DNA from: Yinghuangia seranimata
Lineage (GTDB): Bacteria; Actinomycetota; Actinomycetes; Streptomycetales; Streptomycetaceae
Length of the DNA: 64,000 nucleotides
Assembly (NCBI RefSeq): GCF_029953285.1
Contig: NZ_JASAOI010000037.1
Span: forward strand, 124,001-188,000
Direction: 5' to 3'
Shown piece by piece: positions 1 to 64,000 of the stretch. The notes beneath the pieces were generated by a model. That model ran no database searches, was not told where the DNA came from, and saw nothing but the letters and a program-made list of their open reading frames with translations. The first letter of the stretch is position 1. The number at the start of each line of letters is the position of its first letter. The position numbers and the translations under genes were made by a program.

Positions 1-371
1 TCCGCGGCGCGCATCCGGGCCGCGCAGTGCTCCCAGGCCTCGACGGAGCGGGTCCGGCGGCCGGGGACGAGGTCGTAGCGGCGCAGCCGCACGGTGCGGT
101 TGTCGGCCATGAAACCGGGCTTCGTGCGGATGCCGTGCGCGTAGCGGACTTCGGACTGGGCGTCGCGCAGTTCGGCGTCGAAGGCCTCGTAGGCGTTGGC
201 CCAACGCGTGGCCTGCGCGGCGGACTCGGCGGAGACCGGGCTGCCGAACGCGGTGACCGTGGTGGGTTCGTAGAGGACGAACGTGAGCCCGGCGGGGATC
301 TCGACCCAGGACATGGTGGCCCAGGGCTTCGGCGCGAGTTCGAAGGTCCGGGAGCGGAAGAAGAGCGTCAC
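1..371 (-). CDS. Partial hypothetical protein, third gene of a WhiJ-like module
   Basis: A reading frame opens with GTG at 371 and runs off the left edge, giving at least 123 residues. It starts MTLFFRSRTFELAPKP and includes VRYAHGIRTKPGF and WEHCAARMRAA. I do not recognise the family. The GTG overlaps the TGA of the upstream DUF397 gene as GTGA, so the two are probably translationally coupled and in one operon with the XRE gene. Coupling to an XRE/DUF397 pair suggests a part in the same regulatory module; this is inference. The C-terminus lies outside the window. Confidence 0.6.
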   Translation of the reverse strand, partial: MTLFFRSRTFELAPKPWATMSWVEIPAGLTFVLYEPTTVTAFGSPVSAESAAQATRWANAYEAFDAELRDAQSEVRYAHGIRTKPGFMADNRTVRLRRYDLVPGRRTRSVEAWEHCAARMRAA

Positions 372-553
372 GGGGCTATCGGCCGCTGCGCGTCGAGGAG
401 AGCGGACCAGGCGCCGGCGGTGAGGGCGAGTTGCGGGCTGTCGGCGAGCTTTGAGTCGCGGACGTGGATCGTTTCGGGCGAGAGGGCGACTTCGAGGCAG
501 GCACCGCCCTGGTCATCGCTGAAGGAGGACTTGAACCAGGTCAGTGCAGTCAT
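368..553 (-). CDS. DUF397 small regulatory-partner protein
   Basis: A 61-residue protein with the DUF397 signature: W-K-S-S-F-S near residue 6, a G-x-C-L-E-V core, then V-R-D-S-K and a final W-x-x-L-L. DUF397 proteins in actinomycetes are usually encoded beside an XRE-type regulator with a DUF5753 domain (WhiJ/Scr1-like systems) and are thought to modulate or antagonise it. The ATG overlaps the TGA of the XRE gene by 4 bases and its own stop overlaps the next start in the same way, so all three genes look translationally coupled. Family call is confident; mechanism is known only from relatives. Confidence 0.9.
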   Translation of the reverse strand: MTALTWFKSSFSDDQGGACLEVALSPETIHVRDSKLADSPQLALTAGAWSALLDAQRPIAP

Positions 554-1362
554 AGTTCCTCCGCCAAATCCCCGATGAACCGCGACGATTCCTCAACGCT
601 AAGCGCATGCATGCGGATCATGCCATGGCGTTGGGTCAGGGCACTCAGTTTCTCGGCATCGGAGTAGAGGACACTCGTTTCCGGAGCTTCCACGTAAGCG
701 AAATACTCGTGCGTCGGCGACTCCAGGAGCACCAGTGGCCCGATAAGCGCCAAAGCGGCCCGACCGTCTGCCGGGAGCACCTGGATTGAGACGTTGCGCT
801 GAAGGCCTACCTCCAGCAGGTGGTGAAGCTGCGCGCGCATGACCTCCGTGCCCCCCACCCCGGTTCGCAGCGCGGCCTCGTACAGGATGAAGCTGAAGAG
901 CCGCATGGGCTTCTCATTCAGCTTGGCCTGTCGCTGGAGCCGTGCCGCCACGCGGCCCTCGATGGTCTCGTCGTCGAGGGGCGGGCACGAGTCGCTGATC
1001 AGTGCCCGCGCGTAGTCGGCCGTTTGCAGGAGCCCGGGGATCAACAGCGGCTCGAACCAGTTGACGCAGATGGCGCTGGCCTCGGCGTCCATGAACTCGT
1101 GAGTGCGCACCGGGTACTTCTCCGGCAGCAGGTACTCCTCCGCAGCGACCAGCATGCCGTCGGCCCGGCACAGCACATCTGCAACCCGCAGCACCCCAAC
1201 CGTCGGACGCCGACGCCCGGACTCCATCGCGCGGATCGTCTCGCAGCCGTATCCCGCCTCGTTGCCCAGCTGTTCGCGTGTGACGCCCGCCCGGGTCCGC
1301 CACAGCTTGATCTGGTTGCCGCAGTAGCGCCATGCCATCGGCGGCTGGCCGTTGCCGTCCAT
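550..1362 (-). CDS. XRE-family regulator with DUF5753 (Scr1/WhiJ-like)
   Basis: 270 residues. An N-terminal helix-turn-helix (about residues 15-70: LWRTRAGVTREQLGNEAGYG followed by IRAMESGRRRP) is followed by a long C-terminal domain with the DUF5753 hallmark W-F-E-P-L-L-I-P-G-L-L-Q-T-x-x-Y-A-R. Such proteins control development and secondary metabolism in streptomycetes together with a DUF397 partner. I chose the ATG at 1362 rather than the upstream GTG at 1395 because GGAGGGGGAGAC lies directly in front of it. The stop overlaps the DUF397 start. An RsbW-like ATPase is divergently encoded next door, a frequent companion. Confidence 0.9.
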   Translation of the reverse strand: MDGNGQPPMAWRYCGNQIKLWRTRAGVTREQLGNEAGYGCETIRAMESGRRRPTVGVLRVADVLCRADGMLVAAEEYLLPEKYPVRTHEFMDAEASAICVNWFEPLLIPGLLQTADYARALISDSCPPLDDETIEGRVAARLQRQAKLNEKPMRLFSFILYEAALRTGVGGTEVMRAQLHHLLEVGLQRNVSIQVLPADGRAALALIGPLVLLESPTHEYFAYVEAPETSVLYSDAEKLSALTQRHGMIRMHALSVEESSRFIGDLAEEL

Positions 1363-1501
1363 GTCTCCCCCTCCGGAACACCCGCGGAACGTCACATGCC
1401 GTACCCGCTCTGTGACTCCTCAGGCTAGGCGCGGCGCGCCACCGTAGATCCCCGGAACGGCTGAATCTGTTCGGTATCAAGGGCCTTTTGGGTGGTGCTC
1501 G

Positions 1502-1942
1502 GTGGTGGAGTGGCGGTTTCCGTGCGAGGCGCGCAGCGCGTCCGTGGCTCGGGTGCGTGTGCGGGAGCAGGCGGCGGCGTGGGGGATCCCGCCGACCGTC
1601 CGGGAGACGGCGGTGCTGCTCGTCAGCGAGCTGGTCACCAACGCGTATCTGCACGCCTGGACGTTCGCCGGCGCGATCACCGTGCGCTGTGAACTCGGCG
1701 GCTGCCGACTCCGGTTGGAGGTCGCGGACGGCGGGGACGGCCTCCCGGAGGTGCGCAGCGCGGGGGAGGCGGACGTCTCCGGGCGGGGGCTGAACCTCGT
1801 CGTGCTGCTGGCGGACGCGTGGGGTGTGCTGGTCCGTCCGGGTGTGCCGGGCAAGACAGTGTGGCTGGAGTGCGCGCTGGGTGGTCAGCCGCCGGATCAC
1901 CTCAGCCACCTGACCCGCCACCTGACCCGCCGCCGGGCGTAG
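1502..1942 (+). CDS. ATP-binding protein, RsbW/anti-sigma-like HATPase
   Basis: 146 residues forming a single GHKL ATPase domain. The N box is SELVTNAYLHA (residues about 42-52), the G1 box DGGDGLPE and the G2 box GRGLNLVVLLADAWG. This is the stand-alone serine-kinase/anti-sigma fold common in streptomycetes next to WhiJ-type XRE/DUF397 genes. It lacks extra sensor domains, so it probably binds a partner protein. The start is taken as GTG at 1502. The last residues (PPDHLSHLTRHLTRRRA) look like an unstructured tail. It is divergent from the XRE gene and convergent with the serine hydrolase. Confidence 0.85.
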   Translation: MVEWRFPCEARSASVARVRVREQAAAWGIPPTVRETAVLLVSELVTNAYLHAWTFAGAITVRCELGGCRLRLEVADGGDGLPEVRSAGEADVSGRGLNLVVLLADAWGVLVRPGVPGKTVWLECALGGQPPDHLSHLTRHLTRRRA

Positions 1943-3191
1943 CCCCGGTGACGGCCTGTGTCTCCCGCTCGCCCATGTCCTGCAGCGGCACGCCGTCGAT
2001 GTTGCCGAGGATGACGCCGACCCAGCCGGTGTACGGATAGATGGTCCAGTTGGCGGCGACACCGGGATTGCCTCCGGCCCGCTGGTACTTCCACTGGCCG
2101 TTGACGATGGAGACCGTCATCCCGTACGCGCCGAACGACGCCGGTCCGTGGGGGATCTTGGCCCCAGTGAGCACGTCGGCCCAGGGCCGGTCCAGGAGCG
2201 TGCCGTCACCCAGCCCGCGTGCGAACCGGACCAGGTCCGGGGCCGTGGCGAAGCCGCCGTCCCCGGGGGCGTCGATGAAGGCGCGGCCCGGATTTTTGCC
2301 GAGTACGTTCGGGGACGGGCTGCTCTTGTCCAGATTGCGGACGGCGTCCACCTGGCTGCCTTCGGCCAGCGTCATGTACGGGTGCGCGATGTGCGTGTCG
2401 GTGAGCCACTGCGGCCTGGTGAAGAAAGCCGAGCCGGTCATGCCGCAGCGCTTGAAGATGTGTTCCTCGACGTAGTCCCAGTACGTCGTGCCGGCCACGG
2501 CCTCCACGATCAGCGCGGACATGGTGACCTCCGCCTCCGCGTGACCGGTGTCGGGGGTGCCCGGGACGCCCACCAGTTTCGCCTGCCGGGCCCGCTGCTC
2601 GTAGTACTTGTGCACCTCGTCCCGGCTCTGGAAGACCCGTTGCACGTCCTCAGCCGGGCTGTCCATCCCGGAGGCGCCGGCAAGCAGGTGGTGGATGGTC
2701 ACCTGCTCGGCGATGTCCTTGGCGAAGCCCTTCAGGTGGGTGCCCACCGTGTCCGACAGCTTCAGCTTGCCCTGCTGCGCCAACTGCAGGACGGCCACCG
2801 CGCCGAACGGCTTGCCCGCCGAACTGAGGCTGAAGGCGACGCCCTCGTGATTGCGGACCCCGTTCTCCTTGTCGGCCATGCCGTAGCTGCGGGACAGCAC
2901 CGTCCGGCCCTGGTGCGACAACAGGACCACGCCGGAGAACTTGCCCTCGGCGGCCAGCTTCGCCACGTACCGGTCGTAGGCTCCGTCGGGCCGGGCGTCC
3001 GGTGGGATGCCGGGGTCGGTCGGGGCCGGAGGCTGCTGTCCCGCAGCTACGGCATGGCCGGGTCGGGCGCCCCCCAGCGGCGCGGCGGCCGCCACCGCGC
3101 CGCCCGCCGCCACGCCGGCGGCCGTCAACCCGCCCCACCTGAGCAGCCGCCGCCGGTCGATAGCACGCACGGAATCCGAGCCCATGATCAC
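1902..3191 (-). CDS. Tat-exported serine hydrolase, class C beta-lactamase/esterase fold
   Basis: 429 residues. The N-terminus carries a Tat-like signal: DRRRLLRWGG followed by an Ala/Gly-rich stretch. The mature part has the penicillin-binding/beta-lactamase fold. The nucleophile motif SxxK is SAGK in FSLSSAGKPFGAV; the C-terminal box is RAGGNPGV in place of HTGGxxG. The usual YxN tyrosine motif is not evident: the equivalent region reads TGHAEAEVT, so catalysis may be altered. GTG at 3191 overlaps the stop of a short leader ORF as GTGA and is the likely start; ATG at 3185 is the alternative. The C-terminus is a Gly/Ser linker. The substrate cannot be inferred. Confidence 0.82.
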   Translation of the reverse strand: MIMGSDSVRAIDRRRLLRWGGLTAAGVAAGGAVAAAAPLGGARPGHAVAAGQQPPAPTDPGIPPDARPDGAYDRYVAKLAAEGKFSGVVLLSHQGRTVLSRSYGMADKENGVRNHEGVAFSLSSAGKPFGAVAVLQLAQQGKLKLSDTVGTHLKGFAKDIAEQVTIHHLLAGASGMDSPAEDVQRVFQSRDEVHKYYEQRARQAKLVGVPGTPDTGHAEAEVTMSALIVEAVAGTTYWDYVEEHIFKRCGMTGSAFFTRPQWLTDTHIAHPYMTLAEGSQVDAVRNLDKSSPSPNVLGKNPGRAFIDAPGDGGFATAPDLVRFARGLGDGTLLDRPWADVLTGAKIPHGPASFGAYGMTVSIVNGQWKYQRAGGNPGVAANWTIYPYTGWVGVILGNIDGVPLQDMGERETQAVTGATPGGGSGGGSGG

Positions 3192-3241
3192 GATCCCTTC
3201 CCGATCGACAAACCGACCGTTGCAGGTCTGCCGCGGTCCAT
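3188..3241 (-). CDS. 17-residue leader ORF upstream of serine hydrolase
   Basis: An ATG at 3241 with GGAGG five bases upstream opens a short frame, MDRGRPATVGLSIGKGS, whose TGA overlaps the GTG start of the serine hydrolase as GTGA. The ribosome binding site and the first codons lie inside an 82-bp segment repeated at 34.6 kb, where the same leader start is followed by an early stop. This suggests a leader peptide coupling translation of the hydrolase. It is too short for similarity to help. Confidence 0.5.
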   Translation of the reverse strand: MDRGRPATVGLSIGKGS

Positions 3242-3308
3242 GCCTCCACTGAAGACGGAAGACTGTTGCGGCGGCGTATGCGATTTTCGATACGCCCGCG
3301 ATACGTCG
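3225..3308 (-). repeat. 82-bp dispersed leader repeat, copy A
   Basis: This segment is repeated in inverted orientation at 34544-34627. The first 38 bases (from the leader peptide side) are identical and the remainder has about six mismatches. Both copies contain a GCGTAT/ATACG(C) inverted repeat, GGAGGC before an ATG, and the codons for MDRGR. It probably represents a promoter/operator plus leader rather than a coding domain. Confidence 0.7.
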
Positions 3309-3454
3309 TGTGCGGATAGCCCGACGGGTCCAGGCGCGGCGGTGGGGCATGCTGACGGCCGGCTGTCGCGGGGCTGGCGCCGGGCTCCGGCTGGGTTTGT
3401 GCGTTCGGTGGCCTGTCGATCGAGTACTCGGGTGGACGCGTATCCGGGCCGGAG

Positions 3455-4384
3455 TCAGTTCGATGGCTCCCAGCGGTGCCGGGTGCGGGCTTGGGCCGCT
3501 GCGTCGTGCAGTGCTGTCAGGGCGGCTTGGATCGTGGGGCGTTGTTCGTCGTCGTGTCGGTAGGCGGCGTAGATGTGGCGGATCGGGGCCGGTCGGACGG
3601 GGACGACGGCCACGTCGTCGGGGACGTGGTCGCGTCCTAGGCGTGGGGTGAGTGCGATGCCGAGGCCGGCTCGGACGAGGGCGAGCTGGGTCGGGTATTC
3701 GGCGGCGGTGTGGGCTATGCGGGGCTTGTGGTGGTGGGCTCGCAGGGTGTCCAGGAGCCAGTCGTGGCACAGGGTTCCGGGGGTCCAGGCGATCCAGGGC
3801 TCGTCGGCGACGTCGGTGATCCGGAGGCTTGCGTGGTGGGCGAGCGGGTGGTGGGCGGGCAGGGCGAGGTCGGCTGTGTCGTGGAGCAGGTCTCGGGTCT
3901 GGATGTCCGCGGGGAGCGGCAGAGGTCGGCTTCCCCAGTCCTGGACGACGGCGACGTCGACGACGGATCGGGTGAGGAGCGGTAGGGACTGTTCGGGTTC
4001 CTGTTCGTGGATGTGAAGCTGCAGTTCGGGGTGGGCGCGGGCAAGGGACCGGAGGGCGGGGGGCAGCAGGCCGCGGATGGCGGTGGGGAAGGCCGCGATG
4101 GACAGTTCGCCGGTGACGAGGCCTTGATGGTTTTCCAGCTCGGCGTGGGTGCGGTGGACCAGCGAGAGGATCTCGGCGGCGCGCAGGACGAGCAGTTGTC
4201 CCGCGGGTGTGAGTTGGACGGTTCGGCCGTGCGGCTGCAGGAGGGGCTGCCCGATGTCCTTTTCCAGTTTGGTGAGGCGCTGGGACACCGCTGACGGGGT
4301 GAGGTGCAGTGTCTCGGCCGCGCGGCTGAGCGATCCCTCGCGTGCCACGGCTTGCAGGGCCCGCAGCTGGTCCAGGTCAAGCAT
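3455..4384 (-). CDS. LysR-family transcriptional regulator
   Basis: 309 residues, full LysR length. The N-terminal winged helix-turn-helix spans residues 1-62 (LDLDQLRALQAVAREGSLS, then AAETLHLTPSAVSQRLTKLE), and the rest is a periplasmic-binding-protein-like effector domain (LVTGELSIAAFPTAI, then ALVRAGLGIALTPRL). The gene starts 9 bases after the stop of the aldo/keto reductase on the same strand, so they are probably cotranscribed and the regulator may act on the promoter upstream of the reductase. The effector is unknown. Confidence 0.9.
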   Translation of the reverse strand: MLDLDQLRALQAVAREGSLSRAAETLHLTPSAVSQRLTKLEKDIGQPLLQPHGRTVQLTPAGQLLVLRAAEILSLVHRTHAELENHQGLVTGELSIAAFPTAIRGLLPPALRSLARAHPELQLHIHEQEPEQSLPLLTRSVVDVAVVQDWGSRPLPLPADIQTRDLLHDTADLALPAHHPLAHHASLRITDVADEPWIAWTPGTLCHDWLLDTLRAHHHKPRIAHTAAEYPTQLALVRAGLGIALTPRLGRDHVPDDVAVVPVRPAPIRHIYAAYRHDDEQRPTIQAALTALHDAAAQARTRHRWEPSN

Positions 4385-4393
4385 GATCGGGGG

Positions 4394-5422
<1,029 letters not shown>

Positions 5423-5429
5423 TCAGCCG

Positions 5430-5768
5430 GTGGGCCTCACGCCCCACGGGTCCGAGCCGCACTGCGTCCACACCGGCACGGACGGGCAGATCTACCACGC
5501 GCGGTTCGACGGCACGCAGTGGAGTCAACCGCGCAGCCTGAACAGCAGCTGGCGCACCGGTGTCGCGCCCGGACTGTTCGGGGACTGGGACGAGATGTGG
5601 ATGAGCAGCGTCGGCATGGACGGCTACGCGCACCTGGCCCGTTCCACGAGTCCGGACTCCTGGCTGTTCAACCACACGATGCCCAAGGCCGACAGCCCGC
5701 TCGACGTCCTCGCCGCCCTGTCCCTCGCGATCCTGGACGACCGCATGTGCGCCATGTACTACGCGTAG
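5430..5768 (+). pseudogene. Fragment of a secreted repeat protein (tectonin/sialidase-like blades)
   Basis: A 112-codon frame ending in MYYA. It contains blade-like repeats: VHTGTDGQIYHARFDG-TQWS, then MDGYAHLARSTSPDSW. This pattern (a short aromatic-rich strand after a G/D turn) is typical of beta-propeller secreted proteins that are several hundred residues long. There is no clear ribosome site or signal peptide; GTG at 5430 is the first possible start that keeps the conserved part. I read it as the 3' remnant of a longer gene, although a short intact gene cannot be excluded. Confidence 0.45.
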
Positions 5769-5780
5769 CGGCGCCGGACG

Positions 5781-5820
5781 CGTGTCGGCCCCGGTCCAGG
5801 AAGGGCCGGGGCCGAACACG
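5781..5820. terminator. Bidirectional hairpin terminator
   Basis: A 13-bp stem with one mismatch (TCGGCCCCGGTCC paired with GGGCCGGGGCCGA) around a 5-base loop, with outer CGTGT/ACACG pairing. It sits between two convergent coding regions. Confidence 0.7.
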
Positions 5821-5827
5821 CGTGGGG

Positions 5828-6391
5828 TCAGAGGTTGTTGGGCTCCCAGACGGGCAGCCAGACGTCGTTCGGGGCGCCGCCGCTGGTGCAGTCGTACTGG
5901 ATGAGGGCGTTGCCGACGCCTACGCCGCCGGCGACGTTGAGGCACTTGCCGCTGGACTTGGCGACGACCTGGTAGCCGGTGCCGACGGGGACGAACTTCC
6001 ACAGCTCGTTGTCGGCGCTGCCGCAGGTGTACTGGATGACCTGGGCGCCGTTGGCGTTGCCGCCTCCGGCGACGTTGATGCACTTGCCGCTGCTGACGGA
6101 CTTGAAGCGGTAGTAGCCGCCGAGCGCGGAGTCGGCCTCCCAGCGTTCGTTGGCCGCGCCGGACCACGGGTACTGGATGAGCGGCACGCCGTCCGCGGTG
6201 CCGGCGCCGCGGATGTTCGCGACCTGCTTGGCGTCGCTCGCGAGCCGGAGCGTGAACTGCTGGGCGACGATGGACCGCAGCCCGGCCCCGCCGGAGTCGG
6301 CGGCGACGGCCGGGCCGGCCGTACCCGACAGCACCCCGGTCGACATCGCGACGACCGCCGCGCCCAGGGCCCACTGCTTGCGCATCTTCAC
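5828..6391 (-). CDS. Secreted ricin-type beta-trefoil lectin (RICIN domain)
   Basis: 187 residues. A Sec signal peptide (KMRKQWALGAAVVAMS to AVAADS) is followed by one beta-trefoil with repeated Q-x-W-type elements: SGAANERWEAD, SADNELWKF and APNDVWLPVW, and repeated SGKCINVAGG / SGKCLNVAGG motifs. RICIN domains bind carbohydrate; here it stands alone without a catalytic domain, so it is an extracellular sugar-binding protein. GTG at 6391 follows GGAGGCGGAAAC; the ATG two codons later is possible. Confidence 0.9.
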   Translation of the reverse strand: MKMRKQWALGAAVVAMSTGVLSGTAGPAVAADSGGAGLRSIVAQQFTLRLASDAKQVANIRGAGTADGVPLIQYPWSGAANERWEADSALGGYYRFKSVSSGKCINVAGGGNANGAQVIQYTCGSADNELWKFVPVGTGYQVVAKSSGKCLNVAGGVGVGNALIQYDCTSGGAPNDVWLPVWEPNNL

Positions 6392-6449
6392 GTTTCCGCC
6401 TCCACGGGATCAGTAGCCGCTCGTGTGCGACTGATCGCAGAGAGTAACC

Positions 6450-6466
6450 ATTTCGTGACCAGAAAT
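6450..6466. promoter_or_regulatory. Candidate operator upstream of lectin gene
   Basis: Inverted repeat ATTTC/GAAAT with a 7-base spacer, about 60 bases before the lectin start, in an unusually AT-rich patch that probably holds the promoter. Confidence 0.3.
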
Positions 6467-6521
6467 CCAGCTGGTTGGTTGTGTGGTGGCGGCGGGGCCC
6501 CGAAGGTCTGAACGCCCGCGG

Positions 6522-7181
6522 CTAGAGTGCGCCGTCCGCCGCGATGCGGACGCGGCCGCCGATGTCGATCGTGCCGTCGGGGCCGGGGGCGGCGAGGATC
6601 CGGGAGCCTCTGCCCTGGGTGATCTCGACGGCGCGGCCCAGGTGGTCGGCGAGGAGCAGCGCGGCGGCGCCGGTGGCCTCGTCCTCGTCGACGCCGTCGC
6701 CGCGGCCCGGGAAGCCTCGGGCGCGGATACGCCCGGCGGGCTCGTCCTGCCAGGCCCAGGCGTACACCCACTCGCCCGGTTCGGGGACGGCGAGCGCGTC
6801 GACCTCGGCCGGGCTGTCGTACCGGCGCAGCGTGCGCGGCGGGGCCCATGCGGCGCGTGCCGTGATCCAGGTGACGCCGTCGGCGTGGCGGACGGGGATG
6901 TTCCCGACGGGGAGTTCGAGCGTGTCGAGGCCGAGGAGCCAGCCGACGCCGACGAGGGGGTGGCCGGCGAACGGGAGGCGCGTGCCGGGGGTGTAGATGT
7001 CGACGGCGCCGCGGTCGGCGTCGTCGACGAACACCGTCTCGCTGAGCCCGAGTTCGCGGGCGAGCGCCTGCCGGGCCTCCTTGCCGGGGACGGTGCTGCC
7101 GTCGCGTACGACGCCGAGCAGGTTGCCGTGGTGGCCGTCGGGGTCGCAGAAGACGCTGAGGAGGAGGACGTCAGGGCTCAC
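6522..7181 (-). CDS. PhzF-family isomerase/epimerase-like protein
   Basis: 219 residues from GTG at 7181 (GTG at 7202 is an alternative). Diagnostic PhzF motifs are present: the general-base glutamate in LGLSETVFV, PFAGHPLVG, and the C-half GDGVDEDEATGAAALLLADHLG equivalent to the G-x-x-E-D-P-A-T-G-S signature, here with DEDEATG. It is shorter than the typical 260-300 residues, with a reduced second domain. PhzF relatives isomerise small hydroxylated acids; no phenazine genes are nearby, so the reaction is unknown. Confidence 0.85.
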   Translation of the reverse strand: MSPDVLLLSVFCDPDGHHGNLLGVVRDGSTVPGKEARQALARELGLSETVFVDDADRGAVDIYTPGTRLPFAGHPLVGVGWLLGLDTLELPVGNIPVRHADGVTWITARAAWAPPRTLRRYDSPAEVDALAVPEPGEWVYAWAWQDEPAGRIRARGFPGRGDGVDEDEATGAAALLLADHLGRAVEITQGRGSRILAAPGPDGTIDIGGRVRIAADGAL

Positions 7182-7211
7182 GCGGGCATTCAAGCAGGTC
7201 ACCGCGCCGAA

Positions 7212-7252
7212 CCCGGTCCCCGGGCGCGCATCGTGCGCGCCCGGGGACCGGG
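7212..7252 (-). terminator. Strong hairpin terminator
   Basis: A perfect 18-bp GC-rich stem (left arm 7212-7229, right arm 7235-7252) around the loop ATCGT. It lies downstream of the VOC gene and upstream of phzF-like, and isolates the two transcripts. There is no T-run, as is common in actinomycetes. Confidence 0.85.
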
Positions 7253-7345
7253 GGTGTCGCCGTGGTCCGCGGCTCTGGGGGAGGGGCGGGTTGTGCCCCG
7301 GGTGGCGCCCGGCCCGTAAAGCCCGCTCGGGGCCGGGGCCGGGGT

Positions 7346-7729
7346 TCAGGTGTCGTGCTTCTCGTGGAGGCAGAGGATGTTGCCCTCGCTGTCCTTGAAC
7401 CAGGCCGCGCGCATGCCGTCCTCGGCCTCGGCGACGCCGTTGACGGTCTTCAGGCCGGGCATCTCGTAGTCCTCGAAGGCGACGCCGTGGCTGCGCAGGC
7501 CGGCCATCTCGGCGTCGAGGTCGTCGACCTCCCAGGTGGCCAGGGTGTGGGCGGCCTGGCCCGCGGTGGGCGTGACGTACATCGAGAACCGCTGGCCGCC
7601 CGAGTCGAAGCCGACCTCCTCGGGGTGCTCGTCGTGGACTTTGACGCCCAGGGCGTCCTCGTAGAAGTGCTTGGCGCGGTCGAGGTCGGCGACGGGGATG
7701 ACGGGTTGAAGCGGTGTGGCGGACAACAT
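7346..7729 (-). CDS. VOC-superfamily protein (glyoxalase/bleomycin-resistance fold)
   Basis: 127 residues of paired beta-alpha-beta-beta-beta units: VIPVADLDRAKHFYEDALG at the N-terminus and AAWFKDSEGNILCLHEK at the C-terminus, with metal-ligand candidates at the ends of each half. ATG at 7729 follows GGAGGTGG at good spacing; GTG codons at 7738 and 7735 are less likely. The function is a small dioxygenase-like or binding protein; specificity is unknown. Confidence 0.88.
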   Translation of the reverse strand: MLSATPLQPVIPVADLDRAKHFYEDALGVKVHDEHPEEVGFDSGGQRFSMYVTPTAGQAAHTLATWEVDDLDAEMAGLRSHGVAFEDYEMPGLKTVNGVAEAEDGMRAAWFKDSEGNILCLHEKHDT

Positions 7730-7786
7730 TTTCACCACCTCCGCTGTCCAGCCTATGACCGCTTCACCCTTTTGGTCCCGGTGTGG

Positions 7787-8446
7787 TCACTGCTCGGCGA
7801 GGGCGACGCCGAGGTTGAAGTCGACCGGGCCCAGCACGCCGTAGAGGCTCAGCCACAGCGGCATCAGCTGCTCGACGCCGCGCGCGGTCGTCAGGTCGCC
7901 GAGGTCGGTGATCTGGGCGGGCGCCCAGCCGAACGACTCCAGCAGCGCCGCGACGTCGGCCTTCGCGGACGCGTCGTCGCCGCTGAGGAACACCGTGTGG
8001 TGGCCCTTGATGCGGCCCGGGTCGACCATGACCGCGTTGTTCATCGTGTTGAGGGTCTTGACGACGCGGGCCTCGGGGAAGCCGCGCTGCAGCTCCTCGG
8101 CGAGGCTCGCGCCGTCCGGCTGGACGACGCGCGGCGGGAACCCGGTGGAGAAGTCCAGCGGGTTCGACACGTCGACGACGGTCTTGCCGCGCAGGTTCTC
8201 GGCGCCCGCCGCGGTCAGGGCGGCGAACGAGACCAGACCCGGCGTCGCGTTCACCACCAGGTCGGCGCCGGCGGCCGCGTCGGCGAACGTGCCGTGCGCG
8301 GCGTCGGGGCCGTGGTCTGCGGCCCAGGTGGTGGCGGCCTCGTTGTCGGCGGTGCGGGAGCCGAGGGTGACGTGGTGGCCGACGGCGACGAGCTTGGTGG
8401 CGAGGCGGCGGCCGACCTCTCCGGTGCCCAGGACGGCGATGTTCAT
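7787..8446 (-). CDS. NADPH-dependent F420 reductase-like NAD(P)-binding protein
   Basis: 219 residues. Rossmann N-terminus MNIAVLGTGEVGRRLATKL with the R/T pair GSRTADNEA that usually marks NADP binding; later NATPGLVSF, VVDVSNPLDF and VVKTLNTMNN are typical of the COG2085 (YrpG/Fno-like) family. ATG at 8446 follows GGAAAGAG. The next gene upstream on the same strand is a metallo-hydrolase, and an HxlR regulator is divergent from that; the two may be a small redox/detoxification operon. Confidence 0.87.
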   Translation of the reverse strand: MNIAVLGTGEVGRRLATKLVAVGHHVTLGSRTADNEAATTWAADHGPDAAHGTFADAAAGADLVVNATPGLVSFAALTAAGAENLRGKTVVDVSNPLDFSTGFPPRVVQPDGASLAEELQRGFPEARVVKTLNTMNNAVMVDPGRIKGHHTVFLSGDDASAKADVAALLESFGWAPAQITDLGDLTTARGVEQLMPLWLSLYGVLGPVDFNLGVALAEQ

Positions 8447-8562
8447 GAGGGTGCTCTTTCCGGTGTGTGCGTTGTGCGGGACGTGCGTGCGGTGCGTGCT
8501 CTGCGGGGGGTGTGCGTCGTGCGGGCGGGCGTCCGCGGGTGCGGTGGTGGCGGGGTGCGCGG

Positions 8563-9489
8563 TCACGGTGTGTCCGGCCCGCCGACGGGGGCCGCGGGGG
8601 CGGTGGCCCCGGCGGTCCCCACGGTCTCCTCGGTTTCGGCGGTTGCGGCGGTTGCGGCGAGCTCGGCCGCGACCGCGTCCGCTCCCAGGCCGATCATCCA
8701 GGTCAGCGGGGCGTCGGGCAGGTAGGCGCGGACGGCGCGGTCGAGTCGTTCCTTGCCCGCGTCGTCGAGCGCCGGGGCTCCGGCGGCGATGCCGCGGACG
8801 GCCTCGCGGTAGAAGAGCAGGTACTGGCGCTGTGCCGCGAACAGTTCGACGCCGCCCGGCGCGCCGTGCCCCGGGTACAGGACGGCGGCGTCGGCGAGCT
8901 CGCGGGTGAGCGTGTCGAGGGCCTCGAGCCAGCGGGTGCTGTGGCCGTCGGCGGTGTAGGAGTGCACGTGGTGGAACGCCAGGTCGCCGATGAACGCGAC
9001 CGGCCGGCCGTCGCCCGCCTGGGCGAGGAGGTAGCTGTCGGCGTGGCTCTCGGCCGGGCCGACCTCGCGGGCGGTGAAGGTGACGCCGCCGAGGACGACG
9101 GTGTCGCCGTCGGCGAGTTCGACGGTCGGGTACGCGGTCTCGGCGGGCCACTCGTCGCCGTACACCGGGCCCCACTGGGCGCGCTTGGCGTCGGCGATGT
9201 CCCGGATCGTCTTCGCGACGGCGGTCGTCGCGTACACGGGCGCGCCGTGTGCGGCGACGAGGGCGTGGGCGCCGTTGAAGTGGTCGGGGTGGGCGTGGGT
9301 GACGAAGACGCCGAGGAGCGGCTTGCCGACGGCGGCGACGCGGGCGGCGAGTTCGGCGATGTCGGTGTTGAGGAGGCTGGTGTCGATGACGACGACGCCG
9401 TCGGCGGTCTCGACGAGGTAGGCGTTGACGAACAGGCCGGCCTCGCCGGCGGTGTGGGTGTGGACGGTCAGGCGGGCGTTCGCGGACAT
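8563..9489 (-). CDS. MBL-fold metallo-hydrolase
   Basis: 308 residues. The metal motif HxHxDH is present as THAHPDHFNGAH, with further ligands in GPAESHADSY, FIGDLAFHHVH and YPGHGAPGG. The length and the C-terminal helical extension resemble the quorum-quenching/SAM-dependent hydrolase-like branch often controlled by HxlR or TetR regulators. The last 40 residues are Ala/Thr-rich. It is divergent from the HxlR gene across a 108-base intergenic region that contains a palindrome. Confidence 0.9.
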   Translation of the reverse strand: MSANARLTVHTHTAGEAGLFVNAYLVETADGVVVIDTSLLNTDIAELAARVAAVGKPLLGVFVTHAHPDHFNGAHALVAAHGAPVYATTAVAKTIRDIADAKRAQWGPVYGDEWPAETAYPTVELADGDTVVLGGVTFTAREVGPAESHADSYLLAQAGDGRPVAFIGDLAFHHVHSYTADGHSTRWLEALDTLTRELADAAVLYPGHGAPGGVELFAAQRQYLLFYREAVRGIAAGAPALDDAGKERLDRAVRAYLPDAPLTWMIGLGADAVAAELAATAATAETEETVGTAGATAPAAPVGGPDTP

Positions 9490-9564
9490 GCGGGGTTCCC
9501 CCGGGTTTCTCGGTGAGGAGTGATGCGGTGACCGTAAGGCGTGTACCGTCCTCAGCGGGAGTAC

Positions 9565-9578
9565 GCACTATTCAGTGC
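9565..9578. promoter_or_regulatory. Candidate HxlR operator, GCACT-ATTC-AGTGC
   Basis: A perfect 5-4-5 dyad in the intergenic region between the divergent hydrolase and HxlR genes, 20 bases before the HxlR start. The imperfect GTGTAC/GTACGCAC pair just upstream may form a second site. Divergent placement is usual for HxlR auto- and target regulation. Confidence 0.5.
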
Positions 9579-9597
9579 CTGTGACAAAGGGGGACAT

Positions 9598-9963
9598 ATG
9601 GAGCCGAACGTCTTCGACCCGGAGTGCGGTTCGCGGGCCGTGCTCGACCTGGTCGCCGACAAGTGGAGCGCGCTCGTCCTCTACGCGCTGCGCGGCCGCG
9701 CCCTGCGGCACGCCGAGCTCAAGCGCGCCATCGGCGGCATCAGCCAGAAGATGCTCACCCAGACGCTGCGCAGCCTGGAGGCCGACGGCATCGTGCGCCG
9801 CGTGTCGTTCCCCGTGGTGCCGCCGCACGTCGAGTACTCGCTCACCCCGCTGGGCGCGTCGCTGTCCCCGCTGCTGACCGAGGTGTGCCGGTGGGCGGAG
9901 GAGCACCTGGGGGAGATCCAGGAGTCGCGGGACCGGGCGGGGGCGGGCGCGGCGGCGGGCTGA
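9598..9963 (+). CDS. HxlR-family transcriptional regulator
   Basis: 121 residues, the family size. Winged helix-turn-helix: VLDLVADKWSALVLYALRGRALRHAELK split by the conserved KWS, then ISQKMLTQTLRSLEADGIVRR. The conserved N-terminal cysteine (FDPECGSRAV), used by some members to sense electrophiles or oxidants, is present. ATG at 9598 follows GGGGGA. Divergent from the metallo-hydrolase/reductase pair, it most likely represses them in response to reactive compounds; this is inference. Confidence 0.92.
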   Translation: MEPNVFDPECGSRAVLDLVADKWSALVLYALRGRALRHAELKRAIGGISQKMLTQTLRSLEADGIVRRVSFPVVPPHVEYSLTPLGASLSPLLTEVCRWAEEHLGEIQESRDRAGAGAAAG

Positions 9964-10010
9964 CCGGGGTGCCCGGTCGGCCCGCCCGTCGACCTGCCGT
10001 TGGCGTCGTG
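9940..10010 (+). repeat. About 72-bp dispersed repeat, copy 1
   Basis: The end of the HxlR gene and the bases after it (from GGGCGCGGCGGCGGGCTGAC onward) are repeated in the same orientation at 13260-13334 with roughly 85 percent identity by eye. It ends at TCGTGC in both copies. Confidence 0.6.
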
Positions 10011-10012
10011 CG

Positions 10013-10045
10013 CTGGGTCGCGGCTGGGTCGCGGCTGGGTCGCGG
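10013..10045 (+). repeat. 11-bp tandem repeat, three copies
   Basis: CTGGGTCGCGG is repeated three times in a row in the noncoding gap after the HxlR gene. Confidence 0.7.
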
Positions 10046-10111
10046 CCGTACGCGCGGGTGACGACGTGTGGTCCGCGCCGCCCCGCGGCCGCCGGCCGTC
10101 CCGCGCCGCTG

Positions 10112-12223
10112 TCAGGCGCGGCGGCGCCAGGGCTGGTCGAACTGGTGGAGCGCGTCGAGGACCGACGGGTCGAGCACCTTGGTCTGGGGCGGTGCGGCGG
10201 CCGGGCGGAGCAGGTGGTCGACGCCGTCGAGGCGCCGTTCGACGAGCGACGCGGTGCCGGTCTCGCGGAGCGCGGCGGTGAACGGCGGCAGGGTGTCGCA
10301 GGGCACGTTGGAGTCGGCGGTGCCGCAGGTGACCTCGACGCGGGTGCCGGGCGGGATCCCGCGGGCGGCCTGGAGCGGGTCGGTGGCGTCGTCGGTCCGG
10401 ACGAAGCGGCTGTTGTAGGGCGAGAAGAGCCCGTTGAGCAGGTCCGCGAACGGGGGCAGCAGGCCGCTGGTGTCGGCGGCGCGTTCGGCGCGGAAGTCCG
10501 CGACGGCGCGGGTGATCCCGGCCTTGTTGGACGCGGCCGTGGCGGCGTCGACGCGGCCGGCGGCGGCCAGTTGGTCGAGCTGGTCGCCGAGTTGCCGGGA
10601 TATCAGGTCGAGGAGCCGCTGGTCCTGCGGTGCCAGCAGGGCCAGGCCGGCCGGGGCCGGGCTGACGTCGTGCGCGGCCAGGAGCGCGTGCAGGGCGCCT
10701 TCGCTGTGGCCGATGATCAGCAGCGCCCGCGGGTCGGACTCCGGCTGGTCGCGCATGACGGCGTACGCGGCTTCCGCCTGCCGGGTGAAGGCGGCCATGT
10801 CGATGCGGCCCGGATCGTCCCGGTAGGCGCCGGGGCCGGTCCGCCCGGAGTCGTACTTGTCGAACCGCAGGGACATGACCCCGTCCGCGTCCAGGGCGTT
10901 CGCGGTGAGGGCGAGGGTGTCGACGACCATTGCGGGCGGCTGGTTGCCGTCGCGGTCGGTCGTTCCGCTGCCCGGCAGCAGGAGGGCCGCCGCCAGGCGC
11001 TGTCCGGCCCGGTGGGCGGGGACGTGGACGGTGCCGTAGGTGAGCGTGCCGTCCACGGTGAAGGTGACGTCGCGGTCGGTGGCCGCGATGGTGGTGTGCT
11101 CGGGCGCCCGCCACGCGACGGTGAGGGCGACGACGAGGGCGACGGACGTCAGGAGCAGCAGCACCGCGCGCGGGTTGCCAGCGTTGACGGTCCAGCCGAT
11201 CCCGAACCGTTTGCGGACGAGCAGCGCGGGGTCCTGCCGGTTCACGTACACGATTCCGGCCCTCCAGTGGCGGTCGTCGTCGGCGTGGACGAGCCCGCTG
11301 TCCGGCTCGACGGTGCTCTCGTCGGGGCCGTCCGCGGCGGCCGGGCCGCTGTCCTGGGCGGTGCGTGCGGCCGCGACGACGAGGACCGCGAGCCCGAACG
11401 CCACGGGCGCGAGCGGCAGCACAGGGGGGATCTCGCCGGCGCCGTCCCAGATCCTGAGCGCGGCCAGCAGCATCGACAGGTCGAGGGCGGCCGCCAGCAC
11501 CAGCAGCGCCGCACCCATCCGGGCGACGTACCGGCGGTGCCCCGCCGCGCTCGCCACCGGCCGGGCCGGGTCGAGGTCGGCCCGCCCGCGCAGGACGGCC
11601 CAGACCGTCGCCGTGATGAGGGCCGTCAGCGCCACCTGGCCGAAGACGGGCACGAAGGCTACGCCGACCGACTTGTCCGCGAACCCGACGGCCGTCCCGT
11701 CGAAGCCGAAGTACATCGGCAGGCGCTGCGGCATGTCGTCGTAGCGGGCCGCGCCGATCGCCGCCGTCGCCGCGGTCAGCAGGACGGACGGGAGCGCCCA
11801 CAGCCACGGGAACGGCTGCCGGCTCGTCCGCAACGAGGTGTCGGCGGCCACGCCTTGGCGCAGGCCCTCGTACCAGCCGCCGGCCTGCTTGGCGGCCAGC
11901 ACCGCCCGGCGGGCCCGGGTGTAGCCGGTCACGTACACGGCGAGGACGACGAACGCCGGGACGGTCCCCACCACTTCGGCACCCGCCCCGTCGGGGAAGA
12001 AGCCGGCGAGCACGCAGCCCGCCACCGGCACGACCGCGCCCCAGCCGACCAGCCAACGCCGGTAGGGCCGCAGCTGACCGACGATGGCCGGCTCGTTCCG
12101 GCGGGCCGCCGGAATCCGTACGCCGAACGGGAGGTCCGGCGGCGTCAGCGACGGCATGAGCCACGCCAACACCAGAAGGACCGCCGGGACGAGCGCCCCG
12201 GACACAACCACCGCCATGTTCAC
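10112..12223 (-). CDS. Fusion: DUF1648/SdpI-like membrane region plus alpha/beta-hydrolase
   Basis: 703 residues. The N-terminal 300 or so residues hold about eight hydrophobic helices, with PYRRWLVGWG and the DUF1648-like segment YDDMPQRLPMYFGFDGTAVG (SdpI/YdeN-type membrane proteins). The C-terminal half is an alpha/beta-hydrolase: nucleophile elbow IIGHSEGAL, the family's RFDKYDSGRTG strand and a terminal catalytic histidine in DGVDHLLRP. I take GTG at 12223 as start because it overlaps the GntR stop as GTGA and follows GGGGGAA; ATG at 12217 is the alternative. The fusion of a membrane immunity-like region with a hydrolase is unusual. Confidence 0.8.
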   Translation of the reverse strand: MNMAVVVSGALVPAVLLVLAWLMPSLTPPDLPFGVRIPAARRNEPAIVGQLRPYRRWLVGWGAVVPVAGCVLAGFFPDGAGAEVVGTVPAFVVLAVYVTGYTRARRAVLAAKQAGGWYEGLRQGVAADTSLRTSRQPFPWLWALPSVLLTAATAAIGAARYDDMPQRLPMYFGFDGTAVGFADKSVGVAFVPVFGQVALTALITATVWAVLRGRADLDPARPVASAAGHRRYVARMGAALLVLAAALDLSMLLAALRIWDGAGEIPPVLPLAPVAFGLAVLVVAAARTAQDSGPAAADGPDESTVEPDSGLVHADDDRHWRAGIVYVNRQDPALLVRKRFGIGWTVNAGNPRAVLLLLTSVALVVALTVAWRAPEHTTIAATDRDVTFTVDGTLTYGTVHVPAHRAGQRLAAALLLPGSGTTDRDGNQPPAMVVDTLALTANALDADGVMSLRFDKYDSGRTGPGAYRDDPGRIDMAAFTRQAEAAYAVMRDQPESDPRALLIIGHSEGALHALLAAHDVSPAPAGLALLAPQDQRLLDLISRQLGDQLDQLAAAGRVDAATAASNKAGITRAVADFRAERAADTSGLLPPFADLLNGLFSPYNSRFVRTDDATDPLQAARGIPPGTRVEVTCGTADSNVPCDTLPPFTAALRETGTASLVERRLDGVDHLLRPAAAPPQTKVLDPSVLDALHQFDQPWRRRA

Positions 12224-12639
12224 TGCAGTTCCCCCTCGCTGGGTATGTGCGCCGCTCCGGTCCCGAAGTCGTCCAGCGCCGCTCCGCACGCCGCGAGCAC
12301 CGCGGCTGCGTCCAGGCCCTGGGCCACCGCCTCGGCCAGCAGCGTGCGCATCCGACCCGCCCACTCCTCGGCGAACCCCGGCTCCGCCGGGCCCGATCGG
12401 GGATCGCGCCGCACGACCGCCCCGCTCTTGCGGTTGATCAGCAGCAGCCCTTCGTGCCGCAGCTGGTCGTACGCCTTGCCGACGGTGTGGAAGTTGATGC
12501 CGAGGTCGCCCGCAAGCTGACGGGTCGACGGCAGCGGGCTGCCCGCGACGAGCTCCCCGGCGGCGATGGCCGCCACAACCTGGTCCCGGATCTGCTGATA
12601 GATCGGGACCTCACTGCTCAGATCAAGGTTCAGGATCAC
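12220..12639 (-). CDS. GntR-family regulator, YtrA-type
   Basis: 139 residues. An N-terminal GntR helix-turn-helix (VPIYQQIRDQVVAAIAAGEL, then LPSTRQLAGDLGINFHTVGKAY) with only a short C-terminal helical region, as in the YtrA subfamily that controls membrane-transport operons. GTG at 12639 follows GGTGGAGTC. It is translationally coupled to the downstream membrane/hydrolase fusion. A near-perfect 15-1-15 dyad directly upstream is the likely autoregulatory operator. Confidence 0.9.
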   Translation of the reverse strand: MILNLDLSSEVPIYQQIRDQVVAAIAAGELVAGSPLPSTRQLAGDLGINFHTVGKAYDQLRHEGLLLINRKSGAVVRRDPRSGPAEPGFAEEWAGRMRTLLAEAVAQGLDAAAVLAACGAALDDFGTGAAHIPSEGELQ

Positions 12640-12657
12640 ATCGACTCCACCGATCCG

Positions 12658-12688
12658 CTATCTGCTCTATAACTTATAGAACAGATAG
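12658..12688. promoter_or_regulatory. GntR (YtrA-type) operator, 15-1-15 inverted repeat
   Basis: CTATCTGCTCTATAA and TTATAGAACAGATAG flank a central C with a single mismatch. It lies 19 bases upstream of the gntR start, is the most AT-rich sequence for kilobases, and includes a possible -10 element (TATAAC or TATAGA). Location and symmetry fit autorepression. Confidence 0.75.
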
Positions 12689-12982
12689 CCGGCGTGCTGC
12701 AAGACGCGTCTGCGAGGCCACAGCCCGCGGGAACATCAACAGCCGCGGCACGCAGCCACCGGTATGCGCCCCGACCCGCGTGGCCGTCGCCGGCGCGTGA
12801 CGCGTACCGCATGCTCGGCAGGGCCGCCCTCCCCGGCGGATCCGCCTCGGCCCGGCCGCGGCCCGAAGTCTCCCGTCGGATGCGGACGGCCGGGCCCCGG
12901 ACCGTGAACTCACGGCCGCGCCAACGGGCTTCGGGCGGGAGGGCGCGCGGGCGCGTCGGCCGCGCCCGCGATGATGGTGCGC

Positions 12983-13203
12983 ATGACGACGGGTCAGGCG
13001 GACGACCGTCCGCCGGCGGGGTGGTCCGCGGCGGAGCAGTCGCTGTGGCACGCCTACCGCGAGGGACGGGTACTGGACCTGCGGACGGGCGACGCGGCAC
13101 GACGGGCACGGACAAGGCGGTCGCGATGACGTTGACCATCGCGGGCTGGGTGCTCGTCACGACGGTCGTGACGGGGGTCGGGCGCACGCTCCAGCGGCAG
13201 TAG
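12983..13203 (+). pseudogene. Remnant of a pentapeptide-repeat membrane protein
   Basis: A 48-codon frame from ATG at 12983 (MTTGQADDRPPAGW, then EQSLWHAYREGRVLDLRTGD) looks like the N-terminus of streptomycete pentapeptide-repeat proteins, which begin with W-x-x-E-x-x-x-W-x-A-Y and DLR-x-GD. It ends at a TGA overlapping a second frame (ATG at 13126, MTLTIAGWVLVTTVVTGVGR) that resembles the C-terminal membrane segment of the same proteins. The repeat region between them is missing, consistent with an internal deletion and frameshift. Confidence 0.5.
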
Positions 13204-13259
13204 GCGGCGTGCGGCGTGCGGCCGCGTGAACGGGACGGCCGCCGGTGTGGTGTGGTGTC

Positions 13260-13334
13260 CGGGGCCGGGCGCGGCGGCGGGCTGACGGGGGTGCCCGGTC
13301 GGGCCGCCCTGTCGACCCGCCGCCGACGTCGTGC
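13260..13334 (+). repeat. About 72-bp dispersed repeat, copy 2
   Basis: Direct-orientation copy of 9940-10010, located between the pentapeptide-protein remnant and the PASTA lipoprotein stop. No coding role is visible here. Confidence 0.6.
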
Positions 13335-13335
13335 C

Positions 13336-14094
13336 TCAGCCGCAGCCGTACACGCGGGTGATGTCGACGAGGCTGCCTTTCGCGACCACCGTGCCGGCGG
13401 GCGGGGTGAAGGCGACCACGTAGCACCGGTTCCAGACCGGGTTCGCCGCGTGGTCCACCGAGTCCTGGTCCATCACGAGTCCGGCGGCCCGCACCGTCGC
13501 GGTGGCGTCGCGGTAGCTCTTGTTCATGATGTCCGGCACGACGGCTGTGTCCGGTTTCGCCACGGTCACGGTCACCCGGGTGCCCTTCGCCGCCTGGGTG
13601 CCCGAGGCGGGGCTGGTCGCCGTGACCGTGCCCTGGGGTTTCGCGGACACGGCGTCCACGCGCACGACGGTGAACCCGGCGGCGGTCAACCGGGCCGCGG
13701 CGTCGGCGTACGCGGCGCCCAGCACGTCGGGGACGGGGGCGGGGACCGGGGCCTGTGCCGTCTGCGACGCCGTGGACGCCGCCGGGGACTTCGCGGCCGT
13801 GGACGCGGGGGGCTTGGAGGTGGAACTGCGGGCGCCGCCTGCGGTCGCGGGGTTGGCCGACACAGAGGACGCCGCGGGCGGGCCGCTCGGGCCGGGTGCC
13901 GCGCCCTCGGGCGACGGCGTCACCGCTACGCCGGTCGCGACCGCGCTGCGGGTGGCCGGGTCACGGCCTGCGGCGTCTCCGTTCCCGCACGCCGCGAGCA
14001 GCGCCAGGGCGAGGACGGCCGCCGCCGCGCCCGGAAGCCGACGGGCGGCATCGCGGGCCGCGGGGGAACGCATGGGCAGGACGGCATGAGGCAC
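13336..14094 (-). CDS. Lipoprotein with two PASTA domains
   Basis: 252 residues. A signal peptide ends in the lipobox LALLAAC, so the protein is probably a membrane-anchored lipoprotein. A Pro/Ser/Thr/Ala-rich linker of about 60 residues follows, then two PASTA repeats: VPDVLGAAYADAAARLTAAG and VPDIMNKSYRDATATVRAAG, each ending in a G-T-x-V-T-x-x-V type strand. PASTA domains bind peptidoglycan stem peptides or beta-lactams. GTG at 14094 follows AGGAGAGAG; the internal ATG at 14073 lacks a site. There is no kinase domain, so the role is cell-wall associated but undefined. Confidence 0.85.
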   Translation of the reverse strand: MPHAVLPMRSPAARDAARRLPGAAAAVLALALLAACGNGDAAGRDPATRSAVATGVAVTPSPEGAAPGPSGPPAASSVSANPATAGGARSSTSKPPASTAAKSPAASTASQTAQAPVPAPVPDVLGAAYADAAARLTAAGFTVVRVDAVSAKPQGTVTATSPASGTQAAKGTRVTVTVAKPDTAVVPDIMNKSYRDATATVRAAGLVMDQDSVDHAANPVWNRCYVVAFTPPAGTVVAKGSLVDITRVYGCG

Positions 14095-14330
14095 GAGACG
14101 CTCTCTCCTGGTGAATTCGTGGGTGTGGCAGGGGTGTTCGAAACAGCGGGGCGCCGTAGACGGCGCGGAGGCCGGCGTCGAAGCCGTCGGCCGGAACGCG
14201 AGGCGGGTGCCGGGACACCGCGTGCGGTCGCGGCGCGTCTGCGCGGTCGACCCGGCCGGTCGACGGGGCGCGGGGGCACGTGTGGGGGGCGGGGCCATTA
14301 CGCGGGCGGGGCGGGATCGTTCACCCGGGC

Positions 14331-14618
14331 ATGAACGAGATCGCACGCAGCACCTCCTCTATTGGCGCGCGCACGGTCGCGCGGACGACGGCCCGCGTCC
14401 TGCTCGGGACGGTCGCCACCGCCGCGGCGCTCACCGCGGCCGCCGGGTCCGCCCAGGCCGTCGCCGTCGTCAACCCCGACCTCGGCGGCCTGCCCGCCAC
14501 GGCGAGCGACATCGCGTCGACGAACCTGCTCCAGCCGACCAAAGCCCCGCAGGCCGCGGCGCAGCCCGGTGGGGAGGACGTCTCCGCCGACGTCGCGCTG
14601 CCGGGCGTGGCGGACTGA
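14331..14618 (+). CDS. Small secreted protein
   Basis: 95 residues. A basic N-terminus (ARTVARTTARVLLG) and an Ala-rich hydrophobic core ending in AGSAQAVAV form a convincing Sec signal peptide; the mature part is about 50 residues, starts VVNPDLGGLPATASD and has no cysteine. It is divergent from the PASTA lipoprotein. No family is recognised. No strong ribosome site is visible before the ATG, so the true start could differ. Confidence 0.6.
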   Translation: MNEIARSTSSIGARTVARTTARVLLGTVATAAALTAAAGSAQAVAVVNPDLGGLPATASDIASTNLLQPTKAPQAAAQPGGEDVSADVALPGVAD

Positions 14619-15050
14619 ACCGCGCAGGACGGCGTAGGCACCGGAGCTCCCGAAGATCAGGCTGCGCTGCGCCGGTTGCGGCGTCGGACGCCAACGCCGG
14701 AGGCGCCCCGGGCGAGAGTGCGCGGGAGGGGTGCCGGCGCTGTTCAGGCTGCCGGAGACGCTCGTGGCGTAGCGACAGCGGAGCAGTGGCGCGGCTTGAA
14801 CGTTCGGCGGGGGAGGTGGCTCGGCTGAACCGACTCCGTCGCGTTCGGCCGTCGCCTGCGCGGTGGTGCGACGGAGCAGAGCGGGGACGGCGCCCGTCGA
14901 GCGTGGCACGGGTTTCGCGGCGAGCCCCGGTTGGCCGGAGTGCTCGGCGGTGATGCGGTCAGCTCTCCCGGTCGTGGTCGCAACGACGTCGCTGGTCGTG
15001 TGCCTAACCGCAGCCGGTTCCCCACGCGACCCGCCGCCCGTGGCGCCTGC
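14619..15050. other. Intergenic stretch without a recognisable gene
   Basis: About 430 bases between the small secreted protein and the lipocalin-like gene. Open frames here are Arg/Pro/Ala-rich and lack ribosome sites or known motifs. No hairpin or dyad stood out. Confidence 0.5.
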
Positions 15051-15560
15051 TCACGGCAGTCGGCGGGCGTGGACCTCCTGGTCGAGGTGCCAGGTGTGGC
15101 CGCCGTCCGTGGAGCGTTCGTTGCGCCAGTGGAACGTGTCGGCGGTGACGGCGCCGAAGGTCCAGCGGACGAGGGTGGCGCCGGCGGCGCGTTCCATGAC
15201 GATCTCGTCGTCGATCTGGCGGGCGTACATCTGGACGACGTCGCCGCGGGCGGTGCCGTGGAAGGTGAAGCGCCACAGCTGCAGGCGCGGGTCCCAGATG
15301 CGGACGCACAGGCCGCACTCCTGGTCCTGCGTCCTGCCGCCGGCGGGGAGGTCCGCGGGTGCGGGCCAGCGCCAGACGTCGATGACGGCGCGGCCTTCGA
15401 GGGCGTAGCCGAACTCCCATTCGCCGCTGACCCGGCGGGGCGGTGTGCCGTCGGCGGGGTGGTAGGTGATCTCGGTGGCCCAGTGCCCGGCGAGGCGTCC
15501 GAACTGCTCGATTTCGGACGGGTGGAGGGGGCTGGGGCCGTCGGCGAGCAGCGTTTTCAC
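15051..15560 (-). CDS. Lipocalin/nitrobindin-like (DUF1579-type) protein
   Basis: 169 residues with the pattern of a small beta-barrel: FGRLAGHWATEITYHPAD, W-E-F-G-Y-A-L-E-G-R-A-V-I-D, IWDPRLQLWRFTFHG and a final STDGGHTWHLDQEVHARR. These are features of DUF1579/heme-or-fatty-acid-binding-like barrels that bind small hydrophobic ligands. GTG at 15560 overlaps the TGA of the arginase-family gene as GTGA, indicating translational coupling. The link between the two functions is not obvious. Confidence 0.65.
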   Translation of the reverse strand: MKTLLADGPSPLHPSEIEQFGRLAGHWATEITYHPADGTPPRRVSGEWEFGYALEGRAVIDVWRWPAPADLPAGGRTQDQECGLCVRIWDPRLQLWRFTFHGTARGDVVQMYARQIDDEIVMERAAGATLVRWTFGAVTADTFHWRNERSTDGGHTWHLDQEVHARRLP

Positions 15561-16471
15561 GCGCGGGCCTCCGTGGTCGTGAGGAGGGGGGTGAGGGCGG
15601 AGGCGAGGCAGTCGACGATGGGGGCGGCGTAGGCGTGGTCGGGGTCGAGGTCCGGGTCGTAGATGGCGACGTCGAGGCCGACGATCCGGCCGGTGGTGAT
15701 GAGCGCCGCGACGAGGTCGGTGAGCTGGGGGAAGTCCAGGCCGGGGCGGCCGGGGGAGTCGACGGCGGGCAGGACGCGTTCGTCGAGGACGTCGAGGTCG
15801 ATGTGGAGCCAGACGCGGTCGAGCGCGCGGTCGTCGAGGCGGGCGGCGACCCGTTCGGCGATGTCGGCGACGCCGGTGCGTTGGATCTCCTGGGCGGTGA
15901 AGCGGGTGACCGGGGGCGTGTCGTCGTCCTCGCGGTCGCCGATCTGGACGACGTCGTCGTCGGCGACCAGCGGCCGGCCTACGTCCGGCCAGTGGGTGAG
16001 GAGGAGTTCGCCGCGGCCGGTGGCGAGGGCGAGGTCCATGCCGGCGGCGGAGCCGAGCGAGGCGGCGGCGTCGTAGTTTCCGGGGTGGCGGAAGTCGCTG
16101 TGGCCGTCGAGGTGGACGAGTCCGCAGCGTCCGCCGCGCCGGGCGCCCAGGAGGCAGCCGAGCAGGATGCTGCAGTCGCCGCCGAGGACGACAGGGAATC
16201 GGGACGCGGCGAGGGTGGTGTGGACGGCGTCGGCGAGCTTGAGGGTGTGCTCGCGGAGGGTGACGCCGTTGCGGACGCGGGTCGCGGGCTGCGGGTCGAC
16301 GGCGTAGGGCGGGCGGTCGAGTTCCACGAGGGCGGCGGGTCCGAGGCGGGCTTCGAGGCCGGCGGCGAGGAGTGCGTTCGGGGCGCGCCAGGTGCCGGGT
16401 TCGCGCCCGGGTGCGGGCGGGCGCAGGCCGATGTTCCAGGGGGCGGCGATGAGATCGACGGCGGCTGCCAT
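15557..16471 (-). CDS. Arginase/agmatinase-family (ureohydrolase) protein
   Basis: 304 residues. The metal-binding motifs of ureohydrolases are recognisable: VVLGGDCSILLG (GGDHS with Cys for His), HLDGHSDF (DAHxD) and HIDLDVLDE (SxDxDxxDP). The His-to-Cys change in GGD(H/C)S and the GHSD variant point to a non-arginase branch, as in formimidoylglutamase-like or uncharacterised members. ATG at 16471 follows GGAAGG. It is divergent from the CGNR regulator over a perfect 9-bp inverted repeat. The exact substrate is unknown. Confidence 0.8.
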   Translation of the reverse strand: MAAAVDLIAAPWNIGLRPPAPGREPGTWRAPNALLAAGLEARLGPAALVELDRPPYAVDPQPATRVRNGVTLREHTLKLADAVHTTLAASRFPVVLGGDCSILLGCLLGARRGGRCGLVHLDGHSDFRHPGNYDAAASLGSAAGMDLALATGRGELLLTHWPDVGRPLVADDDVVQIGDREDDDTPPVTRFTAQEIQRTGVADIAERVAARLDDRALDRVWLHIDLDVLDERVLPAVDSPGRPGLDFPQLTDLVAALITTGRIVGLDVAIYDPDLDPDHAYAAPIVDCLASALTPLLTTTEARA

Positions 16472-16493
16472 GGCGTCCTTCCACCGAAAGAGG

Positions 16494-16529
16494 ATTCCAA
16501 CCGGATAACCCAAGTACACTGGTTGGAAT
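16494..16529. promoter_or_regulatory. Divergent operator, ATTCCAACC...GGTTGGAAT
   Basis: A perfect 9-bp inverted repeat with an 18-bp spacer, centred between the divergent arginase-family and CGNR genes. A TACACT hexamer inside (16515-16520) could be a -10 for the rightward promoter, which would make the operator overlap the promoter. The CGNR protein is the natural candidate ligand. Confidence 0.6.
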
Positions 16530-16562
16530 GAGGCGGCGCAAGCCCACGAGAGGCGGACCTAC

Positions 16563-17237
16563 GTGACGGGAACCATCCAGGCGCACACCTTCCGGCCCCG
16601 CGACCTGGTCGGCGGACACGTCGTCGTCGACCTGCTCAACACCGTCACCGCCCGCGGCCCCGAGCCGATCGACTGGCTCGACGGCTACCCGCGCCTGCTG
16701 GAATGGGCCGCCCTCACCGGCCGGTTCGACCCGGCGGTCCTCGCCCGCCTGGCCCGGGCGGCGGAGGCCGAGCCCCGCGCCGCCGCACAGGCCCTCGACC
16801 GCGCCCGCGACCTGCGCGAGGCCCTCCACGACGTTGTCACCGCACTCCTCGCGCACGACGACGCCCCGCCCCCGGCCGGAGCACTGGAACGGGTCGAGCG
16901 GCACTGGAAGCACGCCGCCGCCCGCGCCCGCCTCACCGTCCACGGCGACACGGCGCGGCTCGCGGCCGCCGCCGAGGCGTCGGGACTGGACTACCTCGCC
17001 GACGAACTCGCCCTCCAGGCCCTGGACCTGCTGCGCGACCTGCCCCACGAACGCACCCGCGTCTGCCCCGGCCCCCGCTGCGGCTGGCTGTTCATCGACA
17101 CCTCCCGAGGCGGCCGCCGCCGCTGGTGCGACATGGGCACGTGCGGGAACGCGACCAAGGGCAAGGCCCACTACCAGCGCAAACGACAGGCCGAGAGCGG
17201 GGAGCGCGGCGGCGGGGCGGACGCGCCCTCGCTGTAG
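16563..17237 (+). CDS. ABATE-CGNR zinc-finger transcriptional regulator
   Basis: 224 residues. The N-terminal ABATE domain shows DLLNTVTARGPEPIDWL; the C-terminal CGNR zinc finger is complete: CPGPRCGWLFIDTSRGG, then RWCDMGTCGNATKGKAHYQR. This is a stress-linked actinomycete regulator family. GTG at 16563 is the only start fitting the family length. Its position opposite the arginase/lipocalin pair suggests it regulates them through the shared dyad. Confidence 0.9.
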   Translation: MTGTIQAHTFRPRDLVGGHVVVDLLNTVTARGPEPIDWLDGYPRLLEWAALTGRFDPAVLARLARAAEAEPRAAAQALDRARDLREALHDVVTALLAHDDAPPPAGALERVERHWKHAAARARLTVHGDTARLAAAAEASGLDYLADELALQALDLLRDLPHERTRVCPGPRCGWLFIDTSRGGRRRWCDMGTCGNATKGKAHYQRKRQAESGERGGGADAPSL

Positions 17238-17353
17238 ACGGCCGTAGATGCGCCGATGGCCGCGGACGCTGGAGCGGCCTGGACGCCGAGCAGCAGGAGG
17301 CAGCCGGCCGCGACCAGGGTGAGGAGCCCGCGAGGTAGACGCGCACGTGACAC
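17171..17353 (-). CDS. Doubtful small ORF with signal-peptide-like sequence
   Basis: GTG at 17353 opens a 60-codon frame, VSRARLPRGLLTLVAAGC followed by LLLLGVQAAPASAAIG, which looks like a Sec signal peptide with an A-S-A cleavage site. It overlaps the 3' end of the CGNR gene by 67 bases in antisense and has no ribosome site. It may be the stub of a longer secreted-protein gene or chance. Confidence 0.25.
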   Translation of the reverse strand: MSRARLPRGLLTLVAAGCLLLLGVQAAPASAAIGASTAVYSEGASAPPPRSPLSACRLRW

Positions 17354-17442
17354 CTGCGTGAACTCGTCCACGCCGCCGACGGCTTGAAGTCGTCCAACCG
17401 GCCTGAACGGTGGGCGCGGCGCGGCTCTCCGGAGATGATCAC

Positions 17443-18390
17443 TCACAGATCGAGCACGAGGCGCGGCCCCGTGCAGCGCGACACGCAGATCATCATGGTG
17501 TCGCCCGCCGCGCGTTCCGCCGCTGTCAGCACACTGTCGCGGTGGTCCGGCACACCGTCCAGCACGTCGGTCTCGCAGGTGCCGCAGGTGCCTTCGGCAC
17601 AGGAGTAGAGCACCTCGATCCCGGCCGCCCGCACGGTCTCCAGGACCGACGCCGTCGGCGCCACGGGCAGGGTCCGCCCGGAGCGTGCCAGGACGACCGT
17701 GAAGCCGGTGCGGGGGGCCGCGTCGTCCGCGGCCGGCCGGAACCGCTCGATCCGCAGGGCGTCGTCCGGCCGGCACCGGCCCACCGCGTCGAGCAACGGC
17801 CCCGGCCCGCAGCAGTACACGAGCGTGCCCGGGGCCGCGCCTCGCAGGTGGTCGGCGACGTCGAGCAGTCCGCTCTCGTCGTGCGGCGCGATCCGCACCC
17901 GATCGCCGTAGCCCTCCAGTTCGTCCAGGAACGCCATCGACCCGCGCGTGCGTCCGCCGTAGAGCAGGGTCCACTCGGCTCCGGCGGCCTGTGCCTGGGC
18001 GAGCATCGGCAAGATGGGCGTGATGCCGATGCCGCCCGCGATGAACCGGTAGCGGGCCGCGGGTTCCAGGACGAAGTGGTTGCGCGGCCCCCGCACGCGC
18101 ACCCGTGCGCCGGGGGTGAGCCGGGCGTGGACGTACGCGGATCCGCCGCGGCCGCCGGGCTCCTTCAGCACCGCGACGCGCCACGCCGCGCGGTCGTCGG
18201 GGCTGCCGCACAGCGAGTACTGGCGGGTCATCCCGTCGGGGAGCAGCACGTCGACGTGCGCTCCCGGCGTCCACCCCGGCAGGGCCCCGCCGTCGGACCG
18301 GCGCAGCGTCAGGGCCACGACGCCGTCGGCCGGTGCGGTGCGGGCCGCGACGGTCAGTTCGAGGGTCGGCTCCAGGGTCGGCTCGCTCAC
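17443..18390 (-). CDS. vanB: VanB-type oxidoreductase (FMN/NAD, 2Fe-2S), reductase of a Rieske demethylase
   Basis: 315 residues in phthalate-dioxygenase-reductase order: FMN-binding barrel (TRQYSLCGSPDD), NAD-binding domain (FIAGGIGITPILPML; YCCGPGPLLDAV), then a C-terminal plant-type ferredoxin with the cluster motif SCAEGTCGTCETDV and a last Cys in MMICVSRC. It passes electrons from NADH to the Rieske oxygenase encoded just upstream. GTG at 18390 overlaps the oxygenase stop by 4 bases. Vanillate O-demethylase is the closest known pair; other methoxyaromatic substrates are possible. Confidence 0.88.
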   Translation of the reverse strand: MSEPTLEPTLELTVAARTAPADGVVALTLRRSDGGALPGWTPGAHVDVLLPDGMTRQYSLCGSPDDRAAWRVAVLKEPGGRGGSAYVHARLTPGARVRVRGPRNHFVLEPAARYRFIAGGIGITPILPMLAQAQAAGAEWTLLYGGRTRGSMAFLDELEGYGDRVRIAPHDESGLLDVADHLRGAAPGTLVYCCGPGPLLDAVGRCRPDDALRIERFRPAADDAAPRTGFTVVLARSGRTLPVAPTASVLETVRAAGIEVLYSCAEGTCGTCETDVLDGVPDHRDSVLTAAERAAGDTMMICVSRCTGPRLVLDL

Positions 18391-19424
18391 GGCGTCACCG
18401 CGGCCGAGCCGGGCACGGCGGCGGCCGCCAGGGCGGCCAGCATGCGACGGGCCGCGAGGGCGCCCGTGTCGATGCCGATGCTCAGCTCCTGGTAGCCCTC
18501 CGGCTCCGTGTCGAGCGTCCGCTGGAGCAGATTGAGCGCGTCGACGTCCTGGATGACGACCTCGCGGTTGAAGTCGTACAGGAAGGCGTCCAGCTCGGCG
18601 TCGTCCGTCGCGAAGTCGCGGGACACCGCCCAGAAGTCGTACACCGTGCCGGGGGCCGACGGGGTGATGGCGTACGTGATCTCCGTACGGAACACCCGCT
18701 CCGGCTCACCGACCGGGGAGATCCGGCTGTGCAGCAGGTACAGGCACGGCGCGAAGTACTCGATGTCCTGCCACCGCGTGATGCGGCCGGCGATGCCCGT
18801 GGAGCGGGCGTAGAACGGCGGGCACGCGGCGTCCGCCATGCGCCTGCTCACGCGCACGACGCGGGCGTCCTCGTCGACGTCGGTGGTGATCGGGCTCTCC
18901 GCGACCTCGGGTGTGCCGATGTAGCCGTTGTGCAGGTAGGTCTCGTGCGACAGGTCGAGCAGGTTGTCGACCAGCAGACCGTAGTCGGCGTCGATCGGCT
19001 CCATGCCGCGGACGGTCGCCCAGCCCGGGGCGTCCAGGTGCCGCGCCCGCGGCACGGCCGCCGGGTCGGCGAGGTCCGGGCTGCCGATCCACACCCACAC
19101 CAGGGAGTCCCGCTCCACGACGGGGTATGCGGCCACCCGCGCCGTGCGCGGTATGCGGGTCTGCCCGGGCACCCGGACACACGCCCCGGTCCGGTCGTAC
19201 GTGAAGCCGTGGTAGCCGCACACGACGGTGTCGTTCTCCAGGCTGCTCGCCGAGAGCGGGTAGCGGCGGTGCACGCAGCGGTCGGCCAGCGCGACCACGG
19301 CACCGTCCTCCTCGGAGCGGAACAGGACGAGGGGCTCGCCCAGGATCGTGCGGCCGAGCAGGTCCCGAGCCACCTCCTCGGCATACGCCGCGACGTACCA
19401 CTGATTGCGCACAAACTCCGTCAT
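18387..19424 (-). CDS. vanA: VanA-type Rieske aromatic-ring O-demethylase, oxygenase component
   Basis: 345 residues. Rieske 2Fe-2S motif CVHRRYPLS...VVCGYHGF (C-x-H and C-x2-H) lies at residues about 50-75; the mononuclear iron site is in NLLDLSHETYLHNGYIG. N-terminus NQWYVAAYAEEV is typical of vanillate monooxygenase oxygenase subunits. The ATG at 19424 follows GGAGG. It converts an aromatic methoxy group, probably vanillate to protocatechuate plus formaldehyde, using electrons from VanB. The IclR gene directly upstream is the probable regulator. Confidence 0.9.
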   Translation of the reverse strand: MTEFVRNQWYVAAYAEEVARDLLGRTILGEPLVLFRSEEDGAVVALADRCVHRRYPLSASSLENDTVVCGYHGFTYDRTGACVRVPGQTRIPRTARVAAYPVVERDSLVWVWIGSPDLADPAAVPRARHLDAPGWATVRGMEPIDADYGLLVDNLLDLSHETYLHNGYIGTPEVAESPITTDVDEDARVVRVSRRMADAACPPFYARSTGIAGRITRWQDIEYFAPCLYLLHSRISPVGEPERVFRTEITYAITPSAPGTVYDFWAVSRDFATDDAELDAFLYDFNREVVIQDVDALNLLQRTLDTEPEGYQELSIGIDTGALAARRMLAALAAAAVPGSAAVTP

Positions 19425-19596
19425 GGTGCCTCCAGCGGCGACGAGTTCCGGGGATGTCGCGGACAGGCTCGCGGCGGGCCGTCCCTCACCGCAACGGAAC
19501 TTCCGCCCAGCGAAAGACCACGGCGCCCGTCGAGGCGCTCCGGGCGCGAAACCCGGTTCCGGACCCGGCGCGGCACGCCGCCGAGGTCGCGCGGGT

Positions 19597-20382
19597 TCAG
19601 CGCTGCGGGCGGCCCAGTGCCCGCGAGATCCCCCGGGCGGCGAGCCGGACCACCGGCACGAGGGCGTGCGGCTGGGTCGTGCGCACGGGCGCGACAACGG
19701 AGACGGCTGCGACGACGTCGCCGTGCGGTCCGAACACCGGCGCGGCCACCGACACCGCGTCGTCGGTGATCTGGCGGTCGCTCACCGCGCAGCCCGTCGC
19801 CCGCACATCGGCCAGCACGCGGCGCAGATGCACGGGGTCGGTGATCGTGTACGGGGTGTAGGAAGCCTGCAGGCTGCCGCACACCTCGTCGACGACCGCG
19901 CGGTCGGCATGCGCGAGCAGCGCCAGGCCGACGCCGGTGGCGTGCAGCGGCCAGCGTCCGCCGACGCGCGTGCGGACACCGACCGCCGACTGGCCGAAGA
20001 TGCGTTCGATGAAGAGGACCTCGAAACCGTCGCGGACCGCCAGTTGGACGTTCTCGTGGGTGGTTTCGTACAGGTCTTCGAGGAACGGCAGCGCGGCCTG
20101 CCGCAGGCCCAGTCCCCGGGGTGCGAGGGTGGCGACCTCCCACAGGCGCAATCCGATGTGGTACGCCCCGGACCCGTCCCGCTCCAGGGCACCCCAGCGC
20201 GCCAGTGCGGCGACCACCCGGTGCGCGGTGGGCAACGGGAGGTCCGCACGGCGGCTGATCTCCGTCAGCGTGAGCGCGGGATGGTCGAAGTCGAACGCGT
20301 CCAACACCGACAGCAGGCGGTCGGCGGCCGACCGCGGCTGTGGCGGGTCGTACGCACCCGGCTCAGCGTCGTGCCCGCTCAC
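19597..20382 (-). CDS. IclR-family transcriptional regulator
   Basis: 261 residues. Helix-turn-helix: LTLTEISRRADLPLPTAHR followed by VVAALARWGALERD; C-terminal effector domain with LHATGVGLALLAHAD, DDAVSVAAPVFGPHGDVVAAVSVV. IclR proteins commonly control aromatic-acid catabolism. It lies 172 bases upstream of vanA on the same strand; the intervening sequence is noncoding and likely carries the vanAB promoter. Confidence 0.92.
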   Translation of the reverse strand: MSGHDAEPGAYDPPQPRSAADRLLSVLDAFDFDHPALTLTEISRRADLPLPTAHRVVAALARWGALERDGSGAYHIGLRLWEVATLAPRGLGLRQAALPFLEDLYETTHENVQLAVRDGFEVLFIERIFGQSAVGVRTRVGGRWPLHATGVGLALLAHADRAVVDEVCGSLQASYTPYTITDPVHLRRVLADVRATGCAVSDRQITDDAVSVAAPVFGPHGDVVAAVSVVAPVRTTQPHALVPVVRLAARGISRALGRPQR

Positions 20383-20543
20383 CCGCCGCCCTTTCGGAAC
20401 AGTGCCGCTCCTCGCCGACGTCCATCATCACCCAGCCGCAGGTCGGCACGACCGTCGACCCGCCTCACCGGACACGGGGGCACCGCGTCCACGACGAGGC
20501 CGGCCGGCGGGGCGGCTCTCCGCCGCGTACGGCGGGGCGGCCG

Positions 20544-21023
20544 TCACAGGTCCGGAACGTCCGGACCCGCCGACCCGCCGTACGTCGCGATCTTGTACTC
20601 GGTCGCGGCGAGGGACAGCGTCAGCTCGCGCATCCGGCGGCGGATCGTGTCGCGGTGCTCGATGAGCATGTCGAGGCGCTCCGGCTCGGTGTGCTCGCCG
20701 GCGTCGACGAGCGCGATGTAGTGCTGGAGGTCGCGCATCGGCATGCCGGACAGCCGCATCCGGGTCAGGAACACCAGCCGCCGCACCGCCTCGGTGTCGT
20801 ACACGCGGTGGCCGTTGGCGTCGCGGGGCACGTCCACCAGCCCGGCCCGCTCGTAGTAGCGCAGCGTGTGGGGCGACAGGTCGAGGAGGTCGGCGACCTC
20901 CGCGATCGTCATCGCCTCGGTCGCCGCGGCGGTGTCGGTGAGGCGGAGCAGCGCCTCGACGGACAGGGCGTCGTCGTCCCCGAAGGACTCCAGGGCCCTG
21001 GTCATCAGGTCGTCGGTGGGCAT
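20544..21023 (-). CDS. MerR-family transcriptional regulator
   Basis: 159 residues. The N-terminal 37 residues are a family-atypical extension; then the MerR domain MTIAEVADLLDLSPHTLRYYE-type sequence with ERAGLVDVPRDANGHRVYD, a dimerisation coiled coil (EHRDTIRRRMRELTLSLAAT) and a short C-terminus without cysteines, so it is not a metal sensor. It begins 11 bases after the SDR stop and is probably cotranscribed with it from the MerR-type promoter upstream of the SDR. The actual start might be an internal one nearer the domain. Confidence 0.9.
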   Translation of the reverse strand: MPTDDLMTRALESFGDDDALSVEALLRLTDTAAATEAMTIAEVADLLDLSPHTLRYYERAGLVDVPRDANGHRVYDTEAVRRLVFLTRMRLSGMPMRDLQHYIALVDAGEHTEPERLDMLIEHRDTIRRRMRELTLSLAATEYKIATYGGSAGPDVPDL

Positions 21024-21034
21024 GACCGTCAACC

Positions 21035-21898
21035 CTAGATCGCCCGGGCCGACGCCGGGACGCCGGCGAAGTCCGCGCCGCGGGCGGTGTCCGCCCACCG
21101 CTCGACCTCGGCCAGGCCGCGCCGGTACGCGCCCGAGATGCGCTCGACCGCCTCGCTCCCGAGCGGCAGCCGCAACGGCACCTCGTCGCCGTGCGCGAGC
21201 CCGACGAGGATCTCCGCCGCCCGCACCGGGTCGCCCTCCTGGGCGCCGTCGGCCCCGGCCATGTCCGCCCGGACCCCGTCGAGCAGCTCCCCGTACACCT
21301 CGGACGGCTCGGCGAACTCCAGCACGTCGGCGGCGTTGAACCCGGTCCGGAACCGGCTCGGCTCCACGATCAGCACCCGCACCCCGAACGGCGCCACCTC
21401 CCCGGCCAGCGCCTCCGACCAGCCCTCCAGCGCGAACTTCGACGCCGAGTACGCCGACACGCCCGGGAACGACATGCGGCCGCCCTGGCTGCTCATCTGC
21501 ACGATCGTCCCCGAGCCCTGCGCGCGCATCGCGGGCAGCGCCGCGCGGACCAGCGCGGCGGGGCCGAACAGGTGCAGCTCCATCAACTCGCGCAGCGGCG
21601 CGTCGCCGAGCTCCTCGACCGCGCCGACCACGGCCCGGCCCGCGTTGTTGACCAGCACGTCGAGCCGGCCGAAACGCTCCAGGGTGTCCCGCACGAGGCC
21701 GTCGGCCGCAGCGGTGTCGCGGGCGTCGAACTCCGCGACCAGGCAACGCTCCGGGTAGGCCGCCGCAAGGTCCGCCACGCTCTCCGGCCGCCGCACCGCC
21801 GCCGTCACACGGTCGCCCGCCGCCAGCGCCGCCTCCGCCAGGGCGCGGCCCAGGCCGCGGGACGCGCCGGTGATGATCCAGGTCTGTGTCGTCGTCAT
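21035..21898 (-). CDS. Short-chain dehydrogenase/reductase
   Basis: 287 residues. Classical SDR: cofactor loop TGASRGLGRALAEAAL, NNAG motif (VLVNNAGRAVV), catalytic Ser in IVQMSSQGG and YxxxK in SAYSASKFALEG. The R-R-P near residue 37 fits NADP preference. It heads an operon with a MerR regulator. The ATG at 21898 lies about 7 bases after a predicted -10, so the transcript is probably leaderless. Confidence 0.92.
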   Translation of the reverse strand: MTTTQTWIITGASRGLGRALAEAALAAGDRVTAAVRRPESVADLAAAYPERCLVAEFDARDTAAADGLVRDTLERFGRLDVLVNNAGRAVVGAVEELGDAPLRELMELHLFGPAALVRAALPAMRAQGSGTIVQMSSQGGRMSFPGVSAYSASKFALEGWSEALAGEVAPFGVRVLIVEPSRFRTGFNAADVLEFAEPSEVYGELLDGVRADMAGADGAQEGDPVRAAEILVGLAHGDEVPLRLPLGSEAVERISGAYRRGLAEVERWADTARGADFAGVPASARAI

Positions 21899-21905
21899 GC
21901 CGGGG

Positions 21906-21936
21906 ACGCTAGGCCTTCGAGCGCGCTCGAACGCAA
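21906..21936 (-). promoter_or_regulatory. MerR-type promoter with 19-bp spacer and central dyad
   Basis: On the minus strand a -35 TTGCGT (21936-21931) and -10 TAGCGT (21911-21906) are separated by 19 bp, the overlong spacing typical of MerR-activated promoters. A perfect 16-bp palindrome, TTCGAGCGCGCTCGAA (21916-21931), covers the -35 edge and spacer. The start codon of the SDR is at the expected transcription start. Confidence 0.72.
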
Positions 21937-22120
21937 ACCCGGGGCGTCGGCGGACGGGTTCGCGGCCGAAGGGCGGGGCGGGGTACGGGACCTGGGGGTA
22001 CGGGAGCCGGGAGGTCGGCAGGCCTCGTCGGGCCTCGTCGGGCACGACCACTCACCGCTGGCGGCGGCCGGCAGGGGTCCGCCCGTCCCGTCCCGGACGG
22101 ACCCCCCGACCGCCCCGCGC

Positions 22121-23539
22121 CTACGGCGTCAACCGGTGCAGGTCACGCGGGAACAGCGTCGCGCTGCGCACGTTCTCCGCCCCGACCAGCCGCGCCGTCC
22201 ACCGCTCCAGGCCGAGCGCGAACCCGCCGTGCGGCGGCATCCCGTGCCGGAACGCCGCCAGGTAGCCGGCGTACGGCTCGGCCGCCTCGCCGCGGGCCGC
22301 GAGCGCCGCAACGTAGTCCTCGTACCGGTGCAGCCGCTGCCCGCCGGTGACCAGTTCCAGGCCGCGGAAGAGCAGGTCGAAGCTGTTCGAGTACGCCTCC
22401 CGGCCCGGCTCGGGGTGCGTGTAGAACGGCCGCTTCGCCATCGGGTAGCCGGTGACGAACAGGAACTCGCTGCCGTGCTCGCGCACCGCCCACTGCGACA
22501 GCCACCGCTCGTGCGCGGGCGCGAGGTCCGGTTCGCCGCGCGGGTCCTCGCCGGTGTGCGCGGCGAGCAGCTCCTGCGCGTCGGCGAAGTGCACGTGCGG
22601 GATCTCCTCCGGGACGCGCGGGAGATCGACGCCGAGCAGCGCGCACTCCGCCCCGGCCCGCTCCGCCACGGCGGCGGCCATGCCGGCCAGGACCTCGCGG
22701 ACGACGGCCATCACGTCCCGGTGGTCGGCGACGAACCCGAGCTCGGCGTCGAGCGAGGTGTACTGGGCGAGGTGCCGCGCGGTGTCGTGGGGTTCGGCGC
22801 GGAACACCGGCCCCGTCTCGTACACGCGCTCGAACACGCCGACCATCGCCTGTTTGAAGAACTGCGGCGACTGCGCCAGGAACGCGCGTGATCCGAACCA
22901 GTCGACACCGAACACGTTCGCACCCGACTCGGTCGCCGACGCGACGATCTTTGGCGTGTGGATCTCGGTGAACCCGGCCGCGTCCAGCACCGCGCGGAAC
23001 CCGGCCGTCGACGCGGCCGCGATCGCGTGGGGGGCGCGCAGCAGCGGATGCCGCAGCGCGACCGGCGCGTGGTCGAGGACCGTCGGCAGCGCCGCGGACA
23101 CGCTCGGCCGGTACAGGTCGAACGGCGGCGCGGCCGCCCGGGACGACAGCACCGTCACGGTCGGAGACGTCACCTCGACGCCGCCGGGCGCCTGCGGGTT
23201 CGCGGTCGCGGTGCCGGCGACCTCGACGACGGTCTCCTCGGTCAGGTCCGGCAGCCCGGCCGCGTGCGGGCCGACCGCAACGGCCTGCGCGAGCCCGGTG
23301 CGGTCGCGGACGACGAGGAACGTCGCCGACTTCAGGACCCGGCGGCGGTGCAGCCAGCCGCGCAGCACCACCTGCTCGCCGACACGGGCCGGCAGATCGG
23401 CGGCCAGCGTCCTGGCGGCGGCAGCGGAGGAAGCGGAGGAAGCGGAATGAGCCGAGTGGGCGGCGTGAGCCGCGGAAGGCCCGGGCGGCTCGGGAGCCGA
23501 CGGAGTCGCGGAACTCGCTGGAGTAGAACGGGAGATCAT
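22121..23539 (-). CDS. aspS2: Archaeal-type (non-discriminating-like) aspartyl-tRNA synthetase
   Basis: 472 residues. An Ala/Ser-rich N-terminal tail of about 40 residues, an OB-fold anticodon-binding domain (VVLRGWLHRRRVLKSATFLVVRD), then a class II core: motif 2 region VYETGPVFRAEPHDT with HLAQYTSLDAELGF, and motif 3 GGFALGLERWTARL. FVTGYPMAKRPFYTHP and SNSFDLLFRGLELVTGGQRLHRY split the archaeal/eukaryal-type signature, unlike the roughly 590-residue bacterial AspRS with its insertion domain. It charges tRNA-Asp and possibly tRNA-Asn. Preceded by a T-box leader with an Asp codon. Probably a second AspRS. Confidence 0.88.
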   Translation of the reverse strand: MISRSTPASSATPSAPEPPGPSAAHAAHSAHSASSASSAAAARTLAADLPARVGEQVVLRGWLHRRRVLKSATFLVVRDRTGLAQAVAVGPHAAGLPDLTEETVVEVAGTATANPQAPGGVEVTSPTVTVLSSRAAAPPFDLYRPSVSAALPTVLDHAPVALRHPLLRAPHAIAAASTAGFRAVLDAAGFTEIHTPKIVASATESGANVFGVDWFGSRAFLAQSPQFFKQAMVGVFERVYETGPVFRAEPHDTARHLAQYTSLDAELGFVADHRDVMAVVREVLAGMAAAVAERAGAECALLGVDLPRVPEEIPHVHFADAQELLAAHTGEDPRGEPDLAPAHERWLSQWAVREHGSEFLFVTGYPMAKRPFYTHPEPGREAYSNSFDLLFRGLELVTGGQRLHRYEDYVAALAARGEAAEPYAGYLAAFRHGMPPHGGFALGLERWTARLVGAENVRSATLFPRDLHRLTP

Positions 23540-23559
23540 CACAGGCCTCGCGGGGGTGC

Positions 23560-23850
23560 GTGCTGATCCCTTGGGAGTGCGGGCGAGAAGGGGACTCGCG
23601 GTGCCACCGCACTTTCGCCGCCGCCAGCCCTCGACCGTGACGGTCGACGGCGTGGCGGGGCCTTCGAGCGGCCCGGTGACGGGGGCCGGCCGGCGGGGCA
23701 TGGGGCCCGGGGCCGGGCCGTTCCTCCCCGCACTCGGGAGGGTCTTCACCACCGGGGACAGGTCCGCCTTCGCAACGAGGGGCGGCTCTCTCCTACCTGC
23801 CCGGTCCGGCGGCTACTCGTTCTCCGTCGACGCGTTCCCAGGAGGCTACG
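23560..23850 (-). ncRNA. T-box riboswitch leader, specifier GAC (Asp)
   Basis: On the minus strand upstream of the AspRS gene: an AGTA box (23817-23814), a GAGAG-type AG bulge (23792-23786), a distal-loop-like GTTGCGAA (23776-23769), then GAA (23747-23745) immediately followed by GAC (23744-23742), and the canonical T-box GGTGGCACCGCG (23608-23597). In T-boxes the specifier codon follows the GAA of the loop E motif, so uncharged tRNA-Asp is the predicted ligand. CTTCTCGC after the T-box could pair with GCGAGG before the start codon, suggesting translational control. The outer ends are approximate. Confidence 0.8.
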
Positions 23851-23976
23851 TCCGGCCCGCCCGACGCGGCAACCGAGTTCCCCACCACGCCGACCGGGTG
23901 AACCACCGCCCCCGTCCGTGCGTAGCCGCCCGGCGGCGGGCACGGCGACGAGGCGGCTCCGAAGCCGGAGTCCGGG

Positions 23977-24660
23977 TCACCGGCGGGCCCGGACCGCCCG
24001 TACCGCGAACACGATCGGCGTCGGCGAGCCGCTCTCCGCGAACCGCTCCAGGCGCAGCCCGGCGTCCACGAACGCGCCCAGCAGGGCAGGGAGCGGCAGG
24101 TGGGTGGCGCCGACCTTGTCGCGGACGCCCTGCGCGGTCCACGACTTCCGCGTCCACGCGCCGTCCAGGTAGCCGGGGCGCACGAGGATCGCGTCCGGGT
24201 CGCTGCGGTCGGCGAACCCGCCGCAGAAGCACGGGTGGACGCCGATGTGCACGAACACCCCGCCCGGGCGCAGCACCCGGGCGACCTCGCGCAGCACCCG
24301 CGGGTAGTCGGGCATGTCGGTGTGCACCATCACCGCCACGGCGGCCAGCAGGACGACGGATGCGACGGGCAGCCGCGCCGCGTCCCCGCACACGACCGGC
24401 AGGCGTCCGCGGGTGTGGGCGTGGCGCAGCATGCCGTGCGACAGGTCGAGCCCGAACGGCGTCCACCCGAGCGCCCGGACACGGTCCGCGTGGACGCCGG
24501 TGCCGCAGCCGATCTCCAGGCAGGGTCCGGTGCCGGGGCCGAGGAGGTCGTCCAACAGGTGGCCGAGGCCGAGCGGATGGCCGTCGGAGGACGGGTCGCG
24601 GGTGAGGAACTCGGTCTCGTACCAGTCGGCGACGGCGTCGTAGGGAGCGGGCGTGGGCAT
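23977..24660 (-). CDS. Class I SAM-dependent methyltransferase
   Basis: 227 residues. N-terminal YDAVADWYETEFL, motif I LEIGCGTGVHADRVRALG, motif II LDLSHGMLRHA, and a post-motif region VLREVARVLRPGGVFVHIGVHP. This is the UbiE/COQ5-like small-molecule branch. ATG at 24660 follows GGAGG. It lies upstream of the AspRS T-box on the same strand but is separated by the leader, so it is likely independent. The substrate is unknown. Confidence 0.9.
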   Translation of the reverse strand: MPTPAPYDAVADWYETEFLTRDPSSDGHPLGLGHLLDDLLGPGTGPCLEIGCGTGVHADRVRALGWTPFGLDLSHGMLRHAHTRGRLPVVCGDAARLPVASVVLLAAVAVMVHTDMPDYPRVLREVARVLRPGGVFVHIGVHPCFCGGFADRSDPDAILVRPGYLDGAWTRKSWTAQGVRDKVGATHLPLPALLGAFVDAGLRLERFAESGSPTPIVFAVRAVRARR

Positions 24661-24899
24661 GGCGCCTCCGGGATATCGCGGCCTCCGGCGTGTCGCCGCC
24701 CCACCCCGGCCCGGGCGCGGCAGCGGCCGGTCACCGTCATCCCTGCCCGGTCCGGCGGACGCGGGCGCGAGGTTCCGCCGAGGGCGGAGCAAGCGGAAGC
24801 ACGGAACCGCGTACGCCCGGGCCCGGTTCGGCGTGGTTGGGGGCTGCGGTGCCCAGGCATGTCGTGCCCCGGTTCCGCCGGTGTGCCCGTCCCGGGGCG

Positions 24900-25244
24900 T
24901 CAGTCTTCGGTGTCGTCGAAGGGCTCGTCGGTCCAGCGCCATGACGCGGTGCCGTCGGCGTGGACGTGCAGGAGGAACTCGGCGACCGGGCGGCCGTCCG
25001 GGAACAGCAGGGTCAGGTCGGCGCGGATGCGGTCGTAGCAGGCGTCGAACAGTTCGTCGTCGCCCGCCTCCAGGGCCTGCTCCTGGTCGGCGAAGACGGC
25101 GCGGAACTCGTCGAAGGCGGGGAGCGGTTCGACGTCGGCGAACGTCCACGGCATGTCGGCGCCGGTCACCGTCAGGCGGGCGACGTCGCGGTCGCCGTGG
25201 CGCAGCAGCCACACGCTGCCGTCGGTCAGGTGGGGGTTGGCCAT
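24900..25244 (-). CDS. Hypothetical protein
   Basis: 114 residues, acidic. Contains VWLLRHGDRDVARLTVTGAD, WTFADVEPLPAFDEFRAVF and a C-terminal FLLHVHADGTASWRWTDEPF. The composition is that of a soluble cytoplasmic actinomycete protein; no family is recognised with confidence. It starts 7 bases after the next gene upstream, so the two are likely cotranscribed. Confidence 0.75.
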   Translation of the reverse strand: MANPHLTDGSVWLLRHGDRDVARLTVTGADMPWTFADVEPLPAFDEFRAVFADQEQALEAGDDELFDACYDRIRADLTLLFPDGRPVAEFLLHVHADGTASWRWTDEPFDDTED

Positions 25245-25251
25245 CGCCCGA

Positions 25252-26046
25252 TCATGCCGTGCCGCGCCGACGCCAGGCGCGTAGTGCCGAGACCGCCTCG
25301 TCCCGGGTCAAGGGACCGTGTTCTTGCGCCAACTCCTTGAGGTACCGCGCCGCTGCGCCGACCGCCGGCCCGGGAGGGAGCCCGAGCACGTCCATGATCG
25401 TCCGGCCGTCCAGGACGGCGGGCAGCTCGTCGACCTGCCTGCGGCGTTCGGTGTCGGCGGCCGCCAGGAACCGCGCCTCCCGCTGTGCCAGTGCCGCCGC
25501 GTGGCCCGAGGCCCTGACGGCCCGGCCGGCGGCGCGCCAGGCGTCACTGCCGCGTTCCCAGCCCAGCCCGGCGCGGTGGAACAGGTCGACGTATCGCGGG
25601 GCCGCGCCGTCGCGTCCGGACGGCTGGTCGGCCCGGACGGCACCGAGCAGGGCCAGTGCGTGGTTGATCGGCCAGTGCGGGCGTGGTCCCGTGAACTCGT
25701 CGTCGTACGCAGGGCCCCACTGCCGGACCCCGGCCCGCCACACGACAGCGGCCTGCGATCCGGCACCGCCGAAGAACTCGGCCTCCACATAGGCGACCGG
25801 CCCGCGCCGGGACCAGCGCGACAGCACCGCCTCCAGCGCGGGGGGCACGGACGTGAGCGGCTCACCCGACCTGGGCCCGCCCGGCCGCGTTCCCGGCACG
25901 GACACCCCGTGCAGCGGCACGTCCTCGGCCGGCACCAGCCCCAAGCCGTCCCGCAACGCCGCCACCGGCACCGGCACATCGCCGGCCTCGGCGGCGCAGC
26001 CGCACAGCAGCTCGAAATCCGCGATCACCGCGGACAGTTCGTACAC
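25252..26046 (-). CDS. Hypothetical protein with tRNA-nucleotidyltransferase-like tail
   Basis: 264 residues. GTG at 26046 follows GGAGGACGC. The central part has VAYVEAEFFGGAGSQAAVVW and GPRPHWPINHALALLG, found in streptomycete hypotheticals. The C-terminal 60 residues (LDGRTIMDVLGLPPGPAVGA, then LTRDEAVSALRAW) resemble the C-terminal helix pair of poly(A)polymerase/CCA-adding proteins, suggesting nucleic-acid or protein contact. The function is not known. Confidence 0.75.
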   Translation of the reverse strand: MYELSAVIADFELLCGCAAEAGDVPVPVAALRDGLGLVPAEDVPLHGVSVPGTRPGGPRSGEPLTSVPPALEAVLSRWSRRGPVAYVEAEFFGGAGSQAAVVWRAGVRQWGPAYDDEFTGPRPHWPINHALALLGAVRADQPSGRDGAAPRYVDLFHRAGLGWERGSDAWRAAGRAVRASGHAAALAQREARFLAAADTERRRQVDELPAVLDGRTIMDVLGLPPGPAVGAAARYLKELAQEHGPLTRDEAVSALRAWRRRGTA

Positions 26047-26160
26047 GCGTCCTCCGTGGCGGAAGCATCATCCGACGCGCGCTGGGCGCGACGCCCGCCC
26101 GACACCGTAGCCCGGGACGTGGACCGGCGAGGTCGCGGGAACAAGGCAACGGGGCTGGTG

Positions 26161-26871
26161 TCAGCCGAGGATCCCGCGGGTGTAGCCGGCGGCGACGGCG
26201 GAGGCGCGGTCGTTGGCGTCGAGTTTGGCGAAGATGTGGGTCAGGTGGGTCTTCACGGTGGCCTCGCTGATGAACAGGGCTCGGGCGATCTCGCGGTTCG
26301 AGGTGCCGCGGGCGACCAGTTCGAGGACTTCGCGTTCGCGGGTGCTGAGTGTCGTGACCGGGGCGGCGGGCGTGCGGACGCGCTGGACGAGCCGGGAGGC
26401 GACCGCGGGGGACAGGACGGTGCGTCCGGCGGCCGCGGCGCGCACGGCGGCGAAGAGTTCGTCGCGCGGGGTGTCCTTGAGCAGGTAGCCGGTGGCGCCC
26501 GCCTCGATGGCCGGGAGGGTGTCGGAGTCGGTGTCGTACGTCGTCAGCACCAGGACGCGGGCGCGGGCGCCGCGCCGGGCGAGCTCGGTGATGGCCGCGA
26601 CCCCGCCGCCGCCGGGCATGCGCAGGTCCATCAGGACGACGTCCGGGTCGAGGCGTTCGGCCAGTTCGACGGCGGCCGGCCCGTCGGCGGCGTCGGCCAG
26701 GACCTCGAAGTCGGGGGCGGCGGCGAACATGCCGCGCAGGCCGTCGCGGACGACGGGGTGGTCGTCGGCGATGACGAGCGTGATGGGGGCCGGTTCGGTC
26801 CCGTGCGGGCGGGGCGGGAGCGCGTCGGAGGCGCCGCGGTGCGGGCTGTCGTGCTGGTCGGTCTCAGGCAT
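26161..26871 (-). CDS. NarL/LuxR-type response regulator
   Basis: 236 residues. Receiver domain from about residue 30 (ITLVIADDHPVVRDGLRGMF), phosphoacceptor Asp in DVVLMDLRMPGGGG, Thr and Lys in VLTTYDTDSD and YLLKDTPRDEL; C-terminal LuxR helix-turn-helix (LSTREREVLELVARGTSNRE, ALFISEATVKTHLTHIFAKL). The start overlaps the end of the histidine kinase by 8 bases. It is the partner of that kinase and probably regulates the upstream ABC transporter genes. Confidence 0.95.
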   Translation of the reverse strand: MPETDQHDSPHRGASDALPPRPHGTEPAPITLVIADDHPVVRDGLRGMFAAAPDFEVLADAADGPAAVELAERLDPDVVLMDLRMPGGGGVAAITELARRGARARVLVLTTYDTDSDTLPAIEAGATGYLLKDTPRDELFAAVRAAAAGRTVLSPAVASRLVQRVRTPAAPVTTLSTREREVLELVARGTSNREIARALFISEATVKTHLTHIFAKLDANDRASAVAAGYTRGILG

Positions 26872-28336
26872 GGCGGACCAACGGTACGCGGGCCGACACC
26901 GCCGTGCCCTGCCCGGGCTCCGACTCGATCTCCACGGTCCCGGCGAGGCGTTCCGCGCGGGCGCGCATGCCGCCGAGCCCGAACCCGCCGCCCGGCCCCG
27001 GCGGAGCCAGCGCGTCGGGCTCGAAGCCGCGGCCGTCGTCGCGGACGTCGAGGGTCACCTCGTCGCCCATGTAGGACAGGGTGACGCCGACGCGGGACGC
27101 GGCCGCGTGACGGCGGGCGTTCGCGAGGGCCTCCTGGGCGATGCGCAGCAGGGTCGCCTCGATCTCGCCGTGCAGGGGCTCGACGTCGCCGGTGACGGTC
27201 AGGTCGGCGCGTACGCCGGTCTCGTCCGCCCATGCGGCGACGGTCTTGCGCAACGCGTCCGGCAGCGCGTCGTGTTCGAGCGCGCGCGGGGACAGGCCGT
27301 GGACGGAGCGGCGGGCCTCGCCGAGGCTGTCGCGGGCCAGCGCGGCGGCGCGCCGCACGTGGGTGCGGGCCGTGTCGGGGTCGGTGTCGGCGGTGTCGTC
27401 GGCGGCCTGGAGCTGCGTGACGATGCCGGCCAGGCCCTGCGCGATGGTGTCGTGGATCTCCGCGGCCAGCCGGCGGCGTTCCTCGGCGACGCCGGCCTCG
27501 CGGGCCTGGACGAGGAGCTGCGCGTGCAGCCCGGCGTTCTCGGACAGGGCCCGCTCCAGGCGGGCGTTCGCCTCGGCGAGGTCGCCGATCATGGCGGCCT
27601 TGGCGCGGGTGTTCTCGGTCTCCTGCGCGGACAGGTGGGACAGCACCAGCGTCAGGCACGCGTTGAGCCCGAACAGGCCCCCGAACGCGACCCACGCGAC
27701 CGGGCTTCCGGGCGGCAGCCCGCCGGCCTGCGAGCCGGCCATCGTCACGGCGGTGGCGAGGAGCGCCGCGCGGACCAGGCGCGCGGGGAGCAGGCGGTCG
27801 GCGTCGAAGTACCCGAGGACGGCGTAGATCGCGTAGAACGGGTTGAGCCAGGTGAGCGCGAACGCGAGGGCGTAGCGGGCGGCGTAGTAGAAGGCGGCGG
27901 CGCGGCGGTGGGGGGCGCGGGCGACGGGCGCGGGTGGGGTGGTCGTCGCGCCGGCGGCCGCGTCTGTGGCCGCGTTGGTGGCCGCGTTGGTGCGCGCCCA
28001 CCACATGTGCAGCGCGAGCGCGGCCGCGGTGAGGGCCGCGACGCCGTACCAGCGCGTGGGCGAGGTGATCGACGTGCGGGTCGCGGCCGCCACGGCGGTG
28101 GCCGCCGCGAGCAGCAGGTACGGGCCCCAGCGGAAGAACAGCGCCCAGCGCTCCTCGACCTGGGCGTCCGCGACGCGCGCGTCGGCCGGCAGCCCGGGGG
28201 CGGGCGGCGTTTCCTGCTGGGCGGCCGCTGTGTCGAGCGCTTGCCGTGCGGCCGCCGCGGTGTCGGAGGGCGCGGTGTCGGAGGGCGCACCGTCCACGGG
28301 GTCGGTCTGCCGGGCGGGCGTGGTCGGTGCGGGCAT
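26864..28336 (-). CDS. Sensor histidine kinase, HisKA_3 (NarX/DesK-like)
   Basis: 490 residues. A flexible Pro/Ala-rich N-terminus is followed by about five or six membrane helices (WGPYLLLAAATAVAAA; VAALTAAALALHMWW; LLATAVTMAG; VAFGGLFGLNACLTL), a coiled coil (AEANARLERALSENAGL), the phosphoacceptor EIHDTIAQGLAGIV and the ATPase domain (AQEALANARRHA; DVRDDGRGFEP; GLGGMRARAERL). ATG at 28336 follows GGGAGA. Gene order ABC ATPase, permease, kinase, regulator suggests a system sensing membrane damage or a drug exported by the transporter. Confidence 0.94.
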   Translation of the reverse strand: MPAPTTPARQTDPVDGAPSDTAPSDTAAAARQALDTAAAQQETPPAPGLPADARVADAQVEERWALFFRWGPYLLLAAATAVAAATRTSITSPTRWYGVAALTAAALALHMWWARTNAATNAATDAAAGATTTPPAPVARAPHRRAAAFYYAARYALAFALTWLNPFYAIYAVLGYFDADRLLPARLVRAALLATAVTMAGSQAGGLPPGSPVAWVAFGGLFGLNACLTLVLSHLSAQETENTRAKAAMIGDLAEANARLERALSENAGLHAQLLVQAREAGVAEERRRLAAEIHDTIAQGLAGIVTQLQAADDTADTDPDTARTHVRRAAALARDSLGEARRSVHGLSPRALEHDALPDALRKTVAAWADETGVRADLTVTGDVEPLHGEIEATLLRIAQEALANARRHAAASRVGVTLSYMGDEVTLDVRDDGRGFEPDALAPPGPGGGFGLGGMRARAERLAGTVEIESEPGQGTAVSARVPLVRHA

Positions 28337-28507
28337 GGGCGCCAGTCTCCCTGGGACGGCGGCGCGGGCGCGCACCGGCTCCTGCCCGGTGTACACGCCC
28401 GTGGCCCGACCCTGTCGTCTCCGTGGTGTGCGTGGTGTGCGTCGTCTGTGCGGGCTGTGTCGTGTCCGTGGTTCCGGCGCGTTCCGTCGGCGTACGCGCC
28501 CCTGTGG

Positions 28508-29263
28508 TCACTCCCAGCGGAACCAGCGCGCCGCGGCGGCGAACAGCACCACGGCCCACGCCGCCATGACCCCCAGGTGCGACCACGACGGCCACATGCC
28601 GGTCCCGGCCTGGTTGAGCGCCTCCGCCGCTGCGCCGAACGGGGTGAAGTCGACGATGGCGCGCAGCGGTTCCGGGAAGACCTGCACCGGCAGCCACAGG
28701 CCGGCGGTGCCCATCATCGGGAAGAAGAACGCCGACGCGACGCCCTGCGCGATCTTCATGGTGCGGGACAGCGCGCAGATGATCGCGCCGATGCCGAACG
28801 CGGTCAGGGTGGCCAACGCCAGGGCGAGCAGGTATCCGGCGGGCTGGCCGGGCAGCGGCACGCCGAACGCGACGCGCCCGACCACGACGGCGAGCAGTGC
28901 GGACGCCAGCGCGGCACCGCCGTTCACCGCGACCTGGGCGACCAGCAGTTGCCGGGGCCGCACCGGCGTGAGCGCGAGGCGCCGCAGGACGCCCTGTTCT
29001 CGGTAGCCGACGAGCACGGGCGGCATCGTCTGCAGGCCGGCGACGAGCAGGGCGCTCAGGACGCAGACCGGCACGTACAGGGCGATGACGCTCTGGCCGT
29101 CGAGCTCGGGCTTGTGCTCGCGGAACGCGGGGATCGCGCCGAGCGCGGCGAGCAGGACGGTCGGGAAGGCGAGCACCCAGAACATGTTGACGGGCTCGCG
29201 GGCGAACAGGCGTGCCTCGGTGCGGAGGATCGCGGCGGATGCGGGGGACAGGGCGCGGGACAC
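28508..29263 (-). CDS. ABC-2 type exporter permease (DrrB-like)
   Basis: 251 residues with six hydrophobic helices: NMFWVLAFPTVLLAALGAI, IALYVPVCVLSALLVAGLQ, LLVAQVAVNGGAALASALL, YLLALALATLTAFGIGAII, GVASAFFFPMMGTAGLWLP and the C-terminal AWAVVLFAAAA. YREQGVLRRLALTPV is the ABC2 signature. GTG at 29263 follows GGAG. It pairs with the ATPase gene immediately upstream to form an exporter of the daunorubicin-resistance type; the cargo is unknown. Confidence 0.92.
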   Translation of the reverse strand: MSRALSPASAAILRTEARLFAREPVNMFWVLAFPTVLLAALGAIPAFREHKPELDGQSVIALYVPVCVLSALLVAGLQTMPPVLVGYREQGVLRRLALTPVRPRQLLVAQVAVNGGAALASALLAVVVGRVAFGVPLPGQPAGYLLALALATLTAFGIGAIICALSRTMKIAQGVASAFFFPMMGTAGLWLPVQVFPEPLRAIVDFTPFGAAAEALNQAGTGMWPSWSHLGVMAAWAVVLFAAAARWFRWE

Positions 29264-29342
29264 GGGGGCTCCAAAGCGGGTGTGCGGTGGGGGGTGGTGG
29301 TGCGGGGCGCGAGCGCGGGGGCGTCGGCGGCGGCCTTGAGGG

Positions 29343-30314
29343 TCAGGCCTGTCCTGCCGCGGCGGCCGACGCAGGCGTCTCGAACGGCGTCTCGTCACCG
29401 CTGTCCAGGCCGGGCCCAGCGTCCGTCAGATCCAGGTAGGCGCCTTCCAACGTGCCGTCCGCGACACGGAGCTGATGCGCCGTCACCCGCAGGCGGGCGA
29501 GCAGGGCGACGACCGCCTCGACGGTGCTGTCGGAGCCCTCGATGGTGACCTGGCCGTCGCCGCGGACCCGCACGGCGCGTACGCCCGGCAGGGTGGCGGT
29601 CTCGGCGTCGGTGAGCGGGCGGGACGGGGTGAACGAGACGACCGTGCCGCGCGCGGAGCGGCGGACCAGGCCGGCGGGGGTGTCGAGGGCGACGACGCGC
29701 CCGGCGTCCATGACGGCGACGCGGTCGCACAGTCGTTCGGCCTCCGCCATGAAGTGCGTGACCAGCAGGACGGACACGCCGCGGTCGCGGACGTCCTCGA
29801 TCAGGTCCCAGGTCTCGCGGCGGGCGTGGGGGTCCAGGCCGGTTGTGAGCTCGTCCAGCACCACCACGCGCGGGGCGCCGATCAGGGCGAGGGCGATGAA
29901 CAGGCGCTGCTTGCGGCCGCCGGACAGCTTGGCGAACGGGACGTGGAAGTGCCCGGTGAGGCCGAGGCGTTCGGCGAGGTCGCGCCAGTCGGCGGGGCGG
30001 GGGTAGCAGGCGGCGTACAGCTCGAGGGCCTCGCGCACGGTGAGCTTGGCGGGCAGCGCACACTCCTGCAACTGCGCCCCGAGCAGCGCCCGGACCCGGT
30101 CCCGGTCGGCGACGGGGTCCATCCCGGCGACGCGGACAGTGCCCGCGTCGGGGACGCGCAGGCCCTCGACGCACTCGACGGTGGTGGTCTTCCCGGCGCC
30201 GTTCGGGCCGAGCAGGCCGAAGATCTCGCCTTCGGCGACGGACAGGTCGACGCCGTCGACGGCGGTGGTGGATCCGTAGGCCTTGCGGAGTCCGGTGACT
30301 TCGATGATCGGCAT
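29343..30314 (-). CDS. ABC transporter ATP-binding protein (DrrA-like)
   Basis: 323 residues. Walker A GPNGAGKTTT, signature LSGGRKQRLFIALAL, Walker B VVVLDELTTGLDP and H-loop LLVTHFMAEAE. The Walker B glutamate is present, and the position after D-E carries L instead of the usual P. A C-terminal extension of about 100 residues (VSFTPSRPLTDAE; EGAYLDLTD) is typical of DrrA exporters. It is the first gene of the ATPase-permease-kinase-regulator cluster. Confidence 0.94.
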   Translation of the reverse strand: MPIIEVTGLRKAYGSTTAVDGVDLSVAEGEIFGLLGPNGAGKTTTVECVEGLRVPDAGTVRVAGMDPVADRDRVRALLGAQLQECALPAKLTVREALELYAACYPRPADWRDLAERLGLTGHFHVPFAKLSGGRKQRLFIALALIGAPRVVVLDELTTGLDPHARRETWDLIEDVRDRGVSVLLVTHFMAEAERLCDRVAVMDAGRVVALDTPAGLVRRSARGTVVSFTPSRPLTDAETATLPGVRAVRVRGDGQVTIEGSDSTVEAVVALLARLRVTAHQLRVADGTLEGAYLDLTDAGPGLDSGDETPFETPASAAAAGQA

Positions 30315-30890
30315 GCCCCAAGATTCGCCGCCGGGCCGGGGTACGGACATCGGCCGACCCGCTCGAACGCCCATCAACCGATCGGCTGATGGCGCCCTAC
30401 GACCCGACGGGGGTAGAGGCCGGCACATGGTCGCGCTGCACGCCGGAGGATTGGCCCCGCGCACGCCGGAGGGCCGGCCCCGCGCCGACCGGTACGGCCT
30501 GCCCGAACACAAGCCCGACGGCGACGCAGCCGGGAGCGCGCGGGTGCCGCCCTGCGGGGCCGACGAGGCCTGGCCCGGGTCGGGCGCGGGCCGGACGCGG
30601 GTCGGACGCCCCCGATCACGGCGGCGCTCCGGGTGAGGGCCGCGGCGCGGCCCGGCATGGAGGTGTCGGCTTTCGCGGACGCCTTTATGGCGCGGACGAG
30701 TACCGGCGATGGCCGGGCCCGGTGGTTGGGAGATGCGTGCGACGCCTCAGCGCTGTCGTGCCCTGGGAGCGTCGCGGTAACCGTGTTGCTGACGAGGACG
30801 CTGTCGCCCTGGACGTGCGCGGCAACGTCGCATGGGATCCGGCTCGTGGGCGGGGCTGGGGTGCGGTCTCGTGGCCGAGCCGTCGGCGCG
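30315..30890. other. Intergenic stretch without a recognisable gene
   Basis: About 575 bases. Frames here are Arg/Pro/Gly-rich and lack motifs or ribosome sites. It must hold the promoter of the ABC-transporter cluster near 30320-30390, but no clear -35/-10 pair was found. Confidence 0.5.
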
Positions 30891-31334
30891 CTACCGGTCC
30901 AGGGCCTCTGTGCGGACCTGCGTGAGGGTGACGGCGACGCCGCCGTGGCGCAGGAACGCCGCCGTGCGTTCCATCTCGACGAGGGTGCCGGTCATACCGG
31001 TGCCCGCCAACGCGTCGGCGAGGGCGCGGGTTTCGGTGAGCGTGCGGCTGTACGCCTGCCGAAGGGCGCGCAGCACGGCCGTCCTGTTGACGGGGGCGGG
31101 GGCAGCCAGGCGTAGGCGGGTGGGGCCGTGTTCGGAGAGCAGGGCCTGGCGGATGTCCTCGGGCGTGGAGTGCGCGCCGCGGCCGCACTCGGCCCAGGCC
31201 TCGCCGCAGGTGCGGCAGCAGGCCTCCGTCCCCCACTCGACACGGGTACCCAACAGCGTCTGCCCAAGGTCGAGTGCGAGGGCCCCTCCGCACGCACCAC
31301 ACGTGGCTGAGGCCCGAACACCTTGGCTGATCAC
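30891..31334 (-). CDS. Hypothetical protein with cysteine-rich (zinc-ribbon-like) N-terminus
   Basis: 147 residues from GTG at 31334, preceded by CAGGAG. Two C-x2-C pairs, TCGACGG and CCRTCGEAWAEC, about 25 residues apart suggest a zinc ribbon. The C-terminal half is helical (LRALRQAYSRTLTETRALAD; LVEMERTAAFLRHGG). No known family is assigned. It marks the beginning of the accessory island. Confidence 0.7.
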   Translation of the reverse strand: MISQGVRASATCGACGGALALDLGQTLLGTRVEWGTEACCRTCGEAWAECGRGAHSTPEDIRQALLSEHGPTRLRLAAPAPVNRTAVLRALRQAYSRTLTETRALADALAGTGMTGTLVEMERTAAFLRHGGVAVTLTQVRTEALDR

Positions 31335-31955
31335 GGGGAGGCTCCTGCAGTGGTGGGTCAGGGGGACTTCTGCGGCACAAGGTTGGCCCACTCCGCCGCG
31401 TGACGCGCCGTCAGCGTGCGAGCGAGCCGCCAGGTGCGTTGCGGGCCTCGCCTGTTGGGGGATGGACGTCGAAGACCTGCACCGTCCCGGACCTGTCTGC
31501 CGGCGGTGGCCATCTCCCCCTCCCGACTTTGGATTGTCCGCGCGGCCGAACGGCCGTCAAGGCGCGGTGGACCGGTCTTCGACAGGTGGCCTGTCGCGTG
31601 CTGTTGGGGGCGCCTTGACAGCCGCCCGGCCGCGCTTCAAACCGCGGCAACTATCGGGAGGGGGAGGCGGTGTGGAGGCGCAATGCGTGCTTCGCGTCGC
31701 CGTCCTGCGGTCCCAGCGTGGTCGCTGCTCGGGTTTTGACGACTCGTGACCAGCCGCCACCAGGCGGTACGGGCGAGCCCGGGCACGCGCGCCTTCACAC
31801 CCCGCGGCCCTTCCGACAGCTGCCGGGTTTTCTGCGCGGACAGGCGGCTGTCACGCCGCCCCGACAGCACGCGACAGGCCGCCGCCGGCAGGCAGGTCAG
31901 GGACGGTGCGGGCGGGCGCAGTCCCCGCCGCGACGGAGCAGCGTCGGCGACGCGG
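31335..31955. other. Intergenic stretch without a recognisable gene
   Basis: About 620 bases with lower and uneven GC compared with neighbours, short frames in all registers and no convincing start sites. Possibly decayed sequence at the edge of the accessory island. Confidence 0.45.
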
Positions 31956-32264
31956 TCAGCCGGTCTCTTCCTCGTCCCGGAGCACGAAGCAGACCTCCTG
32001 CGGCATCCCGTCGCCGAGGAGACCTCCGCTCGCGATCACCGTGTCGGCCACTGCGGCGTTGTTGCCGCACACGTTCGCGCTGTTCATGACGCCCACGTTG
32101 ATGTCGCTGGCCGCGAGGACGTCGTTGAGGACCTCGTCAAGGACAGGGCCCGGCACCTGCGAGACCGCGGTCGGTGGCGCGGCGACGGCCGGAGCCGCGG
32201 CTCCCGCGATCACGGCAAGGGCGGCCGACACCACGGCGGCGGCAAGGCGGGCGCGCGTACGCAT
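31956..32264 (-). CDS. Small secreted protein with two cysteines
   Basis: 102 residues. ATG at 32264 follows GGGAGACC. The signal peptide is MRTRARLAAAVVSAALA to PAVAAPP; the mature part contains DINVGVMNSANVCGNN and MPQEVCFVLRDEEETG, with two Cys spaced to form a disulfide. The asparagine-rich NVG-x-x-N motif recalls small streptomycete surface proteins, but there is no full chaplin or rodlin domain. The role is unknown. Confidence 0.7.
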   Translation of the reverse strand: MRTRARLAAAVVSAALAVIAGAAAPAVAAPPTAVSQVPGPVLDEVLNDVLAASDINVGVMNSANVCGNNAAVADTVIASGGLLGDGMPQEVCFVLRDEEETG

Positions 32265-32402
32265 GAGGTCTCCCGGCATGGGTCTCGCTGTCGGACGTCC
32301 ATCACACCGGCGCGCACGGGCGGGGCATCCGGATTGGTCGGACGGTGGGCGTGTTCCAGTCCGGTCGCTCGAGCTGCGAACCGGGGGTCGCGCAGTGCTG
32401 GG

Positions 32403-32816
32403 CTACGGTCGCACCTGCCACGAACGGTCCGCCTCAGCGCGAGCCAATTCGGCGGCGTACTGACTCGCGTCGAAGTGGAACTCCGGCAATGGGTAGGGAT
32501 CGGGGTCGAGCGGGGACTCCCGCGGCATCCCCCAGTCCGACCACTGCACGATCTCCCCGAACCGCTGGACGACCACGGTCAAAAAGCCGCAGCAGCCACC
32601 GGTGCACTCCGGTTCCCCCAGTTCCAGGCGGCGTGCCTCGTCGATCGTCCGGAGAGGGCTGGGGCGGCCGGCCGGCAGCACATCAGCCGCGTAAGGTCCG
32701 CGGCCGCCTTCGCGAACCGCCTGTTCGACCACGTCCTCGCCGTTGACCCGGAACCGCACCTGGGCAGCGAACCGGGGTCCCGGCGGCACCACCACGATCT
32801 CCAAATGATCGAACAT
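32403..32816 (-). CDS. Hypothetical protein
   Basis: 137 residues. Contains FDHLEIVVVPPGPRF, the cysteine cluster ECTGGCCGFLTVVV and WSDWGMPRESPLD. It looks like a conserved streptomycete protein of the kind found in islands near immunity genes, with no catalytic motif. No family name can be given. The start at 32816 gives full-length conserved sequence; no strong ribosome site is seen. Confidence 0.65.
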   Translation of the reverse strand: MFDHLEIVVVPPGPRFAAQVRFRVNGEDVVEQAVREGGRGPYAADVLPAGRPSPLRTIDEARRLELGEPECTGGCCGFLTVVVQRFGEIVQWSDWGMPRESPLDPDPYPLPEFHFDASQYAAELARAEADRSWQVRP

Positions 32817-32935
32817 CAGACCACCCTATGAAGCCCGCTGATGTCGGCGTACGGCCAATTCCTGGTTCCGGCGGTCCGGTGGGAGGGGCCACGAGACGCC
32901 TCCCGTTCTCGTGAACGTCGACCGCGGCCTGCTCG

Positions 32936-33262
32936 GGCTCTGTCTCAAGTTCTGTGGAGTGTGAACTGTGCGGTATCGCCGACCGTGGCTCTGGGCTCGT
33001 TGGTCGGGACGTGACATGCTCGCCCCGTCGCTTCAACAGGTGTCGCCGGGGCATCCGAGGCCCTATGGCCGAACCAATGGGAGTAAGAGGCGGTGAAAGC
33101 GGCAGCCGCACGCGTGACTCGCGACCGGAGTCCTGAATAGACCCCATTGGATCCCGGCCTTTCGCCCGAGCAGGGTGGGCCTGCAGAGGCGCCGGAAGCC
33201 CTCGCGAGCCGGCGTCGCGCAACGCTCTGTCCTGGCTGCTCCACAGAACTTGAGCCAGAGCC
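32936..33262. mobile_element. MITE-like element bounded by inverted repeats
   Basis: The ends GGCTCTGTCTCAAGTTCTG (32937 rightward) and its near-identical inverse (33241-33262, one mismatch in 22) face each other over 327 bp. The interior has no intact gene. The same terminal sequence recurs at 34724, 37082 and 41603, so this is probably a deleted insertion sequence or MITE mobilised by a related transposase. Confidence 0.6.
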
Positions 33263-33425
33263 GCAACTCGTGGACAGAGCCACCCGCTCGCCGCGAACGC
33301 GTGACCCCACGCCGTCGGATGGGCTGCTGTAGAAGCTGGACGTGGGCGTTTCCACGGGATTCGGCGTGTCCCGCGGCGCGTGTGCGGCGCACCGCCGTCG
33401 GTGCGCGTCCGTACAGTCCGGCGCC

Positions 33426-34193
33426 ATGAGCACCCGCACCCAGACCTCCCTCGAAGAGCCCGACGAGGAGCCGCGCCGCCGCGAACGGCTGCCGTCCCCT
33501 GTCCAGGACGAGACCGATGACGACGTGCTCCTGGCGAAGCTGGCCATGCGTGCCTGGTGCCCCGGGCAGCGCTTCGACCGGGAGTGGCTCCCGAGCGGGT
33601 GGATCGCCGAGCGGTACGGTCCGGAGCGGATGGCGCGGTGGCTCGGCCACGCGGCGACGCGCACCGCTGGCGGCGAAACGGACATCGAACTCCCGGCGCT
33701 GGCCGAGGAGGTGGCGGCGTTCTTCGCCGGCGCCGCGCGCGGACCGGTGTTCGCGCCGGCGTCCGCGGCCGACGTCGCGGCGGCCGAGCAGCTGATCGGG
33801 TACGCGCTGCCGGACCTGCTGCGCCGCGTCTACACCGAGATCGGTGATGGCGGCTTCGGCCCAGACTCCGGGCTGGTGTCGCTGCGCCGCGGGAACCGCA
33901 GGCCCGGGGACGTCACCGACTGGCCGTCCGTCCACACGGACCGCGCCGCCGACCACGACTACATGCCGCCTGCATCCTGGCTGCACCTGGCCAACGGCGG
34001 CTGCACGATGGAGTGGCAGCTCTCGCTCACCGCGGTCGACAACCCAGTCCTCCTCTACGACGCCGACGGCTGGGTATCGGACTGGGGAGAGACCCCCCAC
34101 GATGGCTTGCGCCACGCCATGCCGCTACGTCGCTGGCTGTCGATCTGGGCCAACGACGGACAGGTGTGGGACGACTTCCTCGCCACCTGTTGA
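33426..34193 (+). CDS. SMI1/KNR4 (SUKH)-family protein
   Basis: 255 residues. The second half has the SUKH core: A-E-Q-L-I-G-Y-A-L-P-D-L-L-R-R-V-Y-T-E-I-G-D-G-G-F-G-P-x-x-G-L, followed by WLHLANGGCTMEWQLSL and LLYDADGWVSDWG. SUKH proteins are often immunity factors against toxins or nucleases. ATG at 33426 is the start with the conserved length. The adjacent MITE-like and insertion-sequence material supports recent acquisition. The partner toxin was not found in the window. Confidence 0.85.
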   Translation: MSTRTQTSLEEPDEEPRRRERLPSPVQDETDDDVLLAKLAMRAWCPGQRFDREWLPSGWIAERYGPERMARWLGHAATRTAGGETDIELPALAEEVAAFFAGAARGPVFAPASAADVAAAEQLIGYALPDLLRRVYTEIGDGGFGPDSGLVSLRRGNRRPGDVTDWPSVHTDRAADHDYMPPASWLHLANGGCTMEWQLSLTAVDNPVLLYDADGWVSDWGETPHDGLRHAMPLRRWLSIWANDGQVWDDFLATC

Positions 34194-34723
34194 TCCGCAA
34201 CCGGCTGCCGGAAGGACGCACCGGCCGTAGCGTCCGTCCCGCCGCGGACGGGCGCGCGGTCAGGCCGGGTGGTGTGGGAGCCGTGCAGGGCAGTCGGCTT
34301 TCCGGGATGATCGTCCGCGCCCTCTGGTTCGATGTGTGCTCCCGACACGCACCAGGAGCGGGCAACGCGCTTGACTCGCGATCGGCGTGCACTGCACCCC
34401 GCCGGTATCTGACGTGCGCCGCACGCCCTGTCGCGACGCGGTGAACCGCTGTCAGGACGGCGAGTTCGGCGTCCATCGGCGCAACGGCGGATCACCGTCC
34501 AGCGCCCACAGGAGCGGGTCGCGGACGAGCTGATGCCAGGGCGTCGATGTATCGCGGGCGTATCGGAAAACGCATACGTCACCGCAACTGTCTTCCGTCT
34601 TCAGTGGAGGCATGGACCGCGGCAGACGCTGACGGTCCCCGAGGGCGCCGCTCATACCTGAAATCGAACGGACCTATCCCCTCCGCGACCGCTCCCCAAG
34701 ATCTGTGCCAGAACCCAGAACTC
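34194..34723. other. Noncoding region carrying leader repeat copy B
   Basis: About 530 bases between the SUKH gene and the nested insertion sequences. The only identifiable content is the 82-bp leader repeat; small minus-strand frames across it are not supported as genes. Confidence 0.5.
34544..34627 (+). repeat. 82-bp dispersed leader repeat, copy B
   Basis: Inverted copy of 3225-3308. It retains GGAGGC before ATG at 34612 and the codons MDRGR, but the leader frame stops at once (TGA at 34630-34632) and no gene follows; the nested insertion sequences begin about 100 bases downstream. It may be the orphaned 5' end of a lost gene. Confidence 0.7.
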
Positions 34724-34774
34724 GGGTTCTGGGCTCAGGTTCTGTGGTGCGTGCACGCAGGCTGCACGCGGTGG

Positions 34775-36171
34775 GATGGCGTCCCATTGCGTGGTGTAGC
34801 GGATCTTGACGGGGGTGTGCGCTGTTTGTGTGCCGTGGTGTGCATCGGCTGCCGGTGAGCGCTCCCTGAACGCGCGAGTGCCATCGTGCAACTCTCCGAG
34901 GTGAACGGGCAGTTCGACCTTGGAGGTGCACGATGGCCTTGTCCCAGCATGACCTACTTCGCTTGCTTGAGTCACTACGTTCCGCTGATGGTCTTGAACT
35001 CGTCCGCTCCGCGGCCGAGCGTCTGCTCCAGGAACTGATCGAGGCCGAGGCCACCGCGCAGATCGGCGCCGAATGGGGCGAGCACACCGACACGCGCACC
35101 GCATACCGCAACGGCCACCGCGACAAGACCGTCACCAGCCAGGCCGGCGATCTGGAGCTGGCCATCCCGAAACTGCGGGCGGGGAGCTTCTTCCCCAGCC
35201 TGCTGGAGCGCCGCCGGCGCATCGACCAGGCCCTCTACGCGGTGGTCATGGAGGCCTACGTCCACGGGGTGTCCACCCGCTCGGTCGACGACCTGGTCTG
35301 CGCGCTGGGCTCGCACACCGGGATCTCCAAGAGCGAGGTCTCGCGGATCTGCGCGGGCCTGGACGAGCAGCTCGACGCGTTCCGCACCCGTCCGCTGGAC
35401 CACACCCGGTTCCCCTACCTCTACCTCGACGCGACCTACGTCAAGGCCCGCGTCGAACACCGGATCGTGTCCCAGGCCGTGGTCATCGCCACCGGCGTCA
35501 CCGAACACGGCGGCCGGGAAGTCCTCGGCGTCCAGGTCGGCGACAGCGAGACCGAGGCCTTCTGGACCGCGTTCCTGCGCTCCTTGCGGGCGCGCGGTCT
35601 CGCCGGGGTCCGCTTGGTCCTGTCCGACAGCCACGCCGGCCTGGTCGCGGCCGTCCGCGCCGTGATGATCGGAGCTGCCTGGCAGCGCTGCCGCGTCCAC
35701 TTCGTCCGCAACGTCTTCGCCGTCATCCCCAACGGCGCCGCCGAGATGGTCGCCGCGACCATCCGCACCATCTTCGCCCAGCCCACCGCCACCGCCGTCC
35801 GCACCCAACTCGACAGCGTCGCCGACCTGCTCGGCCACCAGTTCCCCAAGGTCAAGGACATGCTCCTCGACGCCAAGGAGGACCTCACCGCGTTCGCCGA
35901 CTTCCCCCACCAGCACTGGAAGAAGATCCAGTCGACGAACCCCCTCGAACGCCTCAACCGCGAGATCAAACGCCGCTCCGACGTCGTCCAGGTCTTCCCC
36001 AACACCGACGCCGTCACCCGCCTGGCCACCGCCGTCCTCGCCGAACACCACGACGAATGGATCGCCTTCCCCCGTCGCTACCTCTCCAGCGAGAGCATGA
36101 CCGGGCTCTATCCCGACAACCCCGCCCTCACCACCGACTGATCACCTACACCACAGCAAGGGACATGACCC
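34775..36171 (+). mobile_element. IS256-family insertion sequence
   Basis: About 1.4 kb with imperfect terminal inverted repeats: GTCCCATTGCGTGGTGTAG near 34781 on the left, and the inverse of TCCCTTGCTGTGGTGTAGG ending near 36170 on the right. It holds a single intact transposase gene. It inserted into an ISL3-type transposase whose reading frame resumes exactly after the right end. Confidence 0.8.
34933..36141 (+). CDS. IS256-family (mutator-type) transposase
   Basis: 402 residues, full family length. Pfam Transposase_mut organisation: N-terminal AERLLQELIEAEATAQIGAE and TAYRNGHRDKTVTSQAGD, catalytic first Asp in YLDATYVKARVEH, second Asp in VLSDSHAGLVAAV, and the Glu in STNPLERLNREIKRRSDVV. 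The ATG follows TTGGAGGTGCACG. No frameshift or stop is seen, so the element may still be active. Confidence 0.95.
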   Translation: MALSQHDLLRLLESLRSADGLELVRSAAERLLQELIEAEATAQIGAEWGEHTDTRTAYRNGHRDKTVTSQAGDLELAIPKLRAGSFFPSLLERRRRIDQALYAVVMEAYVHGVSTRSVDDLVCALGSHTGISKSEVSRICAGLDEQLDAFRTRPLDHTRFPYLYLDATYVKARVEHRIVSQAVVIATGVTEHGGREVLGVQVGDSETEAFWTAFLRSLRARGLAGVRLVLSDSHAGLVAAVRAVMIGAAWQRCRVHFVRNVFAVIPNGAAEMVAATIRTIFAQPTATAVRTQLDSVADLLGHQFPKVKDMLLDAKEDLTAFADFPHQHWKKIQSTNPLERLNREIKRRSDVVQVFPNTDAVTRLATAVLAEHHDEWIAFPRRYLSSESMTGLYPDNPALTTD

Positions 36172-36580
36172 GCGGTGGACGTTCGTCGAACAGTTTGCGG
36201 GGCTGACGCGGCGGTACGGTCAGCGCACCGAGCGCCTTAGGTCGGTGGTGATGGCCGTCGGGCTTGCGCTGGCGGGCCGCGGTGGTGCCCGTCTGGCACG
36301 CGTCTTCGGTGTCGCGATAGGCCGCAGCACTCTGTTACGCCTGGTCTGTGTGCTTCCCGAACCGGGGCTGGCCACCCCGCGTGCGGTCGGCATCGATGAG
36401 TACGCCACCCGCAAGGGTCGCACCTGCGGTGCCGTCATCATCGACCTCCAAACGCACCGGCCAATCGACATGCGGCCCGATCGTGAGACGTCCACGGTCG
36501 CCGCCTGGCTGAAGGAGCGACCCGGCATCGAAATCGTCTGCGGCGACCGGGCGCCGCTCTTCGCCGAAGCCGCCGCCGTC
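36172..36580 (+). pseudogene. ISL3-family transposase, C-terminal-half fragment
   Basis: Directly at the IS256 right end the frame reads RWTFVEQFAGLTRRYGQRT, then GIDEYATRKGRTCGAVIIDL (with the catalytic Asp), RPDRETSTVAAWLKERPGIE and VCGDRAPLFAEAA, matching the ISL3 transposase core. The N-terminal zinc-binding part is missing and similarity ends abruptly near 36580. The frame happens to continue into the next gene. Confidence 0.8.
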
Positions 36581-36661
36581 GTTGCCTGCAAGCGCGTTCT
36601 GATGGCGTGGCACTCTGCGGTTGCCAGCTGCATACGACACGAACACAGGAGTACTCCGCAC

Positions 36662-37057
36662 ATGACCAGCACATCGTCGGAGCGGAAGCTCGTGTTTGCC
36701 CAGGACATCACCCGCGAAGACGTCCGTGTGCTTGAGGAGTTCCTGCACACGCAACTTGGCCGAGTGTCCGACCGGGTGGGTGAGAGCGGCGAGACCGCCT
36801 TCGCGATCAACGCCCTGGTCAGCCTGGTTGCCGACTCGGCGGGACTGCTCCACATGCTGCTGAAGGTGAAGCAGCCCGATTGGTGGCAGAAAGCGATGAT
36901 CGTGAGCGAATGGCAGCGACTGCGCCTCATCGCCCACCCCTACAACCACTGCGACGGATTCGATCACGAACGTTGGTGGCGTCGCATCGATCGGTACGAC
37001 GCCGACGACACATTCATCACGCAGCGACGTTTGGCAACCGGCGACCCGCACGCATGA
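36662..37057 (+). CDS. Hypothetical passenger protein
   Basis: 131 residues from ATG at 36662, preceded by AGGAGTACTCC. Contains DITREDVRVLEEFLHTQL, LLHMLLKVKQPDWWQKAM and WQRLRLIAHPYNHCDGFDHE. It resembles helical proteins common on actinomycete phages and mobile islands, but no family name is certain. Located inside the outer terminal repeats of the ISL3-like remnant, so it may be a transposon passenger. Lower GC than surrounding genes supports transfer. Confidence 0.6.
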   Translation: MTSTSSERKLVFAQDITREDVRVLEEFLHTQLGRVSDRVGESGETAFAINALVSLVADSAGLLHMLLKVKQPDWWQKAMIVSEWQRLRLIAHPYNHCDGFDHERWWRRIDRYDADDTFITQRRLATGDPHA

Positions 37058-37436
37058 CTCTGAGTTGCCGGGCGCAGAGGGCACCACGGAACCTGAGCCA
37101 GAGCCCCAACTCGTGAACATCTCGCCATTGCGCAGGGAACTCAATCGCCAGTGGACGCATGGTCGTTGGCCCGACGCCGTCAGGCCTCGGCGGGGTACCG
37201 GACGCTACGACAGGTGATCCACGCCGCAAGGCTCCGAAGGAACAGATCCCCCTCATCGCGCCTACCACTGTCGTCGCCGCTGCGGCGCTGTCCGTGGTGG
37301 CGTGCGCCGCGCCGCGCCGACGGCAGCTGCGCCGCGTGAACACCGGTCTGCAGTTCAACGTGTCGGCGGCATGCTGTTCACGGATGGCACCTTGCCGGTG
37401 TGCGCTCGTCTCGGACAGCAGCATCCGCGGCCGATA
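37058..37436. other. Intergenic stretch with IS terminal repeat
   Basis: About 380 bases. Contains the right terminal repeat copy at 37082-37107. No gene is supported; the frame upstream of the next gene start is Arg/Ala-rich and without a ribosome site. Confidence 0.5.
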
Positions 37437-38906
37437 ATGTCTGGCTTCATGGATCTACCGACGGTCACGGCCGAGGCCCGGCGACGCATTCTCAAGGGGG
37501 TGGCACGCAGTCCTGCCGCGCCCGACCGCGTCCTGCACCGCCTCATGCGGAAGCCCTGGGCAGCGACGGAGATCGCCGGCCGTCGTCAGCAGATGACCGA
37601 ACAACTCGCCACCGCTCTCCTGGAGACGGGCAACAACCAGGTAGCGGCCGCGCTCGGCCGTAACAGGGACCTTCCCACCCCGGTCCGCTGGCGGCTCGCC
37701 GCCCACGCTGACGCCAAGGTGCGCAGTACGGCAGTCCGGCGGTTCGCATGGCCCCCGGCCAAGCCGGGCTGCGAGATATCCGTCGCCTTGCTGACCCATC
37801 TGGCGGCTGACGTCGACCCTGAGGTGCGGTCCGAGGTCGCCGGTCACAACAACACACCGGATGACGTGCGCACAAGGCTGGCTTCTGATCCGGTCGTGGA
37901 GGTTCGGGTCGCCGTAGCGACCTGGTGGAAGACACCGACGGCGGACGTCCGCCGAGCCCTGCTGTCGGATCCTGAGCCCCTGGTCCGAAAGGCGGCCTGC
38001 TCGCCCTGGCATCCCGTCCCGCCTGCGGACCTCCGCCCGAGGCTGCTCGCCATGGCGGAGACGCGGCCGCTCGTAGCACCCCACGTCAGCCTCACGCCCG
38101 CACTTGCGGCGGCGCTCGCCCGCGACCCCGACGAGGAGGTACGCGCCGCCGTGGTGGGCAACCCCGATCTGCCGCAGGCTCTGCGCGATGAGCTCGCCGC
38201 CGAACGCAACGCCCTGGTGCGGTACTCGCTTCTGGTCGCGCCGCACACCCCCGCCGAGACCCGCGAACGGTTGTACGAGGAAGTACGCGCCGGAGCCGAC
38301 GACGACGACGAGTGGTTCATCGTTGACGGGCTTCTCCCGGCGGCCTGGATGAGCCGCGATTTGAACTGGCTGCGAAAGGTATCTCCAGACGAGCGGCTGA
38401 CGCTCGCGGGCTCCCCCCTGGCCTTCCTGCGCTGCGGCGTGGCCTCATGGTCCGATGACCTCCCCGAGGAGGCCGTGAAGCGCTTGCTCAACGATCCGGA
38501 CCCTCAGGTGCAGAAGGTCGCTGCCCTCTGCGCAGCATCCCCGTCGGCGGAGGACCTTGAGCGGATCGTCTGGGAACACGGGGATCATCGCAAGGTCCGC
38601 CCCGGAATCCTGGGACGGTCCGACTTCCCGTCGCAGGCATACCTGCGGTTCGCGACGTCCGAACGGGCACAGCTGCGAGCCGCAGCCGCAACGGCCGCCC
38701 TGCCGGCGGACATCCTGGAGAAGCTCGCCGCCGACGTCGAGCCGCGGGTCCGTGCCGCGGCCGCCGGCAATCCCAGCCTGCCCTTGCGGTGCCTTGCGCC
38801 GCTTCTCGCCGACGAGCAGCGCAACGTGGCCGAGGAAGCCGGCGCCTCCGCCCACATGCCCGTGGAGTGGATGGACGCCCTGCTGGCCGCCGAGGGCATG
38901 GAGTAG
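37437..38906 (+). CDS. HEAT/leucine-rich-repeat-variant protein
   Basis: 489 residues made almost wholly of tandem alpha-helical repeats of about 25 residues with the core V-R-x-x-V-A-x-N/H-x-x-x-P-x-x-x-R-x-x-L-A-x-D: e.g. EVRSEVAGHNNTPDDVRTRL, EVRAAVVGNPDLPQALRDEL, RVRAAAAGNPSLPLRCLAPL. This is the leucine-rich-repeat-variant type seen in streptomycete hypotheticals. No enzymatic domain; probably a protein-interaction scaffold. ATG at 37437 or 37449 are both possible; neither has a strong ribosome site. Confidence 0.85.
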   Translation: MSGFMDLPTVTAEARRRILKGVARSPAAPDRVLHRLMRKPWAATEIAGRRQQMTEQLATALLETGNNQVAAALGRNRDLPTPVRWRLAAHADAKVRSTAVRRFAWPPAKPGCEISVALLTHLAADVDPEVRSEVAGHNNTPDDVRTRLASDPVVEVRVAVATWWKTPTADVRRALLSDPEPLVRKAACSPWHPVPPADLRPRLLAMAETRPLVAPHVSLTPALAAALARDPDEEVRAAVVGNPDLPQALRDELAAERNALVRYSLLVAPHTPAETRERLYEEVRAGADDDDEWFIVDGLLPAAWMSRDLNWLRKVSPDERLTLAGSPLAFLRCGVASWSDDLPEEAVKRLLNDPDPQVQKVAALCAASPSAEDLERIVWEHGDHRKVRPGILGRSDFPSQAYLRFATSERAQLRAAAATAALPADILEKLAADVEPRVRAAAAGNPSLPLRCLAPLLADEQRNVAEEAGASAHMPVEWMDALLAAEGME

Positions 38907-38927
38907 CCAGCGTATCGCTTCCTTCTC

Positions 38928-39764
38928 TCAGCCCTCGTAGCGGGCGAGCCTCCGACGCAGCACGAGGTTCTCACCCTGCGCGACCCCCAGGGCCTTCCGA
39001 AGCTTCGCCACCTCTTCCCGACAAGCTTGTCGCTTGACCGTTGAGGCGGCCTTGGGCCGCGGCGAGTGATCGGGCGAGGAACAGCTGTGCATGCGCGGCG
39101 ATGACGATCCACGTCCAGCGGTCGGCGGATTCGGGATCGCGGAGCCGCAGCGCGGTCCAACCGAGGGTCTGCTTGAACAGACGGAACGTGTGCTCGATGT
39201 CGAACCTCCGTAGGAACGCCTGCCAGCAGCGGTCGACGTCCGCAGGCGTCGCATCCGTCTTGGAGCACCACAGCCAGACCGGCTTCGGGGTGCCGCCTTT
39301 GGGCAGGTCGACTTGGAGGTGCCGGATGACCGTCCCGGAGATCATCGGGAGTTCGTCGCTGTGGCGGACCCACGCACATCGGCGGGTCAGCCGCGGGTGG
39401 AGCCGGTCCCAGGCCGTTGCCCGCGCGGTGCCATAGCGGGAGGTTTCGGTAGTGGTGACGGCCTGGGGTTCGCCCCGTGTGTCGGGCTTGCCGAACATGA
39501 ACTCGCCGCCGTGCTTGGGCGGTCAGCCACCTCGAGGTGGATGGGCGTACTTCGGTGTCGGGCGCCGAAGGACGCGGTCCGAGCGCATTCGCCCGAGCAC
39601 CTCGACCGGCAGGTCGGCCAGCAGGTAAGAATTGCCCGGCGGTTACCAGCCTCTCGACAACCACGCGGATCTGCATGGTGGTCGCCTCGGCGACGTCCTC
39701 GCCCGGTCCGAGACGGACCGCGACCGGCCCGGGCTGGTGTCCGCGTTTGGTCGCAGCCACTTAG
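38928..39764 (-). pseudogene. Decayed transposase (NF041680-like family)
   Basis: Reading leftwards: PVAVRLGPGEDVAEATTMQI, VVERLVTAGQ, then an internal deletion with frameshift, LLADLPVEVLGRMRSDRVLR, an in-frame TGA, KHGGEFMFGKPDTRGEPQAV, HPRLTRR and DVDRCWQAFLRRFDIEHTFR...LGWTALRLRDP. These match a common streptomycete transposase of about 450 residues. The 3' end (38928-39050) switches to another frame, KRQACREEVAKLRKALGVAQ..., a coiled coil like the tail of TnpC/DUF6262 proteins, so two elements appear joined. Not functional. Confidence 0.75.
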
Positions 39765-39839
39765 AGCGTTTCCCCCTCGGGGGTACGTTCGGTGCCGGAG
39801 CAGATCGCTGCTCTGGGGTCTGGTGGCGATTCTTGGCGG

Positions 39840-40385
39840 CTACCAACCGATTTCGCCCGGGCCCAGCATTCGCAGCCCCGCCTGCTCGGCCAGCCACTCG
39901 GCACGCCGGTCGCCTTCGGCAATGCTCCATTTCACGTGGACGTAGACCCGGTGTCCGACAGCGGGCTGCGACCGGTAGATGCCCGCGCAGTTGAGCATCA
40001 GTTGCACCTCGGAGTACTCGTCCCGGCGCGGCAGGCCGAGTTCAGGGACCTCAGGCCACGCGACTTCCCATCCGACGGCGGCGATCAGATGGCCGGCCGC
40101 GTCGAGGAACGGCGCTTCGACGCCCTGCTTGGACCAGTACATCGCTTCCAGCTCCCACCAGCCCGGACGCGCCGTTCCCTCACCGCACTGCGAGATCGTC
40201 ACGGGTGTATCGGGCTCCGACAGGATGCCCAGCAGCCCGTCGAGCACCGGTCTCTCCGGCGCGTCCGCCCACAACGTGGTGTGCACATCGCCCGTATCGG
40301 CCAGGGCCAGCAGCCGCTGGGCGGCATCGTGCGCCGCTCCCAGGTCGTCGGACTCGAACACCGGAAAGTACCTGGTCTGCCCCAT
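39840..40385 (-). CDS. Hypothetical protein
   Basis: 181 residues. N-terminus MGQTRYFPVFESDDLGAAHD; middle GWWELEAMYWSKQGVEAPF; C-terminus GHRVYVHVKWSIAEGDRRAE and WLAEQAGLRMLGPGEIGW. Soluble, acidic, with several tryptophans. It looks intact and conserved-type, but I do not recognise the family. It sits between two decayed transposases in the island. Confidence 0.65.
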   Translation of the reverse strand: MGQTRYFPVFESDDLGAAHDAAQRLLALADTGDVHTTLWADAPERPVLDGLLGILSEPDTPVTISQCGEGTARPGWWELEAMYWSKQGVEAPFLDAAGHLIAAVGWEVAWPEVPELGLPRRDEYSEVQLMLNCAGIYRSQPAVGHRVYVHVKWSIAEGDRRAEWLAEQAGLRMLGPGEIGW

Positions 40386-40506
40386 ACCCGCAGATCCTGC
40401 CAGGCCACGTTCGGGACACTTGGGCGGCCTCGCGGTACGGTCCGTCGTCGGTCAACCTGGTGGCCGGGAGGCTGGCGGCGGACGTCGGCGACATGTCAGA
40501 GCTGGT

Positions 40507-40740
40507 TCAGGCGCCGCGCCTGTTCGGGGTGTTCTCGCGGGTGAGGCGTCGGCTCATGAGGTCGATCGGAGCGATGCGCTTCGGTTTCGTAGTCACGGGC
40601 GAGTCGCCGGTGGTGCATGAGCCGGCCGAGGGTGCGTTCGACGATCCAGCGCCAGGCGATGACCTTGAACCCGCGTGTCCGGTCGTCGGGGCCGCGTCGA
40701 ACGACGTGGACGTCGATGCCGAGTTCGGTGCTGGTTGCGG
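40507..40740 (-). pseudogene. IS5-family transposase, C-terminal remnant
   Basis: TELGIDVHVVRRGPDDRTRG, FKVIAWRWIVERTLGRLMHH and RRLARDYET match the C-terminus of IS5-type transposases (R-W-V-V-E-R-T-F...H-R-R-L-x-R-D-Y-E). After RDYET the family sequence continues only in another frame (IDLMSRRLTREN), so there is a deletion or frameshift. The 5' two-thirds are gone. Confidence 0.75.
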
Positions 40741-40819
40741 TAGCCGGTGCAGGGTTCTGACCTGCGTTGGTGCGGCGGCGTTCGCGTGGGGGCGCCGCTG
40801 TTCGCGTACTACCTGAACC

Positions 40820-41190
40820 TTCGTCGACCACCTCGGGCTGCGGCGGCGACTCCAGGACACTCGTGACGTGGGTACTGGCCCGCCAACGCGCGAGCGGCCG
40901 TGGGCATCCTGCGAGAGCGTCTCCTGTCGGTGAGCAGGCTTCGTTGGGGCACCACAGCAGTGGCAGCAGGTCGCAGCCCTCGGGGAAGAACATGGTGGGT
41001 GCGTCTCGCGCGAAGACCTGCAGCAACGGCTGGTAGGCATTGGGCCCGTCATGCTCGGATGACGCCGTGCACCACGGCCACGGTTCGTCCGCGGGCCACA
41101 GCAGCGGCCCGCTCACGGACGAGTTGCGCACACCGGGGTTGCCGCGCTGCGGGTGCGCGAGCTTAGAACCCGAGGCCGACACAGCCGTTT
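40820..41190 (-). pseudogene. Truncated conserved streptomycete protein (DUF1963-like)
   Basis: The frame contains HPQRGNPGVRNSSVSGPLLW, PADEPWPWC, YQPLLQVFARDAPTMFFPEG and CDLLPLLWCPNEACS, a pattern of actinomycete proteins that normally run about 300 residues. It lacks a clear start and runs without a stop into the IS5-type remnant, so the 3' end appears replaced by the insertion-sequence fragment. Confidence 0.5.
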
Positions 41191-41261
41191 TCTCCGCTTC
41201 TGCGAAACGCTGGCTACGGCCATCGACTACGGGCCTCGCAAGCACGCGGGGGCGCAGGAGC

Positions 41262-41552
41262 TCAGCCTGTCGGCTTCGCGGGCTCGTCCGCTACCAGTCC
41301 GCACGCATAGGGAAACAAGCGCAACCGGTAGCCCCAGTCCGGGTTCGGTGAGCCGTCGGCCATCTCATTGAGCACGTGGACAAGCCGTTCCTGCTGTTCG
41401 GCCGGCAGGTCCTCCAGGACCCAGGCCACGCTCTCCAGCATCTTCACGGCCGAGTCAGGGTCCACCTCGTGGTCGTCGCAACCCTCCAGCCACGACACGA
41501 TCCCCACGACAAGGCCGGCGAGCACCGGCACCAACGGATCTCTCTCGCTCAC
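41262..41552 (-). CDS. Hypothetical protein
   Basis: 96 residues. Hydrophobic N-terminal third (VPVLAGLVVGIVSWLEGCDD), then helical MLESVAWVLEDLPAEQQERL and VHVLNEMADGSPNPDWGYRL. It appears intact. The family is not recognised; it may be an immunity-type or small structural protein given its island setting. Confidence 0.6.
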   Translation of the reverse strand: MSERDPLVPVLAGLVVGIVSWLEGCDDHEVDPDSAVKMLESVAWVLEDLPAEQQERLVHVLNEMADGSPNPDWGYRLRLFPYACGLVADEPAKPTG

Positions 41553-41602
41553 CCTGGCAGGTTATCCACGCGGCCTGACAAGCCGAAGATCACCAACAGC
41601 AT

Positions 41603-41622
41603 CCAGAACTTGAGCCGGAGCC
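41603..41622. repeat. Additional copy of the IS terminal repeat
   Basis: CCAGAACTTGAGCCGGAGCC matches the terminal repeat at 33241-33262 with one internal change. It marks the right border of the island region that holds all five copies. Confidence 0.6.
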
Positions 41623-41808
41623 TGTGAACTGAGAACGTTTGCGCCCCGTTTCGGGGAACGCTCGGGCCCCGGCGGCGGCCGGGGTGTTCAGGAGTTCTGG
41701 AAACGCCTGTGGTCGGGCGGCCGTGGTGGTGTCACCGGCTTCGGGTGCTGCGGCTCGCTCGCGCGAGGGAGAAGCGGGTTGGGGCAGCAGAGGTACAGGG
41801 GCGGCGGT

Positions 41809-42684
41809 TCAGAAGGGTGGCGGCAGGTCGTCGTCGGGCCACCAACACGGGAGGTCGTCACCGGGTGGGGTGCTTGGCGTTGTCGGCAGCGGGGGAACGG
41901 GGTAGGCGAACCGTAGGCCGTGGACGAGTTGCCGCACGGTGCTCAGCAGACCGTGGTGACGGGCGAACCACGGCACCTCGTCCAGGACCTTCTCCGTGTC
42001 GGCGACGACGAAGGAGTCGACCACGGCGCGCAGGGAGTCCGGGACGGGGTCGTCGGTGAGGCAGAGCCAGCCGAGGGCGGCCGCGACGCGCGTGTCCGCC
42101 GGCTGGTCCGGGTCGGGCCACAGGGCGCCGAGCCAGTCGGCGGTGTCGGGGCCGCGGTGGCTGCGGGCGAGTTCCGCGCAGGCCAGGACGAGTGCGGCGC
42201 GGACCGCGGGCACCTGCTCGGTGGCCAGCCGGGCCCGCAGGGCGGCCGTGACGAGGTCGGCGTGGTCGATCACGGTTGCGAGCGTGTCGGCGGCGGCGGT
42301 CCGCACGTCCGGGGCGGGATCGTGGAGCAGGGCCAGGAGCAGGTCGGTGTCGGCGGTGATGGCCAGGCGTGACGCTTCGATGGTCCAGGTCATCAGGTAG
42401 CCGTCGCAGGAGAAACGCCAGCCCGGACGGTCGGTGACCAGGAACGAGTCGCGGGTCGCCCCGTAGTCGCCGTGGCGGGCCACGGCGGCGGCCAGGCGCA
42501 AGGCGCGGACGCGGCACGGTGTCGCCGGGGTGGCGGCCAGGCGCAGCAGGAACGGGACGAGCAGCGGGGCGCTGGCGTTGACCTCGTAATCCGGGAACAG
42601 GTGCCTCGTCAGGTCGACCAGTGCGCGGCCGGCCGTCTCGGGGTCGGCGGAGCAGGCCTGCACGAGCAGGCGCTTCACCAGCAT
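41809..42684 (-). CDS. HEAT-repeat protein
   Basis: 291 residues. Helical repeats: CRVRALRLAAAVARHGDYGA, DVRTAAADTLATVIDHADLV, AVRAALVLACAELARSHRGP, DTRVAAALGWLCLTDD. ATG at 42684 was chosen because the upstream extension is Arg-rich and the region resembles start MLVKRLLVQACSADPETAGR; the upstream site GGCGAGGGA is weak. It probably acts as a scaffold. No catalytic motif. Confidence 0.8.
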   Translation of the reverse strand: MLVKRLLVQACSADPETAGRALVDLTRHLFPDYEVNASAPLLVPFLLRLAATPATPCRVRALRLAAAVARHGDYGATRDSFLVTDRPGWRFSCDGYLMTWTIEASRLAITADTDLLLALLHDPAPDVRTAAADTLATVIDHADLVTAALRARLATEQVPAVRAALVLACAELARSHRGPDTADWLGALWPDPDQPADTRVAAALGWLCLTDDPVPDSLRAVVDSFVVADTEKVLDEVPWFARHHGLLSTVRQLVHGLRFAYPVPPLPTTPSTPPGDDLPCWWPDDDLPPPF

Positions 42685-42881
42685 TCCCTCGCCTGGGCCG
42701 TGGCCCTGCCGTGAACAAAGCCACGGCCGCGCCGCTGCGTCGACGGGTCCGTCCGCTCGACGCCGGGTCGGCGCCGACGCGACAGCCGTGGCGCGCCGTG
42801 GGCGGCTCCTGACCGAGCGTGGGCCGGGTGACCGCCCGGCGTCGCTGACCGTTGTCGACCGGTGTGTCGCACGCGTCACCG

Positions 42882-42910
42882 TTGCGTCGGATACCCCCCA
42901 CCCGTACGGT
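42882..42910 (+). promoter_or_regulatory. Promoter of arsR-CDF operon, leaderless
   Basis: -35 TTGCGT (42882-42887) and -10 TACGGT (42905-42910) are separated by exactly 17 bp. The ATG of the regulator lies 8 bases after the -10, so transcription is expected to start at or next to the start codon. Confidence 0.72.
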
Positions 42911-42913
42911 AGG

Positions 42914-42937
42914 ACATATGAAGACCTCTTCAGATGT
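42914..42937. promoter_or_regulatory. ArsR/SmtB operator overlapping the start codon
   Basis: ACATATGAAGA (42914-42924) and TCTTCAGATGT (42927-42937) form an 11-2-11 inverted repeat with one mismatch, the geometry of ArsR/SmtB operators. The first arm contains the ATG at 42918. Confidence 0.78.
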
Positions 42938-43379
42938 GCTCGTGGGGGACGACGCCGACGCCACGTGCGGCATCCGGGTCGTCGACGCCGAGCGGGTACG
43001 TGCCGTCCGGGCCGCGCTGCCCGCCGAGTCGCACGTCGCCGACACCGCCGCCGTCTTCGCGCTCCTCGGCGACCCCGGCCGCCTCAAACTGCTGGTCGCG
43101 CTCCTCGAGGGCGAGATGTGCGTGTGCGACCTCGCCGCCGCGTGCGGGCAGGGCGAGTCCGCCGTCTCGCACCAACTGCGCCTGCTGCGCGCGCACCGCG
43201 TCGTCACCGCGCGGCGCGCCGGGCGGATGGCCTACTACCGGCTCGCCGACGCCCACGTCCGCCTGCTCCTGGACGTCACGCTCGCGCACCTCGAGCACAC
43301 CGGCCCCGAAACCGCTGTGGCACCGAGTGACCCCGCGCCCGTACCCGCTTCGGCCGTGAGCGGAGGCACCGCGCGATGA
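42918..43379 (+). CDS. ArsR/SmtB-family metal-responsive repressor
   Basis: 153 residues. Winged helix-turn-helix with LLGDPGRLKLLVALLEGEMC; CVCDLAAACGQGESAVSHQL is the recognition helix preceded by a CxC alpha3-type metal site. A second alpha5-type pattern D-x-H...H-x-x-H is also visible in LADAHVRLLLDVTLAHLEH. Carrying both sites fits sensing of Zn, Cd, Co or Pb, and the CDF exporter downstream supports metal efflux. The stop overlaps the CDF start as ATGA. The ATG at 42918 is favoured by the promoter position, although an extended frame starts earlier. Confidence 0.92.
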   Translation: MKTSSDVLVGDDADATCGIRVVDAERVRAVRAALPAESHVADTAAVFALLGDPGRLKLLVALLEGEMCVCDLAAACGQGESAVSHQLRLLRAHRVVTARRAGRMAYYRLADAHVRLLLDVTLAHLEHTGPETAVAPSDPAPVPASAVSGGTAR

Positions 43380-44524
43380 CCTCCGCCACCGCACCCGGCG
43401 CCCCCGGCGGGCACCGGCACGACGACGAGCACACCGACCACGCCGACCACGCCGACCAAGCGCACGAGCACGAGCGCGACCACGAGCACGAGCAGAACCA
43501 GGGCCGCAAGCGGGGCCACGGTCACAGCCACGACCACGGCTCGGGCGGTCACGCAGGCCACTCGCACGGCGTCAGCGCCGACGCGGACCGCCGCTACCTG
43601 ACCGCAGCCCTCGCCCTCATCGGCCTGTACATGCTGGTCGAGGTCGTCATCGGTGTCATCGCGCAGTCCCTGGCGCTGATCACCGACGCCGGCCACATGC
43701 TCACCGACGCGGTCTCCATCGTCCTCGCGCTGGTGGCGATGCGGCTCGCCGCACGCCCCGCGCGCGGCCGCTGGACGTACGGCCTCAAGCGCGCCGAGAT
43801 CCTCTCCGCACAGGTCAACGGCATCACGCTGCTCCTCCTCGTCGTCTGGTTCACGTACGAGGCGGTCCGCCGCCTGATCTCCCCGCCCGACGTCGCGGGC
43901 GGCCTGGTCGTCGTCACCGCCGTCGCCGGCATCGTGATCAACGTCGCCGCGGCCTGGCTCATCAGCCGCGCCAACCGCACCAGCCTGAACGTCGAGGGCG
44001 CCTACCAGCACATCCTCAACGACCTGTGGGCGTTCATCGCCACCGCGATCTCCGGCGTCATCGTCCTGACCACCGGCTTCGCCCGCGCCGACGCCATCGC
44101 CTCGCTCGTCGTCGCAGGCCTCATGCTCAAGGCCGGCGTCGGACTCGTCCGCGAGTCCTGGAAGATCCTCCTCGAAGCCGCCCCCGCCGGCCTCGACCCC
44201 GACCTCATCGGCGGCGAACTCGCCGCCCAGGAAGGCGTCGCCGAAGTCCACGACCTGCACATCTGGACCATCACCTCCGGCTTCCCCGCCCTGTCCGCGC
44301 ACGTCCTCGTCGACCCCGGGCACGACTGCCACGCCGTCCAGGTCACCCTGCAGCGCCTGCTGCGCGCACGCTGGGACATCGACCACACCACCCTCCAGGT
44401 CGACCACGCCCCGCCCGGCGTCTGGGAGATCGCCGACGCCCCTGGAGAAGCCGACGCGCACTGCGCCGACCCCCACGGCACCGTCCACCGGCCCACCGCG
44501 CCGCGGACCGTCCCCGAGGCTTGA
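43376..44524 (+). CDS. Cation diffusion facilitator (zinc/cobalt/cadmium exporter)
   Basis: 382 residues. A His/Asp/Glu-rich N-terminus (about 65 residues, with HDDEHTDHADHADQ and GHGHSHDHG) for metal binding, then six membrane helices with CDF motifs: LITDAGHMLTDAVSI in TM2 (HxxxD), and HILNDLWAFIATAISG in TM5 (HxxxD). The C-terminal cytoplasmic domain has VHDLHIWTITSGFPALSAHV. It exports divalent metal by proton exchange at the cytoplasmic membrane. Translationally coupled to the ArsR repressor. Confidence 0.95.
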   Translation: MTSATAPGAPGGHRHDDEHTDHADHADQAHEHERDHEHEQNQGRKRGHGHSHDHGSGGHAGHSHGVSADADRRYLTAALALIGLYMLVEVVIGVIAQSLALITDAGHMLTDAVSIVLALVAMRLAARPARGRWTYGLKRAEILSAQVNGITLLLLVVWFTYEAVRRLISPPDVAGGLVVVTAVAGIVINVAAAWLISRANRTSLNVEGAYQHILNDLWAFIATAISGVIVLTTGFARADAIASLVVAGLMLKAGVGLVRESWKILLEAAPAGLDPDLIGGELAAQEGVAEVHDLHIWTITSGFPALSAHVLVDPGHDCHAVQVTLQRLLRARWDIDHTTLQVDHAPPGVWEIADAPGEADAHCADPHGTVHRPTAPRTVPEA

Positions 44525-44572
44525 CCAACCGCTGACCCAACGCCGAACCGCGGGCCCGCCCCCACTGCCAGC

Positions 44573-45226
44573 ATGAGCCGCATGCCGACCACCCAGCCGA
44601 CCCCGCCCGCCTCGCCGGGCGAACCGGGCGGGCCCGCCGCACCGTACGCATCACCCCGCCCCGCCGGAACCCGGCCCGGGCAGCCGTACACCCCGGCCCT
44701 CACACCGGCGTCCGGCGCGGCACCCGCCGAGAACCTCGGCCCGACGCCGCGCCGGTCGCCCGCCAAGGTGCGCGCGCACTTCTACTCCCAGCCGCTCATC
44801 GTCCTCGCGCTCATCGTCGGATTCGTCCTGGTCGCGGCCGTCTACCTCATCGGCCTGCTCGGGAACGTGGTCAACCCCGGAGGGGGAGGCGGCAGCAAGG
44901 GCGTCAACCGCACCTCGTCCAACAGCCTGTGGATGAGCCGCCGCCGGCTCCGCCACGAACTGCGCGGCACCGACGCCGAATGGCGCGCCTGGGCCGACTC
45001 CCACCTGCGCGCCGCCATCGCCAAGGTCGAGGCCACCGACGCGAAACGCCGCGCCAAGGCCGACCCGTCCAAGCCGCCGCTCCCGCCGCCCAGCGTCTGC
45101 CTCGTCGCCGCCGACCGCCGCACCCTCACGGCCGCCGACGTCGACGCCCTCGTCCGCCCGCTCGGCTGGTACGTCGAGGTGGAGCACCGCGACCGGCAGA
45201 TATGGGTCACCCGCAACGACGCGTGA
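44573..45226 (+). CDS. Single-pass membrane protein of unknown function
   Basis: 217 residues. A Pro-rich cytoplasmic N-terminus of about 65 residues, one membrane helix (LIVLALIVGFVLVAAVYLIG), a Gly linker, then a soluble domain with SLWMSRRRLRHELRGTDAEW and VRPLGWYVEVEHRDRQIWVT. Start at ATG 44573 or 44582. It follows the CDF gene by 48 bases. The domain is not recognised. Confidence 0.7.
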   Translation: MSRMPTTQPTPPASPGEPGGPAAPYASPRPAGTRPGQPYTPALTPASGAAPAENLGPTPRRSPAKVRAHFYSQPLIVLALIVGFVLVAAVYLIGLLGNVVNPGGGGGSKGVNRTSSNSLWMSRRRLRHELRGTDAEWRAWADSHLRAAIAKVEATDAKRRAKADPSKPPLPPPSVCLVAADRRTLTAADVDALVRPLGWYVEVEHRDRQIWVTRNDA

Positions 45227-45568
45227 CCCCCCGACGGCGTCCAGGGCGCCTGCGACGCGGGGGAGCAGTCCGGAAGTCCTGCCGGGTGCCGGGGGCCTGC
45301 GCCGGGGCTTGACGGCCGTCCCTGGCACTCCCTGGCCCGCCAACGTGCGCGGCCTTGCCCCTCCGCGTGCCGCGCCGCGCCGCGCGCGGACGCCGTCGAG
45401 AGCCACCCACGCGAACGACGCTGAACCCCGGCGCCCGGTTTCAGGCAGCGCAGCCCCGGTACGCCCCAGGTCAGCCTCGCAATGCCTGGGGGCGCCTGGG
45501 GTCCCGCCCCTCGCGGGTGAGTACGAACGCGGATGCCACCGCACCTGCGGCGTCACGATGCTCGGAAC
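45227..45568. other. Intergenic stretch without a recognisable gene
   Basis: About 340 bases, GC-rich, without motifs, dyads or supported frames. Confidence 0.5.
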
Positions 45569-45994
45569 ATGCCCTCCACGACACCGCCGCCCCCGAGGCC
45601 TTCGAAGCCCCCGACGCCGTACACGCCGCCGACACAGCTCTGGTGGGCCCGGCCCGTTCCGGATATCCCCCTCGACCGCGGCGAACGACGCGACCCGACC
45701 GCGGATTTCGCTGTTGTGCTCGCCTGCGTCGTCGGGTTCCTGAGCAGCGGGTACCCCGTCGGCCTGCTGTTCTTCTCGATGTTGCCCCCCGACTCGTGCG
45801 AGCCGGGGTCGTGCGGAGGCGGAGTACGCCCCGAAACCGTCGTCCTCGCCCTGGGGTTCCTCGCCGAGATCGGCCTGGTCCTCGCGGCCGGCCAACTCTG
45901 GCGCCGCCGTCAGCGCGTCGCGCGGTGGGCCTGCGCGCTCGTCGCGCCGGCGATGCCGTGGCTCGCGCTGGGCGTCGTGACGGGGAAGGTGTAG
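45569..45994 (+). CDS. Small membrane protein
   Basis: 141 residues from ATG at 45569 (MPSTTPPPPRPSKPPT). Pro-rich N-terminus, helix 1 AVVLACVVGFLSSGYPVGLL, a Cys-containing loop PDSCEPGSCGGG, helix 2 VVLALGFLAEIGLVLAAGQL and helix 3 WACALVAPAMPWLALGVVTG. The function is unknown. Confidence 0.65.
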   Translation: MPSTTPPPPRPSKPPTPYTPPTQLWWARPVPDIPLDRGERRDPTADFAVVLACVVGFLSSGYPVGLLFFSMLPPDSCEPGSCGGGVRPETVVLALGFLAEIGLVLAAGQLWRRRQRVARWACALVAPAMPWLALGVVTGKV

Positions 45995-46156
45995 CCGCCG
46001 CGCCCTCGCCCGGGGGACGGCCACAGGCACCGGCCCCCGCCGCGTCACGGCGGGCGTGGGACGCTGGCGCGGACCGGGCTGAATCCTTCCGGTACCCGCG
46101 CGCCTCTCATAGGCGTGCGGACGACAGGCGTCCGCCACCGTCTCCGGGAGGACCCC

Positions 46157-46252
46157 ATGACCGCCGTCGTCATCGCCGCCGCGGCCGCCGCAGTGCTGCT
46201 GTGCGCGTGCACCCTCACCCTGCGCCGCCGCCGGAGGCGTTCGCGTGGCTGA
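46157..46252 (+). CDS. 31-residue membrane micropeptide overlapping the sigma-factor start
   Basis: ATG at 46157 is preceded by GGGAGG. The peptide starts MTAVVIAAAAAAVLLCACT, a single hydrophobic helix, and ends in a run of six arginines plus SRG. Its TGA overlaps the GTG start of the ECF sigma factor by 8 bases, so translation is coupled. It may anchor or tune the sigma-factor operon, or act only as a translational leader. Confidence 0.6.
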   Translation: MTAVVIAAAAAAVLLCACTLTLRRRRRRSRG

Positions 46253-46961
46253 CCGGCACACCTGGCCCGGCGCGACCCTCGTCAGCGCGGCGCAGCAGGG
46301 CGACGCCGACGCGATCACCGCGCTCGTGCACGGCTCGTACCCGCACGTGCGCCGGTTCGCGCACTCGCTGTGCGCCACGCCCCAGGACGCGGAGGACGCC
46401 GCCCAGGAGGCGCTGATCATCCTCTACCGCAAGATCGGGATGCTGCGGGCGTCCGGGGCGCTGGCGTCGTGGATGTTCCGGATCGTCCGGAACGAATGCC
46501 TGCGCCGGGCCCGCTCGGTGGTCCACCGGGAACAGGTCTACGGCGTCGGTGCCGACGGCGCGTTCGACGGCCCGGGCGGCCCCGGCGGGACCGGCGGGAC
46601 CGCGCGGTCGGCGGAGGAGGACGTGCTGGTGCGGCTGGACGCCGAACGCGTCGCGGCCGCCGTCGCCGCCCTGCCCGCCGACCAGCGGCAGGTGCTGATC
46701 ATGCGCGACATCCAGGGCCTTCCCGGGCGTACCGTCGCCGACCGGCTCGGGCTCAGCACCCCCGCGATGAAGTCCCGCCTGCACCGCGCGCGTTCGGCGG
46801 TACGCGAGGCCCTGCGGGAGGAACCGTGGCCGGACGGGACCGGCCCCCGCGACGGGGCACGGGCAGGCGGGGAGGCCGACCCCCGCCGCCCGCTGCGGGA
46901 CTGCCTGCACGGCGAGACGGAGACGGCGACCGCGACCGGCACTGGAGGCATCGATGCGTGA
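46245..46961 (+). CDS. ECF-type RNA polymerase sigma factor
   Basis: 238 residues. Region 2: LVHGSYPHVRRFAHSLCATP, then DAAQEALIILYRKIGML and LASWMFRIVRNECLRRAR. Region 4: VAALPADQRQVLIMRDIQGL, RTVADRLGLSTPAMKSRLHR. Between them is an unusually long Gly-rich linker (FDGPGGPGGTGGTARSAEED), and the C-terminus has an extra 50 residues containing a single Cys. GTG at 46245 overlaps the micropeptide stop. The next gene, a membrane protein, overlaps its end by 8 bases and may be its regulator. Confidence 0.92.
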   Translation: MADRHTWPGATLVSAAQQGDADAITALVHGSYPHVRRFAHSLCATPQDAEDAAQEALIILYRKIGMLRASGALASWMFRIVRNECLRRARSVVHREQVYGVGADGAFDGPGGPGGTGGTARSAEEDVLVRLDAERVAAAVAALPADQRQVLIMRDIQGLPGRTVADRLGLSTPAMKSRLHRARSAVREALREEPWPDGTGPRDGARAGGEADPRRPLRDCLHGETETATATGTGGIDA

Positions 46962-47478
46962 AATCACACTGGACAGCCCGGCCGCGGTGTCCGCCGCGGC
47001 CCACGACCCCGGCGGGACCGGTGCCGGGACGGCCCGTGGGCCCGCCCCCGACGCGGGGCCCGCGAAGGCGGGCATGCGCGAGCGCGTGCAGGAGCTCCCG
47101 GTCAAGGCCCGTACCGTCGCCGCCGTCGAGGGCGTGGTCGGGGCCGGGGCCGAAGGCCGCGAGGCCGTCACCGGGTCCGCGGACCCCACGTCGGCCGCCG
47201 TGCCGGCCGAACGCACACCCGCGCGCGGCGGGTTCGCGAGCGCGTCCGTCCCGCGTCACCTCGCCCGGGGCGCGGTCGGGTTCGGGGCGTTGGTCGCGTC
47301 GCTCGCCCTGCTGCCCGTCGTCGGGGTCGTGAGCCTGCTGCTCGCCCCCGTCGGGCTGGTCGCGCTGCGCGGCTGCCCGATGTGCTGGGCGATCGGCCTC
47401 GTCGAGACGATCTCGGCCGGCCGGCTGCGGCGCAGCTGCGAGAACGGGACGTGCGAACTGAAGCGCGCCACACGGTAG
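46954..47478 (+). CDS. Cysteine-containing membrane protein coupled to ECF sigma factor
   Basis: 174 residues. A long Ala/Gly/Pro-rich N-terminus, one or two membrane helices (AVGFGALVASLALLPVVGVV; SLLLAPVGLVAL) and a short C-terminal tail with GCPMCWAIGL and CENGTCELKR. A CPxC motif next to a membrane helix and a later CxxxxC pair suggest redox or zinc sensing. The overlap with the sigma-factor gene suggests an anti-sigma-like role, but no classic zinc-anti-sigma HxxxCxxC motif is present. Confidence 0.7.
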   Translation: MREITLDSPAAVSAAAHDPGGTGAGTARGPAPDAGPAKAGMRERVQELPVKARTVAAVEGVVGAGAEGREAVTGSADPTSAAVPAERTPARGGFASASVPRHLARGAVGFGALVASLALLPVVGVVSLLLAPVGLVALRGCPMCWAIGLVETISAGRLRRSCENGTCELKRATR

Positions 47479-47491
47479 ACGGCGTACACAC

Positions 47492-47533
47492 GGATGCGGG
47501 GCCGCGGCCCACGACGGGCCCGGCCCCGCATCC
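47492..47533. terminator. Bidirectional hairpin terminator
   Basis: A GC-rich stem of about 18 bp (GGATGCGGGGCCG... with one bulged base) around the loop ACGAC, placed between the convergent sigma-factor operon and the ABM-protein gene. Confidence 0.8.
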
Positions 47534-47569
47534 GCCTCCGTATCCGCGTCCGTGTCGCGGACACGGCGT

Positions 47570-48193
47570 CTATCCGTCCGCGCGCGCCATCGTGACGAGT
47601 TCGAACTCCTCGATGCTCAGCAGCGTGACGTTCGCCTTCTTGAGCCCCTCGCCGCGCACCGCCGCCTGCGGCCCCCGGGACGCGATCATCGAGGCCTTGT
47701 CGCGGAACAGCGTGCCGACCATGCCCCGGCCCGCCGACCCGTTCATGAACAGCGTCGCGCCGACCAGCCCGTCGATGGCCTCCAGGCCGGGACGGCCCAT
47801 CTCGTTGAACGTCGAGACGTACAGTGCGGCGTCCGACGGGGCGAACTCCACCCGCCCGGTGCGCAGCCATCCGCCGGGCCCGACCTGCGGCTGCGGGGTG
47901 AACGAGACGGCCTCCCACGCCTCCGTGGTCACCGTCGTGGCGAACGGCTGGAGCAGCTCCATCCGGCGCTCCCGCAGCATCTTGTCGCTCTCCGCGCGGG
48001 CGCTCTCGCTCTCCCACCACGAACCCATCAGCAGCTTGCCGACCTCGCGGTCCGCGAACAGCCCGAAGCGGCGGAAGCCGGCCTGGGCACGCAGCAGGTC
48101 CGGCGCCTCGCGCGAGAGTGCGTCGAGCGCCGCGCCGAGCTGCGCCGGGTCGCCGGTCACGTAGGTGGTGCGCACGTACATGGGTTCCTGCAT
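47570..48193 (-). CDS. ABM-like dimeric alpha/beta-barrel protein, paralogue 1
   Basis: 207 residues. Two tandem antibiotic-biosynthesis-monooxygenase-like halves: one with VRTTYVTGDPAQLGAALDAL...LLRAQAGFRRFGLFADREVG and SWWESESARAESDKML, the other with FNEMGRPGLEAIDGLVGATL and FRDKASMIAS. The ferredoxin-like fold normally binds small aromatic or heme ligands. ATG at 48193 follows GAAGGACG. It is a close paralogue, same length, of the gene immediately upstream. Confidence 0.85.
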   Translation of the reverse strand: MQEPMYVRTTYVTGDPAQLGAALDALSREAPDLLRAQAGFRRFGLFADREVGKLLMGSWWESESARAESDKMLRERRMELLQPFATTVTTEAWEAVSFTPQPQVGPGGWLRTGRVEFAPSDAALYVSTFNEMGRPGLEAIDGLVGATLFMNGSAGRGMVGTLFRDKASMIASRGPQAAVRGEGLKKANVTLLSIEEFELVTMARADG

Positions 48194-48401
48194 GGCTCGT
48201 CCTTCTGTCGGGCCGGCGCGGCGTAGCGCCGGCTGCCTTCCCATGTGACGCCCGCGCGCGGTGAGCGGCAACGCAGGTGGCCCATGCGGGTGAGCCCGTC
48301 CCGCCCGACGGCGGCGTGGTCTCTGGGAGCGGGCGGAGCGCGCCGCGGGGCGGGGCCGCGAGCTCGGCCCCGCCCCGCGGCGGACGGGGGACGGGGGACG
48401 G

Positions 48402-49025
48402 TCAGGCTTCCTGCATGTCCATCGCCACGATCTCGTACTCCTCCAGCCCGATCAGCGAGGCCTGCATGCGCTGGAAGCCGTCGCCGCGGACCGCCGCCTG
48501 CGGGCCCCGGGCGGAGGCCAGGGCGTCCTGGTCGCGGAAGATCGTGCTGATCATCGCGCGGCCGGCCTTCGCGTTCATGAGCAGGGTCGCGGCGACGAGG
48601 CCGTCGATGGCCTCCAGTCCCGGGCGGCCCGCGTCGACGAAGGTCCGGGCGAACGTCCCGGCGTCCTTGGGGGCGAACTCGACGCGCCCCATGCGCGCGC
48701 CCGCGTCGGGCCCGAACCGCGGCGCGTCGGTGTACGAGACGACCTGCCACGCCTCGGTGGTGACCGTGGTGGCGAACGGCTGCAGCAGCTCCGTGCGGCG
48801 GTCCCGCAGGGCGGCGTCGCTCGCGTCGCGGGCGCTCTCGCTCTCCCACCACGAGCCCATCATGATCTTGCCGACCTCGCGGTCCGCGAACAGCCCGAAG
48901 CGCTGGTAGCCGGGCTGGCCGCGCAGCAGGCCCGGGGCGTCGCGGGTGATCGCGTCGAGCGCGGTGCCGATCCGGGCGGGGTCGCCGGTCGCGTAGGTGG
49001 TGCGCACGTACATGGGGTCCTGCAT
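48402..49025 (-). CDS. ABM-like dimeric alpha/beta-barrel protein, paralogue 2
   Basis: 207 residues, roughly 65 percent identical to the neighbouring paralogue by eye. Shared blocks include MYVRTTY, RFGLFADREVGK, GSWWESESAR and LLQPFATTVTTEAW, LEAIDGLV and ARGPQAAVRG. ATG at 49025 follows GGAAGG. The pair is a tandem duplication on one strand, separated by about 208 bases, so each probably has its own promoter. Confidence 0.85.
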   Translation of the reverse strand: MQDPMYVRTTYATGDPARIGTALDAITRDAPGLLRGQPGYQRFGLFADREVGKIMMGSWWESESARDASDAALRDRRTELLQPFATTVTTEAWQVVSYTDAPRFGPDAGARMGRVEFAPKDAGTFARTFVDAGRPGLEAIDGLVAATLLMNAKAGRAMISTIFRDQDALASARGPQAAVRGDGFQRMQASLIGLEEYEIVAMDMQEA

Positions 49026-49393
49026 GGTGGTTCCTTCCTGGGCGGTGCGGCGGCGTCCCGCCGGCTGCCTCCCATCCGAAGCCACCCGGGGGGAACCGGC
49101 AAACGCCGCTGGGCCGTTCGGGCGCCGCCGCGCCGCCGCGCCGCTCGGCCGAACCGTCCGACCTGTCGCTGCTCGGCCTGGTGCGCCACAGGGCCCGGAT
49201 CGAGCAGAACTGGTTCCGACGCGTCATGGCCGGACGGGACGTGACACCGCACTACCGCACCGCCGACGACCGCGACGCGGACCCGCTACGCGGACCCGCT
49301 ACGCGACCGGACCGACGGGCGGATCAGGCAGTAGCGCGGAACCCGGCGGCCATCGATCAGGAGCAGGTTCCCAAGCAGGTTCCCAAGCAGGGT
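49026..49393. other. Intergenic stretch with short tandem repeats
   Basis: About 370 bases without a supported gene. It contains a 13-bp direct repeat (CGCGGACCCGCTA twice, near 49275-49300) and a 12-bp direct repeat (CAGGTTCCCAAG twice, near 49364-49388). Confidence 0.5.
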
Positions 49394-49573
49394 CTAACGC
49401 AGACGCAGCCCGAACGACTCGTCGCCCTCTTCGGTGCCGAAACAGCCCACTGTCGAGTAGCCGTCGTGGTGCGAGACGTCGATACTGTGGAACGTCGCGG
49501 TGGCGGGCGCCGCCGCCGACAGCACCGCTGCGGCGGCGGCCAACGTGAGGAACCAGACCTTGGTGATCTTCAC
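49394..49573 (-). CDS. Tiny secreted peptide 1
   Basis: 59 residues from GTG at 49573. A Sec signal (VKITKVWFLTLAAAAAVLSA, then AAPATA) leaves a mature peptide of about 33 residues beginning TFHSIDVSHHDGYSTV, with GCFGTEEGDES after it and one cysteine. It lies just downstream of a second small secreted peptide on the same strand; both have a short His/Ser/Asp-rich mature part. No ribosome site is obvious. Confidence 0.5.
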   Translation of the reverse strand: MKITKVWFLTLAAAAAVLSAAAPATATFHSIDVSHHDGYSTVGCFGTEEGDESFGLRLR

Positions 49574-49647
49574 GCCGGGTCCAACGCCGCGCGACGCACC
49601 AGGTCACGCGCGCGACGCACTCCGCCGGAGCGGGCGATGACCGGCCA

Positions 49648-49845
49648 CTACTTGCTCCAGTGGAACTCGAAGCCATATGCGTCCGACAGGGTCAGGTGGT
49701 GGTCGTAGCCTTCGGCCTCCGGGCTGCGGAGTGCGACGTTCGTGCCGCCGGTGTGGGCGACATCGTCAGCCTGGGCGATGCCGCAGAAGGAGAGAGCGGC
49801 CCCTGTGAGGGCCAGGACCGCCAGAACGCGCCGCTTGTTGGTCAT
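49648..49845 (-). CDS. Tiny secreted peptide 2
   Basis: 65 residues. A signal peptide MTNKRRVLAVLALTGAALSF...GIAQADD and a mature part of about 38 residues: VAHTGGTNVALRSPEAEGYD, then HHLTLSDAYGFEFHWSK. No cysteine in the mature part. ATG at 49845 is the only start with an intact signal. It forms a pair with the peptide gene 75 bases downstream. Family unknown. Confidence 0.6.
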   Translation of the reverse strand: MTNKRRVLAVLALTGAALSFCGIAQADDVAHTGGTNVALRSPEAEGYDHHLTLSDAYGFEFHWSK

Positions 49846-50052
49846 GCTCGATCAACGACGCTCAGCGGCGGCTGTCACGGCCTTTCCCCCGTGTGCAATG
49901 CGGGGCAGTCAGGGCTTGGGCGCGGGATGCGCGGGATGCGCGGGACGGCGTGCGGTGTCCCGGGCCCGTCCCGTGCCTCGCGCGTTCCCTCCGTGCGTGC
50001 CCGGCCACCCCGGCGGCCCTCGTCGGGGCGGGCGCCTGCCTAGACTCCGAGG

Positions 50053-50991
50053 GTGGACCTGACCATCCCGAACACCGACACCGCTGCCAGCGCCGCTCCC
50101 GATCCGGGCCCGGGCGTGGGCCCGGAGACCGCCGCGCGGGGCGAGGAGCGGCCCGATCTGGCTGCCGCCGACGCGGCGCTGGACGCCATCGGCGCGCTTG
50201 CCGACCCGGTACGCCGCGCGCTGTACCGGTTCGTGGCCGCCGCCGGGGCGCCGGTCGGGCGTGGGGAGGCCGCGGAGGCGGTCGGCGTGCAGCGCACCCT
50301 CGCGGCGCACCACCTGGACCGGCTCGTCGAGGCGGGACTGCTGGAGACCTCGTTCGCGCGCCCCGAGGGCCGCCGCGGTCCCGGGGCCGGGCGACCGGCG
50401 AAGCTGTACGCGCGGGCGAGGGACGCCGAGGCCAGCGTGTCGGTGCCGCCCCGGGCGTACGACACCGCGGGCCTGGTGCTGGCCGGGGCGCTGGACCTGC
50501 TGCGCGCGGACGCCGCGGTGGCGGCGTCGGCGCGCGAGGAGGGGCGCCTGGTGGGGGAGGCGTACCGGTCTCCGGGGTCGGGTGCGGCGGCGGAGGGCGG
50601 GACGGGGGCGGGCGGGTCGGTGGAGGCGCAGCGCGTCCGGGTGCTGCGGGCGCTGCGGGAGCAGGGGTACGAGCCGTACGACGACCCGGCGGACAAGGCC
50701 GACCTTGCGGGCGGCCTTGCGGACGGGGGCAGCGACGCCGCCACCGCCCTTGGGGCCACGCCTGGGGGCGATGCCGGGTCCGACGCCGGGTCCGTGGGTG
50801 TCCGCGGGCGGATCCTGTTGCGGAACTGCCCGTTCCACCGCTTGGCGGCGCAGTTCCCGCCGTTGGTGTGCGGCATGAACCTGGCGTTGCTCGACGGGGT
50901 GCTCGAGGGCGCGGGCGCGACGGGGTGGCGGGCGCGGATGGACGCGGCGGCGGGGCGGTGCTGTGTGGCGCTGGAGCCGGCCGACGACTGA
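50053..50991 (+). CDS. Predicted regulator, COG2345/SufR-like winged helix
   Basis: 312 residues. Winged helix-turn-helix: IGALADPVRRALYRFVAAAG, VGVQRTLAAHHLDRLVEAGL. The C-terminal part contains the NCPFH motif (LLRNCPFHRLAAQFPPLVCG) and a terminal RCCVAL, resembling the cysteine set that binds Fe-S in SufR, but the intervening Q-C-R loop is not seen. The linker has Gly/Ala-rich expansions. It lies upstream of the DUF3291 gene, a frequent arrangement in streptomycetes, and likely regulates it. Confidence 0.85.
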   Translation: MDLTIPNTDTAASAAPDPGPGVGPETAARGEERPDLAAADAALDAIGALADPVRRALYRFVAAAGAPVGRGEAAEAVGVQRTLAAHHLDRLVEAGLLETSFARPEGRRGPGAGRPAKLYARARDAEASVSVPPRAYDTAGLVLAGALDLLRADAAVAASAREEGRLVGEAYRSPGSGAAAEGGTGAGGSVEAQRVRVLRALREQGYEPYDDPADKADLAGGLADGGSDAATALGATPGGDAGSDAGSVGVRGRILLRNCPFHRLAAQFPPLVCGMNLALLDGVLEGAGATGWRARMDAAAGRCCVALEPADD

Positions 50992-51040
50992 CCATGCGAA
51001 CAGGGCTCGGACCGGGGGCTGCACGGGCGGGGGCAGGCCC

Positions 51041-51088
51041 ACTTCTAAAAACAATCTCCATTGACATATTGGTGCGGGAGCTGATGAC
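51041..51088 (+). promoter_or_regulatory. AT-rich promoter region of the DUF3291 gene
   Basis: A short AT-rich patch with a TTGACA hexamer (51061-51066) and a CAAT/ATTG dyad (CAATCTCCATTG) next to it. GGGAG lies 8 bases before the ATG at 51089. The -10 is not clear. Confidence 0.4.
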
Positions 51089-51619
51089 ATGACGCCCATG
51101 CCGAACACGCCCGCGCCCACGCACCCGTCTGGCCACCACCTCGCGCAGCTCAACATCGCCCGCCTGCGCGCCCCCGTCGACTCCCCGCAACTCGCCGACT
51201 TCGTCGCCGCCCTGCCCGAGATGAACGCGCTCGCCGAGTCCTCGCCCGGCTTCGTGTGGCGGCTCCAGGAAGACCCCGACGACCCCCACGCCACCGTCAC
51301 CCCGGCCGCGTTCGGCCCGGAGTACATCTTCACGATGTCCGTGTGGGAGGACGCCGACAGCCTGTGGGACTACGTCTACCGCAGCGGCCACCTCGACTTC
51401 CTGCGCCGCCGCCAGGACTGGTTCGCCGAGGTCGGCGAACGCTCCCAGGTCCTGTGGTGGATCCCCGCCGGCCACCTGCCCACCGAGCACGAAGGCGCCG
51501 AACGCCTCACCCACCTGCGCGAACACGGCCCCGGCCCCGAGGCGTTCACCTTCCGCCAGCGCTACCCGGCACCCGACGCCGCCCCGGCAACCGCCCACGC
51601 GACCGCCCAGGCGTCCTAA
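51089..51619 (+). CDS. DUF3291-family protein
   Basis: 176 residues. LAQLNIARLRAPVDSPQLAD at the N-terminus, then MNALAESSPGFVWRLQEDPD, VWEDADSLWDYVYRSGHLDF and VLWWIPAGHLPTEHEGAERL are the DUF3291 hallmarks; the fold is a dimeric alpha/beta barrel of the ABM type. The function is unknown in general. Located directly after its probable regulator. Confidence 0.9.
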   Translation: MTPMPNTPAPTHPSGHHLAQLNIARLRAPVDSPQLADFVAALPEMNALAESSPGFVWRLQEDPDDPHATVTPAAFGPEYIFTMSVWEDADSLWDYVYRSGHLDFLRRRQDWFAEVGERSQVLWWIPAGHLPTEHEGAERLTHLREHGPGPEAFTFRQRYPAPDAAPATAHATAQAS

Positions 51620-51695
51620 CCCCTCCGGGCCCCGCCCCGAAGCCCCCGGCGCGCACGGTCCTCCAACCCCTGCCGCACGCGCCGGCCGCCGAAAA

Positions 51696-51748
51696 CGCCG
51701 GCGGGCGGGCAAGGATGCACCTGACGCACCCTCACCCGCCCGCCGGCG
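51696..51748. terminator. Bidirectional hairpin terminator
   Basis: A perfect 14-bp stem (CGCCGGCGGGCGGG at 51696-51709 and its complement at 51735-51748) with a 25-base loop, between the convergent DUF3291 and gatD genes. Confidence 0.75.
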
Positions 51749-51777
51749 GAACCCCGTTCAACCTCGCGGCAGCGGAC

Positions 51778-52515
51778 TCAGCCCGCCTGCGCCCGCACCG
51801 CCCGCAGCCGCTCCGACCGCAGCTGCTCGTGCCAGCGGTCCTCCAGCGGCGTGAGCGGCACACCCGTCGCCCACGTCAGCAGCAGATCCGCGAGCCCCGG
51901 GTTCCGCGACATCACCGGCCCGTGCAGGTAGGTGCCCAGCACCCGGCCCGACCACGCGCCCTCCGTGCCGTCCCCGGTCCCGTTCCCGAACCCGGCCGTC
52001 ACCCGGGCCAGCGGCTTCGCCCCGGCCCCCAGGTGCGTCACACCCTGGTGGTTCTCGAACCCGGACAGCGGCTGCAGCCCCAACTGCGGGTCCACGTCCG
52101 CCAGCACCTCGCCGACACACCGCCGGCCCACCGGACCGCGGCCCGACTTCACGTCCAGCAGCCCCAGACCCGGCTCCACCCGGTCCAGGTCGTCCACGAA
52201 CTCGTGCCCGATGATCTGGTAGCCCGCGCACACCGCCAGCAGCGTCGCACCCCGGGACACGGCCTGACCCAGACCCGGGTCCTTCCGCAGCCGCTCCGCC
52301 GCCAACCGCTGCGGACGGTCCTCGCCGCCACCGATCAGGTAGATGTCCCCGGACGTCGGCACCGCCTGGTCCGACCGCACGTCGACCCGCTCCACGTCGA
52401 TCCCGCGCAACCGCGCCCGACGCTCCACGATCAGCGCGTTGCCCTGGTCCCCGTACGTGCTCAGCAGGTCCGGGTAGATCCACACCAGGCGCAGCTTGCT
52501 CATCCCGATCGTCAC
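51778..52515 (-). CDS. gatD: Lipid II isoglutaminyl synthase, glutaminase subunit GatD
   Basis: 245 residues. Class I glutamine amidotransferase-like: YPDLLSTYGDQGNALIVERR, GGGEDRPQRLAAERL, nucleophile Cys in LLAVCAGYQIIGHEF, catalytic His in GTYLHGPVMSRNPGLADL. GatD releases ammonia from glutamine and passes it to MurT to amidate the D-Glu of lipid II. GTG at 52515 overlaps the MurT stop as GTGA and sits 7 bases after AAGGAGG; ATG at 52503 is less likely. Confidence 0.95.
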   Translation of the reverse strand: MTIGMSKLRLVWIYPDLLSTYGDQGNALIVERRARLRGIDVERVDVRSDQAVPTSGDIYLIGGGEDRPQRLAAERLRKDPGLGQAVSRGATLLAVCAGYQIIGHEFVDDLDRVEPGLGLLDVKSGRGPVGRRCVGEVLADVDPQLGLQPLSGFENHQGVTHLGAGAKPLARVTAGFGNGTGDGTEGAWSGRVLGTYLHGPVMSRNPGLADLLLTWATGVPLTPLEDRWHEQLRSERLRAVRAQAG

Positions 52516-53795
52516 GCCTGCGCCTCCTTGATGGTCCGGCGCAGCTGCTGGAACGCCGTGTAGTTCGCGATGACCTCGATCTGCCCCGGCGGGCACGCCG
52601 CGACCGCGTCCGCCAAGTGCTCGTGCACCGTGAACGTCAGCCCCGCCACGTCCAGCCGCACCGCCAGGTCGAGGCGGCGCTGCCCCAGCACGGCCAGCGG
52701 ACGACCCGCCAGCTTCGTGTAGTCCACGTCCCACAGCCAGGAGGTGTCCTTGCCGTCCGCGTCCAACGCGTTCACCGACAGGATCACCGGCGCCGGCGCC
52801 GGGTCGATCAGCGAGAACGTCTCCAGCCACCCGGCCGGGTTCTTCGCCAGCAGCAGCCGCAGGTTCCGGCCCTGGTACGGCACCACGTCGTAACGCCCGG
52901 CCACCGCCGTCACGTTCTTCATCCGCGCCAGCGCCGCCGCCGTGTCCACGCCGAACACCGACGCCACCGCGGCCGCCGTCGTCGCGTTCGCCCGGTTCGC
53001 CCGGCCCGGCAGCTGCAGCTCCAACGGCCACACCGCCCCGTCCGGGTCCACCATCTCGTCGCCCACCAGCGACCACGTCACCTGCGGACGCCGGAAGTCG
53101 CAGTCACCGCAGAACCAGTCGTCGCCCGGACGGTTCATCACACCGCCGCAACTGGGGCAGGACCACGAGTCCTCCTGCCACATCTGCCCGGCCGCGACCC
53201 ACACCACGTCCTTCGCCGACGACGCCGCCCACACCACCAGCGGGTCGTCCGCGTTCGCCACCAGCACCGCCTCGGTGCCGCGCAGGCCCTCGCGCCACTT
53301 CTCCGCCAGCATCCGCGTCTCCGCGGCCCGGTCCAACTGGTCGCGCGACAGGTTCAGCAGCACGATCGCCAGCGGATCCGCGTCCCGCGCCACCCCCGCC
53401 AGGTACTTCTCGTCGACCTCGATCACGCCGTACACCGCGTCGCCCGCACCCGCGAGCGCCGACGTGATACCGGCCGGCATGTTCGCGCCCAGCGCGTTCG
53501 AGACCACCGGGCCCGCGGCCCGCATCGCCTCCGCCACCAGCCGCGTCGTGGTCGTCTTGCCGTTCGTGCCCGACACGAGCACCACCTGCAGGTGATCGGC
53601 CAGCTGAGCCAGCAGGTCCGGGGCGATCCGCAGCGCGATCTTCCCGCCGATCACCGAACCACTGCCCTTGCCCGCACGCCGCGAGATCGCAGCCGTCACC
53701 CGGCTCGCGGTCACCGCCAGCTTGGCCCTCGGCGGCAACGCCTCAGGCCCGCGCGCGGGCCCTGCGCCCTGGCCCGGGACGGGAGTACCTGTCAT
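52512..53795 (-). CDS. murT: Lipid II isoglutaminyl synthase, ligase subunit MurT
   Basis: 427 residues. Mur-ligase ATP site VLVSGTNGKTTTTRLVAEAM, then VEVDEKYLAG-type central motif (VIEVDEKYLAGVARDADP), NLSRDQLDR, a Cys4 zinc ribbon insertion (CPSCGG...FCGDCDF) typical of MurT, and the C-terminal DUF1727 domain (WLWDVDYTKL, ANYTAFQQLRRTI). It uses ATP and ammonia from GatD to convert D-isoglutamate to D-isoglutamine in peptidoglycan. ATG at 53795 follows GGAGG. Confidence 0.95.
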   Translation of the reverse strand: MTGTPVPGQGAGPARGPEALPPRAKLAVTASRVTAAISRRAGKGSGSVIGGKIALRIAPDLLAQLADHLQVVLVSGTNGKTTTTRLVAEAMRAAGPVVSNALGANMPAGITSALAGAGDAVYGVIEVDEKYLAGVARDADPLAIVLLNLSRDQLDRAAETRMLAEKWREGLRGTEAVLVANADDPLVVWAASSAKDVVWVAAGQMWQEDSWSCPSCGGVMNRPGDDWFCGDCDFRRPQVTWSLVGDEMVDPDGAVWPLELQLPGRANRANATTAAAVASVFGVDTAAALARMKNVTAVAGRYDVVPYQGRNLRLLLAKNPAGWLETFSLIDPAPAPVILSVNALDADGKDTSWLWDVDYTKLAGRPLAVLGQRRLDLAVRLDVAGLTFTVHEHLADAVAACPPGQIEVIANYTAFQQLRRTIKEAQA

Positions 53796-54635
53796 CGGAT
53801 GTGTACCCTCCAGCGGTCTCGCCCGCCGCCCCGGACCCCCACCGGGGTCGGGCGGCCGTTCCAGCGGACCCCACGCCCGGACGCCCGCCACCGGCCCGCC
53901 GCCCGCCGGCACCGCCCCGCATGCACCGCACGCCTGGCACACCCCGAGCCCGAACCGGAACCGACGCCCCGCGCAGGATCCGTATACGTCGCGCCAGCCT
54001 ACCGAGATTGCGCCCCGCCGGTGGGACCCGGCAGGCCCCACACTCCTCGACCCGCCCGACCGGACCTGCGGCGACACCCGGCACGCACCCCCACCGAGGC
54101 CCACCGAGGCCCCCGCCAGGCCGCCCCCTAGGGTCACGCTGTGACCCAACCCGACGCCCCACGCGCGCGCTCTGCCCCGCGCGGGACGGCAGGAGTTCCC
54201 CTGACAGAACGGCCCGGACGACCCACCGGGCGCAGACGGGGACAACTGGCAGTGGGTCGTGACGGCGAACGAGCGGGCGGTCCACGGCGCGCGGCGGCAT
54301 ACGCACCAGAGACGAGGGCGCGCACGGATGAGGCACAGGGACGGACGCGGGTGGGGCGCTCACCGGGCATGCGGCGCATGCGCGTGGGCGCAACCGCGGG
54401 GTCCCGCGCGATCATCGCGAAAGCCGCCGCCATCGAGCCGATCGGCGCCCGCATCGGATCGCCCCCAACGGGCCGGCGCGCCCCTCGACCCGCTCGGCGC
54501 GTACTGGACGGCGCGGCGGTCCGCCCCGCTGTGGTCTCCCACGTGTGCGGATGCCCGTTCACGGCGGAGACGTGCGCCGGCGGCAGCCGTGGTGGCGGGG
54601 ACGGCCGTGACCGCGAAAGCGACCGGATCAGTCGG
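53796..54635. other. Long intergenic stretch without a recognisable gene
   Basis: About 840 bases. Frames here are long because of GC content but are dominated by Arg, Pro, Gly and Ala, with no motif, no ribosome site and no plausible start. The region must include the murT-gatD promoter close to 53800-53900. No hairpin or dyad stood out. Confidence 0.5.
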
Positions 54636-55049
54636 TCAGTCCTCGTCCAGGCCGCCGAGGGCGACCGCCACCGCTGTGTCCACGACGGCCAGTGCTCCCA
54701 GGGCGACGATCCATCCGCGTTCGCGGGGGTCCAAGGCTCGCCAGCGGCCCATCGTGCCGGCGCCGTCGGCCACGTCGGCGGCGACTTGCAGCCACGCCCA
54801 CTCGGCGGCGTTGTGGCCGCGGTCCAGGGCCCGCCACCAGCCTGCGGCGACCACCGTGTCGCGTATGCCCAGGCCGCGGGTCAGGGTGGACGCCTCCTTG
54901 CCCGCGCCGGCCGGGCGAGCCGGCAGGAGCCGGGGTGCGGCCTGCGGGGCGATCATCTGCGCCACACCCACCGCGATCCGCCCCGCCGCCAGCATCCGCG
55001 CCGCGCGTACCGCGGCGGCATGGCCCACCACGTGTCTGCCGCCCCCCAT
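54636..55049 (-). CDS. Small membrane protein (DUF4267-like)
   Basis: 137 residues from ATG at 55049, preceded by GGGAGGGCGGAGGG. Contains RAARMLAAGRIAVGVAQMIA, STLTRGLGIRDTVVAAGWW, and a C-terminal membrane helix IVALGALAVVDTAVAVALGG. The pattern matches small multi-pass actinomycete proteins of the DUF4267 kind. Function unknown. Confidence 0.75.
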   Translation of the reverse strand: MGGGRHVVGHAAAVRAARMLAAGRIAVGVAQMIAPQAAPRLLPARPAGAGKEASTLTRGLGIRDTVVAAGWWRALDRGHNAAEWAWLQVAADVADGAGTMGRWRALDPRERGWIVALGALAVVDTAVAVALGGLDED

Positions 55050-55189
55050 GCCCTCCGCCCTCCCTGCCCCGAACCGACACCCCGAGGGCACCGGACCTCG
55101 CGGCCCGACCGCCGCATCCCGCCCACTCTGCCCAACACGCGGCCCCGCCCGCACCCGGTTTCCCCGCACCCCGGAAGGACCTGTTCCGC

Positions 55190-55879
55190 ATGACCGACGC
55201 ACCCACGCCCGGACACCTCGACGAGACCCGCGCCTTCTACGACGCCATCGCCGAGCCCTACGCCGACCGCTACCGCGACATCCTCGACGACACGCCCCAC
55301 GACCAGCAGGTCCTGGCGACGTTCGCCGATCATGTCCACGCCGCGCACGCGGGTTCCGGTTCCCGTGACGGGTCCGCGCCGCGCGTCGCCGACGTCGGCA
55401 GCGGGCCCGGGCAGGTCACCGCCTACCTCCACGGCCTCGGGCTCGACGTCACCGGCGTCGACCTGTCCCCGCGCATGGCCGCCCTCGCCGCACGCACCTT
55501 CCCGCACGTGCCGTTCACCGTCGGCACGCTCACCGCCCTGGACATCGCCGACGGCGCTCTCGCCGGCCTGTGCGCCTGGTACTCGACGATTCACCTGCCC
55601 GACGACGAACTCCCCGCCGCGTTCGCCGAGTTCCACCGCGTCCTCGCCCCCGGCGGCCACGCCCTGGTCGCGTTCCAGGCCGGCGACGTCCCGCTGCGCC
55701 TGGCCGAACCCTTCGGCAAGCCCGTCACCCTCGACTTCCGCCGCCGCGACCCCGACCACGTCGCCCGCCTCCTGGACGCCGCAGGGCTCACCGTCCACAG
55801 CCACGAGGTCCGCCTCCACGACAGCGACCTGGTCTCCGCCGTCCCCCAGGCGTACCTGATCGCCCGCAAGAGCTCCTGA
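55190..55879 (+). CDS. Class I SAM-dependent methyltransferase
   Basis: 229 residues from ATG at 55190 (MTDAPTPGHLDETRAFYDAI), preceded by GGAAGG. Motif I VADVGSGPGQVTAYLHGLGL, VTGVDLSPRMAALAARTFP, and post-motif WYSTIHLPDDELPAAFAEFH with RVLAPGGHALVAF. UbiE-like small-molecule methyltransferase. The upstream frame extension is not coding. The substrate is unknown. Confidence 0.9.
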   Translation: MTDAPTPGHLDETRAFYDAIAEPYADRYRDILDDTPHDQQVLATFADHVHAAHAGSGSRDGSAPRVADVGSGPGQVTAYLHGLGLDVTGVDLSPRMAALAARTFPHVPFTVGTLTALDIADGALAGLCAWYSTIHLPDDELPAAFAEFHRVLAPGGHALVAFQAGDVPLRLAEPFGKPVTLDFRRRDPDHVARLLDAAGLTVHSHEVRLHDSDLVSAVPQAYLIARKSS

Positions 55880-55959
55880 CCGTCCGCCCGGCCGCGACGG
55901 CGGGCTCGTCCGCGGATGGCCGCCGCCCCGGGCCCGTACCGGACGAAGGAGCGACCCGG

Positions 55960-56529
55960 TCAGTGGGACGCGCCGGCGGGCCTGTCCGAACCGTCCTGGT
56001 CCGGCGCGCCTGCCGGCCCGTCGGCCGGGCGCCGCAACGCCGCGTACCGCACCAAGGCGTCCCGGGAGTCGGGCACGAAGTCCCACCGTTGGACGGCGGC
56101 GGCAAGTTCTTCGTCGGCGAGCCACGTGTGCCAGGCGATCTCCGAGGGGTCGGGCGTGATCGTGTCGCCGAGCACGGCTTCGTGGAGGCCGAGCCAGTAC
56201 GGGCTGATCGCGCCGTCGCACAGGAACTTGCCGAGGAAGCGCGCGTCGGTCCGCACGCCGAGCTCTTCGCTGATCTCTCGCGCGGCCGCCGCCTCGTAGG
56301 ACTCCCCGATGTCCACGGCCCCGCCGACGAGCCAGTTGTAGTGCCCGGGAAAGCGGGAGGAGCCCGCGGGCCGCCGGTGCACGAGGATCCGGCCCTCGGT
56401 GTCGCGGCACACGGTCGTCGCTATGCGGTGCAGCCACCGGTTCCGGATGGCGTCGCCGCGTTCGACCACGCCCAGCACCCGGTCGTCCTCGTCCACCCGT
56501 TCGACAAGCTCGCCCATGGTCACCACCAT
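55960..56529 (-). CDS. NUDIX hydrolase
   Basis: 189 residues. Complete Nudix box, GGAVDIGESYEAAAAREISE continuing ELG, with G-x5-E-x7-RE-x2-EE-x-G. The N-terminus ERVDEDDRVLGVVERGDAIR and LHRIATTVCRDTEGRILVHR resemble the isopentenyl-diphosphate-isomerase-like/YfcD branch. Start at 56529 or at the ATG 56517. Probably hydrolyses a nucleoside diphosphate derivative; the substrate is unknown. Confidence 0.92.
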   Translation of the reverse strand: MVVTMGELVERVDEDDRVLGVVERGDAIRNRWLHRIATTVCRDTEGRILVHRRPAGSSRFPGHYNWLVGGAVDIGESYEAAAAREISEELGVRTDARFLGKFLCDGAISPYWLGLHEAVLGDTITPDPSEIAWHTWLADEELAAAVQRWDFVPDSRDALVRYAALRRPADGPAGAPDQDGSDRPAGASH

Positions 56530-56572
56530 CTCGGAAGGGCCGCCCGGAGGCGGCGTGTGTGCAGGGTGCGGA

Positions 56573-56917
56573 TCAGGTGCGGCACGGGCGCACTTCCAGG
56601 GGATTGGCGGGCCCGCCGGGCCCGGCAGGCGGCCCGTGCGCGGTCTTCGGGGGCGCGGCGCCAGGACGCGCGGTCACGGGCAGGGGTGTTCGCTTCGGCG
56701 CCGCCGTTCGGCGGCCGACCGAGGGCAGACCGCGCAGGTCGCGCAGCGTGCCCGCGCACACCGCGGTGGGCAGCAGCAGCCCCGCGCCGATGCCGGCGCC
56801 GAGCGTGTGGAACCCGTCACCGGTGACCGAGGTGCCGAGGACGGACGCGCCACCGGTGGCACCGGCGGCGGCCAGCGTCCACACGCCCGCCCGGAGGCGG
56901 CCTGCGCCCGACGGCAC
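56573..56917 (-). CDS. Probable small membrane protein
   Basis: 114 residues from GTG at 56917. Two hydrophobic segments: VWTLAAAGATGGASVLGTSV and TLGAGIGAGLLLPTAVCAGT, followed by a basic Pro-rich tail. It follows the PAP2/diacylglycerol-kinase stop by 17 bases on the same strand and may be cotranscribed. There is no clear ribosome site. Confidence 0.45.
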   Translation of the reverse strand: MPSGAGRLRAGVWTLAAAGATGGASVLGTSVTGDGFHTLGAGIGAGLLLPTAVCAGTLRDLRGLPSVGRRTAAPKRTPLPVTARPGAAPPKTAHGPPAGPGGPANPLEVRPCRT

Positions 56918-56934
56918 GACGGCGTCCGCGCCGG

Positions 56935-58917
56935 CTACGCCCGCCGCGCGCCCGCCGGGCGGTACACCACCAGGCGGCGGCCCTTCGCGATCCGCAACTG
57001 GGACGCGCCCGGACGGACTTCGCCGTCGACCGCGAGCGGGGCGCCGGCCTGGATCTCGGTCAGGCGCATCGCACGCGCCGTCGAGGCCTCGTACACGCGC
57101 GAGCGGCCCAGCGTGCCCGACAGCACCGCCGCGACCAGCCGCGTCCGGGCCGCGGGCTTCGCGGCGTCGACCAGGCGGACGTCCAGCAGCCCGTCGTGCA
57201 GGTTCGGCCGGTACGCGGGCGCGAACCCCGGCGGCGCATAGGCCCCGTTGCCCAGGAACAGCAGCCACACCGACCGGGCCCGCCCGTTCACCCGCAGCTT
57301 CACCGGCCGGGCGTCCCGCAGGACCGCGACCAGGCCGACCAGCATCGCCGGCCACTTCCCGATCCGGCCCTGCATCGCCTCACGCGCCCGCACCAGGTCC
57401 GGGTAGACCCCGATCGAGAAGGTGTTGAGGAACACCTCCGGCTCCGTCGCGCTCATCGGCCCGAAGTCGAACGTGCGGTCCCGCGCGATCTCCGCGACGT
57501 CGACCAGCACCGCCTCCCCGGCCCGCACCGCCCGCGCCGTGTCCTCCAGGCGCTGCAGCCCCAGGTCGCCCGCGAAGTGGTTGAGCGTCCCGGCGGGGAA
57601 CACGGCGAGGGGACGCCCGTACTCGAGGGCGATCTTCGCCGCCGCGTTGATCGTCCCGTCGCCGCCCGCCACACCCAGCACGACGGCCTCGGACGCCGCC
57701 TGGCGCAGCATCGCCATCAGGTCCGAACCCGCGTCGGGGTGCCCGTCCGGGTCCTCGGCCGCGGCGTCGGACGGCTGCCGCGCCCCGTCAGGGGAATCAC
57801 CGGCCTCGGCGCCGGGGCCGCGTTCGACGACCTTCGCCAGCGGCAGCAGCTCCCGCAGCCGCGGCGCGATCTCCCCTTCCGGGCCCGCCGACGCGTTGAC
57901 CACGACCACCAGGCCGTCGCCGTCCGCCAGCAGCGGCACGGGCACCCGAGGGGCCGGCGCGAACGCCGCCTCCACCGGACGCCGCGGCCACCACCGCAGC
58001 GTCACCGCCGCCAACCCGGCGCCGAGCGCCGCGCCCGCCAGCACGTCGCCGGGGTAGTGCACGCCGGTGTAGACCCGCGACAGCGCCACCCCGCCCGCGA
58101 GCACCCCGGCCGCCGCGCCCATCGACCGCGACTCCAGCGCCACCCCGGTCGCGAACGCCGCCGCCGACGCCGCGTGCCCCGACGGGAACGACGTCGTCCA
58201 CGGCTGCCGCGCCAGCCTGCGCACCTCCGGCACCAGGTCGATCACCGGCCGCGGGCGCCGCGTCCAGCTCTTCAGCACCACGTTCGTCACCGTGGACGCC
58301 AGCGCCACCGACCCCAGCCCGCGCAACGCCGCACGACGCCCCGAACGCCCGCCCGACAACGCCATCGACCCGGCCGCCACGACCCACAGCCGCGAATGGT
58401 TCGCCGACCGCGACAGCGCGGGCAACGCCCGGTTCGCCCACGGGACGTGGTGCTCCGCCAGCCACGCGAACGCCCGGTGGTCCAGCTCGTGCACCCGCCC
58501 CAGCAGACCGCCGCCGGACGCGGCCCGGCCCGGCACCGCGTGCGTCCACGGCGCGGCGACCCGCGCCACCGCCCGCTCCAGACCCGCCGGAACGCCCTTC
58601 CCCGGCCCGGGCGTCGTGGGGCGTGCCGCCGGACGTGGCGCCGGCCGCGCCGCCGTGGGGACCACGCGCCCGCCGCCCGGCGACCAGCCGTGCCGCCGCG
58701 CCCGGCGCAGCGTCCACCGCCCGGCGTGCCGCCCCGCCTCCTCGATCGCGCCGACCGCACCCGCCACCCCGGCGGCCATCCCCGCGACGCCGGCCAGCGC
58801 GTCGAGGAACACCGCGCCGTCGCCTGCGGCATGCCGCCCGTGCGCCGCCTTGCCCGCTGCTGCCGTGCCGTGTGCCATGCGCCGCCCTGTGCCCCGACCT
58901 GTCCGTGAATCCGTCAC
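56935..58917 (-). CDS. Bifunctional PAP2 phosphatase / diacylglycerol kinase-family protein
   Basis: 660 residues. After a basic Pro/Ala-rich N-terminus of about 130 residues comes a PAP2 domain: KSWTRRPRP (KxxxxxxRP), FPSGHAASAAAF (PSGH) and SRVYTGVHYPGDVLAG (SRxxxxxHxxxD), with membrane helices. The second half is a DAGK catalytic domain: VVVVNASAGPEGE, VVLGVAGGDGTINAAAKIAL (GGDGT) and FPAGTLNHFAGDLGL. Both activities act on membrane phospholipids, suggesting recycling of phosphatidic acid or polyprenyl phosphate. GTG at 58917 or ATG at 58878. Confidence 0.93.
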   Translation of the reverse strand: MTDSRTGRGTGRRMAHGTAAAGKAAHGRHAAGDGAVFLDALAGVAGMAAGVAGAVGAIEEAGRHAGRWTLRRARRHGWSPGGGRVVPTAARPAPRPAARPTTPGPGKGVPAGLERAVARVAAPWTHAVPGRAASGGGLLGRVHELDHRAFAWLAEHHVPWANRALPALSRSANHSRLWVVAAGSMALSGGRSGRRAALRGLGSVALASTVTNVVLKSWTRRPRPVIDLVPEVRRLARQPWTTSFPSGHAASAAAFATGVALESRSMGAAAGVLAGGVALSRVYTGVHYPGDVLAGAALGAGLAAVTLRWWPRRPVEAAFAPAPRVPVPLLADGDGLVVVVNASAGPEGEIAPRLRELLPLAKVVERGPGAEAGDSPDGARQPSDAAAEDPDGHPDAGSDLMAMLRQAASEAVVLGVAGGDGTINAAAKIALEYGRPLAVFPAGTLNHFAGDLGLQRLEDTARAVRAGEAVLVDVAEIARDRTFDFGPMSATEPEVFLNTFSIGVYPDLVRAREAMQGRIGKWPAMLVGLVAVLRDARPVKLRVNGRARSVWLLFLGNGAYAPPGFAPAYRPNLHDGLLDVRLVDAAKPAARTRLVAAVLSGTLGRSRVYEASTARAMRLTEIQAGAPLAVDGEVRPGASQLRIAKGRRLVVYRPAGARRA

Positions 58918-59116
58918 CCGTGAGTACCCCGACGCGGGGACCGAACCGACGTCCGCCCCGTGCCCGTGCCCGTGCCTGTCGCCGGGTGCCCTGACGGGCG
59001 CCGACCCGCGGCCCGGAACGCTCCCGGGCCCGGAGCGCGTCCGCGGGATCCCGCCTGACCCGTGCCGCTACCCGCGATCGGGGAGACCACCCGCACCACC
59101 CGAACCGTCCGCACCG

Positions 59117-60148
59117 TCACCGGCCCGGCACACCGGACAAAGCGCCCGACAGCCGCTCCAGCTCGTCCCGGTACTCGATCACCCCGGACCACTCCTGCGG
59201 CCACGCGTCCACGCCGTGCCAGACGCCCGCGAACGCCCCGGCCAGCGCCGCGATCGAGTCCGAGTCGCCGGACGTCGCGGCCGCACGGGCCACCGTGTCC
59301 ACCGGGGAGTCCTCGTACAGCAGGAAGCACAGCAGCCCGGTCGCGAACGCCTCCTCGGCGATCCACCCCGCCCCCGTCGCCTGGCACGGGTCGCTGCGCC
59401 GGTCCGCGCGCAGCAGCGCCGCGTCGAGGCGGTCCAGCACACCCAGGCACTCGTCCCAGCCGCGCGCGATGAACGCCTCCGGCGTCGTCCCGAACGGGCC
59501 CCGCCACAGCTCGTCCCCGAGCCAGTCCCCGTGGTAGACCTCCCGCTGCGCCGCGGCGTGCGCGCGCAGGTAGGCCGGCAGGTCGCGCGGGCCGACCCCG
59601 GCGCGCAGCGCGTGGACGGCGGCCGCGGTCAGGTCGGACGCGGCCAGCGCCGTCGGGTGCCCGTGGGTGAGCGCGGACTGCAGCTGCGACGCGCCGCACC
59701 GGTCCGCCTCCGAGACGCCGTCCAGCAGCCCGACGGGGGTGACGCGCATGTTCGCGCCGCAGCCCTTCGAGCCGCGCACCGTGGCCTTTTCCCACGCCAT
59801 CCCGGTCGCGAGATTCCGGCACGCCTTCAAACAGGTGTTGCCGGGGGCGCGGTTGTTGTCGGGGGAGTCCCACCAGGCCAGGAACCGGCCGCGCAGCCGC
59901 GGGTTCAGGCGCTGCGGGGTGAGCGCGTGGCCGTCCTCGCGCGCCGACACCAGGGCGTCGGCGACGGCGAGCGCCATCTGCGTGTCGTCGGTGACCATGG
60001 CCACGCCCCCGTGCACCGGGAGTTCGCGGGGGCCCGGCACGTCGTGGCGCCGCATGATCTCCGCGTACGACAGGAACTCCGTCGGCGCCCCCATCGCGTC
60101 CCCGTACGCCAGCCCGAACACCGAGCCCGCAACCGCCCCGTACGCCAC
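59117..60148 (-). CDS. ADP-ribosylglycohydrolase family protein
   Basis: 343 residues from GTG at 60148 with AAAGGGGG just upstream. Family motifs: AGSVFGLAYGDAMGAPTEFL at the N-terminus, MVTDDTQMALAVADAL (metal ligands TDDT), and TSGDSDSIAALAGAFAGVWH near the C-terminus (D-S-D in place of D-T-D). It removes ADP-ribose from modified proteins, nucleic acids or small molecules. No partner ADP-ribosyltransferase is in the window. Confidence 0.93.
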   Translation of the reverse strand: MAYGAVAGSVFGLAYGDAMGAPTEFLSYAEIMRRHDVPGPRELPVHGGVAMVTDDTQMALAVADALVSAREDGHALTPQRLNPRLRGRFLAWWDSPDNNRAPGNTCLKACRNLATGMAWEKATVRGSKGCGANMRVTPVGLLDGVSEADRCGASQLQSALTHGHPTALAASDLTAAAVHALRAGVGPRDLPAYLRAHAAAQREVYHGDWLGDELWRGPFGTTPEAFIARGWDECLGVLDRLDAALLRADRRSDPCQATGAGWIAEEAFATGLLCFLLYEDSPVDTVARAAATSGDSDSIAALAGAFAGVWHGVDAWPQEWSGVIEYRDELERLSGALSGVPGR

Positions 60149-60256
60149 ACCGGCCCCCTTTCGGCGGCACCGCCCGGCGCCGCTCGCGGCAGCGTAACGC
60201 CCCCGGGGCCGCGCCCGGCGCGCATAACCGTGCCCGCTACGGGCGAAAAGACCAGC

Positions 60257-60646
60257 ATGGACGTCCTGAGCAGCCGCATCCTCCTGCGGCCCACCGACCT
60301 GGAGCGCAGCCGCGCGTTCTACCGCGACGTCCTGGGACTGGCGGTGTACCGCGAGTTCGGGACGGATCCGCACCGCGGCACGGTGTTCTTCCTCGGCGGC
60401 GGCTACCTGGAGGTCTCCTCCGGCTCCGACACGGGCCCGACCCCCGCCACCCAGCTGTGGATCCAGGTCCGCGACCTGGCCGCCGCCCACAAGCACCTCG
60501 CCGAACGCGGCGCCGTGATCCTCCGCGAACCGGCCCGCGAGCCGTGGGGCCTCGACGAGATGTGGATCGCCGACCCCGACGGCCTGCGCATCTGCGTCGT
60601 CGAAGTCCCCGAAGACCACCCGATCCGCTACCGCCCGCAAACCTGA
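60257..60646 (+). CDS. VOC-superfamily protein
   Basis: 129 residues. LSSRILLRPTDLERSRAFYR continuing DVLGLAVYREFG; FFLGGGYLEVSS; WIADPDGLRICVVEVPEDHP. Glyoxalase/dioxygenase-like fold with Glu and His ligands recognisable only in part. ATG at 60257 gives family length; no strong ribosome site. Function unknown. Confidence 0.9.
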   Translation: MDVLSSRILLRPTDLERSRAFYRDVLGLAVYREFGTDPHRGTVFFLGGGYLEVSSGSDTGPTPATQLWIQVRDLAAAHKHLAERGAVILREPAREPWGLDEMWIADPDGLRICVVEVPEDHPIRYRPQT

Positions 60647-60702
60647 CGGCCGCCACCCGGCGCGACCGCGGACCGGACACGCGTCGGCCGGGCGGGCGGG
60701 AC

Positions 60703-60747
60703 GCGGCGGTGGCGGGGGCCCCACGTCAGGGTCCGGCCGCCACCGCG
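60703..60747. terminator. Candidate hairpin terminator
   Basis: CGGTGGCGG (60707-60715) pairs with CCGCCACCG (60737-60745) with further partial pairing inside, between the convergent VOC and phosphotransferase genes. Confidence 0.45.
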
Positions 60748-60800
60748 GCGCGCGGGTCACCCCCGCCGCGGCGACATCCGCCCGGCCGGGGCCGGGCCGG

Positions 60801-61643
60801 TCAGCCCAGCAGGCCCAGCAAACGCCCGGCCTGCCGCTCCGCGGTGCCGGGCGGGTTCCGCGGGTGGTCCGGGTCGTCGAAGGCCAGCAGGAACAGCCAC
60901 ACGAGCGCGAGGAGCCGCCGGCAGTCGCGCAGCCGGGCCGTCTCCGCCGCGGTGAGGTCCGCCTGTTCCAGGAACGCCGTGACGTCGAGCGGGTGGTCGA
61001 CCCAGGCCGACACGTGCTCGGTGATCTCCGCCAGCTCGAACGCCCGGTCGCTGCGGCCGGACTCCTCGAAGTCGACGACGCGGACCCACGTCCCGTCCCA
61101 CAGGTAGTTGGCCAGGTTGCCGTCGCCGGGGCCGAACACGGCCGGCACCGGCGGCTCCCCGCCGTGCTCCAGGCCGGAGCGGGCCAGCCACGCCAGGCCC
61201 TGCTCCTTCGCCCGGGACACGGGCCCGTCGTCCGGGCGCGGGGGCGGGCCGGTGGACCACGCGCGGACCTGCGCGGCGAGTTCGCCGGGCAGGCCGGGTC
61301 TGCGGGGGAGCCGGTGGAGGATCCGTGGCGGGACCGCCCGGTGCAGTGTGCCGACGGCGTCCGCGAACGCCGCCAGCTGCCGGGCGTCCAGGACGCGCCC
61401 GCGCAGGGGGTCGCCGGGCAGGCGGGACATGGCGATGGCGGGGACGGCGGCGTCGGGGTCCGCCCGCCGGGGTTCGGCGGCGAGGCCGGGGGCGTGCGCG
61501 TGGAGCAGGGTCAGCGCGCGCCACTCCCGCACGCACCGCTCCCGCCCGGGTTCCCGGGCGGTGTCGGTGTAGCGCTTGACCACGATCGCCGGGCCCAGGT
61601 CGACCATGTGGGTGCTCCACCGATCGGGCCGCTCGGAACTCAT
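60801..61643 (-). CDS. APH-family phosphotransferase
   Basis: 280 residues from ATG at 61643. Aminoglycoside-phosphotransferase/choline-kinase fold: VDLGPAIVVKRYTDTAREPG (Lys of the ATP site), HRAVPPRILHR, FGPGDGNLANYLWDG (Brenner-like motif H-G-D-x-x-x-x-N with G-P-G-D-G-N-L-A-N) and VRVVDFEESGRSDRAFEL (DFG-equivalent D). The usual His before Gly-Asp is replaced by Pro-Gly-Asp. The substrate may be an antibiotic or a metabolite; unknown. Confidence 0.87.
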   Translation of the reverse strand: MSSERPDRWSTHMVDLGPAIVVKRYTDTAREPGRERCVREWRALTLLHAHAPGLAAEPRRADPDAAVPAIAMSRLPGDPLRGRVLDARQLAAFADAVGTLHRAVPPRILHRLPRRPGLPGELAAQVRAWSTGPPPRPDDGPVSRAKEQGLAWLARSGLEHGGEPPVPAVFGPGDGNLANYLWDGTWVRVVDFEESGRSDRAFELAEITEHVSAWVDHPLDVTAFLEQADLTAAETARLRDCRRLLALVWLFLLAFDDPDHPRNPPGTAERQAGRLLGLLG

Positions 61644-61703
61644 GGGAGGCGATCCTGCCAGGGGCCGGGCGGCGTCGGTGCTCCTGGCGGCTCGGCGCCT
61701 CGA

Positions 61704-61755
61704 CGCCACACCCCGGCGGGGCGGGCCTGGGGGGCCGCCCCGCCGGGGTGTGGCG
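61704..61755 (-). terminator. Strong hairpin terminator
   Basis: A perfect 21-bp stem (61704-61724 with 61735-61755) around a 10-base loop, immediately downstream of the TetR gene stop at 61762, on the path towards the phosphotransferase gene. Confidence 0.88.
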
Positions 61756-61761
61756 CGGGGG

Positions 61762-62436
61762 TCAGCCCCGTTGGTCCTCGGCTGCTTCCGCGGCGGCGGC
61801 GAGGGCGGTGGGGAGGGCGCCCCAGAGGAGTTCGGTGAGGTAGACGGTGAGCTCGGGGCGTTCGCAGGGGTTTTCCTCGAGCCACCAGTCGCCGCAGGCC
61901 TGGACCATGCCGACGATGGCGTGGGCCCAGGCGCGGGCCAGGACGCCGGTGCTGCCGGTGGGGTCGAAGGAGCGGGCGAGTTCCTCGCCGACGCGGCGCT
62001 GGTAGGCGGTCACGTGGCCGTGGACGTCGGCGGACTCGGCGCCGGCGCGGTGCAGGAGGAACCGGTACACCTGCGGGTTGGCCTCGATGTGGGCCAGGTA
62101 GGTGTCGATGGTCGCCTGGACGCGGGCGCGCGGGGTGTGGTGGTGCTCGGGGCTGACCGCGGCGCGGATGACGAGCGCGAGCTCCTCGGTGTGCCGTTCG
62201 GCGAGCGCCCGGTACAGGCCGTCCTTGTCGCCGAAGTGCCGGTACAGGATCGGCTTGGTGATGCCGGCCTCGGCGGCGATGGTGTTCATCGAGGCGTCGG
62301 GGCCGTCCCGCATGACGACGCGGTCTGCCGCGTCGAGGAGCTCGAGGCGGCGCAGCGCCGAGCGCCCGGTGGCCGGGGGAGCCGCGCCCGCGGCTGTCCC
62401 GGACGGTGTCACGGCTGTGGACTCGTTGTGCGTCAT
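61762..62436 (-). CDS. TetR-family transcriptional regulator
   Basis: 224 residues from ATG at 62436 (GAAGGGGC upstream); a longer frame begins at 62505. Helix-turn-helix: RLELLDAADRVVMRDGPDAS, MNTIAAEAGITKPILYRHFG-type sequence with KDGLYRALAERHTEEL. The C-terminal ligand domain is like that of KstR/FadR-type repressors (FLLHRAGAES; MVQACGDWWLEEN). It is divergent from an acyl-CoA dehydrogenase, and two palindromic sites between them suggest it represses both genes and responds to an acyl-CoA. Confidence 0.92.
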   Translation of the reverse strand: MTHNESTAVTPSGTAAGAAPPATGRSALRRLELLDAADRVVMRDGPDASMNTIAAEAGITKPILYRHFGDKDGLYRALAERHTEELALVIRAAVSPEHHHTPRARVQATIDTYLAHIEANPQVYRFLLHRAGAESADVHGHVTAYQRRVGEELARSFDPTGSTGVLARAWAHAIVGMVQACGDWWLEENPCERPELTVYLTELLWGALPTALAAAAEAAEDQRG

Positions 62437-62554
62437 GCGCCCCTTCGCCGACCCTTGGATCGTGGCGTCGCGTGGCCGCGGCGCCTGGTGGTTCTCGTTC
62501 GTCATCGTGTTCGCGTGCGTGTTCGTTTTTCGTGTTCAGGATGCGTTCTACACC

Positions 62555-62583
62555 TTGACAGAGGTTACCAGGAGTAACACACT
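62555..62583 (+). promoter_or_regulatory. Promoter of the acyl-CoA dehydrogenase gene
   Basis: -35 TTGACA (62555-62560), 17-bp spacer and -10 CACACT (62578-62583). The first dyad operator lies within the spacer. Confidence 0.6.
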
Positions 62584-62603
62584 GCGGGTTACCCATCGGT
62601 AAC
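62564..62603. promoter_or_regulatory. Two TetR operators, GTTAC dyads
   Basis: Site 1: GTTAC/GTAAC with 5-base spacer (62564-62578). Site 2: GTTACC-CATC-GGTAAC, a perfect 16-bp palindrome (62588-62603). The site centres are 24-25 bases apart, consistent with two dimers on nearly the same face of the helix, and overlap the promoter. Confidence 0.72.
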
Positions 62604-62682
62604 AGCGTGGAGTCCGTCCCGACCCCCACGCCACACCACCGCAGCGCATCACACCACCAACCACCGCAGGGAGCCAGACCCG

Positions 62683-63900
62683 ATGAGCGCATTCTCCCTC
62701 CAGCTCACCGACGACCAGCGCACCGTCCGCGACTGGGTCCACACCTTCGCCGCCGACGTCCTGCGCCCGGCCGCGGCGGAATGGGACGAACGCGAGGAAA
62801 CCCCCTGGCCCATCCTCCAGGAGGCCGCCAAGATCGGCCTGTACTCCCTCGACTTCTTCTCCACCCAGGCCTTCGACCCCACCGGCCTCGGCATCCCCCT
62901 CACCATGGAAGAACTCTTCTGGGGCGACGCCGGCCTCGGCCTCTCCATCGTCGGCACCACCCTCGCCGCCGCCGGCGTCGTCGCCAGCGGCACCCCCGAA
63001 CAGGTCGCCACCTGGGCCCCCCAGATGTTCGGCACCCCCGACGACGTCAAGGTCGCCGCCTTCTGCTCCTCCGAACCCGACGCCGGCTCCGACGTCTCCG
63101 CCATGCGCACCCGCGCCACCTGGGACGAAGCCACCGGCGAATGGGTCCTCAACGGCGTCAAGACCTGGGCCACCAACGGCGGCATCGCCCACATCCACAT
63201 CGTCGTCGCCACCCTCGACCCCACCCTCGGCGCCCGCGGCCAGGCCAGCTTCGTCGTACCCCCCGGCACCCCCGGCCTCCGCCAGGGCCAGAAGTTCAAG
63301 AAACACGGCATCCGCGCCTCCCACACCGCCGAGGTCATCCTCGACAACGTCCGCGTCCCCGCCGACTGCATCCTCGGCGGCAAGGACAAGATCGACGAAC
63401 GCCTCGCCCGCGCCCGCGAAGGCGGCCGCGCCGGACGCAGCAACGCCGCCATGGCCACCTTCGAGTCCTCCCGCCCCGCCGTCGGCGCCCAGGCCGTCGG
63501 CATCGCCCGCGCCGCCTACGAGTACGCCCTCGACTACGCCAAGACCCGCGAGCAGTTCGGCCGCCCCATCATCGACAACCAGGCCGTCGCCTTCACCCTC
63601 GCCGACATGCGCACCCGCATCGACGCCGCCCGCCTCCTCGTCTGGCGCGCCTCCTGGATGGCCACCACCGGACAGTCGTTCGACGCCGCCGAAGGCTCCA
63701 TGTCCAAGCTCTACGCCGGCGAGACCGCCAAGTGGGTCACCACCAACGCCATGCAGATCCTCGGAGGCAACGGCTTCACCCGCGAGTACCCCGTCGAACG
63801 CATGCACCGCGACAGCGCCATCTACACGATCTTCGAAGGCACCAGCGAGATCCAGCGCCTCGTCATCGCCCGCACCATCTCCGGCGTCCCCATCCGCTGA
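62683..63900 (+). CDS. Acyl-CoA dehydrogenase
   Basis: 405 residues. N-terminal helical domain LTDDQRTVRDWVHTFAADVL; FAD/substrate region AAFCSSEPDAGSDVSAMRTR, then GVKTWATNGGIAHIHIVVAT; C-terminal signature YAKTREQFGRPIIDNQAVAF and ILGGNGFTREYPVERMHRD with the terminal FEGTSEIQRLVIARTI, where the Glu in YTIFEGTSE is the expected catalytic base. It oxidises an acyl-CoA in fatty or steroid side-chain degradation. Controlled by the divergent TetR gene. Confidence 0.95.
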   Translation: MSAFSLQLTDDQRTVRDWVHTFAADVLRPAAAEWDEREETPWPILQEAAKIGLYSLDFFSTQAFDPTGLGIPLTMEELFWGDAGLGLSIVGTTLAAAGVVASGTPEQVATWAPQMFGTPDDVKVAAFCSSEPDAGSDVSAMRTRATWDEATGEWVLNGVKTWATNGGIAHIHIVVATLDPTLGARGQASFVVPPGTPGLRQGQKFKKHGIRASHTAEVILDNVRVPADCILGGKDKIDERLARAREGGRAGRSNAAMATFESSRPAVGAQAVGIARAAYEYALDYAKTREQFGRPIIDNQAVAFTLADMRTRIDAARLLVWRASWMATTGQSFDAAEGSMSKLYAGETAKWVTTNAMQILGGNGFTREYPVERMHRDSAIYTIFEGTSEIQRLVIARTISGVPIR

Positions 63901-63968
63901 CCCGCCGGCCGACCGTCGGACACCCCGTCCGCCGACCCGCCGGCCCACCCAGCCAGCGCCGCCACACC

Positions 63969-63999
63969 GGGCCCCGGCCGCCACACGCGGCCGGGGCCC
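63969..63999. terminator. Hairpin terminator at window end
   Basis: A perfect 13-bp stem (GGGCCCCGGCCGC at 63969-63981 with its complement at 63987-63999) around the loop CACAC, 68 bases after the acyl-CoA dehydrogenase stop. Confidence 0.85.
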
Positions 64000-64000
64000 C

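Follow-up and report, generated by a model that had tools for sequence, protein, structure and literature searches.

The window, which is the whole 64-kb stretch of DNA that was analysed, contains on its minus strand the gene aspS2, preceded by a leader of about 297 nt whose elements are collected in Table 1. The gene product scored 531.6 bits against the profile NF003483 (cut-off 353) and 158 bits, below the cut-off of 443, against the model for bacterial AspRS; its closest relative in the PDB is Thermus thermophilus AspRS2. By these scores it is an archaeal-type AspRS (AspRS2), as had been proposed from the letters alone, and it is indeed a second copy, as a separate housekeeping bacterial AspRS (707.6 bits) is encoded elsewhere in the genome. 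In the alignment it shows an H and a P, as in 1n9w and 1wyd, where 3nel and 1b8a have W and K. We take H and P, as opposed to the W and K of discriminating archaeal AspRS, to be the mark of a non-discriminating enzyme, and judging by these residues the aspS2 product is probably one. The genome also encodes GatB, and no AsnRS above cut-off was found in it.

No operon partner of aspS2 conserved across genera was seen. Most neighbouring frames common to several genera merely mirror the aspS2 coding sequence as shadow frames, and the remainder reflect synteny within related genera. The aspS2 frame remains open through the T-box up to a GTG at 23752, a codon within Stem I that a gene caller may pick as the start; the probable start is the ATG at 23539 rather than that upstream GTG. 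From the position of the putative promoter motif, transcription of the leader would begin at about 23836, and some orthologous leaders are likewise preceded by TTG...TA...T motifs.

Table 1. Features of the aspS2 locus, in positions of the window
Feature	Position	Strand	Basis
aspS2, archaeal-type AspRS, 472 aa	22121..23539	(-)	NF003483, PDB match, residue alignment
T-box leader, ~297 nt, 5' of aspS2	23540..23836	(-)	sequence, RF00230 half-hits, homologue alignments and pair counts
Putative promoter: -35 TTGCCG (23872-23867), 18-nt spacer, -10 TAGCCT (23848-23843)	23843..23872	(-)	sequence
Stem I, full length	23730..23832	(-)	RF00230 half-hit and RNAalifold on 49 homologues
Stem I parts: basal helix, k-turn-like element (CGA/GAG), GGAG:CUCC, AGUA, distal helices, AG bulge, apical loop	CGA 23829-23827
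AGUA (S-turn strand, specifier loop)	23814..23817	(-)	aligns with RF00230 AGUA; near-invariant in 49-leader alignment
GAGAGAG, AG bulge of distal Stem I	23786..23792	(-)	aligns with RF00230 AGAGA
Specifier GAC (Asp)	23742..23744	(-)	GAA 23747-23745 before, C then CUCC after; 49/49 leaders
Putative Stem II, GCGGGG ... CCCCGC, with AGGAAC / AUG internal-loop strands	23693..23731	(-)	conserved across long leaders
Putative Stem IIA/B region, CCGUCA(U/C)C motif	23672..23684	(-)	conserved across long leaders
Putative Stem III	23619..23657	(-)	inverted repeat in sequence; length varies among homologues
T-box core GGTGGCACCGCG	23608-23597	(-)	sequence
Anti-sequestrator hairpin	23576..23613	(-)	RF00230 half-hit, pair counts on 35 distinct sequences, own model R1
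A1, AGUGCGG	23613-23607
T-box bulge, UGGCACC	23606-23600
A2 and loop, GCGAGuccccuuCUCGC	23599-23583
A1 3' strand, CCGCACU	23582-23576
CTTCTCGC	23590-23583	(-)	sequence
CCCUU in A2 loop (23592-23588) and AAGGG (23572-23568), putative OFF helix	23568..23592	(-)	conserved complementary pair
Ribosome-binding region GCGAGGccUGUG before ATG	23540..23551	(-)	OFF pairing from minimum-energy fold; weak for window itself
GCGAGG, 5' of aspS2 start ATG 23539	23551-23546	(-)	sequence

All the elements originally pointed out here, namely the T-box core, AGTA (23817-23814), GAGAG, GAA-GAC, CTTCTCGC and GCGAGG, are present on the minus strand. The Rfam T-box model RF00230, named at the outset as a check, gave a divided answer. 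Nothing reached the gathering score (93 bits) anywhere in the 64-kb window, but cmscan of 601 bases under relaxed settings returned two half-matches, one to Stem I (23833-23732, 20.9 bits, E 0.016) and one to the T-box hairpin (23614-23579, 19.6 bits, E 0.037), on the correct strand, in the correct order and about 120 nt apart; both being below gathering, they are by themselves suggestive only. In a search of the aspS2 homologues with the same model, four from Chloroflexi passed, at 95-117 bits, and none of the actinobacterial leaders reached gathering. With four aspS2 homologues above the threshold, the low score of the window probably reflects the reach of the model for GC-rich leaders with insertions, the gathering score being a detection threshold and not a biological feature. 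Our own model of the anti-sequestrator, R1, gave 70 bits in the window, which was part of its training set. Unconstrained folding of the 331-nt leader was uninformative (z -1.2). Elsewhere in the genome a single T-box was detected, in front of ileS (locus L001, on C85); at 57.6 bits with Rfam it, too, is below gathering.

What decides the identity of the leader as a T-box is the comparison with independent homologues. The same leader occurs before aspS2 orthologues of the same order, and before aspS2 in Nonomuraea, Microtetraspora, Micromonospora, Kribbella, Amycolatopsis, Nocardioides, Microbacterium, Kineosporia and others, as well as in Chloroflexi. When 49 long Stem I sequences were aligned without any structure input and then submitted to RNAalifold, a canonical T-box Stem I was obtained, with compensatory changes in 20 of its 22 pairs. 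Counting of these pairs over the 49 leaders found 92% of cells paired and a covariation of 0.457, compared with 0.189 after shuffling and at most 0.101 with slid partners; AGAGAG is invariant in this alignment. For the anti-sequestrator, an antiterminator-type hairpin, 96% of cells are paired and six pairs have changed on both sides (35 distinct sequences). The window itself has the UGGN-ACC bulge within such a hairpin and a Stem I with AGUA, AG bulge and specifier loop, and the sequences assigned to Stem II, Stem IIA/B and Stem III appear conserved and in the correct order.

If the leader had decayed and lost its switching, or resembled a T-box by accident, the low Rfam score and the small change in Shine-Dalgarno (SD) accessibility predicted for the window (see below) would both fit. 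Every conserved element is intact, however, and the compensatory changes run throughout Stem I and the anti-sequestrator of the homologues, which makes decay or chance a scarcely credible explanation. At the level of comparative sequence analysis, covariation in both structures and the homologues that pass Rfam thus confirm the T-box that had been proposed.

The specifier required separate consideration. In leaders of the window type the specifier loop reads GAA-GAC-[C/A], one base shorter than the eight-base loop of RF00230 (GAA-N-XXX-A), so that the codon register needed testing. The T-box of ileS in the same genome has GAA-G-AUC, in agreement with the RF00230 pattern, and the same register applied to the aspS2 leader would give GAA-G-ACC, one base later, and a sensor of tRNA-Thr. 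Yet GAC is fixed in 49 of 49 long leaders, where it sits in the specifier loop of Stem I as anticipated, whereas the base following it varies (C or A, and also G). The Chloroflexi homologues, moreover, have GAA-A-GAC-A or GAA-U-GAC-C, a GAA-N-GAC pattern that fixes GAC as the specifier by homology. In this genome, tRNA-Thr carries U73 and cannot pair with the UGGC of the T-box bulge, whereas tRNA-Asp carries G73, and the gene downstream encodes an AspRS. The invariant GAC and U73 of tRNA-Thr led us to reject the ACC reading, to which we give the smallest probability of all those considered.

The Asp assignment of the original prediction was hence borne out. The specifier is GAC in six further loci of the Chloroflexi group and GAU, the synonymous Asp codon, in Sulfobacillus (L129). 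UGGC can pair with the G73 that tRNA-Asp of this genome carries, just as the UGGU bulge of its ileS T-box matches A73 of tRNA-Ile; the specifier is thus cognate to the downstream gene and the variable base of the bulge is complementary to the discriminator base.

As tRNA-Asn also has G73, the bulge would leave Asn possible, and there are grounds for asking whether the leader senses tRNA-Asn besides or in place of tRNA-Asp: the H and P signature residues make the enzyme look non-discriminating, and with GatB present and no AsnRS above cut-off, Asn-tRNA would be made via Asp-tRNA-Asn. One homologous leader (L113) apparently carries AAC. It is the specifier, however, that excludes Asn, since GAC is invariant and AAC occurs in the specifier loop of neither the window nor any aligned actinobacterial leader; we regard sensing of tRNA-Asn as very unlikely. 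In L113, an AspRS2 leader, the apparent AAC (Asn) specifier lies about 150 nt 5' of the T-box core.

Taken as a whole, the leader is very probably a full-length T-box that is specific for tRNA-Asp and controls the translation of aspS2. The GUC anticodon of tRNA-Asp would pair with the GAC specifier in Stem I, a step for which sequence and homology speak, and the apical module of Stem I (AG bulge and apical loop) would contact the tRNA elbow, as in known T-boxes. When tRNA-Asp is uncharged, its free GCCA end would pair with the UGGC bulge and stabilise the A1/A2 hairpin, which is likewise supported. The hairpin, in turn, may keep the A1 3' strand away from the SD and start region and the A2 loop away from AAGGG, so that the SD would be freed and aspS2 translated. 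With charged tRNA-Asp the hairpin would not be stabilised, the A2-loop:AAGGG and A1-3':SD helices could form, and translation would be turned off. The second AspRS would raise the supply of Asp-tRNA when the housekeeping enzyme falls short.

Control of translation rather than termination was part of the original prediction, and is favoured by the absence of a terminator-like U-run between the T-box and the aspS2 start in the window. In predicted folds, formation of the anti-sequestrator raised the accessibility of the SD in 57 of 64 leaders (mean 0.42 vs 0.22), although the excess over leaders with shuffled spacers was modest (ON-OFF difference 0.20 vs 0.14). The window's own predicted accessibility barely differs (0.57 ON, 0.54 OFF), meaning that the case for translational control rests on the sister lineages, in several of which sequestration of the SD in the alternative fold is clear. 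Kribbella, Nocardioides, Micromonospora and others have an anti-SD (ACCUCC), formed by the A1 3' strand with the bases that follow, which matches the SD (GGAGGU), and in Promicromonospora and Oerskovia anti-SD and SD have changed together along with A1 (UCCUCCAG:CUGGAGGA). In the minimum-energy OFF fold of the window, CGCA of the A1 3' strand pairs with UGUG beside the start codon and CCC pairs with G(A)GG; two relatives (L064, L130) have 8-9 bp at this place. A simple test for an anti-SD:SD duplex, on loci up to L131, gave no signal for the window (p 0.27) or its nearest relatives.

The partner originally suggested for the start region was a different one. Pairing of CUUCUCGC with GCGAGG is possible but not conserved among orthologues, and we set it aside, as well as CTTCTCGC:GCGAGG, because GCGAGG is not kept even in close orthologues. 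The 3' strand of helix A1 is a likelier partner of the SD region.

The second component of the putative OFF state, CCCUU:AAGGG in the window, recurs in other letters as CCCAA:UUGGG and CCUGACC:GGUUAGG; the p-values for this A2-loop:downstream helix are not independent of each other, as the leaders share ancestry. Given that only a few bases separate A1 from AAGGG, we infer that A2-loop:AAGGG and the 12-bp A1/A2 hairpin would be mutually exclusive. In position the helix corresponds to the terminator helix of the Chloroflexi homologues, five of which (L105, L108, L126, L132, L133) show a hairpin and then a U-rich stretch 3' of the T-box. This raises the question of whether the window, too, might terminate transcription prematurely, in the manner of Firmicutes and of the Chloroflexi homologues. 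Against this, the CCCUU:AAGGG helix has just 5 bp, no U-run follows it before the start codon, and many actinobacterial orthologues have an SD that matches the A1 3' strand, so that termination seems improbable. Translation is, from the predicted folds and the comparison with relatives, the most likely output of the aspS2 T-box. The anti-sequestrator is well supported; the helix that competes with it is less certain.

An Asp-specific leader on such a gene had been called unusual at first. The association turned out to be a conserved one: in a class-wide, protein-first sample of 297 genomes, the AspRS2 family was found in 27, and 17 of these have a T-box hairpin before the gene (counted at E 6e-9 or better). 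Nine of the ten genomes that have AspRS2 and no T-box belong to one family and to a lower-scoring synthetase subfamily, the tenth (L171) being a partial-profile hit. This sample replaced a phylum-wide R1 scan that had picked up just 4 of 199 genomes, a low yield that probably stems from a first filter which scores few candidates. A second archaeal-type AspRS subfamily, with no T-box upstream, is present at L165-L170 and L172-L174, all from one family in the class. A more distant AspRS subfamily (about 40% identical; L029, L031, L163) has nearly the same T-box leader, which may mean either that the leader is anciently shared or that it has been transferred.

At one end of the range stand Chloroflexi leaders that are full-length and bear a terminator, at the other actinobacterial leaders with Stem I reduced to a hairpin that presents GAC in a loop of 6-9 nt. 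Such short hairpins were seen at L080, L083, L093, L095, L103 and L112, and also at L152, L157, L158, L160, L161 and L162; examples are GGAG-AUGGACC-CUCC (L095), GGGG-CGUGACGA-CCCC (L103) and, by eye, GGAG-CAGACA-CUCC (L152). The GAC hairpin is present in 15 of 17 short leaders, compared with 7.8 (at most 12) in shuffles, which is suggestive of GAC being presented in a small hairpin loop. On a quick AspRS2 tree, the actinobacterial sequences adjoin T-box-bearing ones from Chloroflexi, and within Actinobacteria long leaders are intermingled with short; the long and short labels were set by pattern and some loci were misfiled, so the count of changes was not used.

We tentatively propose, giving it somewhat less than an even chance, that a single lineage of gene plus switch records the passage from a full-length, terminator-bearing Chloroflexi T-box to an actinobacterial translational switch. 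The old terminator helix would have been kept as the short A2-loop:downstream helix, beside the SD-sequestering helix, in a pseudoknot-like OFF state, and Stem I would have been cut back more than once to a GAC hairpin with a 6-9-nt loop.

Irrespective of its history, the aspS2 leader adds a new amino acid (Asp) and a new gene to the actinobacterial T-box set, which in the open literature comprises ileS and, from one paper, histidine genes, and shows that standard Rfam thresholds miss actinobacterial aspS2 T-boxes. With Stem I in graded lengths and the two modes of output occurring on a single gene, these leaders provide matched material for studying the role of a long Stem I, and the same series bears on how a transcriptional T-box turns translational. 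An inducible spare AspRS may also, at a guess, affect tolerance to AspRS inhibitors.

The open literature describes translational T-boxes of Actinobacteria on ileS (PMC1262725; review PMC7583486), and a further report places actinobacterial T-boxes on histidine genes (PMC9413887). No published aspS T-box in Actinobacteria was found in the open literature; subscription papers and TBDB tables may list one. With the ileS T-boxes the aspS2 leader shares the T-box discriminator, a putative SD-sequestering alternative to the anti-sequestrator and a Stem I that is sometimes shortened or ultrashort. It differs from them in reading tRNA-Asp, not tRNA-Ile, in serving an archaeal-type second AspRS and, in the window, in having a full-length Stem I and GAA-GAC without the usual intervening base. 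Domain order, GAC specifier and gene family are as in RF00230 T-boxes, including those on Chloroflexi aspS (L102, L105, L132, L133); the actinobacterial leaders, however, fall short of the gathering score, and a terminator-like hairpin stands at the end of several Chloroflexi leaders.

A parallel for the gene context is lysK (class I LysRS1) of Bacillus cereus, an archaeal-type second synthetase with a T-box, the housekeeping one having none; it involves tRNA-Lys and tRNA-Asn and, unlike the window's leader, is confined to a single narrow lineage of Firmicutes (PMC2916919). In both cases the T-box is attached to the second, archaeal-type synthetase beside a housekeeping enzyme.

The T-box that controls tRNA-dependent amidation in Clostridium acetobutylicum is said to read both tRNA-Asn and tRNA-Glu and to govern an operon with gatCAB. 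The aspS2 leader resembles the C. acetobutylicum case in that T-box control is tied to an extra AspRS and to the tRNA-Asn transamidation pathway, and differs from it in its GAC specifier and in that no neighbouring gene conserved across genera was seen. In C. acetobutylicum a T-box is found on one of three aspS genes (PMC2494555), and the control of amidation is attributed to Saad 2012 and 2013, which are cited in PMC4206432. As regards the enzyme, the comparison is with T. thermophilus AspRS2 (PDB 1n9w, 3kfu), the closest solved relative and likewise an archaeal-type second AspRS.

What the first reader, a model, noticed from the sequence alone, without database searches (positions are those of the whole stretch)
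46157..47478. ECF sigma operon with a 31-residue membrane peptide and a CPxC membrane protein
A micropeptide with its own ribosome site overlaps the sigma-factor start, and the sigma stop overlaps a membrane protein with GCPMC and CENGTC motifs. Classic anti-sigma zinc motifs are missing. The sigma factor also has a Gly-rich insertion between regions 2 and 4. This is an unusual, compact, translationally coupled three-gene unit.
Basis: partly seen in the sequence, partly recalled or inferred. Interest (0 to 1): 0.5.

Follow-up and report, generated by a model that had tools for sequence, protein, structure and literature searches.

The report
Self-regulating sigma-factor operon with micropeptide
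A three-gene switch shared by many soil actinobacteria makes a sigma factor, a 31-residue membrane peptide and a cysteine-bearing membrane protein; it seems to control little besides itself, and the tiny peptide comes and goes together with the membrane protein.

Summary
Three overlapping genes encode a 31-aa membrane micropeptide (46157-46252), an ECF sigma factor (46245-46961) and a CPxCW membrane protein (46954-47478). The unit is conserved: of 108 distinct sigma factors of this family found here, 95 carry the micropeptide and 13 do not. The 95 have the CPxCW gene next (broken in 2); none of the 13 does, and 9 of the 13 have an AhpC/TSA-like redoxin there. The CPxCW protein matches no Pfam family or PDB fold, and occurs without the sigma factor in one actinobacterial family.

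Best explanation: a self-amplifying ECF module whose only detected target is its own operon. Micropeptide and CPxCW protein act together at the inner face of the membrane as a thiol or metal sensor that holds the sigma factor back. The promoter link and gene pairing are well supported; the inhibition step and the signal are inferred. The Gly-rich insertion is just a variable linker. I rate it a new variant of a known kind.

The parts
46080..46110 (+). predicted autoregulatory ECF promoter: TGAATCCT -35, 16-nt spacer, CTCTCAT -10
   Evidence: only match in the own genome, also at 2 mismatches; same motif before the operon in relatives
46117..46135 (+). hairpin / inverted repeat GCGGAC-N7-GTCCGC at the predicted 5' end of the mRNA
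   Evidence: core 92.0% paired in 29 members (window included), 27 cells with both sides changed; slid controls 30-50% for the whole stem against 82.4%
46146..46152 (+). Shine-Dalgarno of the micropeptide (GGGAGGA)
   Evidence: similar sites in relatives
46157..46252 (+). micropeptide, 31 aa, one predicted membrane helix (res. 4-22), Arg-rich tail, invariant Cys18
46245..46961 (+). ECF sigma factor, 238 aa, regions 2 and 4, invariant Cys43 and Cys85
46954..47478 (+). CPxCW membrane protein, 174 aa; variable N-terminus
47239..47463 (+). conserved core of the CPxCW protein: hydrophobic hairpin, GCPMCW and C-x4-C
   Evidence: 16 invariant columns in 41 members incl. four Cys; AlphaFold helices 4-23, 25-42, 47-58 of the core, best model pLDDT 77.5, the other four 61-65

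Best explanation
A self-contained, positively autoregulated ECF module. The sigma factor transcribes its own operon from one dedicated promoter (supported by position and co-occurrence, not measured), and that operon is its only detected target (supported). It produces a cationic one-helix micropeptide and a two-helix CPxCW membrane protein. By the positive-inside rule their invariant cysteines face the cytoplasm, and almost nothing protrudes outside, so the signal is probably read at the inner face of the membrane: thiol oxidation, a thiol-reactive compound or a soft metal (inferred). In the resting state the pair holds the sigma factor at the membrane; modification of the cysteines frees it, the operon is amplified, and the newly made pair both acts on the stress and re-captures the sigma factor (inferred). 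The micropeptide is the piece that joins the membrane protein to the sigma factor, because in the loci examined it is found only where both are present.
For: Promoter: own genome 1 site at 0-2 mismatches. Of 61 genomes the perfect motif is in 10 of 13 sigma-bearing ones and 1 of 48 others; that one, G051, holds a decayed remnant of the same operon. Looser patterns find scattered extra sites of differing sequence. Micropeptide and CPxCW gene: 95 of 95 together (third gene broken in 2), 0 of 13 without. No micropeptide found in the 8 orphan CPxCW loci by pattern or by profile, best E 0.11. Redoxin (AhpC-TSA E 6e-22 and 6e-18 in the two scanned) fills the slot in 9 sigmas, pointing to thiol chemistry. 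Sigma Cys43 in 106 of 106 aligned distinct members, 0 of 16 aligned paralogues.
Against: No interaction or activity data. Sigma factors of the family in at least three lineages do without the pair, so it cannot be the only way to control this family. Orphan CPxCW genes in one family (8 genomes, no sigma match at E<=1e-30) show that this domain has a use of its own. No known anti-sigma domain in the operon. Few independent losses: treekit's paired test has 2-4 pairs, p 0.5, and the two traits were entered as identical because every row agrees. A strict pattern can miss weaker targets; at 2 mismatches the reversed control pattern also hits, once in the own genome. dN/dS of the micropeptide in the window's clade is near 1.
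Confidence: 0.42

Rival explanations
1. The CPxCW protein is the output, not the inhibitor: a membrane thiol/metal protein doing the same job as the redoxin that replaces it elsewhere, with the micropeptide as its accessory subunit. The sigma factor has no anti-sigma factor and senses by itself (for example through Cys43/Cys85) or is controlled by its level.
For: Redoxin replaces the pair in 9 sigmas, with the promoter readable in 8 of the 9; orphan CPxCW genes without sigma; Cys43 present in every subtype of the family; no anti-sigma domain found.
Against: No micropeptide was found beside the orphan CPxCW genes, which an obligatory accessory subunit should not lack; an unrestrained, positively autoregulated sigma factor would be expected to run away.
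Confidence: 0.33
2. The small frame is only a translation device: ribosomes ending it restart on the sigma gene, and the peptide itself does nothing.
For: 8-nt overlap of stop and start here; the C-terminal RG is dictated by the sigma GTG inside CGTGGCTGA; dN/dS near 1 in the window's clade.
Against: Invariant Cys with both Cys codons in use, constant helix and Arg tail, dN/dS 0.23-0.36 in the other type, where 43 of 46 frames do not overlap, and loss together with CPxCW rather than with sigma.
Confidence: 0.1
3. The peptide is a nascent-chain sensor (arrest or insertion monitor) that tunes sigma translation when membrane insertion fails.
For: Hydrophobic nascent peptide directly upstream and overlapping; such leaders exist (abstract start of PMC12992588 in the listing).
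Against: No conserved arrest-like C-terminus; the tail varies between lineages and so does the gap to sigma.
Confidence: 0.07
4. The CPxCW protein is simply a YgaP-like (PF11127) membrane domain.
For: Similar plan by eye: Arg-Gly start, two helices, Cys-Pro near the end, and two actinobacterial PF11127 members end in two further Cys (L184, L187).
Against: PF11127 is not among the 9 families that any of 41 members hit at E<=1; hhalign probability 5.7%; no PDB fold match, though with a model of middling confidence.
Confidence: 0.06

Closest known systems
Sigma-R / RsrA of actinobacteria (seen: abstract start of PMC4960319 in the listing)
   Same: ECF-type sigma factor in actinobacteria with cytoplasmic cysteines as switch
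   Different: RsrA is a zinc-binding anti-sigma (its HxxxCxxC motif is recalled); here no such motif, two membrane proteins, and no detected regulon beyond the operon
Sigma-M with YhdL-YhdK of Bacillus subtilis (abstract start of PMC6827917 in the listing)
   Same: two partners together restrain one ECF sigma factor, as proposed here
   Different: no sequence relation seen or tested; [quoted passage not shown]
Sigma-Y operon of Bacillus subtilis (recalled; the search listed no paper devoted to it)
   Same: ECF sigma with small membrane proteins in one operon and a regulon little larger than itself (recalled)
   Different: firmicute; no CPxCW protein or Cys micropeptide recalled; not compared by sequence
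CorE-type ECF238 sigma factors (passages of PMC8999054)
   Same: cysteines in the sigma factor itself
   Different: CorE carries a Cys-rich C-terminal domain and a CxC in the linker; here single conserved Cys in region 2
YgaP-like TM domain PF11127
   Same: two-helix plan with Cys-Pro
   Different: no homology by Pfam or hhalign

Membership tests
ECF sigma factors | only sigma regions 2 and 4 over a short linker | tested here: met
   PF04542 5.5e-14, PF08281 3e-14; linker 34-58 aa in 65 measurable members, 51 here
ECF sigma factors | positive autoregulation from an upstream ECF promoter | tested here: inconclusive
   conserved, sigma-linked promoter motif; transcription not measured
Canonical ECF promoters | -35 AAC and -10 CGT (passage of PMC8103513) | tested here: not met
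   GAATCC ... TCYYRN by strict pattern before 75 of 80 operons, the other 5 with a variant -10
Zinc anti-sigma (ZAS) | HxxxCxxC motif | tested here: not met
   no His four before the CxxC; no Pfam or NCBIfam hit over cut-off for the third protein
Membrane anti-sigma factors, functional | binds and inhibits its sigma factor | not testable with these tools
   needs two-hybrid or deletion
YgaP-like TM (PF11127) | profile match over the curated cut-off | tested here: not met
   none among 41 members; hhalign 5.7%
A numbered ECF group of the 2021 classification | match to the group model | not tested
   models and paper not held; groups named in the passages read of PMC8999054 do not describe this neighbourhood

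The most novel reading that the evidence does not exclude
A new kind of minimal ECF module: a sigma factor with a regulon of one operon, restrained by a two-part anti-sigma unit in which a 30-residue cationic membrane peptide is the dedicated linker to a new family of CPxCW membrane thiol/metal sensors, with no extracytoplasmic sensor at all and a further cysteine site in the sigma factor itself.
Probability: 0.25. Interest if true: 0.75.

Novelty: new variant of a known kind. Interest (0 to 1): 0.55.

Why it matters
Genes this small are easily skipped by annotation, yet this one is kept in 95 of 108 sigma relatives and tracks one partner without an exception seen. If it is part of the anti-sigma unit it would be a very small one, and the single-promoter regulon makes the module easy to test and to reuse as an orthogonal switch. 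It also gives a function lead for an unnamed membrane family and for the redoxin that replaces it.

Tried and rejected
DUF2892/YgaP idea for the third protein: Pfam, hhalign with a recalled consensus and with 15 of 16 genomic PF11127 matches, one dropped for a stop: not supported. Fold search in PDB: 24 matches, none at E<=0.001. Rfam in 45900-46400: no hit up to E 1. Conserved neighbours outside the operon: none general; a polyketide synthase gene follows in 16 of 80 loci, these all Streptomyces, one of them scanned by Pfam. Regulon by looser patterns: one extra site in the own genome, 0-2 extra per genome in nine sigma-bearing genomes, of differing sequence; the genes behind them were not compared. 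Four related Nocardia share one weak site 2.6-2.7 kb downstream. Gly-rich insertion: variable linker. dN/dS without alignment mixed lengths; one search replaces it. In the tree rows L081 and L095 were mis-extracted (24-27% filled, very long branches); their labels rest, and L095 falls between the two hydrolase rows. In one search the promoter row of L103 took a GAATCC 7 nt before the start codon, so 1 of 90 rows in that table is misplaced. The profile missed L005, whose peptide is plain. Hairpin control: shuffled sequences reach the observed median stem score in 6.0%. Literature: (listings), passages of PMC8103513 and PMC8999054; no description of this operon seen, but the 2021 ECF classification is not held.

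Full report
What is there. The window lies in a 9.8-Mb actinobacterial genome, 98% complete in 113 contigs. At 46157-47478 three genes overlap by 8 nt each: a 31-residue peptide with its own GGGAGGA site, an ECF sigma factor starting with GTG, and a 174-residue protein with a hydrophobic hairpin and four cysteines. The next gene downstream with a Pfam domain runs the other way (47570-48271, minus strand), so the operon is most simply just these three genes.

Conservation. Within 61 relatives, 13 genomes including its own carry an orthologous sigma factor (over 200 bits; the next best match is 80 bits). A scan of genome contigs gave 80 named loci, the limit of one call, so the spread is a lower bound. 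Of 90 distinct loci from both, 87 have the peptide. A class-wide sample of 394 genomes gave 23 with the sigma factor. Together, without duplicates, there are 108 distinct family sigmas, the window's included: 95 with peptide, 13 without.

The peptide. Alignment of 87 peptides shows one invariant residue, Cys18, then Leu in 85 and Arg in 84 at two more columns. Two forms exist: CxC (41 peptides, as here) and GxC or SxC (46). Measured to the sigma start implied by the match, 39 of 41 of the first form overlap it, against 3 of 46 of the second, of which 41 end 25-60 nt before it. dN/dS is 0.23-0.36 for close pairs of the second form, 0.49-0.57 for the first, and 0.97 for the window's own 11-member clade against 0.33 for its sigma gene. 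So constraint on the peptide is clear overall and weak in the nearest relatives, partly because one hydrophobic residue replaces another.

Peptide and membrane protein go together. The 95 peptide-bearing sigmas have the CPxCW gene next; it is broken in L046 and L063, and in both the peptide is kept. None of the 13 peptide-less sigmas has it: 9 are followed by a protein with an SCPxC motif that is AhpC-TSA/redoxin (two of the nine scanned; the others by eye), 2 by an alpha/beta hydrolase (one scanned), and 2 by nothing recognised. On the sigma tree (quick method) the redoxin type needs one change (SH-aLRT 98), the type with nothing one (100), and the hydrolase type two, because the mis-extracted row L095 falls with it. 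Treekit's test on independent pairs has only 2-4 pairs and cannot be significant, and the two traits are identical by row, so the association rests on about three joint losses without an exception. The CPxCW domain also occurs in 8 genomes of one family that have no such sigma match, and no peptide was found beside it by pattern or by profile (best E 0.11). Hence, in what I examined, the peptide is found only where both sigma and CPxCW are present. This is the main reason for seeing it as the link between them.

The membrane protein. In 41 members (window included) 16 columns are invariant, among them the four cysteines, GCPxCW without its x, and the His and Arg-Gly at the start. No Pfam family fits, YgaP-like domains do not align, and AlphaFold gives three helices with pLDDT 77.5 in the best model and 61-65 in the other four, with no PDB match; a negative from such a model is weak. 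Arg at both ends and an uncharged turn put both ends, and the cysteines, inside the cell by the positive-inside rule; the peptide's Arg tail does the same. This topology is inferred.

Promoter. TGAATCCT-N16-CTCTYAT lies before the operon. In the own genome it is the only site up to two mismatches; a looser pattern adds one. Among 61 genomes the perfect motif occurs in 11, once each: 10 of the 13 with the sigma gene, and G051 (81% complete), where no sigma ortholog was found and a frameshifted remnant of the peptide stands behind the promoter. The other three sigma-bearing genomes have the site with 1-2 mismatches. At two mismatches extra sites are scattered and the reversed control pattern also hits, so these look like chance. 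Redoxin-type operons show the promoter in 8 of 9. Fisher p for motif against sigma is 3e-8, ignoring kinship. A looser pattern in nine sigma-bearing genomes finds 0-2 extra sites each, of differing sequence. The simplest reading is that the sigma factor reads this promoter and little else; weak or divergent targets are not excluded.

Hairpin. Just behind the -10 box, where the mRNA should start, lies an inverted repeat (46117-46135 here). In 29 members that I chose from the 86 listed, the 6-pair core is 92.0% paired, with 27 compensatory cells; sliding the partner drops pairing of the whole stem from 82.4% to 30-50%. Dealing the 3' letters anew gives 72% paired, 0 of 500 reaching the observed. 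A plainer test on the 86 gives a mean stem score of 6.67 against 4.10 in shuffles, with 6% of shuffles reaching the median. In 8 of the 9 redoxin-type loci that I looked at the best stem is no better than in shuffles; of the two hydrolase loci one, L073, keeps a short stem by the script. A covarying RNA stem, for example a 5' stabiliser, fits; a slowly changing operator for a dimer would look similar.

Sigma cysteines. Cys43 (region 2.1) and Cys85 (region 2.4) are present in 109 of the 112 loci searched, 105 of them distinct; my pattern missed L037, L215 and L216, and the latter two show both by eye. In the alignment of distinct sequences both are present in 106 of 108, the other two being gapped. 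In 17 paralogues Cys85 is common (13), whereas Cys43 is absent in the 16 that align. Cys43 is thus a family mark in every subtype, and a possible switch in the sigma factor itself. Region names are recalled, not computed.

Mechanism. Shown by sequence: operon structure, pairing, promoter link. Inferred: that the sigma factor uses this promoter, that peptide and CPxCW protein restrain it, and that a thiol or metal signal frees it. The chief rival is that the CPxCW protein is the product needed under stress, like the redoxin elsewhere, and that the sigma factor senses by itself. Present data do not decide between them, so I give 0.42 and 0.33.

Known or new. ECF sigma operons with membrane partners are a known kind; this arrangement is not among those in the review passages I read or in the listings of ten library searches, but the 2021 group catalogue was not available, so the sigma factor itself may already carry a group number. 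I rate it a new variant of a known kind.

Noticed in passing
46117-46135: Covarying hairpin or inverted repeat at the predicted mRNA start of the operon; no comparable stem in 8 of 9 redoxin-type operons examined.
   Followed up: partly
L206, L207, L208, L209, L211-L214, L082: Second operon type: the same sigma family followed by an AhpC/TSA-like redoxin, no micropeptide; same promoter readable in 8 of 9.
   Followed up: yes
L171-L178: CPxCW membrane genes without the sigma factor in one actinobacterial family (code f28), with varied neighbours.
   Followed up: partly
L114 (genome G051): Decayed copy of the operon: promoter and frameshifted peptide remnant left, no sigma ortholog found.
   Followed up: partly
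42852-44524: ArsR-family regulator (PF01022) and a CDF metal efflux protein (PF01545) overlapping, about 1.6 kb upstream of the operon; possible metal-resistance pair.
   Followed up: no
47570-49085 (minus strand): Two tandem genes with an antibiotic-biosynthesis-monooxygenase (ABM) domain just downstream.
   Followed up: no
16 loci between L043 and L108 (list): In 16 Streptomyces loci a polyketide-synthase-like gene follows the operon on the same strand; one scanned by Pfam.
   Followed up: partly
L179 (genome G402): Second, truncated CPxCW copy about 5 kb from the operon.
   Followed up: no
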